The notes under the pieces are model-generated. The model worked only from the letters and a program-made list of their open reading frames with translations. It had not been told where the DNA came from and made no database searches. Below are positions 1 to 45,718 of a stretch of DNA of 45,718 nt, in pieces. Source of the stretch: Nitrospirota bacterium (GTDB taxonomy: Bacteria > Nitrospirota > 9FT-COMBO-42-15 > HDB-SIOI813). Both the position numbers and the translations under genes were made by a program. The DNA lies in assembly GCA_020851375.1 (NCBI GenBank), contig JADZCV010000003.1, forward strand, positions 1 through 45,718, written 5' to 3'. Position 1 is the first letter of the stretch. Every line of letters begins with the position of its first letter.

Positions 1-105
1 ATATATTTGCAGAGACAAACAGTCTTAAAGGCATCACAGCGAAACTTCTTTCTATTACCATCAGATAATAGTGAGCACGATCAAAGATAATAGTTTGAAA
101 AGTCG

Positions 106-369
106 TTACTCAGACAGGCTCCTAGTATTAAAACCTGGTCGAACATTAAAATCAATATTAAAATACTCCCAAATGGTATCTGTATGTCCTACATTAAAAC
201 CTTTGTACTTATCATGGTATATGCCATAATCGTAGATAGCATAATCGAAATCTGGTCCCCACACTATCTCCTCAGGCAGATAAGTAACAGAAGTTGCATC
301 TACCTTTACGGCTATTAATAAGAGTAGTGTAACTGAGAAGATTAATAGGCTCAAAGTCTTTTTATGCAT
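106..369 (-). CDS. Small exported protein of unknown function
   Basis: I do not recognise this 87-residue protein. Residues 1-25 (MHKKTLSLLIFSVTLLLLIAV, then VDA-T) form a typical signal peptide with a basic start, a long hydrophobic core and an A-x-A-like cleavage site. The mature part is short, acidic and rich in Tyr, Phe and Trp, with no Cys pair or obvious repeat. I chose the ATG at 369 because a GGGGG run lies about 8 bases upstream and the signal peptide starts there; the reading frame stays open upstream to 432. It lies outside the repeat-bounded island that starts at 667, but in the same low-density accessory stretch. It could be a remnant of a longer exported protein. Confidence 0.5.
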   Translation of the reverse strand: MHKKTLSLLIFSVTLLLLIAVKVDATSVTYLPEEIVWGPDFDYAIYDYGIYHDKYKGFNVGHTDTIWEYFNIDFNVRPGFNTRSLSE

Positions 370-420
370 TGTAATCCCCCGGTTGTTAGGTTCCGTTATA
401 AACATCATAAGCAGCAAAAA

Positions 421-497
421 TGGTGCCAGCACTGAATTCGATTTATAACTATTTGATATTACAAGATATTTGATAGCTGTTTGTCAGGCTGGCACCA
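421..497. repeat. 10-bp perfect inverted repeat with 57-base spacer
   Basis: TGGTGCCAGC at 421-430 is matched by its exact reverse complement GCTGGCACCA at 488-497. The gap between the small exported gene and the RAYT fragment (370-686) otherwise shows no coding sequence. The repeat may be the remains of a mobile-element end or a long-loop hairpin; nothing decides between these. Confidence 0.4.
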
Positions 498-666
498 ACG
501 CTGTTAAATTTATTGTCACTTTTTTAAGTGTTTTAAGGTAGAGCGCTGGCTAATTGACGTGTAATAAAAGAATTACCCCTAAAATATCAGAGAGTTACGT
601 GAACAAAGTGACTGTCAAATATTTTGACATATCAAAGTAATACAGGTATTCTTCCCCTTATGTATG

Positions 667-690
667 AAATAAGGGACAGCGACTATTTAT
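667..690 (+). repeat. RAYT-associated repeat, left copy
   Basis: The core GGGACAGCGACTATTT (672-687 region) is the reverse complement of the copy at 4265-4290 and matches both arms of the palindrome at 8236-8293, with one extra A before the GGG. The stop codon (TAA, 687-689) of the RAYT C-terminal fragment lies inside it. RAYT genes are known to sit between inverted REP-type repeats that they mobilise, so this is read as the left boundary of the RAYT unit. Confidence 0.7.
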
Positions 691-1004
691 TTCCCTACAC
701 AAGGCCTACCTCTGGGATTTGCTTTTAATGTCCGCCCCAGTAAGCCTTCGAGCTTTGTCACAAAGGCTTCATTTCCGCAAGGTCTGCCGGCTTTGGTACT
801 CTCCCTAATTTTATCTATCAATTTCTTATCATCGTTACCCATAAGATAAGTTGCCCAGTCCATTATTTCCCGGTCCAAAAAACAATCATTTGATAAAACC
901 GGATCGTGTCCTTTGTAAACACGCTTTTTTGCACTTGACCATTTATACTCATGAGATGCTTTTACTATACCCGCCCTCACTGGATTATTTTCCACGTGAT
1001 ACCG
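687..1004 (-). pseudogene. C-terminal half of a REP-associated tyrosine transposase (RAYT)
   Basis: The segment encodes RYHVENNPVRAGIVKAS and then EYKWSSA, the conserved second half of RAYT / Y1 transposase-like proteins (usual form RYIENNPVRAG...Y.WSS), and ends in a basic RGRP tail. The HUH-containing first half is absent: upstream the frame runs only to a stop near 1038 without an ATG. A GTG at 995 could start translation but would give a protein without the catalytic half. The missing half of a similar protein lies on the same strand at 3840-4202, so this may be the displaced end of the same gene. Confidence 0.75.
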
Positions 1005-1141
1005 TCTGAAAACCCTGCTTTTTAAAAAAGTCCTGTTCTGTCAAAGAGCAAAAACTGAAAAATTCTTTTAGACGCCCTTTTTCCACGGTGATTCAAGACT
1101 TGCTTTTCTTTTTTATCCCTATTCTGCCCTTTTTACGCTCA

Positions 1142-2733
1142 TCATGCCGGCGTCAGTGCAGGTTTCGGCTTTATCTTCTCAAACATGATCTTGATCCACC
1201 TCTTGATGTTCACCGCCGCTGCCGTGAAGTAGCATTGCAGGCCCATTTTTTCAAGCCTCTGTATAGTGCCCTTCGTAATCCGTGATATCGTATCAGTTCC
1301 GAGAGCTTTCCTTCTATCGGCGGCCTTAATCTCATATCTTCTTTGAACTGCCGGGTTTGGTTATATACCTCAGCCTCACGCAATTCTGTGTTCACTTTGC
1401 TGATACTGACCGTTCGCCTGCCTTCAGCGGCATTCGTGCATTTGCTTTGCACAGGACACTTGTTGCACTTGCTCATTGGGAAATGGAATATCGTTAGTTC
1501 CTTTTTGTATTCACGGGAGCTTTCCCTTGTCGTTACTCCCTGAGGACAGGTGACAGTCTGTCTTTTTTCATCATATTTGAACATGCTCTTCGGATAGACA
1601 GCCCGCGCCCACGGACTGCGTATCACGCAGAGCGGAGCGACCATCTCGCTACCGTGCTCTTTTATCTGCTTTCGGATCAACCCCTCCCCGTATGCCGTAT
1701 CTCCGATTACTTTTATCGGAATAAGACCAGACTTCTTCTGCTCTGTGACAGCCTCAACCGCAGTCCTCCCGTCATGCCGATTGCCTGGCATGGCAACTAT
1801 ATTTGTAATGAAACGGCTCTCCACGGTTTCGGTGACATTTGCCTTATAGCCGATGAACTTCTTTGTCGCGGACTTGCGGCCGCACCTTGCGTCGAGATCG
1901 ATTGGAGAGACCATCATGTCTTTGGGCTTTTCTTTATGAGGCTTCTCCTTCGGATCGCCATCCTCCCCTTTTTCGATGTTCTCCTGGAGGATGCGCCGGA
2001 GCATCTTCTTCTTTCTTCTTATATCCATGTCCCCGATGGCCCTCGTGTGCCGGAGGACGGTACGGGCATCACCTACGACCTCGACCAGTTTCCGCCTCTT
2101 CTTCTCAGGGTCCGGCCGACCCGGGCCTTCGCTGTTGACCGATTCCCTCGTGTATTCCTGCACGTCGATCTCGGTAGCGATCCTCTGATAAGCCTCCTTG
2201 TATCTGCCTTTTAAAGGCTTCAATATCTCGAAGATGCTCTTCTTTACAAGCTGCACCATCGTCGGCACAGCGATATTCGCAATAACGTGAGTGGCATCTA
2301 TCCTCTGGATTTCGTTTTTCTCTATGAGCCTCTGCGCTACAAGATGAGATAGCAGCCGGTCGAATATCTCTTTCTCCCTTCCGTTCTCAAGGAGCCGCTT
2401 CCTGAAATCTCCCAGAGAGGAGTGATCAAACGGCCTCTCGTCAAGCCTTAAGCCGAGGGCGTATTTAATCTCGATATCGTACATGCAGGCCCGCTCCATC
2501 TCCCGGTCTGAGAGGTTCTTGTGGAACTGGAGGATGGTGGCCATTGCAAGCAGAGACGGGGATATCGGAGGCCGGCCGTTATCATTGCAGTACATTTCCT
2601 TGAAGTGATCATCTTTTATGAGAGGCCGAACAATCTCGCGGAATTTCCTGTAGAAACTATCAGGAGGAATCAGTTGTTCGCAGATATAATCCGTGTCGAA
2701 AAAGCTGCCTTGCCTGCCTCGAGATTTGAGCAT
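1142..2733 (-). pseudogene. IS1182-type DDE transposase with frameshift near the C-terminus
   Basis: The main frame (1210-2733, 507 residues) has the layout of IS1182-family transposases: an N-terminal part with SLLAMATILQFH and FDHSSLGDFRKRL, an RIDATHV segment carrying the first Asp, a GDTAYGEG segment with the second Asp, a Cys-rich CNKCPVQSKC stretch and a C-terminal YHGLRRALYRGL helix with the Glu region. The main frame ends in an atypical tail (NATSRQRR). Shifting by -1 at the A6 run (reverse complement of about 1253-1258) restores a family-like ending, MGLQCYFTAAAVNIKRW, stopping at 1142-1144. The start at 2733 has a GGAGG upstream. I could not fix terminal inverted repeats. It is either broken or uses programmed frameshifting. 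Confidence 0.7.
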
Positions 2734-2847
2734 TGACGGATTTTCCTCCTTTCACATTAATCCAAGCCTGATCAATTATAGTGCAATAGTAAAAGGAATG
2801 AAAGGACTAAGCGATCCGGAATTGGAAAATGTGCAAGATTTATTCTT

Positions 2848-3372
2848 CTATTTTTCGTCAGTGCTACTTTTGAACGAATATTCCGTTTCCTCCCATACTT
2901 CATCAGGAAATATATCAAGTGTAATTCTTCTGCGTTGAATGTTCTCATTATTAAATTCCAGAACCGCTTTGTATGGAGTGCTGGTTCCTCCTCTCCCTGC
3001 AATAATGAGCCTGAAACCTCGGTCCGTTTTTTCGAAAGAAGCTTGATAAGGATTCCCCAAATCACTGTAGGCAGACAGGGGAACGAACATCTTTTCGTTT
3101 CCAATTTGTATATTGATTGCGGCTATCACATTTTTGGGCATGATCACTTCACTCCGGCTTTCGAAGTCGCCACCCCACATAAATGCATGCGCGTATGGAT
3201 ATTGCGGCGTGAGTTTTACTGTTCGCATATCTATTTTAACAGCCGTGCCATCCCTTAATTGGCCACCCAATTGAACAACACCTTGAATGAACTCTGCACC
3301 GTTTACAAAAGTAGGCATAACGATTGCCAAAGTGGTGATGATCACATTGCTAAAAAATAAATGTTTCGTCAT
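2848..3372 (-). CDS. Secreted protein, probable immunity partner of the Rhs/Tlde1-like toxin
   Basis: This 174-residue protein begins with a clear signal peptide (MTKHLFFSNVIITTLAIV, cleavage near VNGA-EF), so it should act in the periplasm. The mature part is beta-rich by eye and has no motif I recognise. Its ATG (3370-3372) overlaps the TGA of the upstream toxin gene in an ATGA arrangement, which implies translational coupling. Peptidoglycan-targeting Tlde1 effectors are neutralised by periplasmic immunity proteins encoded next to them, so position, coupling and export all point to an immunity role. That role is inference; no sequence similarity to a known Tldi protein is claimed. Confidence 0.6.
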   Translation of the reverse strand: MTKHLFFSNVIITTLAIVMPTFVNGAEFIQGVVQLGGQLRDGTAVKIDMRTVKLTPQYPYAHAFMWGGDFESRSEVIMPKNVIAAINIQIGNEKMFVPLSAYSDLGNPYQASFEKTDRGFRLIIAGRGGTSTPYKAVLEFNNENIQRRRITLDIFPDEVWEETEYSFKSSTDEK

Positions 3373-4202
3373 GGTACAACCCTCAATTCATTATCTCCAC
3401 TACTGTTTATTTGATTTCTATTATTTCGAGGGGCGACGATGCACCCCTTTGAGGCACTTTGGTTATCTCGGCTGTTATCGCCATGAATCCGGAAGGCGTC
3501 CCTACTATAAGTAGTTGTTCCAGGTCTTGGATATAAATTAAGCGTGGCAGGTCCGAGAACTGGATGATTATATGCTGGACCAATATCATAAATACCTTGT
3601 GGTATCGGGCCAACGTAAGGAACGTTCTGCATCGCAGGGTTATTCAAGCCAGATCCATTGCCCGAATAAATACCATTGCTGCCAAGAGTGGTTCTATTTC
3701 CCGTTTGGTTATCTACATATGTTAACTGATGGATAGATTGAGAATACTCCCAATATAGTCCAAGAGGATCGATTCGATTTATGGGATTATTGCCGGTGTA
3801 AAGGTATAGATTGGTCTCCGTGAGGGGTTTTCCGACACTATCCACGTATCTGACGGATGCATAAACATGCTTCTCATCAAGGATACACGAAAAGAACCGG
3901 CCCTGCCATAAGTGTCCCTTTAGTTTTTTCTTTTTATTAAAATATTGAGAGTATCTCATGTGAAGTGTATTAAATGTCTTTGCAAATGAATTAAGCTCCA
4001 TCGGTACAGCGACAAAATGTACATGATTTGCCATAAGACAATATGCCCATATCTTGAGAGAATATTTTCTTGAATAGTCATTTAACCATTCAAGGTAACG
4101 CAGATAATCTCCTTCCTCCTCAAAGACTTTCTGCTGATAATTACCTCTCTGAGTAATATGATGCGGATATTCTACTGCTACAGGACGTGGTATTCTTGGC
4201 AT
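3369..4202 (-). CDS. Chimera: RAYT N-terminal HUH half fused to Rhs C-terminal Tlde1-like (DUF2778) toxin
   Basis: The 277-residue protein has two unrelated parts. Residues 1-121 are the first half of a RAYT/Y1 transposase, with the MPRIPRPVAVEYPHHITQRG start, the HVH metal motif at 60-62 and LWQGRFFSCILDE at 98-110. At residue about 121 the expected RYxENNPVRAG is replaced by an Rhs repeat-associated core end, NLYLYTGNNPINRIDPLGL (131-149), followed by a 128-residue toxin domain. That domain has GPIPQGIYDIG (198-208), FRIHGD (237-242) and SKGC (251-254), the His and Cys signature of DUF2778 / Tlde1 L,D-transpeptidase-like effectors. The start at 4202 has AGGAG 8 bases upstream; an in-frame ATG at 4229 lacks this support. 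No Rhs shell is present, so it is an orphan Rhs-CT. Confidence 0.75.
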   Translation of the reverse strand: MPRIPRPVAVEYPHHITQRGNYQQKVFEEEGDYLRYLEWLNDYSRKYSLKIWAYCLMANHVHFVAVPMELNSFAKTFNTLHMRYSQYFNKKKKLKGHLWQGRFFSCILDEKHVYASVRYVDSVGKPLTETNLYLYTGNNPINRIDPLGLYWEYSQSIHQLTYVDNQTGNRTTLGSNGIYSGNGSGLNNPAMQNVPYVGPIPQGIYDIGPAYNHPVLGPATLNLYPRPGTTTYSRDAFRIHGDNSRDNQSASKGCIVAPRNNRNQINSSGDNELRVVP

Positions 4203-4264
4203 GTCACAACTCCTATACACAAATCTCAATAATATGAACTATGTGTTTTAACAAAAATATATAC

Positions 4265-4290
4265 TAATTAAATAGTCGCTGTCCCTATTT
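4265..4290 (-). repeat. RAYT-associated repeat, right copy
   Basis: These 26 bases are identical to the right arm region of the palindrome at 8236-8293 and are the inverted counterpart of the copy at 667-690. The copy lies 62 bases upstream of the RAYT-toxin start and overlaps the stop codon of frdD (TAA at 4289-4291). It marks the boundary between the accessory island and the fumarate reductase operon. Confidence 0.75.
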
Positions 4291-4660
4291 AAGGACGCTG
4301 TCTGAGAATGATGATGAGGGCTGCTATGCTGAGGGCTGTTGCGCCTCCGTAGCATAAAAGGGGGAGGATGGCCTCGAGCCAGTGTATCCGCAGGTCTTCG
4401 AGAGTCATGCGGATTCTGTGCGCTGCGTGATACAGGGGGAAGCAAATAATTGCGAGGAAGTAGATCTTTACTATCGGGTGGCTTATGAGTGCAGCTACCC
4501 TGTCATAACCAAGCAGATCCTGCGGGAATACACCGGCAGGTATCAGGATTCCCTGGATGATGATGTGTGCAGGGAGGAGGAATGCGGCTATTGCGCCGCC
4601 GAGACCAAACAGCGACCACCAGAGCGGTTCAAGTGATTTGATTGCGTTGTTTAAGCCCAT
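4289..4660 (-). CDS. frdD: Fumarate reductase membrane anchor subunit D
   Basis: This 123-residue protein carries three predicted membrane helices (about 12-36, 58-82 and 96-120) and the family-like start SLEPLWWSLFGLGG plus HAAHRIRMTLEDL in the second cytoplasmic loop. FrdD anchors the FrdAB catalytic dimer to the inner membrane and helps form the quinol site. Its length matches the E. coli type (about 119). It is the last gene of frdABCD, 12 bases after frdC. Its stop codon lies within the repeat that bounds the RAYT island, so the island abuts the operon directly. Confidence 0.9.
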   Translation of the reverse strand: MGLNNAIKSLEPLWWSLFGLGGAIAAFLLPAHIIIQGILIPAGVFPQDLLGYDRVAALISHPIVKIYFLAIICFPLYHAAHRIRMTLEDLRIHWLEAILPLLCYGGATALSIAALIIILRQRP

Positions 4661-4672
4661 CGCCTTTTCCTC

Positions 4673-5077
4673 TCAGTATAATGCCAAAAAATATAAAATC
4701 ACGATAGATACTACAGCCCATACTATATAATTTGCCACAGTAACCATACCCGGAGTCAGTGGCCTGGCGCCGAAGATACGTCCTGAGATCCTGAACCATG
4801 TGACCATGTGCAGAAGTACAAATGCCCCGATTACGACGTGAATCAGTATCATCCACCATGATTGGAATACAGAAAGCACTGCATTGTACTTCTCCGGCCC
4901 TTCTGATATTGCACAGAATTGGATAATCAGGAATATCGAGTATAGCGCAACAAAGACGCTGCTCAGCTCTCGCATCATGAAGATGAAGTAGGAACCCTTC
5001 TTCATCCACCATGTGCATGGGATGGGACGTCTGTATGTCCTGGTCGGCTCTGATATTGGATTTGTCTGTACCTTCAT
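4673..5077 (-). CDS. frdC: Fumarate reductase membrane anchor subunit C
   Basis: The 134-residue product has the FrdC pattern YRRPIPCTWWMKKGSYFIFM near the N-terminus, three hydrophobic helices and LLHMVTW, matching the position of the conserved His in E. coli FrdC. It pairs with FrdD to anchor FrdAB and to oxidise menaquinol. I chose the ATG at 5077; an upstream in-frame ATG at 5107 would start inside a palindromic repeat. The ribosome site for 5077 is weak. A 92-bp palindromic repeat separates it from frdB, unusual inside a tight operon. Confidence 0.88.
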   Translation of the reverse strand: MKVQTNPISEPTRTYRRPIPCTWWMKKGSYFIFMMRELSSVFVALYSIFLIIQFCAISEGPEKYNAVLSVFQSWWMILIHVVIGAFVLLHMVTWFRISGRIFGARPLTPGMVTVANYIVWAVVSIVILYFLALY

Positions 5078-5102
5078 AATATGTCCATGTTCCTGAGCAC
5101 TC

Positions 5103-5194
5103 GTCATTCCCGCGTAAGCGGGAATCCAGGACTATAGCCTGGTTCTGGATTCCTGCCGGAGTTTACCCCGTACTTGATACTGGGCAGGAATGAC
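5103..5194. repeat. Palindromic GTCATTCC-type repeat between frdB and frdC
   Basis: The element starts GTCATTCCCGCGTAAGCGGG and ends GGGCAGGAATGAC, so its ends are inverted. It contains two nested hairpins. Most of it is the reverse complement of the repeat at 5960-6050 on the other side of frdB. It belongs to the repeat family also seen near 13.9, 18.0, 33.2-33.5 and 43.1 kb. Confidence 0.85.
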
Positions 5195-5201
5195 ATTATC
5201 C

Positions 5202-5945
5202 TTACTTCTTTCCCTGTAACCTTGAAAAAAACCAGCCTACTGCTGAGTTTACCTTTGTCCTCTGGATCGCTGCCGAGGGATCAACGTGCTTTGGACACAC
5301 CTCTGTGCAATCGCCTACCACCGGACACTTCCATACACCACTCTCTGCTGCCACGACCTTCCTTCTCTCGAGAATACCCTGATCCCTTGAGTCATTATTG
5401 TAGCGGTATGTCAGGGCAATTACGGCCGGACCAATAAAGTCAGGATGGAGCCCGTATGCCGGACAGGCAGCATAACAGAGGGTGCAATTGATGCAAAGGC
5501 TCTGCTGATAGTACTTATCCATCTCAGACGGCGTCTGGAGATACTCTTTGGATGTATCCTCGTCATCCTTTTCATTCTCTCTGATAATCCATGGCTTCAC
5601 AGACTTCAATTTTTCCATGAAGTCTGTAAGGTCCACAACAAGGTCTCTTACAATGGGGAAGTTTGCAAGCGGCTCAAGTGTAATCTCATTCGGATAGAAC
5701 TCACTCAGATACGTTGAGCATGTGAGCCTCGGCGTCCCGTTTACCATCATCCCGCAGCTCCCGCAGATTGCCATACGGCATGACCAGCGGTATGAAAGAG
5801 AACCATCAACCTCTGCCTTGATGTGGTTCAGGGCATCGAGGATGCTCCAGTCTTTCTGATACGGGATGGTAAAGCTCTGCTGCCTGTATTCAGTGTCCTT
5901 GTCAGGATCGTAGCGATAGATTGTCAGTTTAATTTGTTCTGCCAT
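5202..5945 (-). CDS. frdB: Fumarate reductase iron-sulfur subunit
   Basis: This 247-residue protein transfers electrons from the membrane anchor to FrdA. It shows the ferredoxin-like [2Fe-2S] cysteines C56, C61, C64 and C76, then C151-x2-C154-x2-C157-x3-C161 and C207, C213 and C217 for the [4Fe-4S] and [3Fe-4S] clusters, in the usual order. Length matches FrdB (about 244). The operon order frdA-frdB-frdC-frdD and the two-subunit FrdCD anchor favour fumarate reductase over succinate dehydrogenase, though the direction in the cell cannot be proved from sequence. The gene is framed by two inverted palindromic repeats. Confidence 0.95.
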   Translation of the reverse strand: MAEQIKLTIYRYDPDKDTEYRQQSFTIPYQKDWSILDALNHIKAEVDGSLSYRWSCRMAICGSCGMMVNGTPRLTCSTYLSEFYPNEITLEPLANFPIVRDLVVDLTDFMEKLKSVKPWIIRENEKDDEDTSKEYLQTPSEMDKYYQQSLCINCTLCYAACPAYGLHPDFIGPAVIALTYRYNNDSRDQGILERRKVVAAESGVWKCPVVGDCTEVCPKHVDPSAAIQRTKVNSAVGWFFSRLQGKK

Positions 5946-5959
5946 AATTAATTTTCACT

Positions 5960-6050
5960 GTCATTCCTGCCCGGTATCAAGTACGGGGCAAACTCCAGCA
6001 GGAATCCAGATACTTATCATTATATGGATTCCCGCTTTCGCGGGAATGAC
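5960..6050. repeat. Palindromic GTCATTCC-type repeat between frdA and frdB
   Basis: It starts GTCATTCCTGCCCGGTATCA and ends CGCTTTCGCGGGAATGAC. Its left half is close to the reverse complement of the right half of the repeat at 5103-5194, so frdB lies between inverted copies. It fills nearly all of the frdA-frdB gap. Confidence 0.85.
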
Positions 6051-6062
6051 ATCAAAATGCGA

Positions 6063-7772
6063 CTAATATTTCCGCTCTTCCGGCGTCCACTTTGTAATTG
6101 TAACCGGTAATTTCTCCATCCTTGGGCCCTGCGGTGTCTGATATGCGAGCGAGTGATGGAGGAAATTATTGTCATCACGGTCTGGATAATCCTCCCTCGC
6201 ATGTCCTCCACGGGACTCTTTTCTGTTGAGCGCCCCGAGCGCAACGACTTCTGCAACATCCAGCATATTATCAAGCTCCATGGCATTAACCAGTTCTGTA
6301 TTAAATACCCTGCTCTGCTGTGTGAGACGTATATTATTAAAACGCTCTTTTAACTTACGGACAGCCTGCACCGCATCTTTGAGTTCCTCTTCTTTTCTGT
6401 ATATACCAACCTTTTCATCCATTGTCTTACGCAAGTCAGACAATATGGCGCCTATACGCTCTTTTCCGCTATTTTTCTTTATATATCGCTTCTCAATCCT
6501 TTCCAACTCCTGCTTTGCCAGAGACTTTAATTTATCTGATGTGGAAGGCCTTGCCTTAGCAACATAATCTGCCGCCGACCTCCCTGCCCTTGCGCCAAAG
6601 ACCATGATCTCAGCTAAGGAATTTGAACCAAGCCTGTTGCCGCCGTGGATGCTGACACAGCCCCCTTCGCCTGCAGCATAAAGACCGTCAATCTGGGTCT
6701 TGCCGTCCTTGTCTGTATGAACGCCGCCCATTGTGTAATGCATGGTGGGCCTGATTGCAATAGGCGCATGCACAGGGTCCATACCGGCAAAGTCTATGCA
6801 AAGCTCCCGCACCATAGGAAGTTTTTCCTCTATCTTGGCCTCACCAAGGTGTCTTAAATCAAGGTGTATGTAAGAACCATACGGCCCGTCAAATCCGCGG
6901 CCTGCCCTGATCTCCTGTATTATTGAACGGGAGACGATATCACGCGGGGCAAGCTCCATCTTCGTAGGCGCATATTTCTCCATGAACCGCTCGCCTTTGT
7001 TATTGAACAGATAACCGCCCTCGCCGCGTGCAGCCTCGGTAATCAGGATTCCTGTCTTGATCAGACCTGACGGATGGAACTGTATAAACTCCATGTCCTT
7101 TAGCGGGGTCCCGGCGCGGTATGCCATGGCCGCACCATCACCAGTCTTGATCCCGGCATTGCTCGAGAAGTAAAAGATCCTTCCAACACCGCCTGTACAA
7201 AGGATGATCGCCTTTGCAGTCAGGATGTGAAATTCTCCCTGCCTTATGTCATATGCCAGCAGTCCGCCAACCCTCCCGTCATCAACAAGTAAGGCAGAGG
7301 CAAACCACTCGTCGTATCTTTTTATTACATCATATTTAAGAGAGGTCTGAAACAGTGCGTGAAGGAGATGGAAGCCTGTCTTATCCGCAGCATGAAGTGT
7401 GCGCTTCCTGCTCATCCCGCCAAACCAGCGGACTGCGATACGGCCGTTATCCTCGCGGTTCCACGGACATCCCCAGCGCTCTACCTGGATAACCTCTTTT
7501 GTCGCATCACGTACAAATGCCTCAACAGCATCCTGGTCTGCAAGGTAGTCACTCCCCTTGATAGTGTCATATGCGTGAAGATCATAGGTGTCATCCTCTT
7601 TCAGTACCGCCGCACAACCGCCTTCTGCTGCAACGGTGTGGCTGCGCATGGGATAGACCTTGGAAACAACCGCTGTTTTTAAGGATGGATTAGACTTGGC
7701 AATTTCTATTGCGGCGCGCAGACCTGCGCCTCCGCCGCCAACTATCAGTATGTCATGTGTAAAGACTTCCAT
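6063..7772 (-). CDS. frdA: Fumarate reductase flavoprotein subunit
   Basis: The 569-residue protein is the catalytic subunit that reduces fumarate with FAD. It has the dinucleotide-binding VGGGGAG at 11-17, the RSHTVAAEGG segment with H45 as the likely covalent FAD attachment site, the IRPTMHYTMGGV substrate region and a C-terminal RGGHAREDYPDRDD. Its ATG overlaps the stop codon of the yjbQ-family gene by one base (TAATG), so the two are probably co-transcribed and coupled. It heads frdABCD. Confidence 0.95.
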   Translation of the reverse strand: MEVFTHDILIVGGGGAGLRAAIEIAKSNPSLKTAVVSKVYPMRSHTVAAEGGCAAVLKEDDTYDLHAYDTIKGSDYLADQDAVEAFVRDATKEVIQVERWGCPWNREDNGRIAVRWFGGMSRKRTLHAADKTGFHLLHALFQTSLKYDVIKRYDEWFASALLVDDGRVGGLLAYDIRQGEFHILTAKAIILCTGGVGRIFYFSSNAGIKTGDGAAMAYRAGTPLKDMEFIQFHPSGLIKTGILITEAARGEGGYLFNNKGERFMEKYAPTKMELAPRDIVSRSIIQEIRAGRGFDGPYGSYIHLDLRHLGEAKIEEKLPMVRELCIDFAGMDPVHAPIAIRPTMHYTMGGVHTDKDGKTQIDGLYAAGEGGCVSIHGGNRLGSNSLAEIMVFGARAGRSAADYVAKARPSTSDKLKSLAKQELERIEKRYIKKNSGKERIGAILSDLRKTMDEKVGIYRKEEELKDAVQAVRKLKERFNNIRLTQQSRVFNTELVNAMELDNMLDVAEVVALGALNRKESRGGHAREDYPDRDDNNFLHHSLAYQTPQGPRMEKLPVTITKWTPEERKY

Positions 7773-8170
7773 TATCCTTCTATGACCTTTACCTGTGCCT
7801 TGCGCTCTCTTGGCCCATCGAACTCACAGAAGAATATTGATTGCCATGTGCCAAGGGCCGGCTCGCCCTTATCAATCATTATATGTACCGAAGAGCCAAC
7901 TATACTTGTCTTTATGTGAGCTGCAGAGTTGCCTTCAGCATGCATATAACCGCTCTCCAGCGGTATTAAATCATCAAGCTTATCAATAAAGTCCCTCATA
8001 ACGTCCGGATCCGCCCCTTCATTTATTGTTATTCCAGCAGTAGTATGAGGAACGAATATGGTGCATATGCCTTCTCTTACGCCAAGGTCATTAATCACTC
8101 TTCTAACCTCATTGGTTATGTCAATTAGTTCTATCTGCTTTTTTGATTTTATCGCAAGAATTTTAATCAT
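7772..8170 (-). CDS. YjbQ / UPF0047 family protein
   Basis: This 132-residue protein matches the YjbQ (UPF0047) family in length and motifs: VPHTTAGITINEGADPDV (about 46-63), YMHAEGNSAAHIK (80-92) and GTWQSIFFCEFDGPRERK near the end. Members fold as small beta-rich oligomers with a conserved His/Glu site; some have weak thiamine-phosphate synthase activity in vitro, and the real role is unsettled. It is the first gene ahead of frdA, joined by a one-base stop/start overlap. Nothing in the sequence ties it functionally to fumarate reduction. Confidence 0.88.
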   Translation of the reverse strand: MIKILAIKSKKQIELIDITNEVRRVINDLGVREGICTIFVPHTTAGITINEGADPDVMRDFIDKLDDLIPLESGYMHAEGNSAAHIKTSIVGSSVHIMIDKGEPALGTWQSIFFCEFDGPRERKAQVKVIEG

Positions 8171-8235
8171 ATATTTCTGACTGACAATTTGTCAAGAAAT
8201 TTTTACAGACACATTTTGGGCCTTGATAAAAATAG

Positions 8236-8293
8236 GGATAAAAATAGGGACAGCGACTATTTAATTAAATAGTCGCTGTCCCTATTTTTATCC
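8236..8293. repeat. Perfect 58-bp palindrome made of two RAYT-associated repeats
   Basis: The two 29-base arms are exact reverse complements around the centre TTAATTAA (8261-8268). Each arm contains GGGACAGCGACTATTT, the same repeat that bounds the RAYT island at 667-690 and 4265-4290. Two REP units in inverted orientation form a REPIN-like element, mobilised in trans by a RAYT. A short direct repeat (ATAAAAATAGGG) precedes the left arm. It lies just after the gcvPB stop, so its transcript would form a strong hairpin and may end or stabilise the gcv mRNA. Confidence 0.85.
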
Positions 8294-8294
8294 G

Positions 8295-9746
8295 CTACTT
8301 TTGCTTTATCCAGCGCAGGTTCGGCTTTTTTACTGCCATGGCCTCATCAAGACGCCTGACTATCTTCGTATGCGGGGCGCCCTTTACCAACTCAGGATTG
8401 TCTTCAGCCTCTTTCGCAATAGATATCATTGCATCACAAAATGAGTCGAGTGTCTCCCTCGGCTCAGTCTCAGTAGGCTCAATCATAATCGCCTCTTCAA
8501 CGATAAGGGGGAAGTTTACAGTAGGAGGATGGAATCCGTAATCCTGAAGCCGCTTGGCCACGTCCCATGAGTGGACGCCCTTAGCCTTTTGATATTTTGC
8601 TGAAAAGACGCACTCGTGCATGCATGGGACATTGTTGGGTATATAGTAATAATCCTTCAGTCGCTTCTTGATATAGTTGGCATTAAGAACCGCATTTTCG
8701 CTGACCTCTTTCAGCCCTTTGGCGCCCATTCTTTTAATATAGGCATATGCCCTGACAAGTACTCCGAAGTTTCCATAGAAAGAGTGAACAGTCCCAACAC
8801 TCTGCGGCCGGTTATAGTCCAGGTAATATCTGTCGCCATCCTTTTCCACTGTCGGTACAGGTATGAAGGGTGTCAGTTTCTCTGAAACACCGATCGGACC
8901 GGCGCCAGGGCCTCCGCCGCCATGTGGAGTAGAAAAGGTCTTGTGAAGGTTGAAGTGTACGACATCAAATCCCATATCACCCGGCCTAACAATTCCAAGC
9001 AAGGCATTAAGGTTAGCGCCATCCATATACATAAGGGCGCCGGCGTCATGGACCAGCCCTGATATTTCCGCAATATCCTTTTCAAAAAGGCCCAGAGTAT
9101 TCGGATTCGTCAGCATCACTGCTGCAGTCTCTGTATCAAGGACCTTCTTCAACTCTTCGACATCAACAAGCCCTTCCTTACTCGATTTTATTACAACCGC
9201 CTCATAACCGACAAGGGCCGCACTCGCAGGGTTTGTCCCGTGGGCAGAATCAGGGATTATGACCTTGTGCCTTGGATTCCCGTGGGCCTCATGATAAGCC
9301 CTTATAACGAGCAGACCAGTTAGCTCACCATGAGCGCCGGCTACAGGTTGTAGAGAGACACTGTCAACACCGCCTATCTCTTTGAGCAATCCCTCCAACT
9401 CATACATCATCCTAAGAGCCCCCTGAGACAACTCCTCAGGCTGAAGCGGATGTGCATTAATAAGACCCGGTGTCTTCGCCGCCTCTTCATTCACCTTGGG
9501 ATTATATTTCATTGTGCAGGAGCCGAGCGGGTAGAAGCCAAGGTCAACACCGTAGTTTAACCTTGAGAGATTTGTGAAATGACGAATCAACTCAATTTCA
9601 CTCACTTCAGGCAAGCCAACCGGCGTATCCTTAATCAATTCTTTTGGAAGCAGACTCTGCAGTTCTGATTCACGCACATCCAGCGCAGGCAGGGAATATG
9701 CCCTGCGGCCCGGTGCGCCTTTTTTAAATATGAGTTGTTCTGACAT
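8295..9746 (-). CDS. gcvPB: Glycine dehydrogenase (decarboxylating) subunit 2, P-protein beta part
   Basis: The 483-residue protein is the C-terminal half of the split P-protein of the glycine cleavage system. With GcvPA it decarboxylates glycine with PLP and passes the aminomethyl group to lipoyl-GcvH. The PLP lysine lies in [19 protein letters not shown]; the N-terminus has [12 protein letters not shown] and [13 protein letters not shown], both typical. I start at 9746 (MSEQL) with GGTGG upstream; the frame is open to 9770. It follows gcvPA after a 105-base spacer filled with C/G-rich hairpins, and its end touches the 58-bp palindrome. Confidence 0.95.
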
Positions 9747-9775
9747 CTTTCGTTTCCACCGTAAAATCACGATTC

Positions 9776-9851
9776 AAATCCCCCCTATCCCCCCTTTACT
9801 AAAGGGGGGAACTAAATTTCCCCCTTTGAAAAAGGGGGAGTAAGGGGGATT
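9776..9851. repeat. Two G/C-rich hairpins between gcvPA and gcvPB
   Basis: CCCCCTTTACTAAAGGGGG-like and CCCCCTTTGAAAAAGGGGG-like stem-loops stand next to each other. They form a dispersed-repeat-like element distinct from the GTCATTCC family. In the mRNA they would separate gcvPA and gcvPB with two stable stems, which could affect their ratio. Confidence 0.7.
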
Positions 9852-11186
9852 TTATTTTGCCAATACAGCAACTAATCTGTCTATCTCTTCGCGTGTCCGT
9901 TTCTCTGTTACCGCAAACAGGATGTGATTCTCCAGTTCAGGATAATAAACCCCCAGATCAAGCCCGCCCAGTATCTTTTCCGAAATTAATTTCTCCTGAA
10001 TCTCCTTTGGCGATACAGGGGTCTTTACAACGAACTCCTTAAACACGTGTGATGTAAATGGCATTGAATATCCTTTAAGCCCGCCAATTCGCTGCCTTGC
10101 ATATGCTGTCTTCTGAACACAAAGGTTCGCTGCATCCCTGAGACCCTGCTTTCCCATGGCCGCCATATAGACGGTCGCGGTAAGTGCAACAAGGGCCTCA
10201 TTGGTGCAGATATTGGAAGTCGCCCTCTCCCTCTTTATATGCTGCTCCCTCGTCTGGAAGGTCAGGCAATAGCCGGTCTTGCCTTCTGAGTCTACTGTAC
10301 CACCGACTATCCTCCCCGGCATCTTACGGACGTGCTCCATTCTGGTTGCAAAGAAACCGAGATAAGGTCCGCCAAAATTAAGAGGTATGCCAAGCGGCTG
10401 TCCCTCGCCGACCACTATGTCCGCACCAAGTTCGCCGGGGGATTTAAGCAAGCCAAGTGCTATAGGATCTGCCACAATAACGGCAAGCGCACCATGCCTG
10501 TGCGCAATTTCTATAATAGCCCTTATATCTTCGACACTGCCAAAGAAGTTCGGATATTGTATAACCACGACTGCCGTCTTATCTGAAATTGACTGTGAAA
10601 GCCTCTCAGGATCAGTGACCCCGTTATTCCACCCTATTGTCTTTACAGGCAGCTTGATCCCGAACAGATATGTGTCCAGCACCTTTCGATACCGGGGATT
10701 TACTGCAGATGAAACAACAATCTCATCCCTTTTGGTAATACGCGTAGCCATAAGCGCTGCCTCAGCCATTGCAGTGGCGCCGTCATACATGGATGCGTTG
10801 GACACCTCCATCCCTGTGAGCTCGCATATCATCGTCTGGTATTCATATATTGTCTGGAGTACACCCTGACTCATCTCAGCCTGATAAGGAGTATACGCAG
10901 TGTAGAACTCTGAACGTGAAACAATATGAGGGACTACACTTGGTATGAAGTGGTCATAGGCACCGCCTCCCAGAAAAGATGCATATTCCCCTGTGTGGGC
11001 ATTCATCCCTCCGAGTACACCCACATAATTCAGCAATTCAAGCTCAGAAAGGGCGGAAGGTATGTTCAGATCCCTTTTGAGCCTTAAGTCATCAGGAATA
11101 TAATTGAACAGTTCGGCGATTGAAGATACCCCGATAGTGTTGAGCATCTCCTTCTGATCATTTGCTGTATTTGGAATATATTCCAT
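9852..11186 (-). CDS. gcvPA: Glycine dehydrogenase (decarboxylating) subunit 1, P-protein alpha part
   Basis: This 444-residue protein is the N-terminal half of the P-protein. It begins MEYIPNTANDQKEMLNTIG, then LNYVGVLGGMNAHTGEYASFLGG-type text (given here in part), YTPYQAEMSQGVLQ and MTGMEVSNASMYDGATA-like motifs, all characteristic. It lacks the PLP lysine, which GcvPB supplies. Length matches GcvPA of other split systems. It follows gcvT after 46 bases; the spacer contains GTTCGACAAGCTCAC, a piece also present in the 33-kb repeats. No gcvH sits between gcvT and gcvPA, where it is often found. Confidence 0.95.
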   Translation of the reverse strand: MEYIPNTANDQKEMLNTIGVSSIAELFNYIPDDLRLKRDLNIPSALSELELLNYVGVLGGMNAHTGEYASFLGGGAYDHFIPSVVPHIVSRSEFYTAYTPYQAEMSQGVLQTIYEYQTMICELTGMEVSNASMYDGATAMAEAALMATRITKRDEIVVSSAVNPRYRKVLDTYLFGIKLPVKTIGWNNGVTDPERLSQSISDKTAVVVIQYPNFFGSVEDIRAIIEIAHRHGALAVIVADPIALGLLKSPGELGADIVVGEGQPLGIPLNFGGPYLGFFATRMEHVRKMPGRIVGGTVDSEGKTGYCLTFQTREQHIKRERATSNICTNEALVALTATVYMAAMGKQGLRDAANLCVQKTAYARQRIGGLKGYSMPFTSHVFKEFVVKTPVSPKEIQEKLISEKILGGLDLGVYYPELENHILFAVTEKRTREEIDRLVAVLAK

Positions 11187-11232
11187 TAGTCCGATAAAAC
11201 CACTGCAGGTTGTTCGACAAGCTCACTGCCGG

Positions 11233-12330
11233 CTATTTTCCCTTCACCTTTCTGTAAAATGGCAGCTCTGCTACTACAGAAACGGCAGCCTTGCCTCGTA
11301 TATCTATAAGTATCTCTGTCCCTGGAGCCGAGTATTGAGGAAGGACAAACCCCATACCTATACCTTTCTTGAGTGTTGGGGAGAAATTGCCGCTGGTAAC
11401 AACGCCAAGGGTCTTCCCATTGGAGTAAATCCTGCAGCCATGCCTTGGGACACCCTTCTGAAGGAGTTCAAAGCCGACAAGCTTCCTCTCCAAACCTTTA
11501 TCACGCTTCCTTAGGATAGCCTCCCGGCCTGTGAAGTCTCCCTTGTCAAAGTCAACGGCCCTGTCAAGACTGGCCTCCAGAGGCGTCGTAGTATCATCCA
11601 TATCATTACCATATAGTGGATAACCCATCTCAAGCCTCAGAGTGTCACGGCATCCAAGCCCTGCAGGTTTAATTCCGGATTCCTCACCCTTCTTCAATAT
11701 GGCATCCCATATACCAGGTGCAATCATAGCAGGGAGAAATATCTCATAGCCCCTCTCCCCTGTAAATCCTGTCCTTGCTATGTATGCATCCATGCCTCCA
11801 AGTCGCCCTTCCACAAAATTCTTCAACCTGACAGGCGCCAGATCCACATCAGTCAGATCCTGCAGTATTTCTAATGATTTTGGGCCCTGAATTGCTATCT
11901 GTGCAATACTGTCACCCAAATCCACTATTGTTACATTTTGAACATTTTTTGCGTTTGCATTAATCCAGTTAAGACACTTATCCCTGTTAGCGGCATTGAC
12001 ACATACGATGAATGATGCCCTTTTGAGTTTATAAATTATCAGGTCATCTATTACGCCGCCATCATTGTTGCAAAACAGCGTATAACATGCCTGTCCTGCA
12101 CGCAGGGTATCAATATCTGCTGTAGAAAGCCGCTGAAGGAAACCCTTTGCCCCCTGGCCGTCAACCTGGATCCGGCCCATGTGCGAGACATCAAACAGGC
12201 CGGCTGTCGTTCTGACAGCCTTGTGTTCCTCAAGCACCCCGGAGTATGAAACCGGCATCTCCCAACCCGCAAACTCAACAAACTGGGCATTCAGCGCCTT
12301 ATGTGCTTCATATAATACAGTCCGTTTCAT
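11233..12330 (-). CDS. gcvT: Aminomethyltransferase, glycine cleavage T-protein
   Basis: The 365-residue protein transfers the methylene group from aminomethyl-lipoyl-GcvH to tetrahydrofolate and releases ammonia. It shows FAGWEMPVSYSGVLEEH near the start, GLFDVSHMGRI (44-54), GGVIDDLIIYK (91-101, with the catalytic Asp at 95/96), and YPLYGNDMDDTTTPLEASL. Length is that of GcvT (about 364). It is the first gene of gcvT-gcvPA-gcvPB and has a good predicted promoter just upstream. I saw no tandem glycine riboswitch in the 94-base leader region. Confidence 0.95.
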   Translation of the reverse strand: MKRTVLYEAHKALNAQFVEFAGWEMPVSYSGVLEEHKAVRTTAGLFDVSHMGRIQVDGQGAKGFLQRLSTADIDTLRAGQACYTLFCNNDGGVIDDLIIYKLKRASFIVCVNAANRDKCLNWINANAKNVQNVTIVDLGDSIAQIAIQGPKSLEILQDLTDVDLAPVRLKNFVEGRLGGMDAYIARTGFTGERGYEIFLPAMIAPGIWDAILKKGEESGIKPAGLGCRDTLRLEMGYPLYGNDMDDTTTPLEASLDRAVDFDKGDFTGREAILRKRDKGLERKLVGFELLQKGVPRHGCRIYSNGKTLGVVTSGNFSPTLKKGIGMGFVLPQYSAPGTEILIDIRGKAAVSVVAELPFYRKVKGK

Positions 12331-12358
12331 TAAATGGCATCCCCCTCAGGAGTTTTTT

Positions 12359-12387
12359 ACTATAAACCAAGGGGGGATAAAATTCAA
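12359..12387 (-). promoter_or_regulatory. Predicted sigma70-type promoter of gcvT
   Basis: On the minus strand TTGAAT (-35, 12382-12387) and TATAGT (-10, 12359-12364) are separated by 17 bases. It lies about 29 bases before the gcvT ATG. A GAGGGGG ribosome site follows. Prediction from consensus only. Confidence 0.5.
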
Positions 12388-12424
12388 GTATATTGATTTT
12401 AGAGGTGATGCATAAAAGTTTGCG

Positions 12425-13186
12425 TTAAGAGCTCTTAAATCGTAAAAACGATTTTATAATCTGGTAAGCCGATACCGCCATCTGGGTGCAAAAGGAGACT
12501 GTCATCACACCGCCTGAGACGATAACTATATAGACGCCGTTCTGATACGTCCGCGCCAGATTCCATGACAGGATGTCACAGAACATGGCGACCAGCGGCG
12601 CGGTAATCACTATCCACTTGATCCATTTCAGCTCTCTCACCTCAATCCTGGCAAAGCAGGTAATAAACCCGGAGATAAAAAACAGGAACGTCATCCCGTT
12701 GAAATGGATATGGGAGACCCTGACTAATGTCTTTAATCCCATTCCCCTGTCAACCTTTGTGAGCGCCGCAACATCCTGATAGCCGGATAATTTGCGGAAC
12801 GAATCCGGGCCGTGGCAGATAAGGCAGTTTCTTTCCATTATAGGCCTGATCCTGGCATCGTATGTGACCTCATCACTGCCGGAACGGATCCAGTCAATGA
12901 TCGTTTTCTTCTCCGCGTCCGTGGCGAAGACGCTCATAGTCGTCTTTAACTTAGATTCCAAAACGCTGGAGTCCCTTTTACCATAATACCTCTCACGTAT
13001 ACTCTCTGCAGACAGGCCGAATATGCCTCCCTTGCCGGAATGGCTCTCCCAGATCTGCGCCAGATTAAAAACATAGGCGATACTCAAACAGACAACAGTC
13101 ACCAGAAACAATAGCCTGAAGCTGACCGGCAGCCTGTCAAACTTCAGGAGATTACTGACTTCTTTCATCTGCTGTTTTCTGTCCAC
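12425..13186 (-). CDS. Membrane protein with a single c-type haem motif
   Basis: The 253-residue protein has one hydrophobic helix near 22-42, an extramembrane region with CLICH (121-125) as a CxxCH haem c site in NCLICHGPDSF, and three more helices (about 160-178, 188-206 and 216-238). The haem domain should face the periplasm. It could pass or receive electrons at the membrane, but no partner cytochrome or oxidase genes flank it. I chose the GTG at 13186, which has GGAGG 6 bases upstream; an ATG at 13168 is less well placed. The gene is alone between gcvT and the SugE-like gene. I cannot name a family with certainty. Confidence 0.7.
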   Translation of the reverse strand: MDRKQQMKEVSNLLKFDRLPVSFRLLFLVTVVCLSIAYVFNLAQIWESHSGKGGIFGLSAESIRERYYGKRDSSVLESKLKTTMSVFATDAEKKTIIDWIRSGSDEVTYDARIRPIMERNCLICHGPDSFRKLSGYQDVAALTKVDRGMGLKTLVRVSHIHFNGMTFLFFISGFITCFARIEVRELKWIKWIVITAPLVAMFCDILSWNLARTYQNGVYIVIVSGGVMTVSFCTQMAVSAYQIIKSFLRFKSS

Positions 13187-13253
13187 GCATTTCCTCCACG
13201 ATAATGGTTGATGTTGTGCGACGCCTCAAAATAATCTTTTCCAATATACAATA

Positions 13254-13580
13254 TCATTGTCCTGAAGTTGACGCAATCTTAAGCCCCACCACACCTGCGA
13301 CGATGAGCGTAATGCAAATAATGCGCAACAACCCACGCGGCTCACCGAGGAACAGCATTCCGATAATAGCCGTGCCTGCAGCGCCGATCCCCGTCCACAC
13401 GGCATAGCTTGTGCCAACAGGTATCTGTTTAAGCGCTGCCGACAGCAGGCAGAAACTGGCAATCATGGCGCATATGGTCGCCACGCTTGGCCAGAGTCTG
13501 GAAAAGCCTTCCGTGTATTTAAGACCAATGGCCCATCCGATTTCGAAAAGGCCGGCAATTACTATATATATCCAGGCCAT
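13254..13580 (-). CDS. Small multidrug resistance protein, SugE/Gdx type
   Basis: This 108-residue protein has four hydrophobic helices and the SMR signature: GLFEIGWAIGLKYTEGF (with the essential Glu in helix 1) and IPVGTSYAVWTGIGAAGTA. The GLKYT.GF and IPVGTSYAVWTGIGA wording is closer to SugE/Gdx guanidinium exporters than to EmrE. I use the ATG at 13580; the frame is open to 13634 but the added N-terminus is not family-like. I looked upstream for guanidine riboswitches (ykkC, mini-ykkC) and saw none. Single-gene SMR transporters work as antiparallel homodimers. Confidence 0.88.
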   Translation of the reverse strand: MAWIYIVIAGLFEIGWAIGLKYTEGFSRLWPSVATICAMIASFCLLSAALKQIPVGTSYAVWTGIGAAGTAIIGMLFLGEPRGLLRIICITLIVAGVVGLKIASTSGQ

Positions 13581-13671
13581 GATTTCAATAGTGTAAGGGA
13601 TAACGCTCAGCGACCGCACCGTATAATACGCCATCAGGACAGAAAATACAATTCCGGTAACTTGTTTTATG

Positions 13672-13700
13672 TTGACCTTATCAGAGATAGAACCTACAAT
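13672..13700 (+). promoter_or_regulatory. Predicted sigma70-type promoter upstream of prmA
   Basis: TTGACC (13672-13677) and TACAAT (13695-13700) stand 17 bases apart, each one mismatch from consensus. Transcription would run through the tandem repeat at 13735-14003 before prmA, giving a long structured leader. Prediction only. Confidence 0.5.
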
Positions 13701-13734
13701 TGAGTATTACGTAAGTGTTTTTTCAAGGGAAACG

Positions 13735-14003
13735 TCATGAGTCTCAGGCTCACCAGGGTTCATGAAAACGTCATTACCACTCCCCGCTTAAATCATGCGG
13801 GGACAGTTTTCGTGGAAAAGACGGGTATACGGGGATTTTCGGACGAACCATCATGAGCCTCAGGCTCACCAGGGTTCATGAAAACGTCATTCCCGCGTAA
13901 GCGGGAATCCAGACCGAGGCCTGGTTCTGGATTCCAACTCCCCGCTTAAATCCTGCGGGGACAGGTTCCGTGGGAATGACGGGTATACGTGGATTTTCGG
14001 ATG
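13735..14003. repeat. Tandem, diverged repeat units carrying a GTCATTCC palindrome
   Basis: Two units begin with CATGAG(T/C)CTCAGGCTCACC at 13736 and 13852 and end with GGGTATACG(G/T)GGATTTTCGGA. The second unit contains a full palindrome (GTCATTCCCGCG... to ...GGGAATGAC, about 13887-13980); the first has a decayed one. The region fills the space between the SugE-like gene and prmA, and its last bases supply the ribosome-binding region of prmA. Confidence 0.75.
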
Positions 14004-14864
14004 AACATAATGAACTGGTTGCAAATATCTTTTACTATTGAAGTTGAGGACTTAAAACGGGCGGAGGATGCATTGTCGAGCGCAGGGGCCCTTGCAGTTA
14101 CGCTTATGAGTCCGGGACACACAGAAGGGCTGCCCCCAGAGGGCCGTATAACAGGACTTTTTCCTTCGCAGACAGATATTTGTTCTACAAGCGCATTCCT
14201 GAGTTCCGAGCTCAGGATTGACCCCCTGCCCGACTTCCAGGCAGAATACCTTGAAGACCGCGACTGGACACGGGCATGGATAGACAACTTCCGTCCCATG
14301 CAGTTTGGCAAAAACATCTGGGTCTGCCCCCATGGCTTCGAGTTTCCAAATCCCTCTGCTGTAAACATTGTAATAGACCCAGGGCAGGCATTCGGGACCG
14401 GCACTCATCCTACCACTGCCCTTTGTCTCGAATGGATAGACAGGAACAATCTGCAGGATTTGGAGGTAGTTGACTATGGGTGCGGCTCCGGAATCCTCGC
14501 CATTGCCGCAGGAAAGGTTGGAGCGAGGCATGTGTGGGCAACTGATAATGACCCAGATGCACTAAGGATAGCTGATGAGAACATCCGGAAGAACTGCGTG
14601 GAGTCTTGCGTGACAGTGCTGCCTCCTGAGGCCATGAAGCCCTGCAAGGCGGATGTCATCATAGCAAATATCCTCCTCAAACCCCTCATATCACTTGCAC
14701 CCAAATTTGCAGATATTTTACCTCCGGGAGGCACAGTCGTGCTCTCGGGCCTGCTTGAAGAACAGGTTGACGACATCGTCAAGACATACAGCAAATGGTT
14801 CGACTTGAAGCGCCCTGTTATAAAGAATAACTGGGCACTGGTAGAGGGGATACGTGTCTCATAA
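14001..14864 (+). CDS. prmA: Ribosomal protein L11 methyltransferase
   Basis: The 287-residue protein trimethylates ribosomal protein L11 using S-adenosylmethionine. An N-terminal substrate-binding region precedes IDPGQAFGTGTHPTTALCLE, the PrmA hallmark, then the SAM motif VDYGCGSGILAIAAGKVGA and the NILLKPL motif IV. Length matches PrmA (about 293). The ATG at 14001 has GGA 7 bases upstream; an ATG at 14010 and a GTG at 13989 are alternatives, the latter inside the repeat. It overlaps the next methyltransferase gene by 11 bases. Confidence 0.93.
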   Translation: MNIMNWLQISFTIEVEDLKRAEDALSSAGALAVTLMSPGHTEGLPPEGRITGLFPSQTDICSTSAFLSSELRIDPLPDFQAEYLEDRDWTRAWIDNFRPMQFGKNIWVCPHGFEFPNPSAVNIVIDPGQAFGTGTHPTTALCLEWIDRNNLQDLEVVDYGCGSGILAIAAGKVGARHVWATDNDPDALRIADENIRKNCVESCVTVLPPEAMKPCKADVIIANILLKPLISLAPKFADILPPGGTVVLSGLLEEQVDDIVKTYSKWFDLKRPVIKNNWALVEGIRVS

Positions 14865-15378
14865 CCCTGATCCTGCACAGCTACTCGTTGAGTTTCTACC
14901 CCTTCTGCAAAAAGGCAGGGCCCTCGATGTGGCAATGGGAAAGGGCCGGAATGCACTCTTTCTTGCATCACATGGCTTCAAAGTGACCGGACTTGAAAAG
15001 GATAAGGAATCAATTGATGTGTGCAGGGCAAGTGCCAGGGATACCGGGCTCAATATTGAAATCCGGGAGACAGACCTGGAAGATATGGCATCATACAAAA
15101 TAGAGAACTCTTCATATGACCTCGTCATCTGCTTCTGCTACATGCAACGGAACCTTATCCCTTTGATGAAAGAGGCGCTGAAGCCTGGCGGCATCATCAT
15201 ATACGAAACGTTCCTGATAGATGAACACCTGACAACCGGCCATCCAAAACGTCGCGAATTCTGCTTTGAGCACAATGAACTTCTACACAACTTCCGGGAT
15301 TTCCGCATCATGTACTACAGGGAGGGACAGGACGCCAATGGGACATACAAGGCAAGCCTTGTGGCACAGAAGAATTAG
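14854..15378 (+). CDS. Class I SAM-dependent methyltransferase, TehB-like
   Basis: This 174-residue protein has motif I ALDVAMGKGRNALFLASHG (about 23-41), an acidic motif II (GLEKD) and motif IV YDLVICFCYMQRNLIP followed by LKPGGIIIYETF. This pattern is that of small TehB/UbiE-like methyltransferases. The substrate cannot be read from sequence; TehB proteins are linked to tellurite and thiol methylation. It starts with GTG inside the end of prmA (11-base overlap), so the two are translationally coupled. Its end overlaps the end of the convergent vapC remnant by 4 bases. Confidence 0.8.
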   Translation: MSHNPDPAQLLVEFLPLLQKGRALDVAMGKGRNALFLASHGFKVTGLEKDKESIDVCRASARDTGLNIEIRETDLEDMASYKIENSSYDLVICFCYMQRNLIPLMKEALKPGGIIIYETFLIDEHLTTGHPKRREFCFEHNELLHNFRDFRIMYYREGQDANGTYKASLVAQKN

Positions 15379-15781
15379 TGTCGCCTTCTCTTCTTATCCC
15401 ATAAAACCATGACATCATAATCAGCAATCAAGCGGTCATTGGTGATTATAGACATCTTTTCTATCCATGCCTGTGCCACGAGCATGCGGTCAAAAGGGTC
15501 TCTGTTATGATCCGGCAGGCTGTAGGTATGGAGTGCATGAACTAATTGTATCGGAAGGCCGGCTATATTATTGGCAACCATCTGGTCCGGAATAAACTTT
15601 TCAGGCTTATCAGGAAGTTTCAACCTGCGCAGTTTTGTCTTAATCGCTATTTCCCAGCAACTGGCAGAACTTGAAATACCTCATTCGATTCGTCTGCTAT
15701 AATTTCACGTACAGGGGGGATTAACCTTTCATCATCCATAACCCACCACAAAAAAATGTGGGTATCCAGCAAAGCCTTCAC
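15375..15781 (-). pseudogene. VapC-type PIN toxin, frameshifted
   Basis: The first part starts at a GTG (15779-15781) overlapping the antitoxin stop and reads KALLDTHIFLWWVMDDERL, with the first PIN Asp. After a run of three T (reverse complement near 15673-15676) the frame meets a stop. One extra T would join it to SSSASCWEIAIKTKLRRL and the remaining PIN text, DPFDRMLVAQAWIEK and TND, ending at 15375. So a single-base deletion has split an otherwise complete type II toxin (an intact gene would give about 134 residues). A sequencing error is possible because it lies in a short homopolymer. Confidence 0.8.
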
Positions 15782-16011
15782 TTATCAAATTCCTTCAAAA
15801 GTCCTTCAGGCAGTGGTTTCAGGAAGTTCCGGGACATTACAACCTTGCCCTTTGCACTCCCTGGCTTTCTTTTGGCTGACAGAGCGAAAACAGGACTTAT
15901 ACGGGCAATGGGTTTACCCGCTTTGGCAATCAATATATCCTCGCCGCTCTCGACGCGCTTCAAAATTGCAGACAGGTGTGTTTTTGCATCATGTATGTTT
16001 ATCATATGCAT
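15778..16011 (-). CDS. Phd/YefM-family antitoxin
   Basis: The 77-residue protein has the Phd/YefM start MHMINIHDAKTHLSAIL, then ILIAKAGKPIARI, the DNA-binding fold of these antitoxins, and a C-terminal tail that binds the toxin. It precedes the VapC-type gene with a stop/start overlap. AGGAGG lies 8 bases before the ATG at 16011. It should repress its own promoter and neutralise the toxin. Its frame is intact although the toxin frame is broken. Confidence 0.88.
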   Translation of the reverse strand: MHMINIHDAKTHLSAILKRVESGEDILIAKAGKPIARISPVFALSAKRKPGSAKGKVVMSRNFLKPLPEGLLKEFDK

Positions 16012-16043
16012 AGGATGAACCTCCTGACATGTAGTTAGTCAAG

Positions 16044-16844
16044 TTATGCTGTTTTCGTATCTTTCCTAGCGTTATTGAATACCTCAACTGCCCCTTCCAC
16101 TGTGCCATTCTCATGAATAATGTGGCGTAATGCCCTTATCATCGGCACCGGGTGCGGGCTCTGCCAGATGTTTCTGCCGAGATTTATGCCGATGGCGCCT
16201 CGTTGCATGCCGTCGTGCACAAACTCAAACACCTCTTTCTCTGTGTCCACCTTCGGCCCCCCGGCGATAACTACAGGAACAGGACATCCGTTTACTACCT
16301 TATCAAAATCCTCGCACCAGTAGGTCTTAACGACCTTTGCGCCGAGTTCTGCGGCAATCCTGCAGCAGAGGCCGAGGTAGCGGGCATCGCGCTTTTCAAG
16401 CTCCCTTCCGACTGCCGTCACTGCCATTACAGGGATGCCGTACTCCTCCGCATCATTCACAAGCTGTCCGAGATTTAGCAGTGTCTGGCGCTCGTACTCG
16501 CTCCCGATAAATACCGACATACCTACTGCCGCAGCATTGAGGCGCACGGCCTCTTTTATAGAAGTGGTTATGCCCTCATTCGCCAGGTCCTTTCCTACCA
16601 TGCTCGTACCGCCTGACACCCTTAATATAACCGGGATGGAATTGCCAGGCTCCACACATGAGCGCAGCACGCCCCTTGTCACAAACAGGGCGTCGCTGTA
16701 TGGGAGAAGCGGCTTAATGGTCTCACCCGGTTTTTCCAGCTTCGATGTCGGCCCCTGAAAATATCCATGATCAATCGGCATAAACATGCATTTGCCATCC
16801 GGTTTTATAATCTGCGCCAAACGGTTCTTCATCCCCCAGTCCAT
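16044..16844 (-). CDS. LsrF/DeoC-type class I aldolase or thiolase
   Basis: The 266-residue TIM-barrel protein closely follows LsrF: DWGMKNRLAQIIKPDGK, MPIDHGYFQGPTSKLE, TRGVLRS, IGSEYERQTLLN, GAKVVKTYWCEDF (with the Schiff-base Lys), CPVPVVIAGGPK and GRNIWQSPHPVPM. LsrF processes phosphorylated autoinducer-2 breakdown products; archaeal relatives make ADH in aromatic amino acid synthesis. There are no lsrK, lsrR or transporter genes here, so an AI-2 role is doubtful. It follows a zinc dehydrogenase by 15 bases, suggesting a two-gene sugar-phosphate or related carbonyl pathway. Confidence 0.8.
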   Translation of the reverse strand: MDWGMKNRLAQIIKPDGKCMFMPIDHGYFQGPTSKLEKPGETIKPLLPYSDALFVTRGVLRSCVEPGNSIPVILRVSGGTSMVGKDLANEGITTSIKEAVRLNAAAVGMSVFIGSEYERQTLLNLGQLVNDAEEYGIPVMAVTAVGRELEKRDARYLGLCCRIAAELGAKVVKTYWCEDFDKVVNGCPVPVVIAGGPKVDTEKEVFEFVHDGMQRGAIGINLGRNIWQSPHPVPMIRALRHIIHENGTVEGAVEVFNNARKDTKTA

Positions 16845-16859
16845 CGTAAATCCTCCTTT

Positions 16860-17888
16860 TTATTTCTGCGGTTCTATAATTACCTTGATTGAATCTTTGC
16901 CATCCATGACATGCGCAAAACCCTTTACCGTATCTCCAAGGGCGAATCTGTGTGTTATCATGTCACGGACGTTAACGCGTTTGCTCCTTATCAGTTCAAG
17001 CGCAGTGATATGATCGGCACGGTCTCCGGCATATGAACTCATTAAGGACACCTCATTCCTGAACAGGAAGTCATTAAACGATATTGGTATTGTAACACCC
17101 TTATCAGTAGCTGCAAAGAATAATACCCTGCCGCCGCGTTCTGCTGACTGAAGCCCCTGTTCTATTGCAGACTTTGCACCAGTGCAAATAATTACGACAT
17201 CCGCAAGCCTGCCGTCATTGATATCCCTGAGATATTCAGGGGAAAAATCCCTTGCATCTACTGCATGATTAGCACCAAAGCCTCTTGCAGATTCAAGTCT
17301 GAACTCTGATATGTCTGTTGCAATGATCCTCCCTGCACCAAGCGCCCTTGCAAGGTTGATATGGAGTATTCCCGATATACCACTGCCTACTACCAGAATA
17401 CTATTTCCGGGATGTATACCCAGAAGCCTCTGACCACGCAGGACACAGGCAAGCGGCTCAACAAAGCTCCCCTCTTCAAAAGAGACCTCGTCCGGAAGGA
17501 GATATATCCCGCGGTCAACATTAATGGCCGGCAAAAGGACATATTCGGAAAAGCCACCGGGATAAAACTTTGTTTTGCGAAGCGTCTCACAAACGGTTGT
17601 ATGACCATTCAGACAGTAATGACAGGTATTGCATGGCACATGGTGGGACGCGGCAATCCTGGCGCCAGCCTTGTATTGTGTAACCCCATCGCCAACCGCA
17701 GCGATCTCACCTGCAACCTCATGACCAAGTACAAGCGGCGCCTTATGAATCCGGTACCACTCCATGATGTCACTGCCGCAGACCCCGCTCGACATGATCT
17801 TCATCAGCACTTCACCTGGACCTACCTGCGGCACAGGAACTTCTTCAACCCGGATATCCCGGTTGTTGTAATACATTGCCACGCGCAT
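16860..17888 (-). CDS. Zinc-dependent medium-chain dehydrogenase
   Basis: This 342-residue protein belongs to the threonine/sorbitol dehydrogenase branch. The catalytic zinc ligands are C37 (SSGVCGSD) and H56-E57 (GHEVAGE). The structural zinc Cys are C86, C89, C92 and C100. The NAD-binding motif VVGSGISGIL lies near residue 166. The substrate is probably a polyol, sugar phosphate or amino alcohol, not defined by sequence. It is the first gene of a pair with the LsrF-like aldolase. Confidence 0.85.
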   Translation of the reverse strand: MRVAMYYNNRDIRVEEVPVPQVGPGEVLMKIMSSGVCGSDIMEWYRIHKAPLVLGHEVAGEIAAVGDGVTQYKAGARIAASHHVPCNTCHYCLNGHTTVCETLRKTKFYPGGFSEYVLLPAINVDRGIYLLPDEVSFEEGSFVEPLACVLRGQRLLGIHPGNSILVVGSGISGILHINLARALGAGRIIATDISEFRLESARGFGANHAVDARDFSPEYLRDINDGRLADVVIICTGAKSAIEQGLQSAERGGRVLFFAATDKGVTIPISFNDFLFRNEVSLMSSYAGDRADHITALELIRSKRVNVRDMITHRFALGDTVKGFAHVMDGKDSIKVIIEPQK

Positions 17889-17954
17889 AGATGGAAAACA
17901 TTATCATATGCCGGTCAAAAAATCCATCCCCTGAGGTAACAGTAAATGAAGAAC

Positions 17955-17972
17955 CCTGCAGCAAGCTGCAGG
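17955..17972. repeat. Perfect small stem-loop (CCTGCAGC-AA-GCTGCAGG)
   Basis: An 8-bp perfect stem with a two-base loop lies in the 227-base gap between the zinc dehydrogenase start and the DUF488 remnant. A similar, weaker GTAGCAAGCTAC stands at 18073-18084. No T-run follows, so a simple terminator is unlikely. Confidence 0.45.
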
Positions 17973-17991
17973 ATATCCAGGCAACTTCAAC

Positions 17992-18059
17992 GTCATTCCT
18001 GCGAAAGCAGGAATCCAGAACTACACATGATTCTGGATTCCCACTTTCGTGGGAATGAC
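17992..18059. repeat. Palindromic GTCATTCC-type repeat
   Basis: It starts GTCATTCCTGCGAAAGCAGG and ends CACTTTCGTGGGAATGAC, with two internal hairpins. It lies between the zinc dehydrogenase and the DUF488 remnant. Confidence 0.85.
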
Positions 18060-18115
18060 GGGAGGAAACACTGTAGCAAGCTACGATGAGATAGAAGTTA
18101 TCAGAAGCGTGAGAT

Positions 18116-18552
18116 TTACAAAATATGTTCTATCTCTATATCCCCCCAAATAGACTTGAGGCGCTCGGCGACAAGGCGACGGTGACAATGATGAGGCTTA
18201 TCTTCACTGCATAAAAGGCACGCATTATCAAATAATTCCCGGGAAAGTTTATTCTCAACCGCCCTTTTTATCATCAGTTCAACAAACTTCTTTTCGTATA
18301 TCGCCCAGTCACCTTTATTTTTTTGTACTCATCCAGGATATCCTGTGTAGGAGCAAGATCAGGCACATGGGTATATTCTATGGCACAGATGGTTTTCAGA
18401 AAATAGCTCAAATCATCCTTTTTAGCAAATCCCGCTAATTGAGAAACAATGTTAAGACGTATATCTATTACGCGTTTCACACCCGCATTACATAATTTCT
18501 TAAAGAAATTCTCCGCAGATTTTCTTGTAAACCCTATGGTAAATAATTGCAT
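18116..18552 (-). pseudogene. DUF488 family protein, frameshifted
   Basis: The first part (18274-18552) starts MQLFTIGFTRKSAENFFKKL, typical of DUF488, and holds VIDIRLN. At an A7 run (near 18313-18319) the frame leaves the family sequence and stops at 18274. With one more A the frame continues as DWAIYEKKFVELMIKRA, then CLLCSEDKPHHCHRRLVAERL, the conserved Cys/His motif of the family, and stops at 18116-18118. So the gene is complete except for one base, or there is a sequencing error. Its start overlaps the stop of the next DUF488 fragment by one base. Confidence 0.75.
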
Positions 18553-18983
18553 TAACCTCTGCCTGCGCCTGCTTTATGTCCAATATCTCCTGTATTCTTG
18601 TTATCTTTCTCATAAGAACTTCTCATATATACAATCTTTTCACCCTGAAAATCATATGCCTGCTCAATAAGATCTTTATCGCTTCTGAATAAATCATGTT
18701 GGGGAAGCTTTGACATCTCCAAAAGTCTATGTTCAAAGTCAACATTATTTTCTATCTTGCCATCTCCAAGAATATATTTGATTTCGATGTCTTTAGAGCG
18801 CAGATTTCTACAGATTATAATTGTCCTATGGCACACAATAGGATCCTTTTCTGCACACATCATGGCAACAAGGTAATTCTTAAGACCCTCAACGAGCCGG
18901 TTAATCCCTTGATAAAACTTGGGTTCCTGGGCAAGACAACTATTTGGTGTCTCCTTATTTATTACTACATTTAAGTCACACAA
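18552..18983 (-). pseudogene. C-terminal part of a second DUF488 protein
   Basis: The segment encodes PKFYQGINRLVEGLKNY, then MCAEKDPIVCHRTIIICRNL, the second half of DUF488 including its Cys/His motif. The N-terminal half is missing: the frame begins at a TTG just after the stop of the YoeB fragment, in the same frame. Residues 95-143 are a variable tail ending in a KAGAGRG stretch. It may still be translated and could be coupled to the downstream DUF488 gene by TAATG. Confidence 0.65.
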
Positions 18984-18995
18984 TAATAGTCCAAT

Positions 18996-19163
18996 TTAGT
19001 AGTGATACCTGCACGATAGTATCCGGATCTTTTCATCCAATACCTGATAGACAAGGCGGTGTTCCTCATCTATGCGCCTTGACCAGCAACCGGATAGCTG
19101 ATGCTTGAGTTTTTCAGGTTTTCCTATGCCCTGAATAGGAAAGACATGAAATAACCAGCAGCC
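18996..19163 (-). pseudogene. C-terminal fragment of a YoeB/Txe toxin
   Basis: Directly after the glgX stop the minus strand reads [20 protein letters not shown], then [15 protein letters not shown] and SCRYHY with a stop at 18996-18998. This is the end of YoeB, including the conserved RRI, EHRLVY and C-terminal HY active-site tail. The N-terminal third and any YefM partner are missing. It is a relic fused by deletion to the end of glgX. Confidence 0.8.
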
Positions 19164-21299
19164 TTACCTCCCCACCAGGACTACTGTGCTCCTCGGATTA
19201 ATGGGGTAATAACCGGATGGATTGAACAGTATCTCTTTGCCGACATCAGCAAAGTCTTCACCGCTCTCAAGGCTCGTGTCAATCACCCTGTACCATTTCA
19301 TTCCCTCCTCAATCTCCGGGATTTTAATATCCTGCGTATTGAAATCAGCATTCAGGATAATGAAGAGCTGATAGTTTCCCAGTCGCGATTTTACCTCACC
19401 ACCGTCAAGCCTGTAGCATAATGTACGGAGATCAGGGTCATCCCATGACGGTTTACCGCCATCTTTTCCAAACCACGTAATATCGGGGATGTTATTGGCA
19501 TTGAGGTCCCTGCCGAGCAAAAACTTCCGCCTCTGAAGGATGGTATATTTTTTTGTAAAGGCAACGGCCTTTTTAAAAAATTCAAGTATGCCGGCATTCT
19601 TCTTTGTCTCCTCCCAGTCAAACCAGCTTATCTCATTATCCTGACAGTATGCATTATTATTCCCGTGTTGTGTCCTCATGAACTCATCCCCGCCGAGTAC
19701 CATTGGCACGCCGGATGAGAAGAGCAGGCAACAGATATAATTCTTTACAAGCTGCTTCCTGAGCCTGATAATGCCTTCATCGGCACTCTCCCCCTCAGCA
19801 CCGCAATTCCATGAATTGTTGTCGTTAGATCCGTCGTTATTATTCTCAAGGTTCTCCTCATTATGTTTGAAATTATAGGTCACAAGGTCATTCAGGGTGA
19901 AACCGTCATGGCATGTAATAAAATTTACACTGTTGTACGGAGACCTCCCGTCATCTCCATAAAGGTCTGCCGAACCTGTTAATCTGTAACCCAGTTCCCT
20001 TACCTGACCCGCATCCCCCTTCCCAAACTTTCTCATCGTATCCCTGAACCTGCCGTTCCATTCAGACCAGTCAACAGGGAAGTTTCCAACCTGATATGTC
20101 CCCAAATCCCATGGCTCTGCTATCAGCTTTATCCTGTTCAGAACCGGGTCCTGGGATATGGCATCAAAGAATGAGGCCGAACTCTGAAACATGCCCCCCT
20201 CCCTTCCCAGGACCGAGGCAAGGTCAAACCTGAAACCATCCACATGCATCACCTCAACCCAGTAACGCAGTGAGTCCATCACTAACCGTATCACGTGGGT
20301 GTTTGAAAGGTTAAGGCTGTTGCCGCAGCCCGTGTAATTCATGTAATAACGATAGGGGTCTGAAGGGCCGCCGGTAAGGCAGTAATACGTGGGGTTATCA
20401 ATCCCTTTGAAGCATACTGTGGGGCCGAACTCATTCCCCTCGCTTGTATGGTTATAAACCACATCCATGATTACTTCAATCCCTGCTGCATGAAGTTCCC
20501 GCACCATGGTCTTGAACTCATTAACCTGACAGCCGGGGAAACTTCCTGTACTGTAGGATGACTCAGGCGCAAAAAAGCCTATTGTGTTATATCCCCAGTA
20601 GTTGGTCAGCCCCTTGTTTGTAAGAAAATCATCAATATAAAATTCCTGCAACGGCAAAAACTCTACTGCATTTATCCCGAGTTCCTTTAGATAAGGTATC
20701 TTCTCAATAAAACCCATATAAGTGCCAGGCTCTTTTACACCGGATGATTTATGCGCAGTAAAACCCTTAAGATGAACCTCATAAATGATCATCCTTTCAA
20801 AAGGGATATCAAGCCGCATATCGCCTTTCCAGTCAAATCTGTCATCTGTTACAATAGACTTCGGGACAATGCCGGTGTTGTCACGGCTGTCAAGGGATAA
20901 GTCTCTTTCATTCGAATCAGGGTTGTATGCCAGGAGGAGGTTATCTTTATTGATGAACTTGCCGGTTAATGCTTTAGAGTACGGGTCTATCAGGAGTTTA
21001 TTCTCATTGAACCTCATCCCATGGCGCGGGTCAAAGTAGCCCCTGATCTTGTATCCATAAAGCTGACCTGGCTTGATACCATGAACAAATGCATGCCAGA
21101 TGTACCTTGTCCTGTTCTCAAGCCTGATTATATCCGTAGGGTCCCCAGCCGGGGTATCAAAGAGGAGTAGAAAAACCTCAGATGCATGCTGTGAGTATAT
21201 AGCAAAATTTACACCGCCTATTGCAGGGGTAGCGCCGAGTGGGTAGTACCTCCCTGCAGAGACCTTTTTATCAGTCCTGTGCACAAGTTCGTATGCCAT
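19164..21299 (-). CDS. glgX: Glycogen debranching enzyme GlgX
   Basis: The 711-residue GH13 enzyme hydrolyses alpha-1,6 branches of phosphorylase-trimmed glycogen. An N-terminal CBM48 region (PLGATPAIGGVNFAIYSQHA) is followed by the amylase barrel: DVVYNHTSEG, HVDGFRFDLASVLGRE with the nucleophile Asp, LIAEPWDLG with the acid Glu, and FITCHDGFTLNDLV. Length is usual (about 700). It is preceded on the same strand by an osmC-like gene (49-base gap). No other glycogen genes are in the window. The 3' side is occupied by toxin and DUF488 relics. Confidence 0.95.
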   Translation of the reverse strand: MAYELVHRTDKKVSAGRYYPLGATPAIGGVNFAIYSQHASEVFLLLFDTPAGDPTDIIRLENRTRYIWHAFVHGIKPGQLYGYKIRGYFDPRHGMRFNENKLLIDPYSKALTGKFINKDNLLLAYNPDSNERDLSLDSRDNTGIVPKSIVTDDRFDWKGDMRLDIPFERMIIYEVHLKGFTAHKSSGVKEPGTYMGFIEKIPYLKELGINAVEFLPLQEFYIDDFLTNKGLTNYWGYNTIGFFAPESSYSTGSFPGCQVNEFKTMVRELHAAGIEVIMDVVYNHTSEGNEFGPTVCFKGIDNPTYYCLTGGPSDPYRYYMNYTGCGNSLNLSNTHVIRLVMDSLRYWVEVMHVDGFRFDLASVLGREGGMFQSSASFFDAISQDPVLNRIKLIAEPWDLGTYQVGNFPVDWSEWNGRFRDTMRKFGKGDAGQVRELGYRLTGSADLYGDDGRSPYNSVNFITCHDGFTLNDLVTYNFKHNEENLENNNDGSNDNNSWNCGAEGESADEGIIRLRKQLVKNYICCLLFSSGVPMVLGGDEFMRTQHGNNNAYCQDNEISWFDWEETKKNAGILEFFKKAVAFTKKYTILQRRKFLLGRDLNANNIPDITWFGKDGGKPSWDDPDLRTLCYRLDGGEVKSRLGNYQLFIILNADFNTQDIKIPEIEEGMKWYRVIDTSLESGEDFADVGKEILFNPSGYYPINPRSTVVLVGR

Positions 21300-21348
21300 A
21301 ATAAGCCCTTCTGTTAACCTGCTTATTAATATAGAATCTTCGAACCCG

Positions 21349-21777
21349 CTATGCAGTAAGTCTTGCCTGCAGCTTAATCTCAGTACCAGTCAGTGCCCTG
21401 GATACAGGACAGGATTTTTTGGTGGTCTCGGCCTTTTCAATGAAGGCCTGCTCACTTATCCCCGGGACATCAGCCTCTGTATCAAGAGTTATCAAGGTAA
21501 TCCTAAAACCCTCTTCGAGCTTTTCAATTTTGACTGACGCATTTGTATTAATTCGCCTCGGTGTAAAGCCGGCTTGTGCAAGGCCGTTAGCCAGCGCCAT
21601 TGAGAAACACCCTGCCAGGGCTGCCCCGATTAATTCCTCCGGGTTTGTCCCTGTCCCTTCTTCGAACCTGGATGAAAAGGAGTATGCACCTTCAAAGGCA
21701 CCGCTCCCGAGTTTCATCCGGCCCTTGCCATCTTTGAGATTTCCTTCCCACACAGCAGCTGCTTTACGTATAGGCAT
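21349..21777 (-). CDS. OsmC-family peroxiredoxin-like protein
   Basis: The 142-residue protein has the OsmC/Ohr pair of reactive cysteines in GCFSMALANGLA and KKSCPVSRAL, with a conserved NPEELIGAALA between. OsmC proteins reduce organic hydroperoxides as cytoplasmic dimers. The MPIRKAAAVWEGNLKDGKG start and length are of the OsmC (not Ohr) type. I chose the ATG at 21777 with AGGAGG about 8 bases upstream. It may share a transcript with glgX. Confidence 0.92.
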   Translation of the reverse strand: MPIRKAAAVWEGNLKDGKGRMKLGSGAFEGAYSFSSRFEEGTGTNPEELIGAALAGCFSMALANGLAQAGFTPRRINTNASVKIEKLEEGFRITLITLDTEADVPGISEQAFIEKAETTKKSCPVSRALTGTEIKLQARLTA

Positions 21778-22021
21778 TGTAAACACCTCCTTATTTAATG
21801 TGACTGTCCTAAAATACAAGATCAAGATACCAACAAATGGGCTTTAAAGTCAATTTGATTTCATAATTGTGAAACCTTTCAAATCCTGTCATTTCAGTTA
21901 CATAAAGAATTTGCCATTTTTCAAAGAGTTATATAACTTTTTAAGTTGTGAGGGATTTTCAAGTTACATAAGACTTAAATTTCTTATCAATTGATAAGCT
22001 TCTCTGTTTACTCAAATAGCT

Positions 22022-22310
22022 TTATTTTTTCTGCGCAACCTGCAACATTTGCCCATTTGTTTTTTCGGTGATGCCAATCTTTTCGCGAATCGCCCTGTTA
22101 ACTAAATTGGTTAAATCTCTTGCAGCCGTTCGTAACATCTCAATGGTATTTTCAATCTGCTTGCGTATTATATTATGTCTCTCCTTCAGCAACTATGAGT
22201 TCGGGGTAGGTTGTGCCTGGTAATGAATATTGCCTTCATCCTCACTATCAAGTTCTTTGCCCATGCAGTATTTATGTCGTAATTGATGATGAAGTCCAGC
22301 TCAGTGTAAT
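22022..22310 (-). pseudogene. Remnant of a DNA methyltransferase tail plus a short open segment
   Basis: The minus strand at 22196-22310 reads ELDFIINYDI, then after a one-base deletion YCMGKELDSEDE and on to a TAG at 22193-22195. This is the C-terminal tail typical of large Eco57I/PglX-like adenine methyltransferases. The same frame continues after the TAG for 56 codons (LLKERHNIIRKQIENTIEML at its start) to a TAA at 22022-22024; I do not recognise that part. The stretch 22272-22302 is identical to 22997-23027. The rest of the gap from 21778 to 22022 is AT-rich and shows nothing else. Confidence 0.6.
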
Positions 22311-22311
22311 T

Positions 22312-22952
<641 letters not shown>

Positions 22953-22955
22953 TTA

Positions 22956-23218
22956 TTATTCATCTTCGCCATCAAGTTCCTTGCCCATACGGTATCTTAT
23001 GTCGTAATTGATGATGAAGTCCAGCTCCTCGTTTGTGAAGCCGTAATGCCTTGCCAGCACCTTGCCAATTTCGTCTTTGATTTCATTTCTACACCCATCT
23101 GATTAAATCCAATAGGAACTTTTGTAATGTACCATTTCCCAAAATGCCAGCAATCTGAAATTGCAGAATAAAACCAGTATAATAGAGATGAGTTAAGAAA
23201 AGCCTCCATACACTCCAT
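22956..23218 (-). pseudogene. C-terminal remnant of a large adenine-specific DNA methyltransferase
   Basis: The minus strand reads FLNSSLLYWFYSAISDCWHF and KWYITKVPIGF, a conserved part of the target-recognition region of Eco57I/PglX-type methylases. After a frameshift near 23090 it continues EIKDEIGKVLARHYGF and ELDFIINYDIRYRMGKELDG with a stop at 22956-22958. The catalytic N-terminal region is missing from the window. A second copy of the last part stands at 22196-22310. Confidence 0.7.
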
Positions 23219-23540
23219 TAAAATTTTATCATAGATATTGCTAAATACAAGAAACCTCCACAGTGCAGAAGGTTAACATGTTTTGTTTATGACCCAGAAG
23301 GCAGGCTAACTAATCCGCGTGGAATAGAAAATGACTTAAGCAACTGTGATAGCGATATTGACGCAGGATGGACTGCACCCCTGAAACTGGACAAAATATG
23401 TTAGGGTATCAGACAGGTTTACTTTAATCCCTGAATATATGAAAAAGGGGAGTCAAGGTTGACTTAAATTACCAAAATCAGTAGATTAGCAAGTAGTCAT
23501 AAGGGTTATCAGGAAATTACAAGGATTTGCCTCTGTTTAC
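23219..23540. other. Gap without a gene between methyltransferase relic and Nudix gene
   Basis: No complete gene is visible. A plus-strand open stretch (VYDPEGRLTNPRGIENDLS, about 23286-23342) lacks a start and could be decayed coding DNA. CCCTGAAACTGGACAAAAT at 23377-23396 resembles an insertion-sequence end, but no partner end was found. Confidence 0.3.
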
Positions 23541-24161
23541 ATGATGATCAAGAATGTATTCACTGGAAGGGTTTTGCAGTTGAATCTTGAAAGAGCCTCG
23601 CTGCCTGATGGGCGGAGTGTTGATCTGGAGATCATCAGACACCCAGGCGGGGCCTGTGCACTGCCTGTCCATGATGACGGCAATATCATATTGATCCGTC
23701 AGTACCGGCATGCAGCCGGTGGCATTATATGGGAGTTACCGGCCGGCAGGATTAATGAGAACGAGGAGCCTGAGTCCTGCGCCAGGCGTGAATTGAAGGA
23801 GGAGACAGGCTTTGAGGCCGGGAAGATGGAGAAGATAGGGGAGTTCTTTAGCACCCCCGGTTTTTGTACGGAGTTATTGCATATTTATCTGGCCACTCAA
23901 TTAACGCCCTGTAAACACGATCCTGAAGAGGATGAGTATATCGAGATAGTGAAACTTCCTTTTGCAAACGCTTTGGATATGGTATTAAGCGGTAAGATCA
24001 GGGATAGCAAGACCATGATCGCCTTGCTTCTTGCAAAGGAAAGATTTCCGGTGAAAGGGTTGAAGAAGGAAGATGAGACCATGTATCCAAAGATCATTAT
24101 CAGAAACGAGAAGGCGGATGGCCCACAAAACGGTGCAGGCGACGATTTACAGCGCGCCTGA
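23541..24161 (+). CDS. Nudix hydrolase, ADP-ribose pyrophosphatase type
   Basis: The 206-residue protein has a complete Nudix box: GRINENEEPESCARRELKEE (about 73-92) followed by TGF, matching G-x5-E-x7-REUxEExGU. The N-terminal LNLERASLPDGRSVDLEIIR and LIRQYRHAAGGIIWELPAGR wording is that of ADP-ribose pyrophosphatases. It probably hydrolyses ADP-ribose or similar. The last 35 residues (after PVKGLKKED) are an extension without a recognised motif. The frame is open beyond the TGA in the same phase up to the next gene. Confidence 0.88.
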   Translation: MMIKNVFTGRVLQLNLERASLPDGRSVDLEIIRHPGGACALPVHDDGNIILIRQYRHAAGGIIWELPAGRINENEEPESCARRELKEETGFEAGKMEKIGEFFSTPGFCTELLHIYLATQLTPCKHDPEEDEYIEIVKLPFANALDMVLSGKIRDSKTMIALLLAKERFPVKGLKKEDETMYPKIIIRNEKADGPQNGAGDDLQRA

Positions 24162-24260
24162 CCCAACACAAAGCCCGACACCATCACCTTCGGCTTCGGC
24201 GTTACTGTCCTCAGACAGGAAGTAAGGTCAAGTACAGGAAGCGAGTGGAGATACAGGCGA

Positions 24261-24590
24261 TTGCAGAAACCTAAAGAACCTCTTGTCCCCTCAGAACGGC
24301 ATGAGACTATCCGTAAGCAGATGATAGCAATCCTTGAAGGCCGGACCCTTTCAGCCCGGGAAATATCCGGTATTGTCAAGATAGGAGAAAAAGAGGTTTA
24401 TGAACATCTTGAGCATATACAGAGGGCAAGTCGCACAAACAATTACCAGCTTATAGTAACCCCTGCAGAATGCAAGAAATGCGATTTTGTATTCAGAAAA
24501 AGGGACAGGCTAAAGAAACCGGGGAAATGCCCTGTATGTCACAGTGAAGCAATAACAGGACCACTGTTTTCAATACGATCCAATCCTTGA
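24261..24590 (+). CDS. HTH plus zinc-ribbon transcriptional regulator
   Basis: The 109-residue protein has a winged-helix-like N-terminal half (HETIRKQMIAILEGRTLSA, then EISGIVKIGEKEVYEHLEHI) and a C-terminal zinc ribbon, ECKKCDF with CPVC near the end. This matches the predicted regulators of COG3357. The start is a TTG at 24261 with GGAG upstream; no ATG fits. The frame is open back to the Nudix stop, so a longer product is formally possible. Target genes are unknown; it lies 55 bases before ileS. Confidence 0.75.
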   Translation: MQKPKEPLVPSERHETIRKQMIAILEGRTLSAREISGIVKIGEKEVYEHLEHIQRASRTNNYQLIVTPAECKKCDFVFRKRDRLKKPGKCPVCHSEAITGPLFSIRSNP

Positions 24591-24645
24591 CACCCCTGCG
24601 CAGCAGGTGTTATGATTGCGCTGAAAATCAGGCGCTGCACACTCT

Positions 24646-27447
24646 ATGGAAAAAGACTACAAAGACACGCTCAACCTGCCTCAGACCGACTTTCCCATGA
24701 AGGCTAACCTCACTAAGATGGAAGAGGTGATGCTTGAGAGATGGAAGACAGAAAATACTTACGGAAAACTAAGAGTACAGCGCAGGGGTAAAAAGAAATA
24801 CATACTTCATGACGGGCCGCCGTATGCCAACGGTAACATCCATATCGGACACGCCCTGAATAAAATCCTGAAAGACATAATCATCAGATCAAAGACCATG
24901 GAGGGGTTTGATTCTCCATACATACCTGGGTGGGACTGCCACGGCCTTCCTATAGAACATCAGGTGGATAAGCAGCTTGGCCCTAAGAAAAAAGAGATGA
25001 GCCGGCATGACATAAGAAAACTGTGCCGTGAGTATGCAGAAAAGTATGTGAATATTCAGCGTGAGGAGTTCAGGCGGCTTGGTATATTTGGGGAGTGGGA
25101 TTCTCCATATCTGACGCTGGCCCACTCATATGAGGCCACGATTATACGGGAGTTCGGAAGGTTTGTGGAAAACGGCGGCGTGTACAAAAGAAAGAAACCT
25201 GTGCTCTGGTGCATGTCATGTGAGACAGCGCTTGCAGAGGCAGAGGTCGAATATGCCGATGACACTTCGCCTTCGGTATATGTGAAATTTCCGCACAAGT
25301 CTGGCATTGATGAACGCATCCCCGCGCTTAAAGGAAGAGGCGTCTCAGTCGTTATATGGACGACCACACCATGGACGCTCCCTGCAAATCTGGCGGTGTG
25401 CCTCCATGCTAACTTTACCTATGTTGCCGCAGATATTAACGGTGACGTACTCATCATGGCCAGGGATTTACTTCCATCATTCCTCGAAAAAACAGGTAAT
25501 CCTGCAGCATCAGTTCTAACTGAATTTAAGGGGTCTGTGCTTGAAGGCGTCATATTGTCTCACCCCTTTATCTCCAGAGATTCTATCATTGTTCATGGAG
25601 ATTACGTTACACTCGATCAGGGCACCGGATGTGTTCACACAGCACCTGGTCATGGTGAAGAGGACTATGAAACAGGGCTCAAATACGGCCTTGACATTTA
25701 TTCGCCTGTTGACAGCAGGGGGAGATTTGCCGCTGATGTCCCATACTTTGCAGGCATGCAGGTCTTTGAGGCAAATAAATTCATAGTAGAAAAGATGCAG
25801 GAGCTTGGCGTGCTTCTGAAAGAAGAGAAGATATCCCACTCCTATCCGCATTGCTGGCGCTGTAAGAAGCCGGTTATATTCCGCGCCACTGAGCAGTGGT
25901 TCATATCCATGGAAACGGGTGACCTGAGGAAGAAGGCGCTGGAGGCCATTGAATCTGTCTCGTGGATCCCGAGATGGGGGAGGGACAGGATTCACGGGAT
26001 GATTTCTGTCAGACCTGACTGGTGCATATCAAGACAGAGGACATGGGGTGTCCCGATCATCGCCTTTACATGCAAGAAATGCGGTCATTTACTGCTTGAC
26101 AAAAAAGTGGTTGATCATGTGGCAGGGCTTGCTGAAGGACACGGAGCAGATATATGGTTCTCTGCTGATACGGAAAAACTCCTGCCTGGTGAAATATCCT
26201 GCACAAAGTGCAGCGGCAGGGAATGGGAACGCGAGATGGACATACTTGATGTGTGGTTTGATTCAGGCGTCAGCCACGCCGCTGTCCTCGAGAAAAATCC
26301 TGGGCTTTCCTGGCCGGCAGATATGTATCTCGAAGGGAGTGACCAGCACAGGGGGTGGTTCCACAGTTCATTGCTCGAAGCAATAGGCACACGCAACAAG
26401 GCCCCGTACAGGTCTGTCCTGACTCACGGGTTTGTCGTTGACGGAAGCGGAAGAAAGATGTCCAAGTCTGCAGGCAATGTGATCGCACCGCAGGAGGTCA
26501 TAAATCAATACGGGGCTGAGATACTAAGGCTGTGGGTTGCTGCAGAGGATTACAGGGACGATATAAGGATATCAAAAGATATACTTGTCCAGCTTACTGA
26601 GGCCTACAGAAGGATCAGGAATACCTGCAGGTTCCTCCTCGGAAATCTAACTGACTTTAATCCTCACCTCAATCAGATATCAGTTGATGAACTGCAGGAG
26701 ATAGACAGGTGGGCGCTTCACAGATTGCAAAAACTTACCGGACGTGTGAAAAAGGCATACGCAGATTTTGAATTTCACGCGGTCTTTCATGCACTGCATA
26801 ACTTCTGTCTGGTTGACATGAGCGCTATCTATCTCGATATTCTAAAGGACCGGCTGTACACATTTCATAAGGACTCGAAAGGACGACGCGCCGCCCAGTT
26901 TACGATCTATCAAATTCTGACTGCAATTGTAAAGCTCATGGCGCCTGTACTCTCTTTTACAGCCGATGAAGTATGGGGATATGTCACAAAAATAAATAGT
27001 GATGAATTAACAGAGAGCGTTCACCTGAGTTTTTTCCCTGAAATCAATCAGTCATATGTCAATGAGGATCTGGATGAAAAGTGGGTCAGACTGCTGAAGG
27101 TCAGGGGTGAAGTGGCCAAAGCGCTCGAGATTGCACGCAAGGACAGGCTCATAGGGCACTCTTTAGAGGCGCATGTTGACATATTTTCAGATGAGGAGCT
27201 GCACTCATTTCTGGAGGGCAATTCAAGTGGGCTTGTATCATTCTTTATTGTCTCTTCTGTAACAACTCATAACAACCCGCCGCCTCCGGATATATTTCAG
27301 AGCAGTGAGATCAATGGGCTGTCAGTAAAGGTATCAAGGGCGCAAGGCATAAAATGCAGCCGCTGCTGGAATTACAGTGATTCAGTCGGGCAGGACACAG
27401 GACATCCGTCAGTTTGCAGCCGCTGTGCAGAAGCATTAAGCTCATGA
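24646..27447 (+). CDS. ileS: Isoleucyl-tRNA synthetase
   Basis: The 933-residue class I synthetase charges tRNA-Ile. It has HIGH at 66-69 (PPYANGNIHIGHA), the editing domain with WTTTPWTLPANLA and the DHTAPGHGEED-like segment (here VHTAPGHGEEDY), KMSKS at 604-608 and a C-terminal zinc finger CSRCWNYSD...CSRC. Length and the C-terminal zinc motif are typical of the bacterial type. Its stop overlaps the lspA start (ATGA), the usual ileS-lspA order. Confidence 0.97.
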   Translation: MEKDYKDTLNLPQTDFPMKANLTKMEEVMLERWKTENTYGKLRVQRRGKKKYILHDGPPYANGNIHIGHALNKILKDIIIRSKTMEGFDSPYIPGWDCHGLPIEHQVDKQLGPKKKEMSRHDIRKLCREYAEKYVNIQREEFRRLGIFGEWDSPYLTLAHSYEATIIREFGRFVENGGVYKRKKPVLWCMSCETALAEAEVEYADDTSPSVYVKFPHKSGIDERIPALKGRGVSVVIWTTTPWTLPANLAVCLHANFTYVAADINGDVLIMARDLLPSFLEKTGNPAASVLTEFKGSVLEGVILSHPFISRDSIIVHGDYVTLDQGTGCVHTAPGHGEEDYETGLKYGLDIYSPVDSRGRFAADVPYFAGMQVFEANKFIVEKMQELGVLLKEEKISHSYPHCWRCKKPVIFRATEQWFISMETGDLRKKALEAIESVSWIPRWGRDRIHGMISVRPDWCISRQRTWGVPIIAFTCKKCGHLLLDKKVVDHVAGLAEGHGADIWFSADTEKLLPGEISCTKCSGREWEREMDILDVWFDSGVSHAAVLEKNPGLSWPADMYLEGSDQHRGWFHSSLLEAIGTRNKAPYRSVLTHGFVVDGSGRKMSKSAGNVIAPQEVINQYGAEILRLWVAAEDYRDDIRISKDILVQLTEAYRRIRNTCRFLLGNLTDFNPHLNQISVDELQEIDRWALHRLQKLTGRVKKAYADFEFHAVFHALHNFCLVDMSAIYLDILKDRLYTFHKDSKGRRAAQFTIYQILTAIVKLMAPVLSFTADEVWGYVTKINSDELTESVHLSFFPEINQSYVNEDLDEKWVRLLKVRGEVAKALEIARKDRLIGHSLEAHVDIFSDEELHSFLEGNSSGLVSFFIVSSVTTHNNPPPPDIFQSSEINGLSVKVSRAQGIKCSRCWNYSDSVGQDTGHPSVCSRCAEALSS

Positions 27448-27935
27448 ATAAATACTTGCTATTGACAGTAGTGGCCGGCGGGGTTACTATAGTAGATCAG
27501 TTATCCAAGTATGCAGTACAACATATGCTGACACTTCACAATCCTATTGAGGTAATACCTGGATTCTTTAATATCACTTATATCTTCAATCCAGGGGCGG
27601 CATTTGGTCTTTTCGGAAACATTAGTGAAACAGCACGGATGATAATACTAATCGGAATCTCTTTAATTGCCTGCGCCCTCTTTTTCTATATGTACATAAA
27701 GATCAGAGAAAGGGATAACATCATTCTTATACCTGTTGCCATGATACTTGGAGGGGCAGCCGGAAATCTTATAGACCGTGCAAGGTTTCAGATGGTCGTA
27801 GACTTCCTCGATTTCCACTGGGGACGATATCATTGGCCTGCGTTTAATATTGCAGACTCTGCCATAACAATTGGCACTGTAATTCTCGTTGCGGCAATTC
27901 TATTTACCGAAAAAGGACGCATCCTGAATGTTTGA
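27444..27935 (+). CDS. lspA: Lipoprotein signal peptidase II
   Basis: The 163-residue inner-membrane aspartyl protease removes signal peptides from lipoproteins after lipidation. It has four hydrophobic segments and the motifs DQLSKYAV, FNPGAAFGLF, GGAAGNLIDRARFQMVVDF and FNIADSAI; the last two carry the catalytic Asp pair. The ATG at 27444 overlaps the ileS stop. At least one likely lipoprotein substrate (the SurA-like protein at 39994-40560) is in the window. Confidence 0.95.
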   Translation: MNKYLLLTVVAGGVTIVDQLSKYAVQHMLTLHNPIEVIPGFFNITYIFNPGAAFGLFGNISETARMIILIGISLIACALFFYMYIKIRERDNIILIPVAMILGGAAGNLIDRARFQMVVDFLDFHWGRYHWPAFNIADSAITIGTVILVAAILFTEKGRILNV

Positions 27936-27949
27936 AGGAGTATTTCAGA

Positions 27950-28540
27950 GTGAATAAGGCATGGGAAAGATTATTAAGTAAGGCAATTATGACGCTCGAG
28001 GAAGGTAACTGGCTAAGGGCCGTTCAGTATCTTAAGAGATCGTGTGAGTTATACCCGGATCAGGTAGACGCTCATTGTGAACTTGCGGATATATACCTGC
28101 AACTGGGTCATGTTGATGCTGCCCATGAGGTAGTGCAGCAGGCACTGGCTGCTGATCCGCTGGATGCATCCTGCAACTTTCTTCTTGGCAATATCTACCT
28201 TGCACAGGGAAGGGTACGGGATGCGCTAAAGATTTATCTGTATCTCGAAAAGATGACCGATGAACCTTCCCCTGAGCTCCTCTTTAACATTGCCTCTGCC
28301 TTTGACAAAAAAGGGGATAAAAAAAAGGCATTAAATTACGCAATATATGCAACTGAAGAAGACCCGTCTTATATAGAGGCTTATGAGTTAACCGGCAGGC
28401 TCTTTTTTGAGATGGGTGAATTAACTGAGGCAAAAAACGCCTATCAGGAAATCCTTACCATTGAAAGAAATAATGCAAATGCCCGCCAGATGCTCTATGT
28501 CATCTTTACCAGGGAGAACCGGATCTCAGAAAAAAAATAG
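27950..28540 (+). CDS. Tetratricopeptide repeat protein
   Basis: The 196-residue protein is built of about five TPR motifs, for example WLRAVQYLKRSCELYPDQVD, HVDAAHEVVQQALAADPLDA and EAYELTGRLFFEMGELTEA, with the usual A/G-x-A-x-x-Y spacing. There is no signal peptide, so it is probably cytoplasmic. I use the GTG at 27950 with AAGGAG 9 bases upstream; a TTG at 27932 overlapping the lspA stop is the alternative. It lies between lspA and rluD in one run of genes. TPRs mediate protein binding; no partner is indicated. Confidence 0.75.
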   Translation: MNKAWERLLSKAIMTLEEGNWLRAVQYLKRSCELYPDQVDAHCELADIYLQLGHVDAAHEVVQQALAADPLDASCNFLLGNIYLAQGRVRDALKIYLYLEKMTDEPSPELLFNIASAFDKKGDKKKALNYAIYATEEDPSYIEAYELTGRLFFEMGELTEAKNAYQEILTIERNNANARQMLYVIFTRENRISEKK

Positions 28541-28545
28541 AAATT

Positions 28546-29484
28546 ATGCCTATAGTGAAGATACTAAGGGTATCTCCTTACAGCGACGCCAAAAGGATTG
28601 ACCAGTACGTAACAAATCTCCTGCCACTTTCACGGACCACTGTTCAGAAGCTGCTTAAATTAAAACTGATTACGGTTAATAGCGAACCGGTTAAGGCAAA
28701 TTACAAGATCCGTCCTGACGATGAGATAAAGATAGAAATCCCAGGGCCAACACCCCTCCCTTTGGAACCAGAGGCTATCCCGATTAATATAGTTTATGAG
28801 GATGAGCATCTCCTGATAGTAAATAAGCCTTCGGGAATGGTTGTGCATCCTTCACCGGGTCATTACAGCGGCACCCTTGTACATGCCCTTCTTCATCACT
28901 GTAAGGACTTAAAGGGGATAGGAGGCCGTGAGAGGCCTGGCATTGTGCACAGGTTGGATAAAGACACATCCGGTGTCCTTGTTATTGCCAAGAGTGACCT
29001 TGTGCACCGTCACTTATCAAAACAGTTTAAGGATCGTACGGTCAACAAGGTGTACATCGCCCTCGTTCAGGGTGTGATGAAAAAAAACAGGGGTGAGATT
29101 GACCTGCCCATTGGCAGGGATACAAAGGACAGAAAGAAGTTCTCATCCCGTACGATAAAACCCAAACACGCAAAAACACTCTACAGGGTAATAAAACGTT
29201 TTAAGAATGCAAGCCTTCTGGAATTAAGGCCAGAGACAGGCAGGACCCACCAGTTGAGGGTACATCTCGCACATCTCAATCACCCTGTTGCAGGTGACAG
29301 TTTTTATGGAGGAAGGGGCTATTCAAAACTCGGGAACATTATGATAGACCGGCTTATGCTGCATGCGATGAGACTTGGCTTTACACATCCGGTCACAGGG
29401 AAATACATGGAGTTTGAACCACCCCTGCCTGATAATATGAAGATAATTTTGGAACGGTTCAGTGGACAATTGTCTGCAAAATAA
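28546..29484 (+). CDS. rluD: Ribosomal large subunit pseudouridine synthase, RluD type
   Basis: The 312-residue protein has an N-terminal S4 RNA-binding domain (about 16-75) and the RluA-family catalytic domain with HRLDKDTSGVLV (catalytic Asp 138) and ETGRTHQLRVHL. RluD modifies helix 69 of 23S rRNA; RluC and other family members share these motifs, so the exact target is inferred from overall similarity and from the common lspA-rluD neighbourhood. It begins 5 bases after the TPR gene. Confidence 0.88.
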   Translation: MPIVKILRVSPYSDAKRIDQYVTNLLPLSRTTVQKLLKLKLITVNSEPVKANYKIRPDDEIKIEIPGPTPLPLEPEAIPINIVYEDEHLLIVNKPSGMVVHPSPGHYSGTLVHALLHHCKDLKGIGGRERPGIVHRLDKDTSGVLVIAKSDLVHRHLSKQFKDRTVNKVYIALVQGVMKKNRGEIDLPIGRDTKDRKKFSSRTIKPKHAKTLYRVIKRFKNASLLELRPETGRTHQLRVHLAHLNHPVAGDSFYGGRGYSKLGNIMIDRLMLHAMRLGFTHPVTGKYMEFEPPLPDNMKIILERFSGQLSAK

Positions 29485-29488
29485 TTTA

Positions 29489-29518
29489 TTGACAAAAGAA
29501 TTTTATAAATGTTAGTAT
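29489..29518 (+). promoter_or_regulatory. Predicted sigma70-type promoter of the ferredoxin gene
   Basis: A perfect TTGACA (29489-29494) is followed after 18 bases by TAGTAT (29513-29518), in an AT-rich spacer. A strong AAAGGAG ribosome site precedes the ferredoxin ATG. Prediction from consensus. Confidence 0.5.
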
Positions 29519-29527
29519 TCTCTTTAA

Positions 29528-29809
<282 letters not shown>

Positions 29810-29825
29810 CTTTTATATTTTTGAA

Positions 29826-29853
29826 AAAGGCGGGGCATACGCATCCCGCCTTT
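29826..29853. terminator. Bidirectional terminator between ferredoxin and HD-GYP genes
   Basis: AAAGGCGGG (29826-29834) pairs perfectly with CCCGCCTTT (29845-29853) around a 10-base loop. A-rich bases precede and T-rich bases follow, so it can work on both strands. The two genes converge here; the stop of the HD-GYP gene begins at 29853. Confidence 0.8.
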
Positions 29854-31112
29854 CATTTTACCGCATCAGACACTGGAATATCAGTAAACTGGTTTACATC
29901 AATTCCATAGGCAGCAGGATCTAGTTCTTTCACGATCGAATAGGCAAATTCCCCCTTATCATTTTTCTCTACTGCCAAATCAATTTCAACAGGTTTTTGT
30001 ACCTTCTTATCCCTATCCAGTATTATAAAAACCCGGGGCCGCAATAAACTCACATGATTTACAGACATGACTATTCCGCACTGTCCGGTATTTAATTCCA
30101 CCAATGAGTTAAACGGGTATATGCCAATACACTGCACAAACCGTTCTACCAGGGCCTTGTCAAAAAGTGTATCTCCCCATTCATACAATCTCCTGACTGT
30201 TGCATGACAGGTTGCAGCCTTATGATACACCCTTTCATATGTCAGCGCATCGTATACATCTGATATACTTGCAATCTGTCCCTCACGGCTTATATGGCTG
30301 CCGGATAGACCGTGAGGATAGCCTGATCCATTAAACCGTTCATGGTGCTGCATTGCAACCAGCATGGCCTCTTCCGGTATGTTATCATACTTTCGCAATA
30401 TCTCACCACCCAATGACACATGACGCTTCATTATCCCGTATTCGGCCTCCGTATACTTTCCAGGTTTGTTCAGGATGCTTTCAGGAATCATCGTCTTTCC
30501 TATATCATGTAATATTCCGCCAAATCCTATATTCTCCAATTGCGTCTTTGACATCCCGATGTGACGCGCAAACGACACTGCAAGAATGCTGATATTTACA
30601 CAATGCATGAATGTATAATCATCATAATCCTTAAGGTTGGTCAGACACAACAATGCATCCCTGTTCCTGATTACACTGTCAACGATATCTCCAACCTGCT
30701 CCTTCACGGCCTTGACCTCAATTGCCTTTCCCATCCTTACATCATTAAATACACTCTTTACGACATTTGTAACATTACTTTTGATTTCCCTTGCCCTCGG
30801 CAATTCTTCCTCAACCTTCAGAGGATCAGTATTCTCAGGCAATACAGAAGGTCTCAGCGGTTCCCTTGGGGGTGCGGAAGAGAGATGCGACTTTTCATTT
30901 GTATCCAGGACCGGTTTATCCTCAATATCTTCCCCTTTATCCGTATTTATCGTTACATACTGAATCCCGGAACTGACCATCTTGTCAATCTGAACCTGGT
31001 TCTTTATTAATTTTTTATGAAAGAAAAACGGGGTGTCTATCCATGGACGGTCAAGCCCTTCAACAAACATGCCTGTCTTGAGTTTCTGTATAGGGATCTT
31101 CTTCGATGACAT
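29853..31112 (-). CDS. HD-GYP domain protein, probable cyclic di-GMP phosphodiesterase
   Basis: The 419-residue protein has an N-terminal DUF3391-type region (KIPIQKLKTGMFVEGLDRPW) with a linker, then an HD-GYP domain: HDIGK at 202-206, MQHHERFNGSGYPHGL at 254-269 (HHE..GYP complete) and SISDVYDALT. These metal ligands predict hydrolysis of cyclic di-GMP. There is no membrane segment, so it is cytoplasmic. A hypothetical protein with an RRSGTDRR tail lies 81 bases upstream on the same strand. YajQ, a reported cyclic di-GMP binder in some bacteria, is encoded 3 kb away. Confidence 0.9.
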   Translation of the reverse strand: MSSKKIPIQKLKTGMFVEGLDRPWIDTPFFFHKKLIKNQVQIDKMVSSGIQYVTINTDKGEDIEDKPVLDTNEKSHLSSAPPREPLRPSVLPENTDPLKVEEELPRAREIKSNVTNVVKSVFNDVRMGKAIEVKAVKEQVGDIVDSVIRNRDALLCLTNLKDYDDYTFMHCVNISILAVSFARHIGMSKTQLENIGFGGILHDIGKTMIPESILNKPGKYTEAEYGIMKRHVSLGGEILRKYDNIPEEAMLVAMQHHERFNGSGYPHGLSGSHISREGQIASISDVYDALTYERVYHKAATCHATVRRLYEWGDTLFDKALVERFVQCIGIYPFNSLVELNTGQCGIVMSVNHVSLLRPRVFIILDRDKKVQKPVEIDLAVEKNDKGEFAYSIVKELDPAAYGIDVNQFTDIPVSDAVK

Positions 31113-31193
31113 ACACTTTTAACCCAAATAAAAAAAGGATTTTTATAACGTGAACACGCTACTATTTCGGACAAACCGGTGAATAGATTAAGG

Positions 31194-31814
31194 TTACAAT
31201 CTGCAGGTTATTTTGACAAGCCGTTCATGCCTTCTGTCACTATTTCGCCGGTCAGGGCTCCCGGCAGGGGCATTTCCTCCCCTCCTGTCTGTACCGGAAC
31301 GTCTTTCAACAATACATGACTTAAGTTCCCGGACTTTGTGAAGAAATTCTTCGTCATATGAATAGGCTTCAATCCCTGAAACAAGATTTCCCATATTCCT
31401 GCGGGTCTCAAGATGCATCTCAGTGAGAATATCGAAATACGGTTCCTGCGGCAATTTGATAATTTCATTGAAGATACCCTGTATTTCAAGTACCTCTAAA
31501 TAAAAGGCGATCTTTAAGGCACGATTAATGTCAAGACCGTCTTTAATCTCCTGCCTGTATCTTTGAATAATCATCAGTATTTCATCATAATTAACATCCC
31601 TGCCTACAATTGCTGAAGAGGTATGGGGTATGGTGGGCATAATAGAAATGCATCTGTTCAATAAATCAGTCTGATTTTCTTCACCCTGCAGCATCTCCTC
31701 CCACAAAGTCCTGTATCCGACATTGTCGTAGAAATGCTCGAGAAGACCTTGATACAGATCTTCCATACCCTTAACGATTTGTTGTATAGAACCAAATACT
31801 TTTTCAATAGTCAT
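31194..31814 (-). CDS. Uncharacterised helical protein with RRSGTDRR tail
   Basis: I cannot name this 206-residue protein. Residues 1-165 look all-helical, with EXXH-like positions (EMHLETRRNMGNL) that hint at a ferritin/rubrerythrin-like or haemerythrin-like fold, but a full metal site is not evident. The C-terminal RRSGTDRR and DRRNSDRR repeats resemble the arginine-rich motif that often precedes PilZ domains or ends signalling proteins. It lies upstream of and parallel to the HD-GYP gene, and divergent from hemL, which suggests a link to cyclic di-GMP signalling. That is inference. Confidence 0.6.
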   Translation of the reverse strand: MTIEKVFGSIQQIVKGMEDLYQGLLEHFYDNVGYRTLWEEMLQGEENQTDLLNRCISIMPTIPHTSSAIVGRDVNYDEILMIIQRYRQEIKDGLDINRALKIAFYLEVLEIQGIFNEIIKLPQEPYFDILTEMHLETRRNMGNLVSGIEAYSYDEEFLHKVRELKSCIVERRSGTDRRGGNAPAGSPDRRNSDRRHERLVKITCRL

Positions 31815-31822
31815 GTTTAGAC

Positions 31823-31852
31823 TTGAACCCTATCTGACTTTAATGATATAAA
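31823..31852 (+). promoter_or_regulatory. Predicted sigma70-type promoter of hemL
   Basis: TTGAAC (31823-31828) and TATAAA (31847-31852) are 18 bases apart, in the divergent gap between hemL and the hypothetical gene. A GGAGG ribosome site follows 5 bases before the hemL ATG. Confidence 0.45.
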
Positions 31853-31899
31853 TTTTAGCATCATTATTCGTTTTTCCACAAGAAAAAACTGGAGGTCTG

Positions 31900-33183
31900 A
31901 TGAAGAGAGACAAATCATTAGCGTTGTTTGAGAGAGCACAAAAACTAATGCCAGGCGGAGTCAATAGTCCGGTCAGGGCATTCAGGGCCGTAGGGGGACA
32001 GCCAATATTTATTGACAGGGCATCGGGCTGTCTCTTATATGATGCAGATGGTAATGAGTATATTGACTATGTCCTGTCATGGGGTCCTATGATTGCAGGC
32101 CACACACACCCTGAGGTCACGAGGGCCTTAACAGAGGCAATTACAAAGGGTACCAGTTTCGGGGCGCCGACAGCCCTTGAGATAGAATTGACGGGAATGG
32201 TCAGGGATGCGTATCCATCTATGGAATTAATCAGACTGGTTAATTCCGGCACTGAGGCAACCATGAGCGCCATCAGGCTTGCAAGGGGATATACGAAGAG
32301 GGACAAGATTATCAAATTTGAAGGTTGCTACCACGGACATGCAGACAGCCTCCTCGTAAAGGCCGGTTCAGGCGCTGCAACACTTGGTGTCCCCGACAGC
32401 CTCGGTGTGCCTGTTGATTTTGCCAAAAACACCATAACTATTCCATTTAACAATACTGACGCACTGGAAGATGTAATGGAAAACTGCGGAGATGACGTTG
32501 CATGCATAATTGTGGAACCCGTCCCTGGTAATATGGGCGTAGTACCTCCGGAGAAGGGGTATCTTATGTTCCTGAGGGATATTTCCCAGCAGTTCGGTGT
32601 CCTTCTGATATTTGATGAAGTCATGAGCGGATTCAGAGTCGCTTACGGCGGAGCTCAGGAACTATATGGCATCACCCCGGACCTTACATGCCTTGGAAAG
32701 GTAATAGGGGGCGGTCTTCCTGTAGGGGCATATGGCGGCAAAAAAGAAATAATGGAAAAGATAGCGCCCCTCGGTCCTGTATACCAGGCGGGAACACTCT
32801 CAGGAAACCCACTCGCGATGACAGCAGGTATTGAAACTTTAAAGATACTCTCTAAGCCCGGGACATATGAAAGATTGAACAGGCTTTCAGAACAGTTGTC
32901 AGAGGGTCTCAAAGAAGCGGCCACTGGTGCGGGTGTGCCGGCATTTCATACGAGGGTGGGAAGCATGCTATGCACCTTCTTCACCAAAGGCCCTGTCACA
33001 GACTATGAAACTGCAAGGGGTTCGGACACCGCTGCCTTTGGTAAGTATTTTAACTCCATGCTGGAATCAGGGATTTACCTGGCGCCGTCTCAGTTCGAGG
33101 CTATATTTCTTTCAACGGCACATACAGAAGAACATATTGAGAAGACGATTAAGGCAGCTGATGCAGCATTCAGAAGGATATAG
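31900..33183 (+). CDS. hemL: Glutamate-1-semialdehyde 2,1-aminomutase
   Basis: The 427-residue PLP enzyme converts glutamate-1-semialdehyde to 5-aminolevulinate, the last step of the C5 route to haem and related tetrapyrroles. It shows [18 protein letters not shown] near the start, [51 protein letters not shown] and the PLP lysine in [17 protein letters not shown]. Length is standard. It is a single gene with its own promoter; tandem palindromic repeats follow its stop. Confidence 0.97.
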
Positions 33184-33189
33184 ATTTCA

Positions 33190-33588
33190 CTCGAAAATAC
33201 TCCTAAGTACCCGTCATTCCCACGGAACCTGTCCCAGCATGATTTTTCACCCGTCATTCCCACGCAAGTGGGAATCCAGAACCAGACCCCAGTCTGGATT
33301 CCCGCTTACGCGGGAATGACGTTTTTCATGACCCCTTGCGAGCCCAGAGCTGTGAGCTTGTCGAACAGTCGAAGGGCTCATGACGGTTCACCTGAAAATG
33401 CTTCTATTCACCCGTCATTCCCACGGAACCTGTCCCAGCATGATTTTTCACCCGTCATTCCCACACAAGTGGGAATCCAGAACCAGGCCCCGGCCTGGAT
33501 TCCCGCTTACGCGGGAATAACGTTTTTCATGACCCCTGGCGAGCCCGGAGCGGTGAGCTTGTCGAACAGTCGAAGGGCTCATGACAGC
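33190..33588. repeat. Tandem pair of about 200-bp repeats with GTCATTCC palindromes
   Basis: Two units (about 33190-33388 and 33389-33588) each contain a short partial palindrome, CCCAGCATGATTTTTCACCC, a full palindrome (GTCATTCCCAC..., to GCGGGAAT(G/A)AC) and the ending GAGCTTGTCGAACAGTCGAA. They differ at scattered bases. They fill the space between hemL and the convergent yajQ end. No gene is seen here on either strand. Confidence 0.85.
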
Positions 33589-34086
33589 TCACCTGTAGTT
33601 TATGAACTGCATATCTATCCCAAAGTCACTCTCACGAAGGAGTTTGATTACAGACTGAAGGTCATCCCTGTTTTTTCCTGATACCCTGAGCTGATCCCCC
33701 TGTATCTGTGACTGAACCTTAAGCTTGGTCTCCTTTATAGCCTTGACGATCTCTTTTGCCTTATCCGACGGGATACCCTGCTGCAGCTTAATACTCTGCC
33801 TGGCTGTGCCGCCGAGGGCAGACTCAATCTTCCCGTATGTTAATGCCTTCAGCGAAATCCCCCTTTTTACCAGTTTAGCCTGCAGTATATCAATAAGGCT
33901 CTTTAATTTATACTCATCATCAGAACTTACTACTATCTCATTATCCTTTTCTTCAAGTTTAACGTCGCTCTTGCTCCCTTTAAAATCGAATCTCTGACCG
34001 ACCTCCTTCAACGCCTGGTCTATAGCATTCTTTACCTCCTGCATATCTATTTTTGAAACAATGTCAAATGAATTATCCGATGCCAT
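33589..34086 (-). CDS. yajQ: YajQ-family nucleotide-binding protein
   Basis: The 165-residue protein matches YajQ (UPF0234) throughout: [46 protein letters not shown] and [10 protein letters not shown]. Length equals the family (about 163). YajQ proteins have two ferredoxin-like domains; some bind cyclic di-GMP and act with transcription factors, others bind nucleotides of unknown role. It is the last gene of rnj-ftsK-lolA-yajQ, 15 bases after lolA. Its C-terminal codons run into the tandem repeat. Confidence 0.93.
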
Positions 34087-34101
34087 CTAAACCCTCCTCT
34101 G

Positions 34102-34764
34102 TCAGTACTCCAGCACCTCAGTGCCAGCCGGTATCTTAAACTCAAACAGGCTGCCTTTAATCCCGCTGTTAATCTTTATCCCTGAAAAATTAAAGGAAAC
34201 CTTATTGCCGCTGATCTCGTATAGGATTAGTTTGTTAATATACGATGTTTCCTTATCTATCTCTGCAACAACCTCTTTAACCATCATTTTTTTCCTGGGA
34301 ATAAGTTTGAGCCTGGCAAGGCCGCCTGAGATATTTTGAACTGTTATAATAAAATCCTCGTCCCATTTTTCTATATTGGACAACAGTCCCATGGCTGGTT
34401 CAGCATCAGGGTGGGCTGAGACCTTCTGTATAATGGCCTGTTTCTGCTCATGGAAATAGAGAATAATCTTGTCGCCGTTTATAACGATATTCTGCTTAAC
34501 TGGTTTTGTATAATCCCATCTGACCTGTCCTGGCTTTTTCAGATATAACTTCCCCCTGAAGTTCCTGGCATCAAAACCCTTTATGTAGCTTTGCTGCACA
34601 AAATCAGAGGTAAGATCACTCACACCCTTGTAGGTTAATTGAACTCTGCTCAGGACATCAGCAGAATTTTCCTCCCCGAAAAGGACACCTGGAATAAAGA
34701 CCATTACAAAAACCAGTACTATTCCACATACTGTATTCCGTATCCTGAAACTGCCATCCGGCAC
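34102..34764 (-). CDS. lolA: Outer-membrane lipoprotein carrier protein
   Basis: The 220-residue protein carries lipoproteins across the periplasm from LolCDE to the outer membrane. After a signal peptide (hydrophobic residues about 11-28, ending FG-EE) it shows YKGVSDLTSDFVQQSYIKG, FRGKLYLKKPGQVRWDY and KQNIVINGDKIILYF, typical of LolA. It lies between ftsK and yajQ; ftsK-lolA is a common order. Start at 34764 chosen for the signal peptide. Confidence 0.92.
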   Translation of the reverse strand: MPDGSFRIRNTVCGIVLVFVMVFIPGVLFGEENSADVLSRVQLTYKGVSDLTSDFVQQSYIKGFDARNFRGKLYLKKPGQVRWDYTKPVKQNIVINGDKIILYFHEQKQAIIQKVSAHPDAEPAMGLLSNIEKWDEDFIITVQNISGGLARLKLIPRKKMMVKEVVAEIDKETSYINKLILYEISGNKVSFNFSGIKINSGIKGSLFEFKIPAGTEVLEY

Positions 34765-34789
34765 TCAGCACCCCCATATTACCAATTAC

Positions 34790-37000
34790 TCATTGCTTAT
34801 TGGTACTCTCGCGCTTGAGCACCTCTCTTGGCTTGCCTCCAATGGACGGCCCAACAAAACCATCCACCTCCATCATCTCAACAAGCCGCGCGGCACGGTT
34901 GAAGCCTATGCGCAAACGGCGCTGTATGAGCGATATTGAAGCCTGTCCCGACATCAGGACAATATCAAGGGCCTGCTGGTAGAACTCATCGTCTCTGTCT
35001 CCTTCGGAAACAGCCTCCTCTGAAACAGCTTCCTCAGGTTTGTAGCTATACTCAGGACTTGCCTGTGCCTTTGCATAATCAACCAGATTCTTTACCTCTG
35101 CCTCATATATAAACGCGCCATGCACCCTCATCAGCTTTGAAGTCCCGGGCTGAAGAAAGAGCATATCTCCCTTGTCCAGCAGGTCCTCCGCCCCAATGCC
35201 GTCAAGTATGGTCCTTGAATCCACCTTTGATGAGACCTTGAATGATATGCGTGCAGGGAAATTTGCCTTTATGACGCCTGTAATAACGTCCACTGACGGC
35301 CGTTGAGTCGCCAGTATCAGATGTATACCTGCCGCCCTTGCCATCTGGGCAAGTCTTGCAATAGAGTCTTCCACTTCACGCTGCGCCGTCATCATAAGGT
35401 CAGCAAGTTCGTCAACTATTACAACTATATATGGAAGAGTTTCCTCTTTATCAGGGAGCTTGTTATACCCGTCAATGTTTCTTACTCCCTTCTCTGCAAG
35501 GACGCGGTACCTCCTCTGCATCTCCTCAACAAGTCTCTGCAAAATCCATGACGCCTCCTTTGGCTGAGTAATTACAGGCGTGATGAGATGAGGTATACCC
35601 TCATAGATGGACAACTCCAGTATCTTTGGATCTATCATTACTATCTTTAGTTCAGATGGGGTGGCACTGTAGATAAGGCTGGATATCATACTGTTTAAGG
35701 CAACACTCTTGCCTGAGCCTGTTGCACCTGCGACCAGCAGATGCGGCATCCTTGTCATGTCAGCTACAACCGGATTGCCGGAGATATCCTTTCCGAGCGC
35801 CAGAGGCAGCCTCGACTTTAATGCCCGGAACTGCTCAGATGCAATTATCTCCTTAAGGAACACATCTTCCCTTAAATGGTTAGGCACCTCTATCCCCACT
35901 GTAGATTTGCCAGGGAGCGGTGCTACAATGCGCACACTCCCGGATTTGAGTGCAAGCGCAAGGTCATCAGATAGGTTCACGATCCTTGACAACTTGACAC
36001 CCGGCGCGGGTTCGAATTCATACATTGTTATCACCGGCCCCGGATTAACCTCTACGACCTGACCATCTATTCCGAAATCAAGAAGTTTTTTCTCAAGGAT
36101 ATTGGAATTCATAAGGAGGTCTTCTTTATTAATTTTAAGATCTGACTGAGGCGGGTCACTAAGTATTGACAACGGCGGCAGTTTATATGATCCATCAGGG
36201 GACGTGTTCGAGAACTCAAGATTTTCCTGCATAAGCACTGTCTCGCTGTCTCCGGCGCTATGACGATTGCGGTTTCTCTGCTGAATTACAGGCTCAGGAC
36301 GAAAAAGGTCCAGCTCCGGTTCCTCTGGATATTGCTCTTCTTCAGGGAGACCTTTATCTGAGGATAATACAGGTTTGCCCTCCAGAACCACCTTTTTTTT
36401 CCTGTCCCTGACTGATAATCTTCCCTTAAGCAATTGTAAAAAAAATCCCGCCCTTCTCAATATAGCTGACGACATATCCGCAGGAGAAATTCCTATCGCT
36501 ATTACTGCTGATATCACCACAAGTGTAAAGGCTATTACATGGGCACCGAATTTGGCACAACAACCTGTGAGTAGCGAGGCGATCAAATCACCTATAAGTC
36601 CTCCTGCAGGGATGCTCCCCTTGATAGAGAGAGAGAACCTGCCAAGGTTAAGGTGGAGGAACGTTGGAAGTGACAGGAACAGAAGGCAAAAACCTATGAC
36701 CCTTTCAATATGAGAAGCCTCTTCCCTCTTAAACTTCTTCCATCCTGCGAGAAAAAGGACAAATGGGACAAGGTATGCTGCACCGCCTGCAAGAGTAAAA
36801 AGGATATCAGAAAGGTATGAACCCAGCAGGCCGGCAAGATTTTTTACGTTATTACTGGTAGAAATAGAGTTAAATGAAGGATCATCAGGGCTGAATGATA
36901 TAAGGCTTGCAAAAATAATGAGACCCGCTGCAAAAAAGACAAGCCCCCAGATTTCACTAATCCATTTCTTTTGTTCCCGTTTTGCCTTTTTCTCAGCCAT
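34790..37000 (-). CDS. ftsK: FtsK/SpoIIIE-type DNA translocase
   Basis: The 736-residue protein moves chromosome ends through the division septum. It has four N-terminal membrane helices (about 17-185), a short linker, then the motor: Walker A in VAGATGSGKSVALNS (about 420-434), Walker B in VIVDELADLM (about 525-534), and a C-terminal winged-helix gamma domain (SLIQRRLRIGFNRAARLVE) that reads KOPS-like sites. The short linker gives the SpoIIIE-like size. It starts 5 bases after the RNase J gene stop. Confidence 0.95.
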   Translation of the reverse strand: MAEKKAKREQKKWISEIWGLVFFAAGLIIFASLISFSPDDPSFNSISTSNNVKNLAGLLGSYLSDILFTLAGGAAYLVPFVLFLAGWKKFKREEASHIERVIGFCLLFLSLPTFLHLNLGRFSLSIKGSIPAGGLIGDLIASLLTGCCAKFGAHVIAFTLVVISAVIAIGISPADMSSAILRRAGFFLQLLKGRLSVRDRKKKVVLEGKPVLSSDKGLPEEEQYPEEPELDLFRPEPVIQQRNRNRHSAGDSETVLMQENLEFSNTSPDGSYKLPPLSILSDPPQSDLKINKEDLLMNSNILEKKLLDFGIDGQVVEVNPGPVITMYEFEPAPGVKLSRIVNLSDDLALALKSGSVRIVAPLPGKSTVGIEVPNHLREDVFLKEIIASEQFRALKSRLPLALGKDISGNPVVADMTRMPHLLVAGATGSGKSVALNSMISSLIYSATPSELKIVMIDPKILELSIYEGIPHLITPVITQPKEASWILQRLVEEMQRRYRVLAEKGVRNIDGYNKLPDKEETLPYIVVIVDELADLMMTAQREVEDSIARLAQMARAAGIHLILATQRPSVDVITGVIKANFPARISFKVSSKVDSRTILDGIGAEDLLDKGDMLFLQPGTSKLMRVHGAFIYEAEVKNLVDYAKAQASPEYSYKPEEAVSEEAVSEGDRDDEFYQQALDIVLMSGQASISLIQRRLRIGFNRAARLVEMMEVDGFVGPSIGGKPREVLKRESTNKQ

Positions 37001-37005
37001 TGCCC

Positions 37006-38667
37006 CTACACCTCAATAATTATTGGTATAATCATCGGCCGCCTCTCCATCTTTTTCTTTATGTACCTCTTCAGCGCAGCGGTCACCCTGTCCTTTACTA
37101 CTATCCACTCCTGCTTTGACTCCTGCTCCATTTCACCAAGGAGCGTGATAACGACCTGCCGCAGTTCCTCAATTACTTCAGGATAATCCCCTTCATGGAT
37201 AAATCCACGGGTGATAATGTCCGGACCTGTAATAACTTTTGCAGAACTCTTTTCGATCCCTGTCATTACAATGATAATCCCATCCATCCCAAGGTGTTTA
37301 CGATCCCTGAGGACTATGCCGCCAACCTCGCCAATCCCCTTTCCATCCACAAACACCCGTCCTGATTCCACCTTCCCTGCTATTGATGCGCCATCCTTTG
37401 AGAAATGCGCCACATCCCCATCCTCAAGTATGAGTATATTCTCCCTGGGAATTCCAAGCCCCTCTGCCAGTCTTGCGTGATACACAAGGTGCCTGTACTC
37501 GCCATGTACAGGTATAAAATATTTTGGTTTCACCAGATTAAGCATCATCTTCTGCTCCTCCCTGCAGGCATGACCGGACACATGGATATCCGAGACCTGT
37601 TCATACAGGACATTGGCGCCGCGCCTGAAGAGGTGATTGATCACTCTGCCGATTGCCCTCTCATTTCCAGGGATGAACCTGGAGGATAGCAACACCATAT
37701 CACCTTCTTTTATCTTTATATGCTTATGATCATCCATCGCCATCCTGGAGAGTGAAGACATCGGCTCTCCCTGACTCCCTGTTGTCACAATCACAACCTT
37801 ATCATCCGGCAGTTCATTCAGATCATCCATAGATGCCTTGACATCAGGGGGATAGTGCAGGTATCCAAGCTCCTCTGCTATCCTCGTGTTGTTTATCACA
37901 CTCCTGCCGTTCAGAATTACCCTTCTGTCGTATTTCGCCGCTGCGTCAATAACCTGCTGTATCCTGTGAATGTTTGACGCAAACGTGGCCACGATAATCC
38001 TTTTCCTGGCAGAAGCAAATATCTCATTAAATGCAACGCCGACCTCACGCTCCGACAGACAATAACCTTCTCTCTCAGAGTTTGTGCTGTCTGAAAGGAG
38101 TACGAGTGTTCCCATATTTCCGTAATCAGCAAAACGATGGACATCCAGCAGCTGACCATCAACAGGTGTCTGATCAAATTTGAAGTCCCCTGTATGTACT
38201 ATACGGCCGGCAGGCGTTGTAATTCCGAAGCCTACCCCGTCCACTATGCTGTGGGTTATCCTGATGCCTTCAACTGAAAAACTTCCCGCATCAATAACCT
38301 CTCCAGGCCTGATAGGGATCAATTTGCTTTTCTCATCAAGATCATGTTCCTTCAGCTTTTCCGAGATAAGACCAATGGTGAGAGGTGTGCCATATACAGG
38401 GATATTCATCTCTCTAAGCAGGTATGGGATGGCGCCTATGTGATCTTCATGTCCATGGGTAATAAAAATGCCGCGGACATTTTCACGGTTTTCAGTCAGA
38501 TAAGAAAAATCAGGGATGACGACATCAACACCAAGCATCTCCTCTTCAGGAAACATTAGCCCGGCATCTACAGCTATTATGTCATCTCCATAACGGAAGA
38601 CGGTCATATTGAGACCGATTTCACCAAGACCGCCAAGAGGTATAATCAGGAGGGCCGCATCATCCAT
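37006..38667 (-). CDS. rnj: Ribonuclease J
   Basis: The 553-residue metallo-beta-lactamase/beta-CASP enzyme degrades and matures RNA. Motifs: THGHEDHIGAIPYL (HGHEDH at 71-76, two zinc ions), HTGDFKFDQTPVDG, LLSDSTNSEREG, and the C-terminal beta-CASP motifs including PVHGEYRHL. Length is typical. It heads rnj-ftsK-lolA-yajQ. Presence of RNase J in a diderm is common in several phyla but absent from E. coli, which helps exclude gammaproteobacteria. Confidence 0.94.
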   Translation of the reverse strand: MDDAALLIIPLGGLGEIGLNMTVFRYGDDIIAVDAGLMFPEEEMLGVDVVIPDFSYLTENRENVRGIFITHGHEDHIGAIPYLLREMNIPVYGTPLTIGLISEKLKEHDLDEKSKLIPIRPGEVIDAGSFSVEGIRITHSIVDGVGFGITTPAGRIVHTGDFKFDQTPVDGQLLDVHRFADYGNMGTLVLLSDSTNSEREGYCLSEREVGVAFNEIFASARKRIIVATFASNIHRIQQVIDAAAKYDRRVILNGRSVINNTRIAEELGYLHYPPDVKASMDDLNELPDDKVVIVTTGSQGEPMSSLSRMAMDDHKHIKIKEGDMVLLSSRFIPGNERAIGRVINHLFRRGANVLYEQVSDIHVSGHACREEQKMMLNLVKPKYFIPVHGEYRHLVYHARLAEGLGIPRENILILEDGDVAHFSKDGASIAGKVESGRVFVDGKGIGEVGGIVLRDRKHLGMDGIIIVMTGIEKSSAKVITGPDIITRGFIHEGDYPEVIEELRQVVITLLGEMEQESKQEWIVVKDRVTAALKRYIKKKMERRPMIIPIIIEV

Positions 38668-38820
38668 ATGCGGTTAATTTAACACTTTCCCATGCTAAAT
38701 TCAATGTCACATTAACAGAGTTGTCAGGAATGCCAGGAATCACCTGGCAAAGGACACGAAAATTGAAGTAAATACGGCAAATTACATCGCAATACCTGTG
38801 CCATATGCAGCGTTAACTCC

Positions 38821-39363
38821 CTATTCCTCCCACAGGTGCTTATCTACATATTGAGCCAATATCTCCTGCATCTTCTCAGGAGGTGGTTCCGGAAAGTAGA
38901 AATTTATTACAGCGTGAGCTATTTCATGCGCCAGTATTCCTGCACTTATATTTTCCGTTGAAATATAAATCGTCCGGCTTTTGTGTGAATAAAAGGCGAT
39001 TGGGATCCTCCCAAAAGCACCGAGGGTGGCCATGCGGGTGTAGGCGCTGTCAATCTCTTTTTGATTTTGATAGACATTGATATTAAAATGCAGGTCAAAT
39101 GGATGCATATCGAGCAATCCGCTTACCCTGTCCACAATAGAATCTACCTTATTCCCTGTTTCTGAGGGATTCTTCCTGGCAGTGTCATCAAAGAGTGAAA
39201 TACCCTTTCTTATACCTTTTGTGAACCTATCAATGTCTTTTTCATTGGTATAACAGAGTGTTGCATATTTTGTATTAAGGCTTTTGGACCAGCCATCACA
39301 GGCAAGTACGGAACGTGGGAATATAAAAACAAATATGGTGACAAGGCAGGATAGCGTAACCAT
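38821..39363 (-). CDS. Exported putative zincin metallopeptidase
   Basis: The 180-residue protein starts with a signal sequence (MVTLSCLVTIFVFIFPRSVL, ending near ACD) and carries HEIAH (146-150), a zinc-binding HExxH, with a possible third ligand in QEILAQYVDKH. A preceding TIYISTENISAGILA strand fits the zincin/gluzincin edge strand. It is small, so it may be a minimal periplasmic protease or a pseudoenzyme. It ends the pdxA-to-zincin gene run, 19 bases after the HAMP protein. No family name can be assigned with confidence. Confidence 0.65.
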   Translation of the reverse strand: MVTLSCLVTIFVFIFPRSVLACDGWSKSLNTKYATLCYTNEKDIDRFTKGIRKGISLFDDTARKNPSETGNKVDSIVDRVSGLLDMHPFDLHFNINVYQNQKEIDSAYTRMATLGAFGRIPIAFYSHKSRTIYISTENISAGILAHEIAHAVINFYFPEPPPEKMQEILAQYVDKHLWEE

Positions 39364-39382
39364 GGAAAAGAACAGACAGGGA

Positions 39383-39997
39383 TTACCGGTTTTCCGAGGT
39401 CTTGAAATAGGTTACAACCTCCTCTAAAGCCTGAACATTTTCTGATACTTCTCTCAACAGGTTTTCCAGGTCTTTATTGTCTGCCGGTCCGGAGGATGGT
39501 GCTGAGGCCTTAATTTCCCGCAAAAGTCCGGACAACTCATGAGTCCTCAATTTTATTTCACCAATCCTGTTATTCATAGTGGTTGTTAACCCCGTAATAC
39601 TTGCGGATAACTCTGATAATTGATCATTATCCCTAAGATTAAAACTCTGAGTCAGGTCACCGCCTTCCATCTCATTCAGGACCTTTTCAAACCGGTACAA
39701 CGGACCAGCTATCCTGTGTGACATATAAACAAGTACTGCTATGCCAATAATAGCTGTAACAATAATGATGATGAGGTTTGACACTAACAGTGTCGGGAGG
39801 AAGAATTCTGACGTCCTTGCAATCCTGAAGTCAGAGCCTATGAAACCCGTAGTTAGCGTGCCCCTCGAGAGGTAGGTGAAAAGGCCAACTGCAAGTAAGG
39901 ATTCAATTACAATAATTATCAGGAACTTGATGGTGAAACCAACCTGAAAATCCCTGTTAATCAGATAGTTGCGCCGCCTGAATATTGGTCTGTTCAT
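39383..39997 (-). CDS. HAMP-domain membrane protein without output domain
   Basis: The 204-residue protein has two membrane helices (about 22-44 and 68-90) flanking a short periplasmic loop, then a HAMP domain (HRIAGPLYRFEKVLNEMEGG, then DLTQSFNLRDNDQLSELS), and a C-terminal coiled-coil region (to 200). There is no kinase, cyclase or chemotaxis signalling domain. It may transmit periplasmic state to a partner, or serve as a structural part. It overlaps the SurA-like gene by ATGA and lies before the zincin. Confidence 0.75.
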   Translation of the reverse strand: MNRPIFRRRNYLINRDFQVGFTIKFLIIIVIESLLAVGLFTYLSRGTLTTGFIGSDFRIARTSEFFLPTLLVSNLIIIIVTAIIGIAVLVYMSHRIAGPLYRFEKVLNEMEGGDLTQSFNLRDNDQLSELSASITGLTTTMNNRIGEIKLRTHELSGLLREIKASAPSSGPADNKDLENLLREVSENVQALEEVVTYFKTSENR

Positions 39998-40560
39998 TTG
40001 TAACTCTCAGATAACTTTTTCATATCAATATTAATCGTTGCTGTCTTTCTAATCTCCTTCAACCATTCATCCATGGCCGTTTGTCTTTTCTGCTCAAGCA
40101 GCGCCAGCCTTATCTCATCATAAATGTCTTTCAATGGATATCCGGGAACAGGTTTAATCTCTTTATAGCGGGCAAGGATATCATCTTCTGTAACAATAAG
40201 TCTCCCGCTCCATTCCCTGCCCTTTGCATCTATCAGCTCCCTGATAAGCGTCTGTTCCCAGAACCGCTTAATAGTTTCAAGGAATCTTTCGTCTTCTGCA
40301 AGCCCCATCTTCATCGCTTCCTGAATCATGAGTTGTTTGTCAATAAACATATTGAGATGTTCTTCCACAGAGACAGCGGTCAATTTAAAGTCAGGATTTC
40401 TGTTCGCATAAATTGCAAGCTCCCTTTGAAACTCATGCAATGAAACCGGGGCGCCGTTTACAATAGCAACAGCGTCTTTATCCTGTTTCTGTTTTGCCGC
40501 CCCGCATGATGTAAAAACAGGAATTATCAGGATAGAAAGGACAATCAGAAGTACCCGCAT
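39994..40560 (-). CDS. SurA-N-like periplasmic lipoprotein
   Basis: The 188-residue product has a lipoprotein-type signal (MRVLLIVLSILIIPVFTSCG, lipid Cys at 19) and a SurA N-terminal-like chaperone region: VAIVNGAPVSLHEFQREL, then VEEHLNMFIDKQLMIQEAMK and ILARYKEI. No parvulin PPIase domain is present. It probably helps outer-membrane protein folding together with the Skp-like protein encoded just upstream. I use the ATG at 40560 with AGGA upstream; the frame extends to 40608 inside skp. It overlaps the HAMP gene by ATGA. Confidence 0.78.
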   Translation of the reverse strand: MRVLLIVLSILIIPVFTSCGAAKQKQDKDAVAIVNGAPVSLHEFQRELAIYANRNPDFKLTAVSVEEHLNMFIDKQLMIQEAMKMGLAEDERFLETIKRFWEQTLIRELIDAKGREWSGRLIVTEDDILARYKEIKPVPGYPLKDIYDEIRLALLEQKRQTAMDEWLKEIRKTATINIDMKKLSESYK

Positions 40561-40573
40561 CCTCTTCACGTCC

Positions 40574-41107
40574 TTATTTCTTTGCCTTCTGCTTGTCATA
40601 ATTTTCAATAACCCTGCCGGTCAGGTCTATTGTATTAGGCATGTAGAGTACACTGGCGTCCTTTTCAAGGATAAGTGTGTACTTTCCCTCGTCTCCGAGT
40701 TTTGATATGACCTCACGAATTTCACCGATCATTTTAACCGTAATCGCCTTGTCCATTTCTCTCAGCGTAGACTCCGTCTCATCCCTGAGCCGTCTCAGAT
40801 CCCTCGCATCTTTCTGAAAATTATCTTCCTTCTCCTTTTTCGCCGAATCTGATATTCCACCTTTATCTATTTCTGAACGAAGTTTCTTCAACATTTCTTC
40901 TTTCTCAGTAAGGGCCTTCTTTTTCGCTGTCATTTCACCTTCAAACAAACCCCTGGCCTCTTTTCCACCCGTTGATTGAATAATTACCTTCTGAAGATCC
41001 ACAACACCTATCTTTACTGCATCAACCTTGTCTGCAGCATTCAGCGGATTCGAAAGTATCATAGCTGCTATCAACACTGATGCAAAAACCAGAACAACCT
41101 TCTTCAT
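40574..41107 (-). CDS. skp: OmpH/Skp-like periplasmic chaperone
   Basis: The 177-residue protein has a signal peptide (1-24, ending NAA-DK), IGVVDLQKVIIQSTGGKEAR, a long charged coiled coil (about 60-130) and the closing strand YTLILEKDASVLYMPN typical of OmpH/Skp. Skp trimers hold unfolded outer-membrane proteins. It follows rsmA by 40 bases and precedes the SurA-like lipoprotein, giving a small envelope-folding set. Confidence 0.87.
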   Translation of the reverse strand: MKKVVLVFASVLIAAMILSNPLNAADKVDAVKIGVVDLQKVIIQSTGGKEARGLFEGEMTAKKKALTEKEEMLKKLRSEIDKGGISDSAKKEKEDNFQKDARDLRRLRDETESTLREMDKAITVKMIGEIREVISKLGDEGKYTLILEKDASVLYMPNTIDLTGRVIENYDKQKAKK

Positions 41108-41147
41108 AAATATCCCCCTTTGGTTACTTTGAAATATTTCGACTGTT

Positions 41148-42014
41148 TTAAAATTTCATCCTCTTATGCTCTGACATCATAAAATCCATAAGCGTATCGG
41201 CAATCTTTGCCCATTCCTCCATACTGACATCCTCAGGGCGCCTGTTCTGGTCTATCTCTGCGGCATTAAGGACATTCTTTATAATTTCCTTGCTGTGGCC
41301 TGACAAAGAGAGCGAATTGAGCAATGTCTTTCTTCTGTAATAAAAGGCTGATTTAATAAGCCCCCAGAACAACCCTTCGTTTCTTACATCTACTGCTACC
41401 CTTTCCCTTGGTACAATTTTCAAAACTGACGAGTCAACCTTTGGTTCAGGATAAAACATCTTCCGTGACACATTAAATGCTATCTCAGGAAGTGCATAAA
41501 ACTGAACGGCTATGGATAATATCCCGTAGTCTTTACTGCCCGGCGATGCAACAACACGTTCGGCAACCTCTTTCTGGAGCATAATCGTCATTGAATCAAC
41601 CATATCTCGCAGTTCTATAAGGCGGAAGAGGATAGGAGTGGACATATAGTAGGGGAGATTTGCCACCACCTTGAATCTTGTACCGATCTGATGATAGTGA
41701 AATTGGAGCGCATCCGCCTCTACTATCGTAAGGTTTGGATAAGAGGCAGCACGTTCATTAAGATTTCCGATCATCGAGCTGTCTATCTCTATGGCAATGA
41801 CCTCGGACGCCAAATCTGCCATCCTGAATGTCAGAGCGCCCCTGCCAGGCCCAATCTCAACAACCACATCTTCCCTGTGAATGTCCGCAGTCTCTATTAT
41901 TTTTGATATGATTTCAGGATCCTGAAGAAAGTGCTGTCCAAGATGCTTCTTCGGACGCCCCGGCCGTTCCTGCTTTTTATTTAGATTGTTGCCGCTGTCG
42001 CCATCTTTATGCAT
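41148..42014 (-). CDS. rsmA: 16S rRNA dimethyladenosine transferase
   Basis: The 288-residue protein dimethylates two adjacent adenines in helix 45 of 16S rRNA. Motifs: KKHLGQHFLQDPEII, VVEIGPGRGALTFRM (SAM motif I), the AIEIDSSM acidic loop and NLPYYMSTPILFRL (motif IV NLPY). Length is slightly above the usual 270 due to a basic N-terminal tail. It overlaps pdxA by 8 bases; pdxA-rsmA is a classic pair. Confidence 0.95.
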   Translation of the reverse strand: MHKDGDSGNNLNKKQERPGRPKKHLGQHFLQDPEIISKIIETADIHREDVVVEIGPGRGALTFRMADLASEVIAIEIDSSMIGNLNERAASYPNLTIVEADALQFHYHQIGTRFKVVANLPYYMSTPILFRLIELRDMVDSMTIMLQKEVAERVVASPGSKDYGILSIAVQFYALPEIAFNVSRKMFYPEPKVDSSVLKIVPRERVAVDVRNEGLFWGLIKSAFYYRRKTLLNSLSLSGHSKEIIKNVLNAAEIDQNRRPEDVSMEEWAKIADTLMDFMMSEHKRMKF

Positions 42015-43014
42015 GAGTAAATCCCACCATTTCTACGGCCATCTTTAACGCCTCAATCAGACTCCCCGGATCCGCACAGTCTTTGCCGGCTATGTCATAT
42101 GCCGTTCCGTGGTCTACAGAAGTCCTGATAAAGGGCAGGCCAACTGTTACATTGACAGCCTTCCCAAAGGCAAGAAGTTTTAACGGTATCAGCCCCTGGT
42201 CATGATACATGGCTACGACTATATCGTAGTAGCGCTCTTTTGCCTTATGGAACAGGGTATCTGCTGGGAGCGGGTCGCTCACATCCAGCCCTTCCCCGCG
42301 CGCCTCAATAATCGCAGGCATGATCACATCCCATTCCTCCGTGCCAAAAAGTCTCCCTTCCCCTGCATGCGGATTAAGCGCCGCTACTGCAATCCTCGGG
42401 GCCTTTGTCTGGAAATATCCCATAGCCTTATGGGCAAGACGGATGGTTCTAAGCACTTTGTCTTTTTTTATGTGCCTGAATACCTCTTTTAATGCCATGT
42501 GTGTCGTAACGAGTATAACACGCAAGCCCCCGCCAACCATCATCAGACCAAAATCTTTTGTACCGGCCAGTTCAGCAAAGAGTTCAGTATGTCCGGGGTA
42601 TTGAAAACCTGCCGCATTGATGATCTCCTTATTTATCGGGGCCGTGGTAATCGCATCTATATTTTTTGAGAGCGCAAGCTCTGCGGCCTTTTTTATGTAC
42701 GCGACAGCAGCAGAACCACAGGTCTTGCCAGGCACACCATACTTTAGTTCCTTTACGTCAACATTGTTCAGATCAACAACTTCAACCTTACCGCTGCCTG
42801 CCGGAGGCGATGCAATCTTTTCAACCTTCTTTATCTCTCCCCTGAGCCTGCACTTCTTTAAGATATTCCTTATGACCTCTGCATCCCCTATCACAACAGG
42901 ACGGCATATCTTGCTGATGTCATACTCGAGGATAGCCTTTACAATAATCTCCGGTCCTATGCCGGCCGGGTCTCCCATTGTTATTCCTATTACAGGCCTC
43001 TTTGCAGTACTCAT
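42007..43014 (-). CDS. pdxA: 4-hydroxythreonine-4-phosphate dehydrogenase
   Basis: The 335-residue enzyme oxidises 4-phosphohydroxy-L-threonine in the DXP-dependent route to pyridoxal phosphate. It has ITMGDPAGIGPEIIVKA, TTAPINKEIINAAG, PGHTELFAELAG with a zinc-ligand His, LNPHAGEGRLFG and MYHDQGLIPLKLL. I start at 43014 (MSTAKRP) rather than the upstream 43056. PLP made here serves GcvPAB and HemL in the same window, though no direct link is implied. It heads the gene run down to the zincin. Confidence 0.94.
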   Translation of the reverse strand: MSTAKRPVIGITMGDPAGIGPEIIVKAILEYDISKICRPVVIGDAEVIRNILKKCRLRGEIKKVEKIASPPAGSGKVEVVDLNNVDVKELKYGVPGKTCGSAAVAYIKKAAELALSKNIDAITTAPINKEIINAAGFQYPGHTELFAELAGTKDFGLMMVGGGLRVILVTTHMALKEVFRHIKKDKVLRTIRLAHKAMGYFQTKAPRIAVAALNPHAGEGRLFGTEEWDVIMPAIIEARGEGLDVSDPLPADTLFHKAKERYYDIVVAMYHDQGLIPLKLLAFGKAVNVTVGLPFIRTSVDHGTAYDIAGKDCADPGSLIEALKMAVEMVGFTHA

Positions 43015-43121
43015 GCGCACCACCCCCTTCACCTGAAAATCCCCGTTATTAACCACAAAGACACAAAGGGCACAAAGAATTATATTTTATATACACCATC
43101 CAAAAATGCTCCTATGTACCC

Positions 43122-43216
43122 GTCATTCCCACGGAACCTGTCCCCGCAGGATTTAAGCGGGGAGTGGGAATCCAGAATCAGGCCCCGTTCTGGATTCCCG
43201 CTTACGCGGGAATGAC
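43122..43216. repeat. Palindromic GTCATTCC-type repeat
   Basis: It starts GTCATTCCCACGGAACCTGT and ends CGCTTACGCGGGAATGAC, with a CCCCGCAGGATTTAAGCGGG inner hairpin shared with the 13.9-kb copy. It lies between pdxA and the CDF gene. CACAAAGACACAAAGGGCAC at about 43056-43075 is a further common repeat motif. Confidence 0.85.
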
Positions 43217-43244
43217 GTTAACTACACAGTAAATGACTTTGTGT

Positions 43245-44129
43245 TTAACTTTCATTTGCACTGCCTACCATCCTGCCTTCCGGCTCGAGATGCACCACAA
43301 CTTCCGTTACCTCAGCAAACTCTTTTTTGATCCTTCCTTCAACCTTATGTGCCAGCTCATGTGCTTCTGATATGCCCATATCAGGTGCCACATGAAGCCT
43401 CAAATCAACGAATACATCTGTCTGGGTACCACGCGACCTTACATCATGGCATTCTGTCACACCATCAACGCCAAGGGCAACATCTCTTATGTGCTCCGGA
43501 TTTATCCTGGAGTAATCACTCAATACCTTTGCAGACTCGAACAGTATTTGGTAGCCCGTCCTGCCGATCAGTATGGCAATGATGAAGGCCGCTATAGGGT
43601 CTATAACAGGCAGGCCGGCATACACAGCAGCAAGACTGATCAAAACAGCCGCAGAGGCAAAGATATCACTCCTTGTGTGCATAGCATCCGCTATTAGTAT
43701 ATCACTTTTCAGCTCCCTGCCCCTTGATCGCTCCCATGTCATTACAAAAATATTGATACCTGTTGTAGCCAGGATAACGAGGAAGCTGAAGCCTGTGACA
43801 TGGGGTACTGCTGAATCCGTAAACCTTAACCAGGCATCCCGTAATACATGATAGCACGTAAGGAACAGGAGGATAGATATGCCAAGTGACGCCAGCGTCT
43901 CGTACTTCTTGTGTCCATAGGGGTGGTCCTTGTCAGGGGGGTTGTAGGCAAGCCATATACCCACAAGTCCGACAACGTTTGACGTCCCGTCAAAGAACGA
44001 ATGATAGCCGTCCGCAACCATACTAAGGGATTCCGACATCTGACCATAAACCAGTTTGGCAAGGGCTGCTATCATGTTGAGGAGGAGCGTGTAAGTGAGG
44101 ACTTTTCTTACAGAAACATAAGAATTCAT
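43245..44129 (-). CDS. Cation diffusion facilitator metal exporter
   Basis: The 294-residue protein has six predicted helices and the CDF zinc site: D40, H43 and D47 in ADGYHSFFDG (helix 2) and ADAMHTRSDIFAS (helix 5), plus HPYGHKKYE and a C-terminal cytoplasmic domain with VVHLEPEG. It exports divalent cations (Zn, Fe or Mn) in exchange for protons. The H-x3-D in helix 2 is unlike the D-x3-D of FieF and may alter selectivity. No regulator is adjacent. Confidence 0.9.
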   Translation of the reverse strand: MNSYVSVRKVLTYTLLLNMIAALAKLVYGQMSESLSMVADGYHSFFDGTSNVVGLVGIWLAYNPPDKDHPYGHKKYETLASLGISILLFLTCYHVLRDAWLRFTDSAVPHVTGFSFLVILATTGINIFVMTWERSRGRELKSDILIADAMHTRSDIFASAAVLISLAAVYAGLPVIDPIAAFIIAILIGRTGYQILFESAKVLSDYSRINPEHIRDVALGVDGVTECHDVRSRGTQTDVFVDLRLHVAPDMGISEAHELAHKVEGRIKKEFAEVTEVVVHLEPEGRMVGSANES

Positions 44130-44259
44130 CGGTGTTATTATAGTCTACAGAAGGGGGAAAGGCAACAGATATCCCCCCTGCAAGATAATGTATCATAGCT
44201 TGTCTCAGGGATGGGATGGGGTACGCTATCGAGCTGTCTGATAAGGACATCTCTTGTTA

Positions 44260-44628
44260 TTATTCAAAATCCAATTTCTTGAGAATCAATTTTAACTGAT
44301 TGTTATCTGAAATTGTGTCAATGTAAAATAGTCCTGGCGAGCAATCAATGCTTTGAGATGTAGTCATCTTAATGTTCATTGCTGATTTTATTACTTCAGT
44401 CATAAAGGCAGTATTGTCAGATTGGTCTTTAACATTCCCGAGTTGCCAGCCGTTATTGATGGTAATATCAGCTCCAGTTTTTCCAAGACCAGATTTAATA
44501 GATATAAGATATGGTTTTCTTAAATCCGGAAGAGTAAAAGCATGATAGATCTTGCGCTTTTCCAGATCCTCGCAGTCCCTATTCTCTATGCAAAGCGCAA
44601 AGACCTGTTCTTTGTTACTTCGTGCCAT
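44260..44628 (-). CDS. Uncharacterised small protein
   Basis: I do not recognise this 122-residue protein as a named family. It begins MARSNKEQVFALCIENRDCE and then DLEKRKIYHAFTL, a start that recurs in small proteins found next to toxin-antitoxin loci, followed by a hydrophilic region with no Cys pair, membrane helix or catalytic motif. The start is the ATG at 44628 (a GTG at 44634 is possible); the ribosome site is weak. It sits at the edge of the accessory segment on the right of the window, opposite in strand to the DUF433/DUF5615 pair. Confidence 0.5.
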   Translation of the reverse strand: MARSNKEQVFALCIENRDCEDLEKRKIYHAFTLPDLRKPYLISIKSGLGKTGADITINNGWQLGNVKDQSDNTAFMTEVIKSAMNIKMTTSQSIDCSPGLFYIDTISDNNQLKLILKKLDFE

Positions 44629-44715
44629 TTTCACAATCCAGAAGGCATTAAAGAGATGGCGCTATTTTAAGGAGGTCTTTACCCTCATGTCAACATTTTC
44701 CATGGCAATGAACTG

Positions 44716-44744
44716 TTGGTTTGCCTGGAGGAGTATGATACAAT
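44716..44744 (+). promoter_or_regulatory. Predicted promoter of the DUF433/DUF5615 pair
   Basis: TTGGTT (44716-44721) and TACAAT (44739-44744) stand 17 bases apart, 31 bases before the DUF433 ATG. AAGGAG lies at the expected place before that ATG. Autoregulation by the antitoxin would be expected for such modules. Confidence 0.4.
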
Positions 44745-44775
44745 AGGCTGATTTTGAGAATAAGGGGGTAAGGAG

Positions 44776-45006
44776 ATGTTCGATCGAATTACATTTGATC
44801 CACGTATCATGGGTGGACGGGCCTGTATCCGGGGGATGAGGATCACGGTTTCTCTGGTTGTCAACCTGGTGGCCAACTGGATGACAACGGAAGAGATACT
44901 GAAGGAGTATCCGGATCTGGAGCCGGCAGATATCCGGCAGGCGCTCCAATATGCGGCCTCACTGGCCAGTGAGGAAGTGCATTCTCTGACAGGAAACTGG
45001 CCTTGA
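44776..45006 (+). CDS. DUF433 antitoxin, second copy
   Basis: The 76-residue protein has FDPRIMGGRACIRGMRITVSL and MTTEEILKEYPDLEPADIRQAL, the DUF433 signature. It is clearly related to, but not a recent copy of, the one at 22683-22925. Its end overlaps the start of the DUF5615 gene. Confidence 0.88.
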   Translation: MFDRITFDPRIMGGRACIRGMRITVSLVVNLVANWMTTEEILKEYPDLEPADIRQALQYAASLASEEVHSLTGNWP

Positions 45007-45383
45007 AATTCCTGGCGGATATGGGTGTCTCCATGAGCACTGTGTTGGCACTCCGTGAGCATGGACACGAGGCGGTTCATCTCCGCGAGGAGAACCTGGG
45101 GCGTCTTCCTGATGGCGCCATCATGGAAAAGGCCAGGCGTGAGGGACGGATCGTCTTGACATTTGATCTGGACTTCGGAGATATACTGGCTGCCAGCGCT
45201 CAGACTCTCCCCAGCGTTATTATCTTTCGGTTGCACAACCAGATCCCCTCATCGGTAACACCAAAATTATTGAAGGTTATATCGAAGCGCAGCAATGAAC
45301 TGGCAGAAGGCGCCATCATCATTGTAGAGGATGCCCGATACAGACTGCGCCGGTTGCCTCTGGAACCATCAAGAGAGGAATAA
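45003..45383 (+). CDS. DUF5615 PIN-like putative toxin, second copy
   Basis: The 126-residue protein starts with TTG (45003) inside the antitoxin end and reads KFLADMGVSMSTVLALREHG, then RIVLTFDLDFGDIL, carrying the PIN-like acidic residues of DUF5615. The first site here is ADM instead of the LDEN of the 22.3-kb copy, so one acidic position keeps only D. RNase function is inferred from the family. Confidence 0.85.
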   Translation: MKFLADMGVSMSTVLALREHGHEAVHLREENLGRLPDGAIMEKARREGRIVLTFDLDFGDILAASAQTLPSVIIFRLHNQIPSSVTPKLLKVISKRSNELAEGAIIIVEDARYRLRRLPLEPSREE

Positions 45384-45425
45384 AAGATGTTGTACCTGAC
45401 AAGGGGCAGATTACAACTATGAGAA

Positions 45426-45623
45426 ATGAGGCCAACTGTGCGCATTACCGATATTCCTGAAATCAGCAAATTGAGTACGCCGGAAAAGATCCTGCTGGTT
45501 GAGGATCTGTGGGACGCAATCGCTTTAGATGAATCGGGTGTGCCTGTCCCTCAGAGCCATAGGGAAGAGTTGGACAGGAGGCTTAAAAAATATGGTCCTT
45601 CCGGAATTGTCGTGGGTCGGTAA
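45426..45623 (+). CDS. Addiction-module antitoxin (TIGR02574-like), apparently orphan
   Basis: The 65-residue protein contains LSTPEKILLVEDLWDAIALD and then VPVPQSHREELDRRLKKY, the pattern of the putative addiction-module component family. Such genes are normally followed by a RelE/ParE toxin. Here an ISL3-type transposase start follows 36 bases later, so the partner may have been displaced. An overlapping ATG at 45419 opens only a short frame. It lies 43 bases after the DUF5615 gene. Confidence 0.8.
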   Translation: MRPTVRITDIPEISKLSTPEKILLVEDLWDAIALDESGVPVPQSHREELDRRLKKYGPSGIVVGR

Positions 45624-45658
45624 GTCTTGTATGATAGGTCCCCAAGGAGGGGATACCG

Positions 45659-45718
45659 ATGCGAGATACCGACCTGTACAGACAAGTTCTCGGGTTGCAG
45701 GAGCCGTGGTTTGTGGAA
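45659..45718 (+). CDS. ISL3-type transposase, start only (cut by window end)
   Basis: The last 60 bases encode MRDTDLYRQVLGLQEPWFVE, which matches the usual first residues of ISL3-family transposases (LY..LLGL..PW.V). AAGGAGG lies 8 bases before the ATG. The rest is outside the window, so completeness and the element's ends cannot be judged. Confidence 0.6.
   Translation, partial: MRDTDLYRQVLGLQEPWFVE

Follow-up and report, generated by a model that had tools for sequence, protein, structure and literature searches.

A perfect 58-bp palindrome directly behind a gcvPB gene of a Nitrospirota bacterium is best explained as a non-autonomous mobile hairpin, in which two copies of a terminal inverted repeat linked to a RAYT form a REPIN-like doublet. 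Together with the mechanism proposed below, this reading is held with a probability of about 0.8. The copy number of the repeat, the pairing of its copies, the ends it has in common with a RAYT, the differences in occupancy, and the covariation of its flanks are observed directly. The stretch of DNA that was analysed (the window) comprises 45,718 nucleotides and belongs to a MAG of 2.5 Mb (G000; 49 contigs, 98% complete).

Structure, setting and copies of the palindrome

The palindrome at positions 8236-8293 (inverted-repeat listing and RNA fold) consists of two arms of 29 nt each (8236-8264 and 8265-8293), which are 100% complementary and meet without intervening nucleotides at the centre TTAATTAA. 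Inside 11-nt outer arms (GGATAAAAATA / TATTTTTATCC) lie two exact copies of a 16-nt REP core, the left one, GGGACAGCGACTATTT, on the forward strand at 8247-8262 and the right, inverted one on the reverse strand at 8267-8282. The identical core marks both ends of a RAYT island in the window (673-688, forward strand, and 4270-4285, reverse strand; exact matches). The gene gcvPB (8295-9770, reverse strand) ends with a stop codon at 8295-8297, 1 nt from the start of the palindrome, and is followed downstream of the palindrome and on the same strand by yjbQ/UPF0047 (7772-8170); both genes were assigned by ORF list and domain matches. An earlier note on this DNA had described the palindrome as perfect, its arms as containing the boundary repeat of the RAYT island, and its position as directly after gcvPB, all of which proved correct. 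Toward yjbQ, the repeat is lengthened by a 12-nt tandem duplication of the outer arm and the start of the core (8225-8248, forward strand; by reading), in which GATAAAAATAGG occurs twice, at 8225-8236 and 8237-8248. A promoter-like sequence, TTGACA-18-TATGAT, overlaps the start of yjbQ at 8166-8195; three such sites occur in the region against 2.3 in shuffles, and in several relatives a similar sequence was seen by eye ahead of yjbQ or of whichever gene comes next after gcvPB.

The RNA fold of 8222-8300 on the reverse strand has a free energy of -48.4 kcal/mol (z -14.57), and none of 200 shuffles was equally stable. This stability, the start of the palindrome right behind the gcvPB stop codon, and the A/T-rich arms, which resemble A- and T-tracts, would also suit a common transcription terminator of gcvPB, or a hairpin at the 3' end of its mRNA, maintained by selection and with complementary flanks that are compensatory RNA changes. 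This explanation is considered improbable. A scan for intrinsic terminators between 7700 and 8700 found none, which counts against it to the extent that a long AT-armed stem does not evade such a scan. Rfam searches of the whole window at the gathering threshold gave no matches. The repeat is not confined to gcvPB: a 17-mer from the core has five matches with up to 3 mismatches in the window, compared with a mean of 0.14 and a maximum of 2 in 100 shuffles, and the identical 16-mer occurs many times in the genome.

The genome-wide count proposed in the earlier note revealed 40 exact copies of GGGACAGCGACTATTT and three more with one mismatch, while the reversed core pattern, used as a control, had no match in this genome. 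The palindrome is thus no single-copy artefact. By reading, 32 of the 40 exact cores are arranged as 16 close inverted pairs, the two cores of a pair being 4-33 nt apart. Two of the remaining cores are the ends of the RAYT island, and one of the six others belongs to a pair (L337) whose loop now has 207 bases including another repeat. None of the 16 paired elements is spanned by an ORF of at least 90 aa. Eight of them lie between tandem genes, six between convergent and one between divergent genes, and one between tRNA-Pro and tRNA-Arg, as read from ORFs and corrected by eye against ortholog alignments; the location of 14 of the 16 between tandem or convergent genes is a further point in favour of a terminator, and a secondary role of the hairpin in termination or at the mRNA level may exist beside mobility.

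Tandem duplications of an arm are found on 3 of 32 sides in the window's own genome compared with 0.48 expected (11 of 1000 permutations), on 1 of 24 sides in the same-genus genome G002, on none of 18 sides in G001, G005 and G008, and on 1 of 70 sides (35 elements) in Omnitrophota. As a general rule such duplication was rejected, the signal being weak. At the loci L013, L143 and L144, the outer arm or its tandem copy seems, by reading, to supply the in-frame stop codon of the neighbouring gene, with GTT AAA TAG or ATT AAA TAG at the respective edges.

Other repeats were noticed as well. A second family in the window (CGTCATTCC and GGGAATCCAG; 5098-5139, 13881-13954, 17987-18068, 33186-33587, and 43088-43219) begins with CGTC like CGTC-tagged REPs and includes, at 33186-33587, a tandem duplication of 201 bp. 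A further repeat of comparable type, GGGGACAGATTTATTT, has nine exact and eight one-mismatch copies in the own genome with two close inverted pairs (G000 C10:19543-19590 and C32:12605-12651), and the copy on C10 occupies a site at which G002 bears the GGGACAGCGACTATTT family.

Occupancy of orthologous sites and the RAYT helper

In the gap between gcvPB and yjbQ, the core is absent from the two same-genus relatives G001 and G002 and from G005. The comparison with orthologous gaps suggested by the earlier note thus yielded sites without the palindrome, which argues against a terminator of gcvPB under selection. A terminator conserved at this site was likewise not seen in the family relatives compared, among which L070-L072 were also tested. 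By eye, the gap of G002 holds a different repeat. Across all 16 sites, 22 of 26 comparisons within the genus show no core at the orthologous position; in these comparisons, L218 was aligned through its right flank alone, and one site is represented by two G001 loci, L206 and L207. This occupancy would fit hairpins that were mobile, putatively in trans through a RAYT. Among the 22 core-less stretches, L071 has a 3-mismatch match outside the gap, and L214 and L221 look by eye like decayed copies, with a best match of 4 mismatches. The other four stretches contain two intact pairs (L204 and L208) and two single cores (L217 and L222). No core within 3 mismatches was found in 17 orthologous stretches from other genera of the family. 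In total, 15 of 99 genomes, the own genome included, contain the core with at most one mismatch, with 18-43 matches in each of three genomes of this genus and 1-6 in the others.

The recent origin or conversion proposed earlier for the perfect arms is a reasonable possibility: most copies are missing from orthologous sites within the genus, yet two intact pairs sit at orthologous sites in another species. In favour of a terminator, terminator-like hairpins were seen by eye at two orthologous sites. An empty and a filled site are represented by the pair G001 L149 and G002 L320. The empty site of L141 shows, by eye, a 9-bp flanking direct repeat and filler, unlike a standard IS200/IS605 insertion. 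Target-site duplication was rejected as the source of the arms: these are inverted and not direct, and the 9-bp direct repeat was seen at L141 alone.

The RAYT island of the window contains a broken gene. Its N-terminal part of 121 aa, with an HVHF motif by reading, is encoded at 3840-4202 on the reverse strand and continues into an Rhs-like linker and then a Tlde1 domain (domain searches and protein alignment), and the separated C-terminal part of the same RAYT lies at 702-1001 on the reverse strand (protein search). At 3369-4229, the N-terminal half is joined in frame to the linker, which resembles an Rhs core, and to the Tlde1 domain. Tlde1 domains are known from type VI effectors directed against bacteria. 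The ORF after this fusion (2848-3372, 174 aa) has no NCBIfam match and is perhaps an immunity gene. A DDE transposase of 507 aa (DUF772/DDE_Tnp_1_6; 1210-2733) lies within the island between the RAYT halves.

The earlier note took the palindrome to suggest a working transposase elsewhere in the genome and proposed a check for intact RAYT genes with the same flanks. In this genome, a working transposase found no support. A Y1_Tnp family search of the genome matched only the broken RAYT of the window, and a search with the open RAYT from Omnitrophota described below retrieved only the two halves of this gene; a gap in the assembly is possible. As the helper is broken in the own genome, its hairpin copies are probably immobile now. 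In G002, a RAYT remnant with stops lies between exact inverted cores (C63, L301), and in G008 the C-terminal part of a RAYT lies beside a core with one mismatch (C99). A related RAYT on C24 of G002 was rejected as helper: it has no cores of its own with up to 3 mismatches in a 5.6-kb stretch, the only cores there being those of a REPIN about 1.8 kb away.

An intact-looking helper was found in another phylum. A scan of genome contigs for exact doublets with 3-33 nt between the cores, from which records of the own genome or of very close ones may be absent, gave 42 stretches, 34 from Omnitrophota/Omnitrophica and 8 from Nitrospirae by title, and 20 of the 42 come from the Omnitrophota MAG G099. 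This MAG encodes an open RAYT gene (L295, 1181-1969; 223-aa frame) between exact inverted GGGACAGCGACTATTT cores whose starts are 773 nt apart. Its best NCBIfam match is REP_Tyr_transpos with 70.9 bits at a cut-off of 80, and Pfam (E up to 0.1) reports Y1_Tnp and a weak DUF4921 match only. The N-terminal piece of the window RAYT is 64% identical to this protein over 121 aa. MAGs of both Nitrospirota and Omnitrophota are thus now known to contain a RAYT-linked repeat family with an identical 16-base core; the helper that looks intact and has these ends lies in the Omnitrophota MAG, and those seen with these ends in the Nitrospirota genomes searched are broken or partial. The multi-copy inverted pairs, the ends in common with the island, and the Omnitrophota RAYT between exact cores lend good support to the earlier description of the palindrome as a REPIN-like partner of a RAYT.

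In the proposed mechanism, the RAYT would have recognised the core GGGACAGCGACTATTT on single-stranded DNA, and full elements would have borne the RAYT gene between two inverted cores. Gene-less doublets, presumably mobilised by the RAYT, would have spread to intergenic sites, chiefly just after stop codons, before the helper was broken and activity presumably ceased. Complementary flanks would have arisen from one flank copied across the hairpin, either at insertion or later by template switching during replication. Once transcribed, the hairpin at gcvPB may terminate the mRNA or protect it.

Complementary flanks outside the core

Pairing of the copies extends beyond the core. All 28 core-matched copies from two species have complementary bases at the first 8 flanking positions, although the bases themselves differ from locus to locus. 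In the own genome (16 elements), all 128 cells of outer positions 1-8 are paired, and in 25 of them both sides differ from the commonest base; in G002 (12 elements), the respective numbers are 96 of 96 and 12. Permutation of the right flanks attained full pairing of positions 1-8 in none of 5000 trials in either genome. These statistics are restricted to pairs whose two arms bear the identical core, of A type or C type, and G007 L165 (outer 0) was left out. The complete lack of unpaired cells among the 224 outer cells of these intact-core copies counts against RNA-structure selection, which should leave broken intermediates; some copies with mismatched cores are broken.

Further outward, pairing depends on the genome. 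At positions 9-14, it reaches 0.354 in the own genome compared with 0.316 after permutation (1078 of 5000), which is not above permutation, and 0.403 compared with 0.259 in G002 (39 of 5000), which is. Paired runs extend to 13-14 bases, and their outer parts are locus-specific. In five G002 copies with the core GGGACAGCGCCTATTT, position 8 varies (A, G, T or C) and is paired every time; positions 8-9 of these copies are paired in 10 of 10 cases, a value that 2 of 120 permutations attained. G001, G005 and G008 show weaker pairing at positions 1-8 (9 elements; 0.833 compared with 0.737 permuted, 287 of 5000). In Omnitrophota (36 distinct elements), it is 0.628 compared with 0.619 permuted, with a mean paired run of 3.44 compared with 2.75 (32 of 5000), so that this control is not perfectly flat.

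Seven mismatched-core pairs among the matches listed (G000 C44 and C20; G002 C47, C72 and C97; G001 C59 and C95) have 1, 5, 8, 3, 1, 8 and 6 of 8 outer pairs, respectively; full pairing is thus retained in two of these seven. More pairs decayed in this way may be present beyond the matches listed. Mirrored flanks therefore mostly accompany intact cores, and part of the pattern could be explained by recent insertion with the arms carried along.

Complementary flanks might also mark the target, if the elements had inserted into the centres of pre-existing palindromes. At L011 and L026, G002 has, by eye, terminator-like hairpins with similar A-tract and T-tract arms at the same place, so that the arms at these two loci may predate insertion. 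As a general explanation this is unlikely: by eye, no such palindrome exists at the empty sites of L149 (in G002), L141 (in G000 and G001) and L015 (in G001), and the Omnitrophota copies have the same core without the 8-base mirroring. Guide pairing as in IS608, with the outer arm being part of the element and selecting targets by base pairing, would produce complementary flanks as well and is regarded as very unlikely. The paired runs of 13-14 bases with their locus-specific outer parts exceed a tetranucleotide guide, and the variable yet always paired position 8 next to the single core GGGACAGCGCCTATTT does not agree with it either.

A shared core with differing and yet always complementary flanks points to an event that took place during insertion or later. 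The best fit to these sequences, albeit unproven, is that one flank was copied into the other; foldback copying at insertion and template switching during replication are both candidates, and the data do not separate them. It is put forward only tentatively that every hairpin landing or persisting in this Nitrospirota genus copies host flank to its opposite side, with the palindrome growing outward into locus-specific sequence. If true, inverted template-switch copying in wild bacteria would have left a natural record in this repeat family, and outward-growing hairpins would sometimes alter how neighbouring genes end. Mirrored flanks also give sequence-level access to the question of what maintains hairpin arms in bacteria: selection, insertion chemistry, or template-switch mutation. 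In the parts of the literature surveyed, mirrored outer flanks are not reported, which does not prove that no such report exists.

Comparison with known systems

Judged by sequence, the repeats, linked to a RAYT and arranged as REPINs, make up a new family and are neither GTAG nor CGTC REPs. As in REPINs, two inverted REPs form one hairpin and doublets prevail (32 of 40 exact cores in 16 pairs), and RAYT genes are flanked by the same REP (the window island with cores at 673 and 4270, and Omnitrophota L295). The GTAG tag of classical REPs is not conserved: in the core or up to 15 nt outward from it, GTAG is found on 1 of 32 sides in the own genome, 2 of 24 in G002, and 0 of 72 in Omnitrophota. 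CGTC is found on none of the 32, 24 and 72 sides, respectively.

Closer in motif are RAYT-linked families of terminal inverted repeats, or TIRtrons with TIRYT transposases, which have been described by Di Nocera (2013, PMC3733652). According to the available part of that paper, they resemble the present family in that a Y1 transposase gene is enclosed by inverted repeats that have no relation to GTAG REPs, in that some repeats are dispersed and dimeric, and in the motif GGGGWSAS, which is common to only some TIRs and is close to the (A/G)GGGACAG of the present family. Three of 16 own elements and one of 12 in G002 bear the full motif; the others differ at its first G, and 13 of the 16 own copies are unlike TIRtrons in lacking this G. 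Mirrored locus-specific flanks are not described in the part of PMC3733652 available. TIRYT subclass 2.1 is marked by a C-terminal helix-turn-helix (PMC6006769, available in part), which the related L295 RAYT lacks in Pfam searches.

The REPINs of P. fluorescens SBW25 (Bertels and Rainey 2011, PMC3116915) are likewise, in the portion of the paper available, inverted doublets of a dominant 16-mer that form hairpins, lie in intergenic regions, are RAYT-linked and leave singlets as remnants, and compensatory changes have been reported in their hairpins. SBW25 has 430 doublets, far more than the 16 exact ones of the present genome, in which the spacer is shorter (4-33 nt between cores), the helper was found only broken, and covariation reaches outward into flanking DNA. 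Perfect stems with apparent compensatory changes are also produced by reverse-complement copying in the template-switch correction of (quasi)palindromes, as far as the available text of PMC8794818 describes it. In the present case, unlike there, this is a candidate pattern on a mobile hairpin family that is known from sequence alone.
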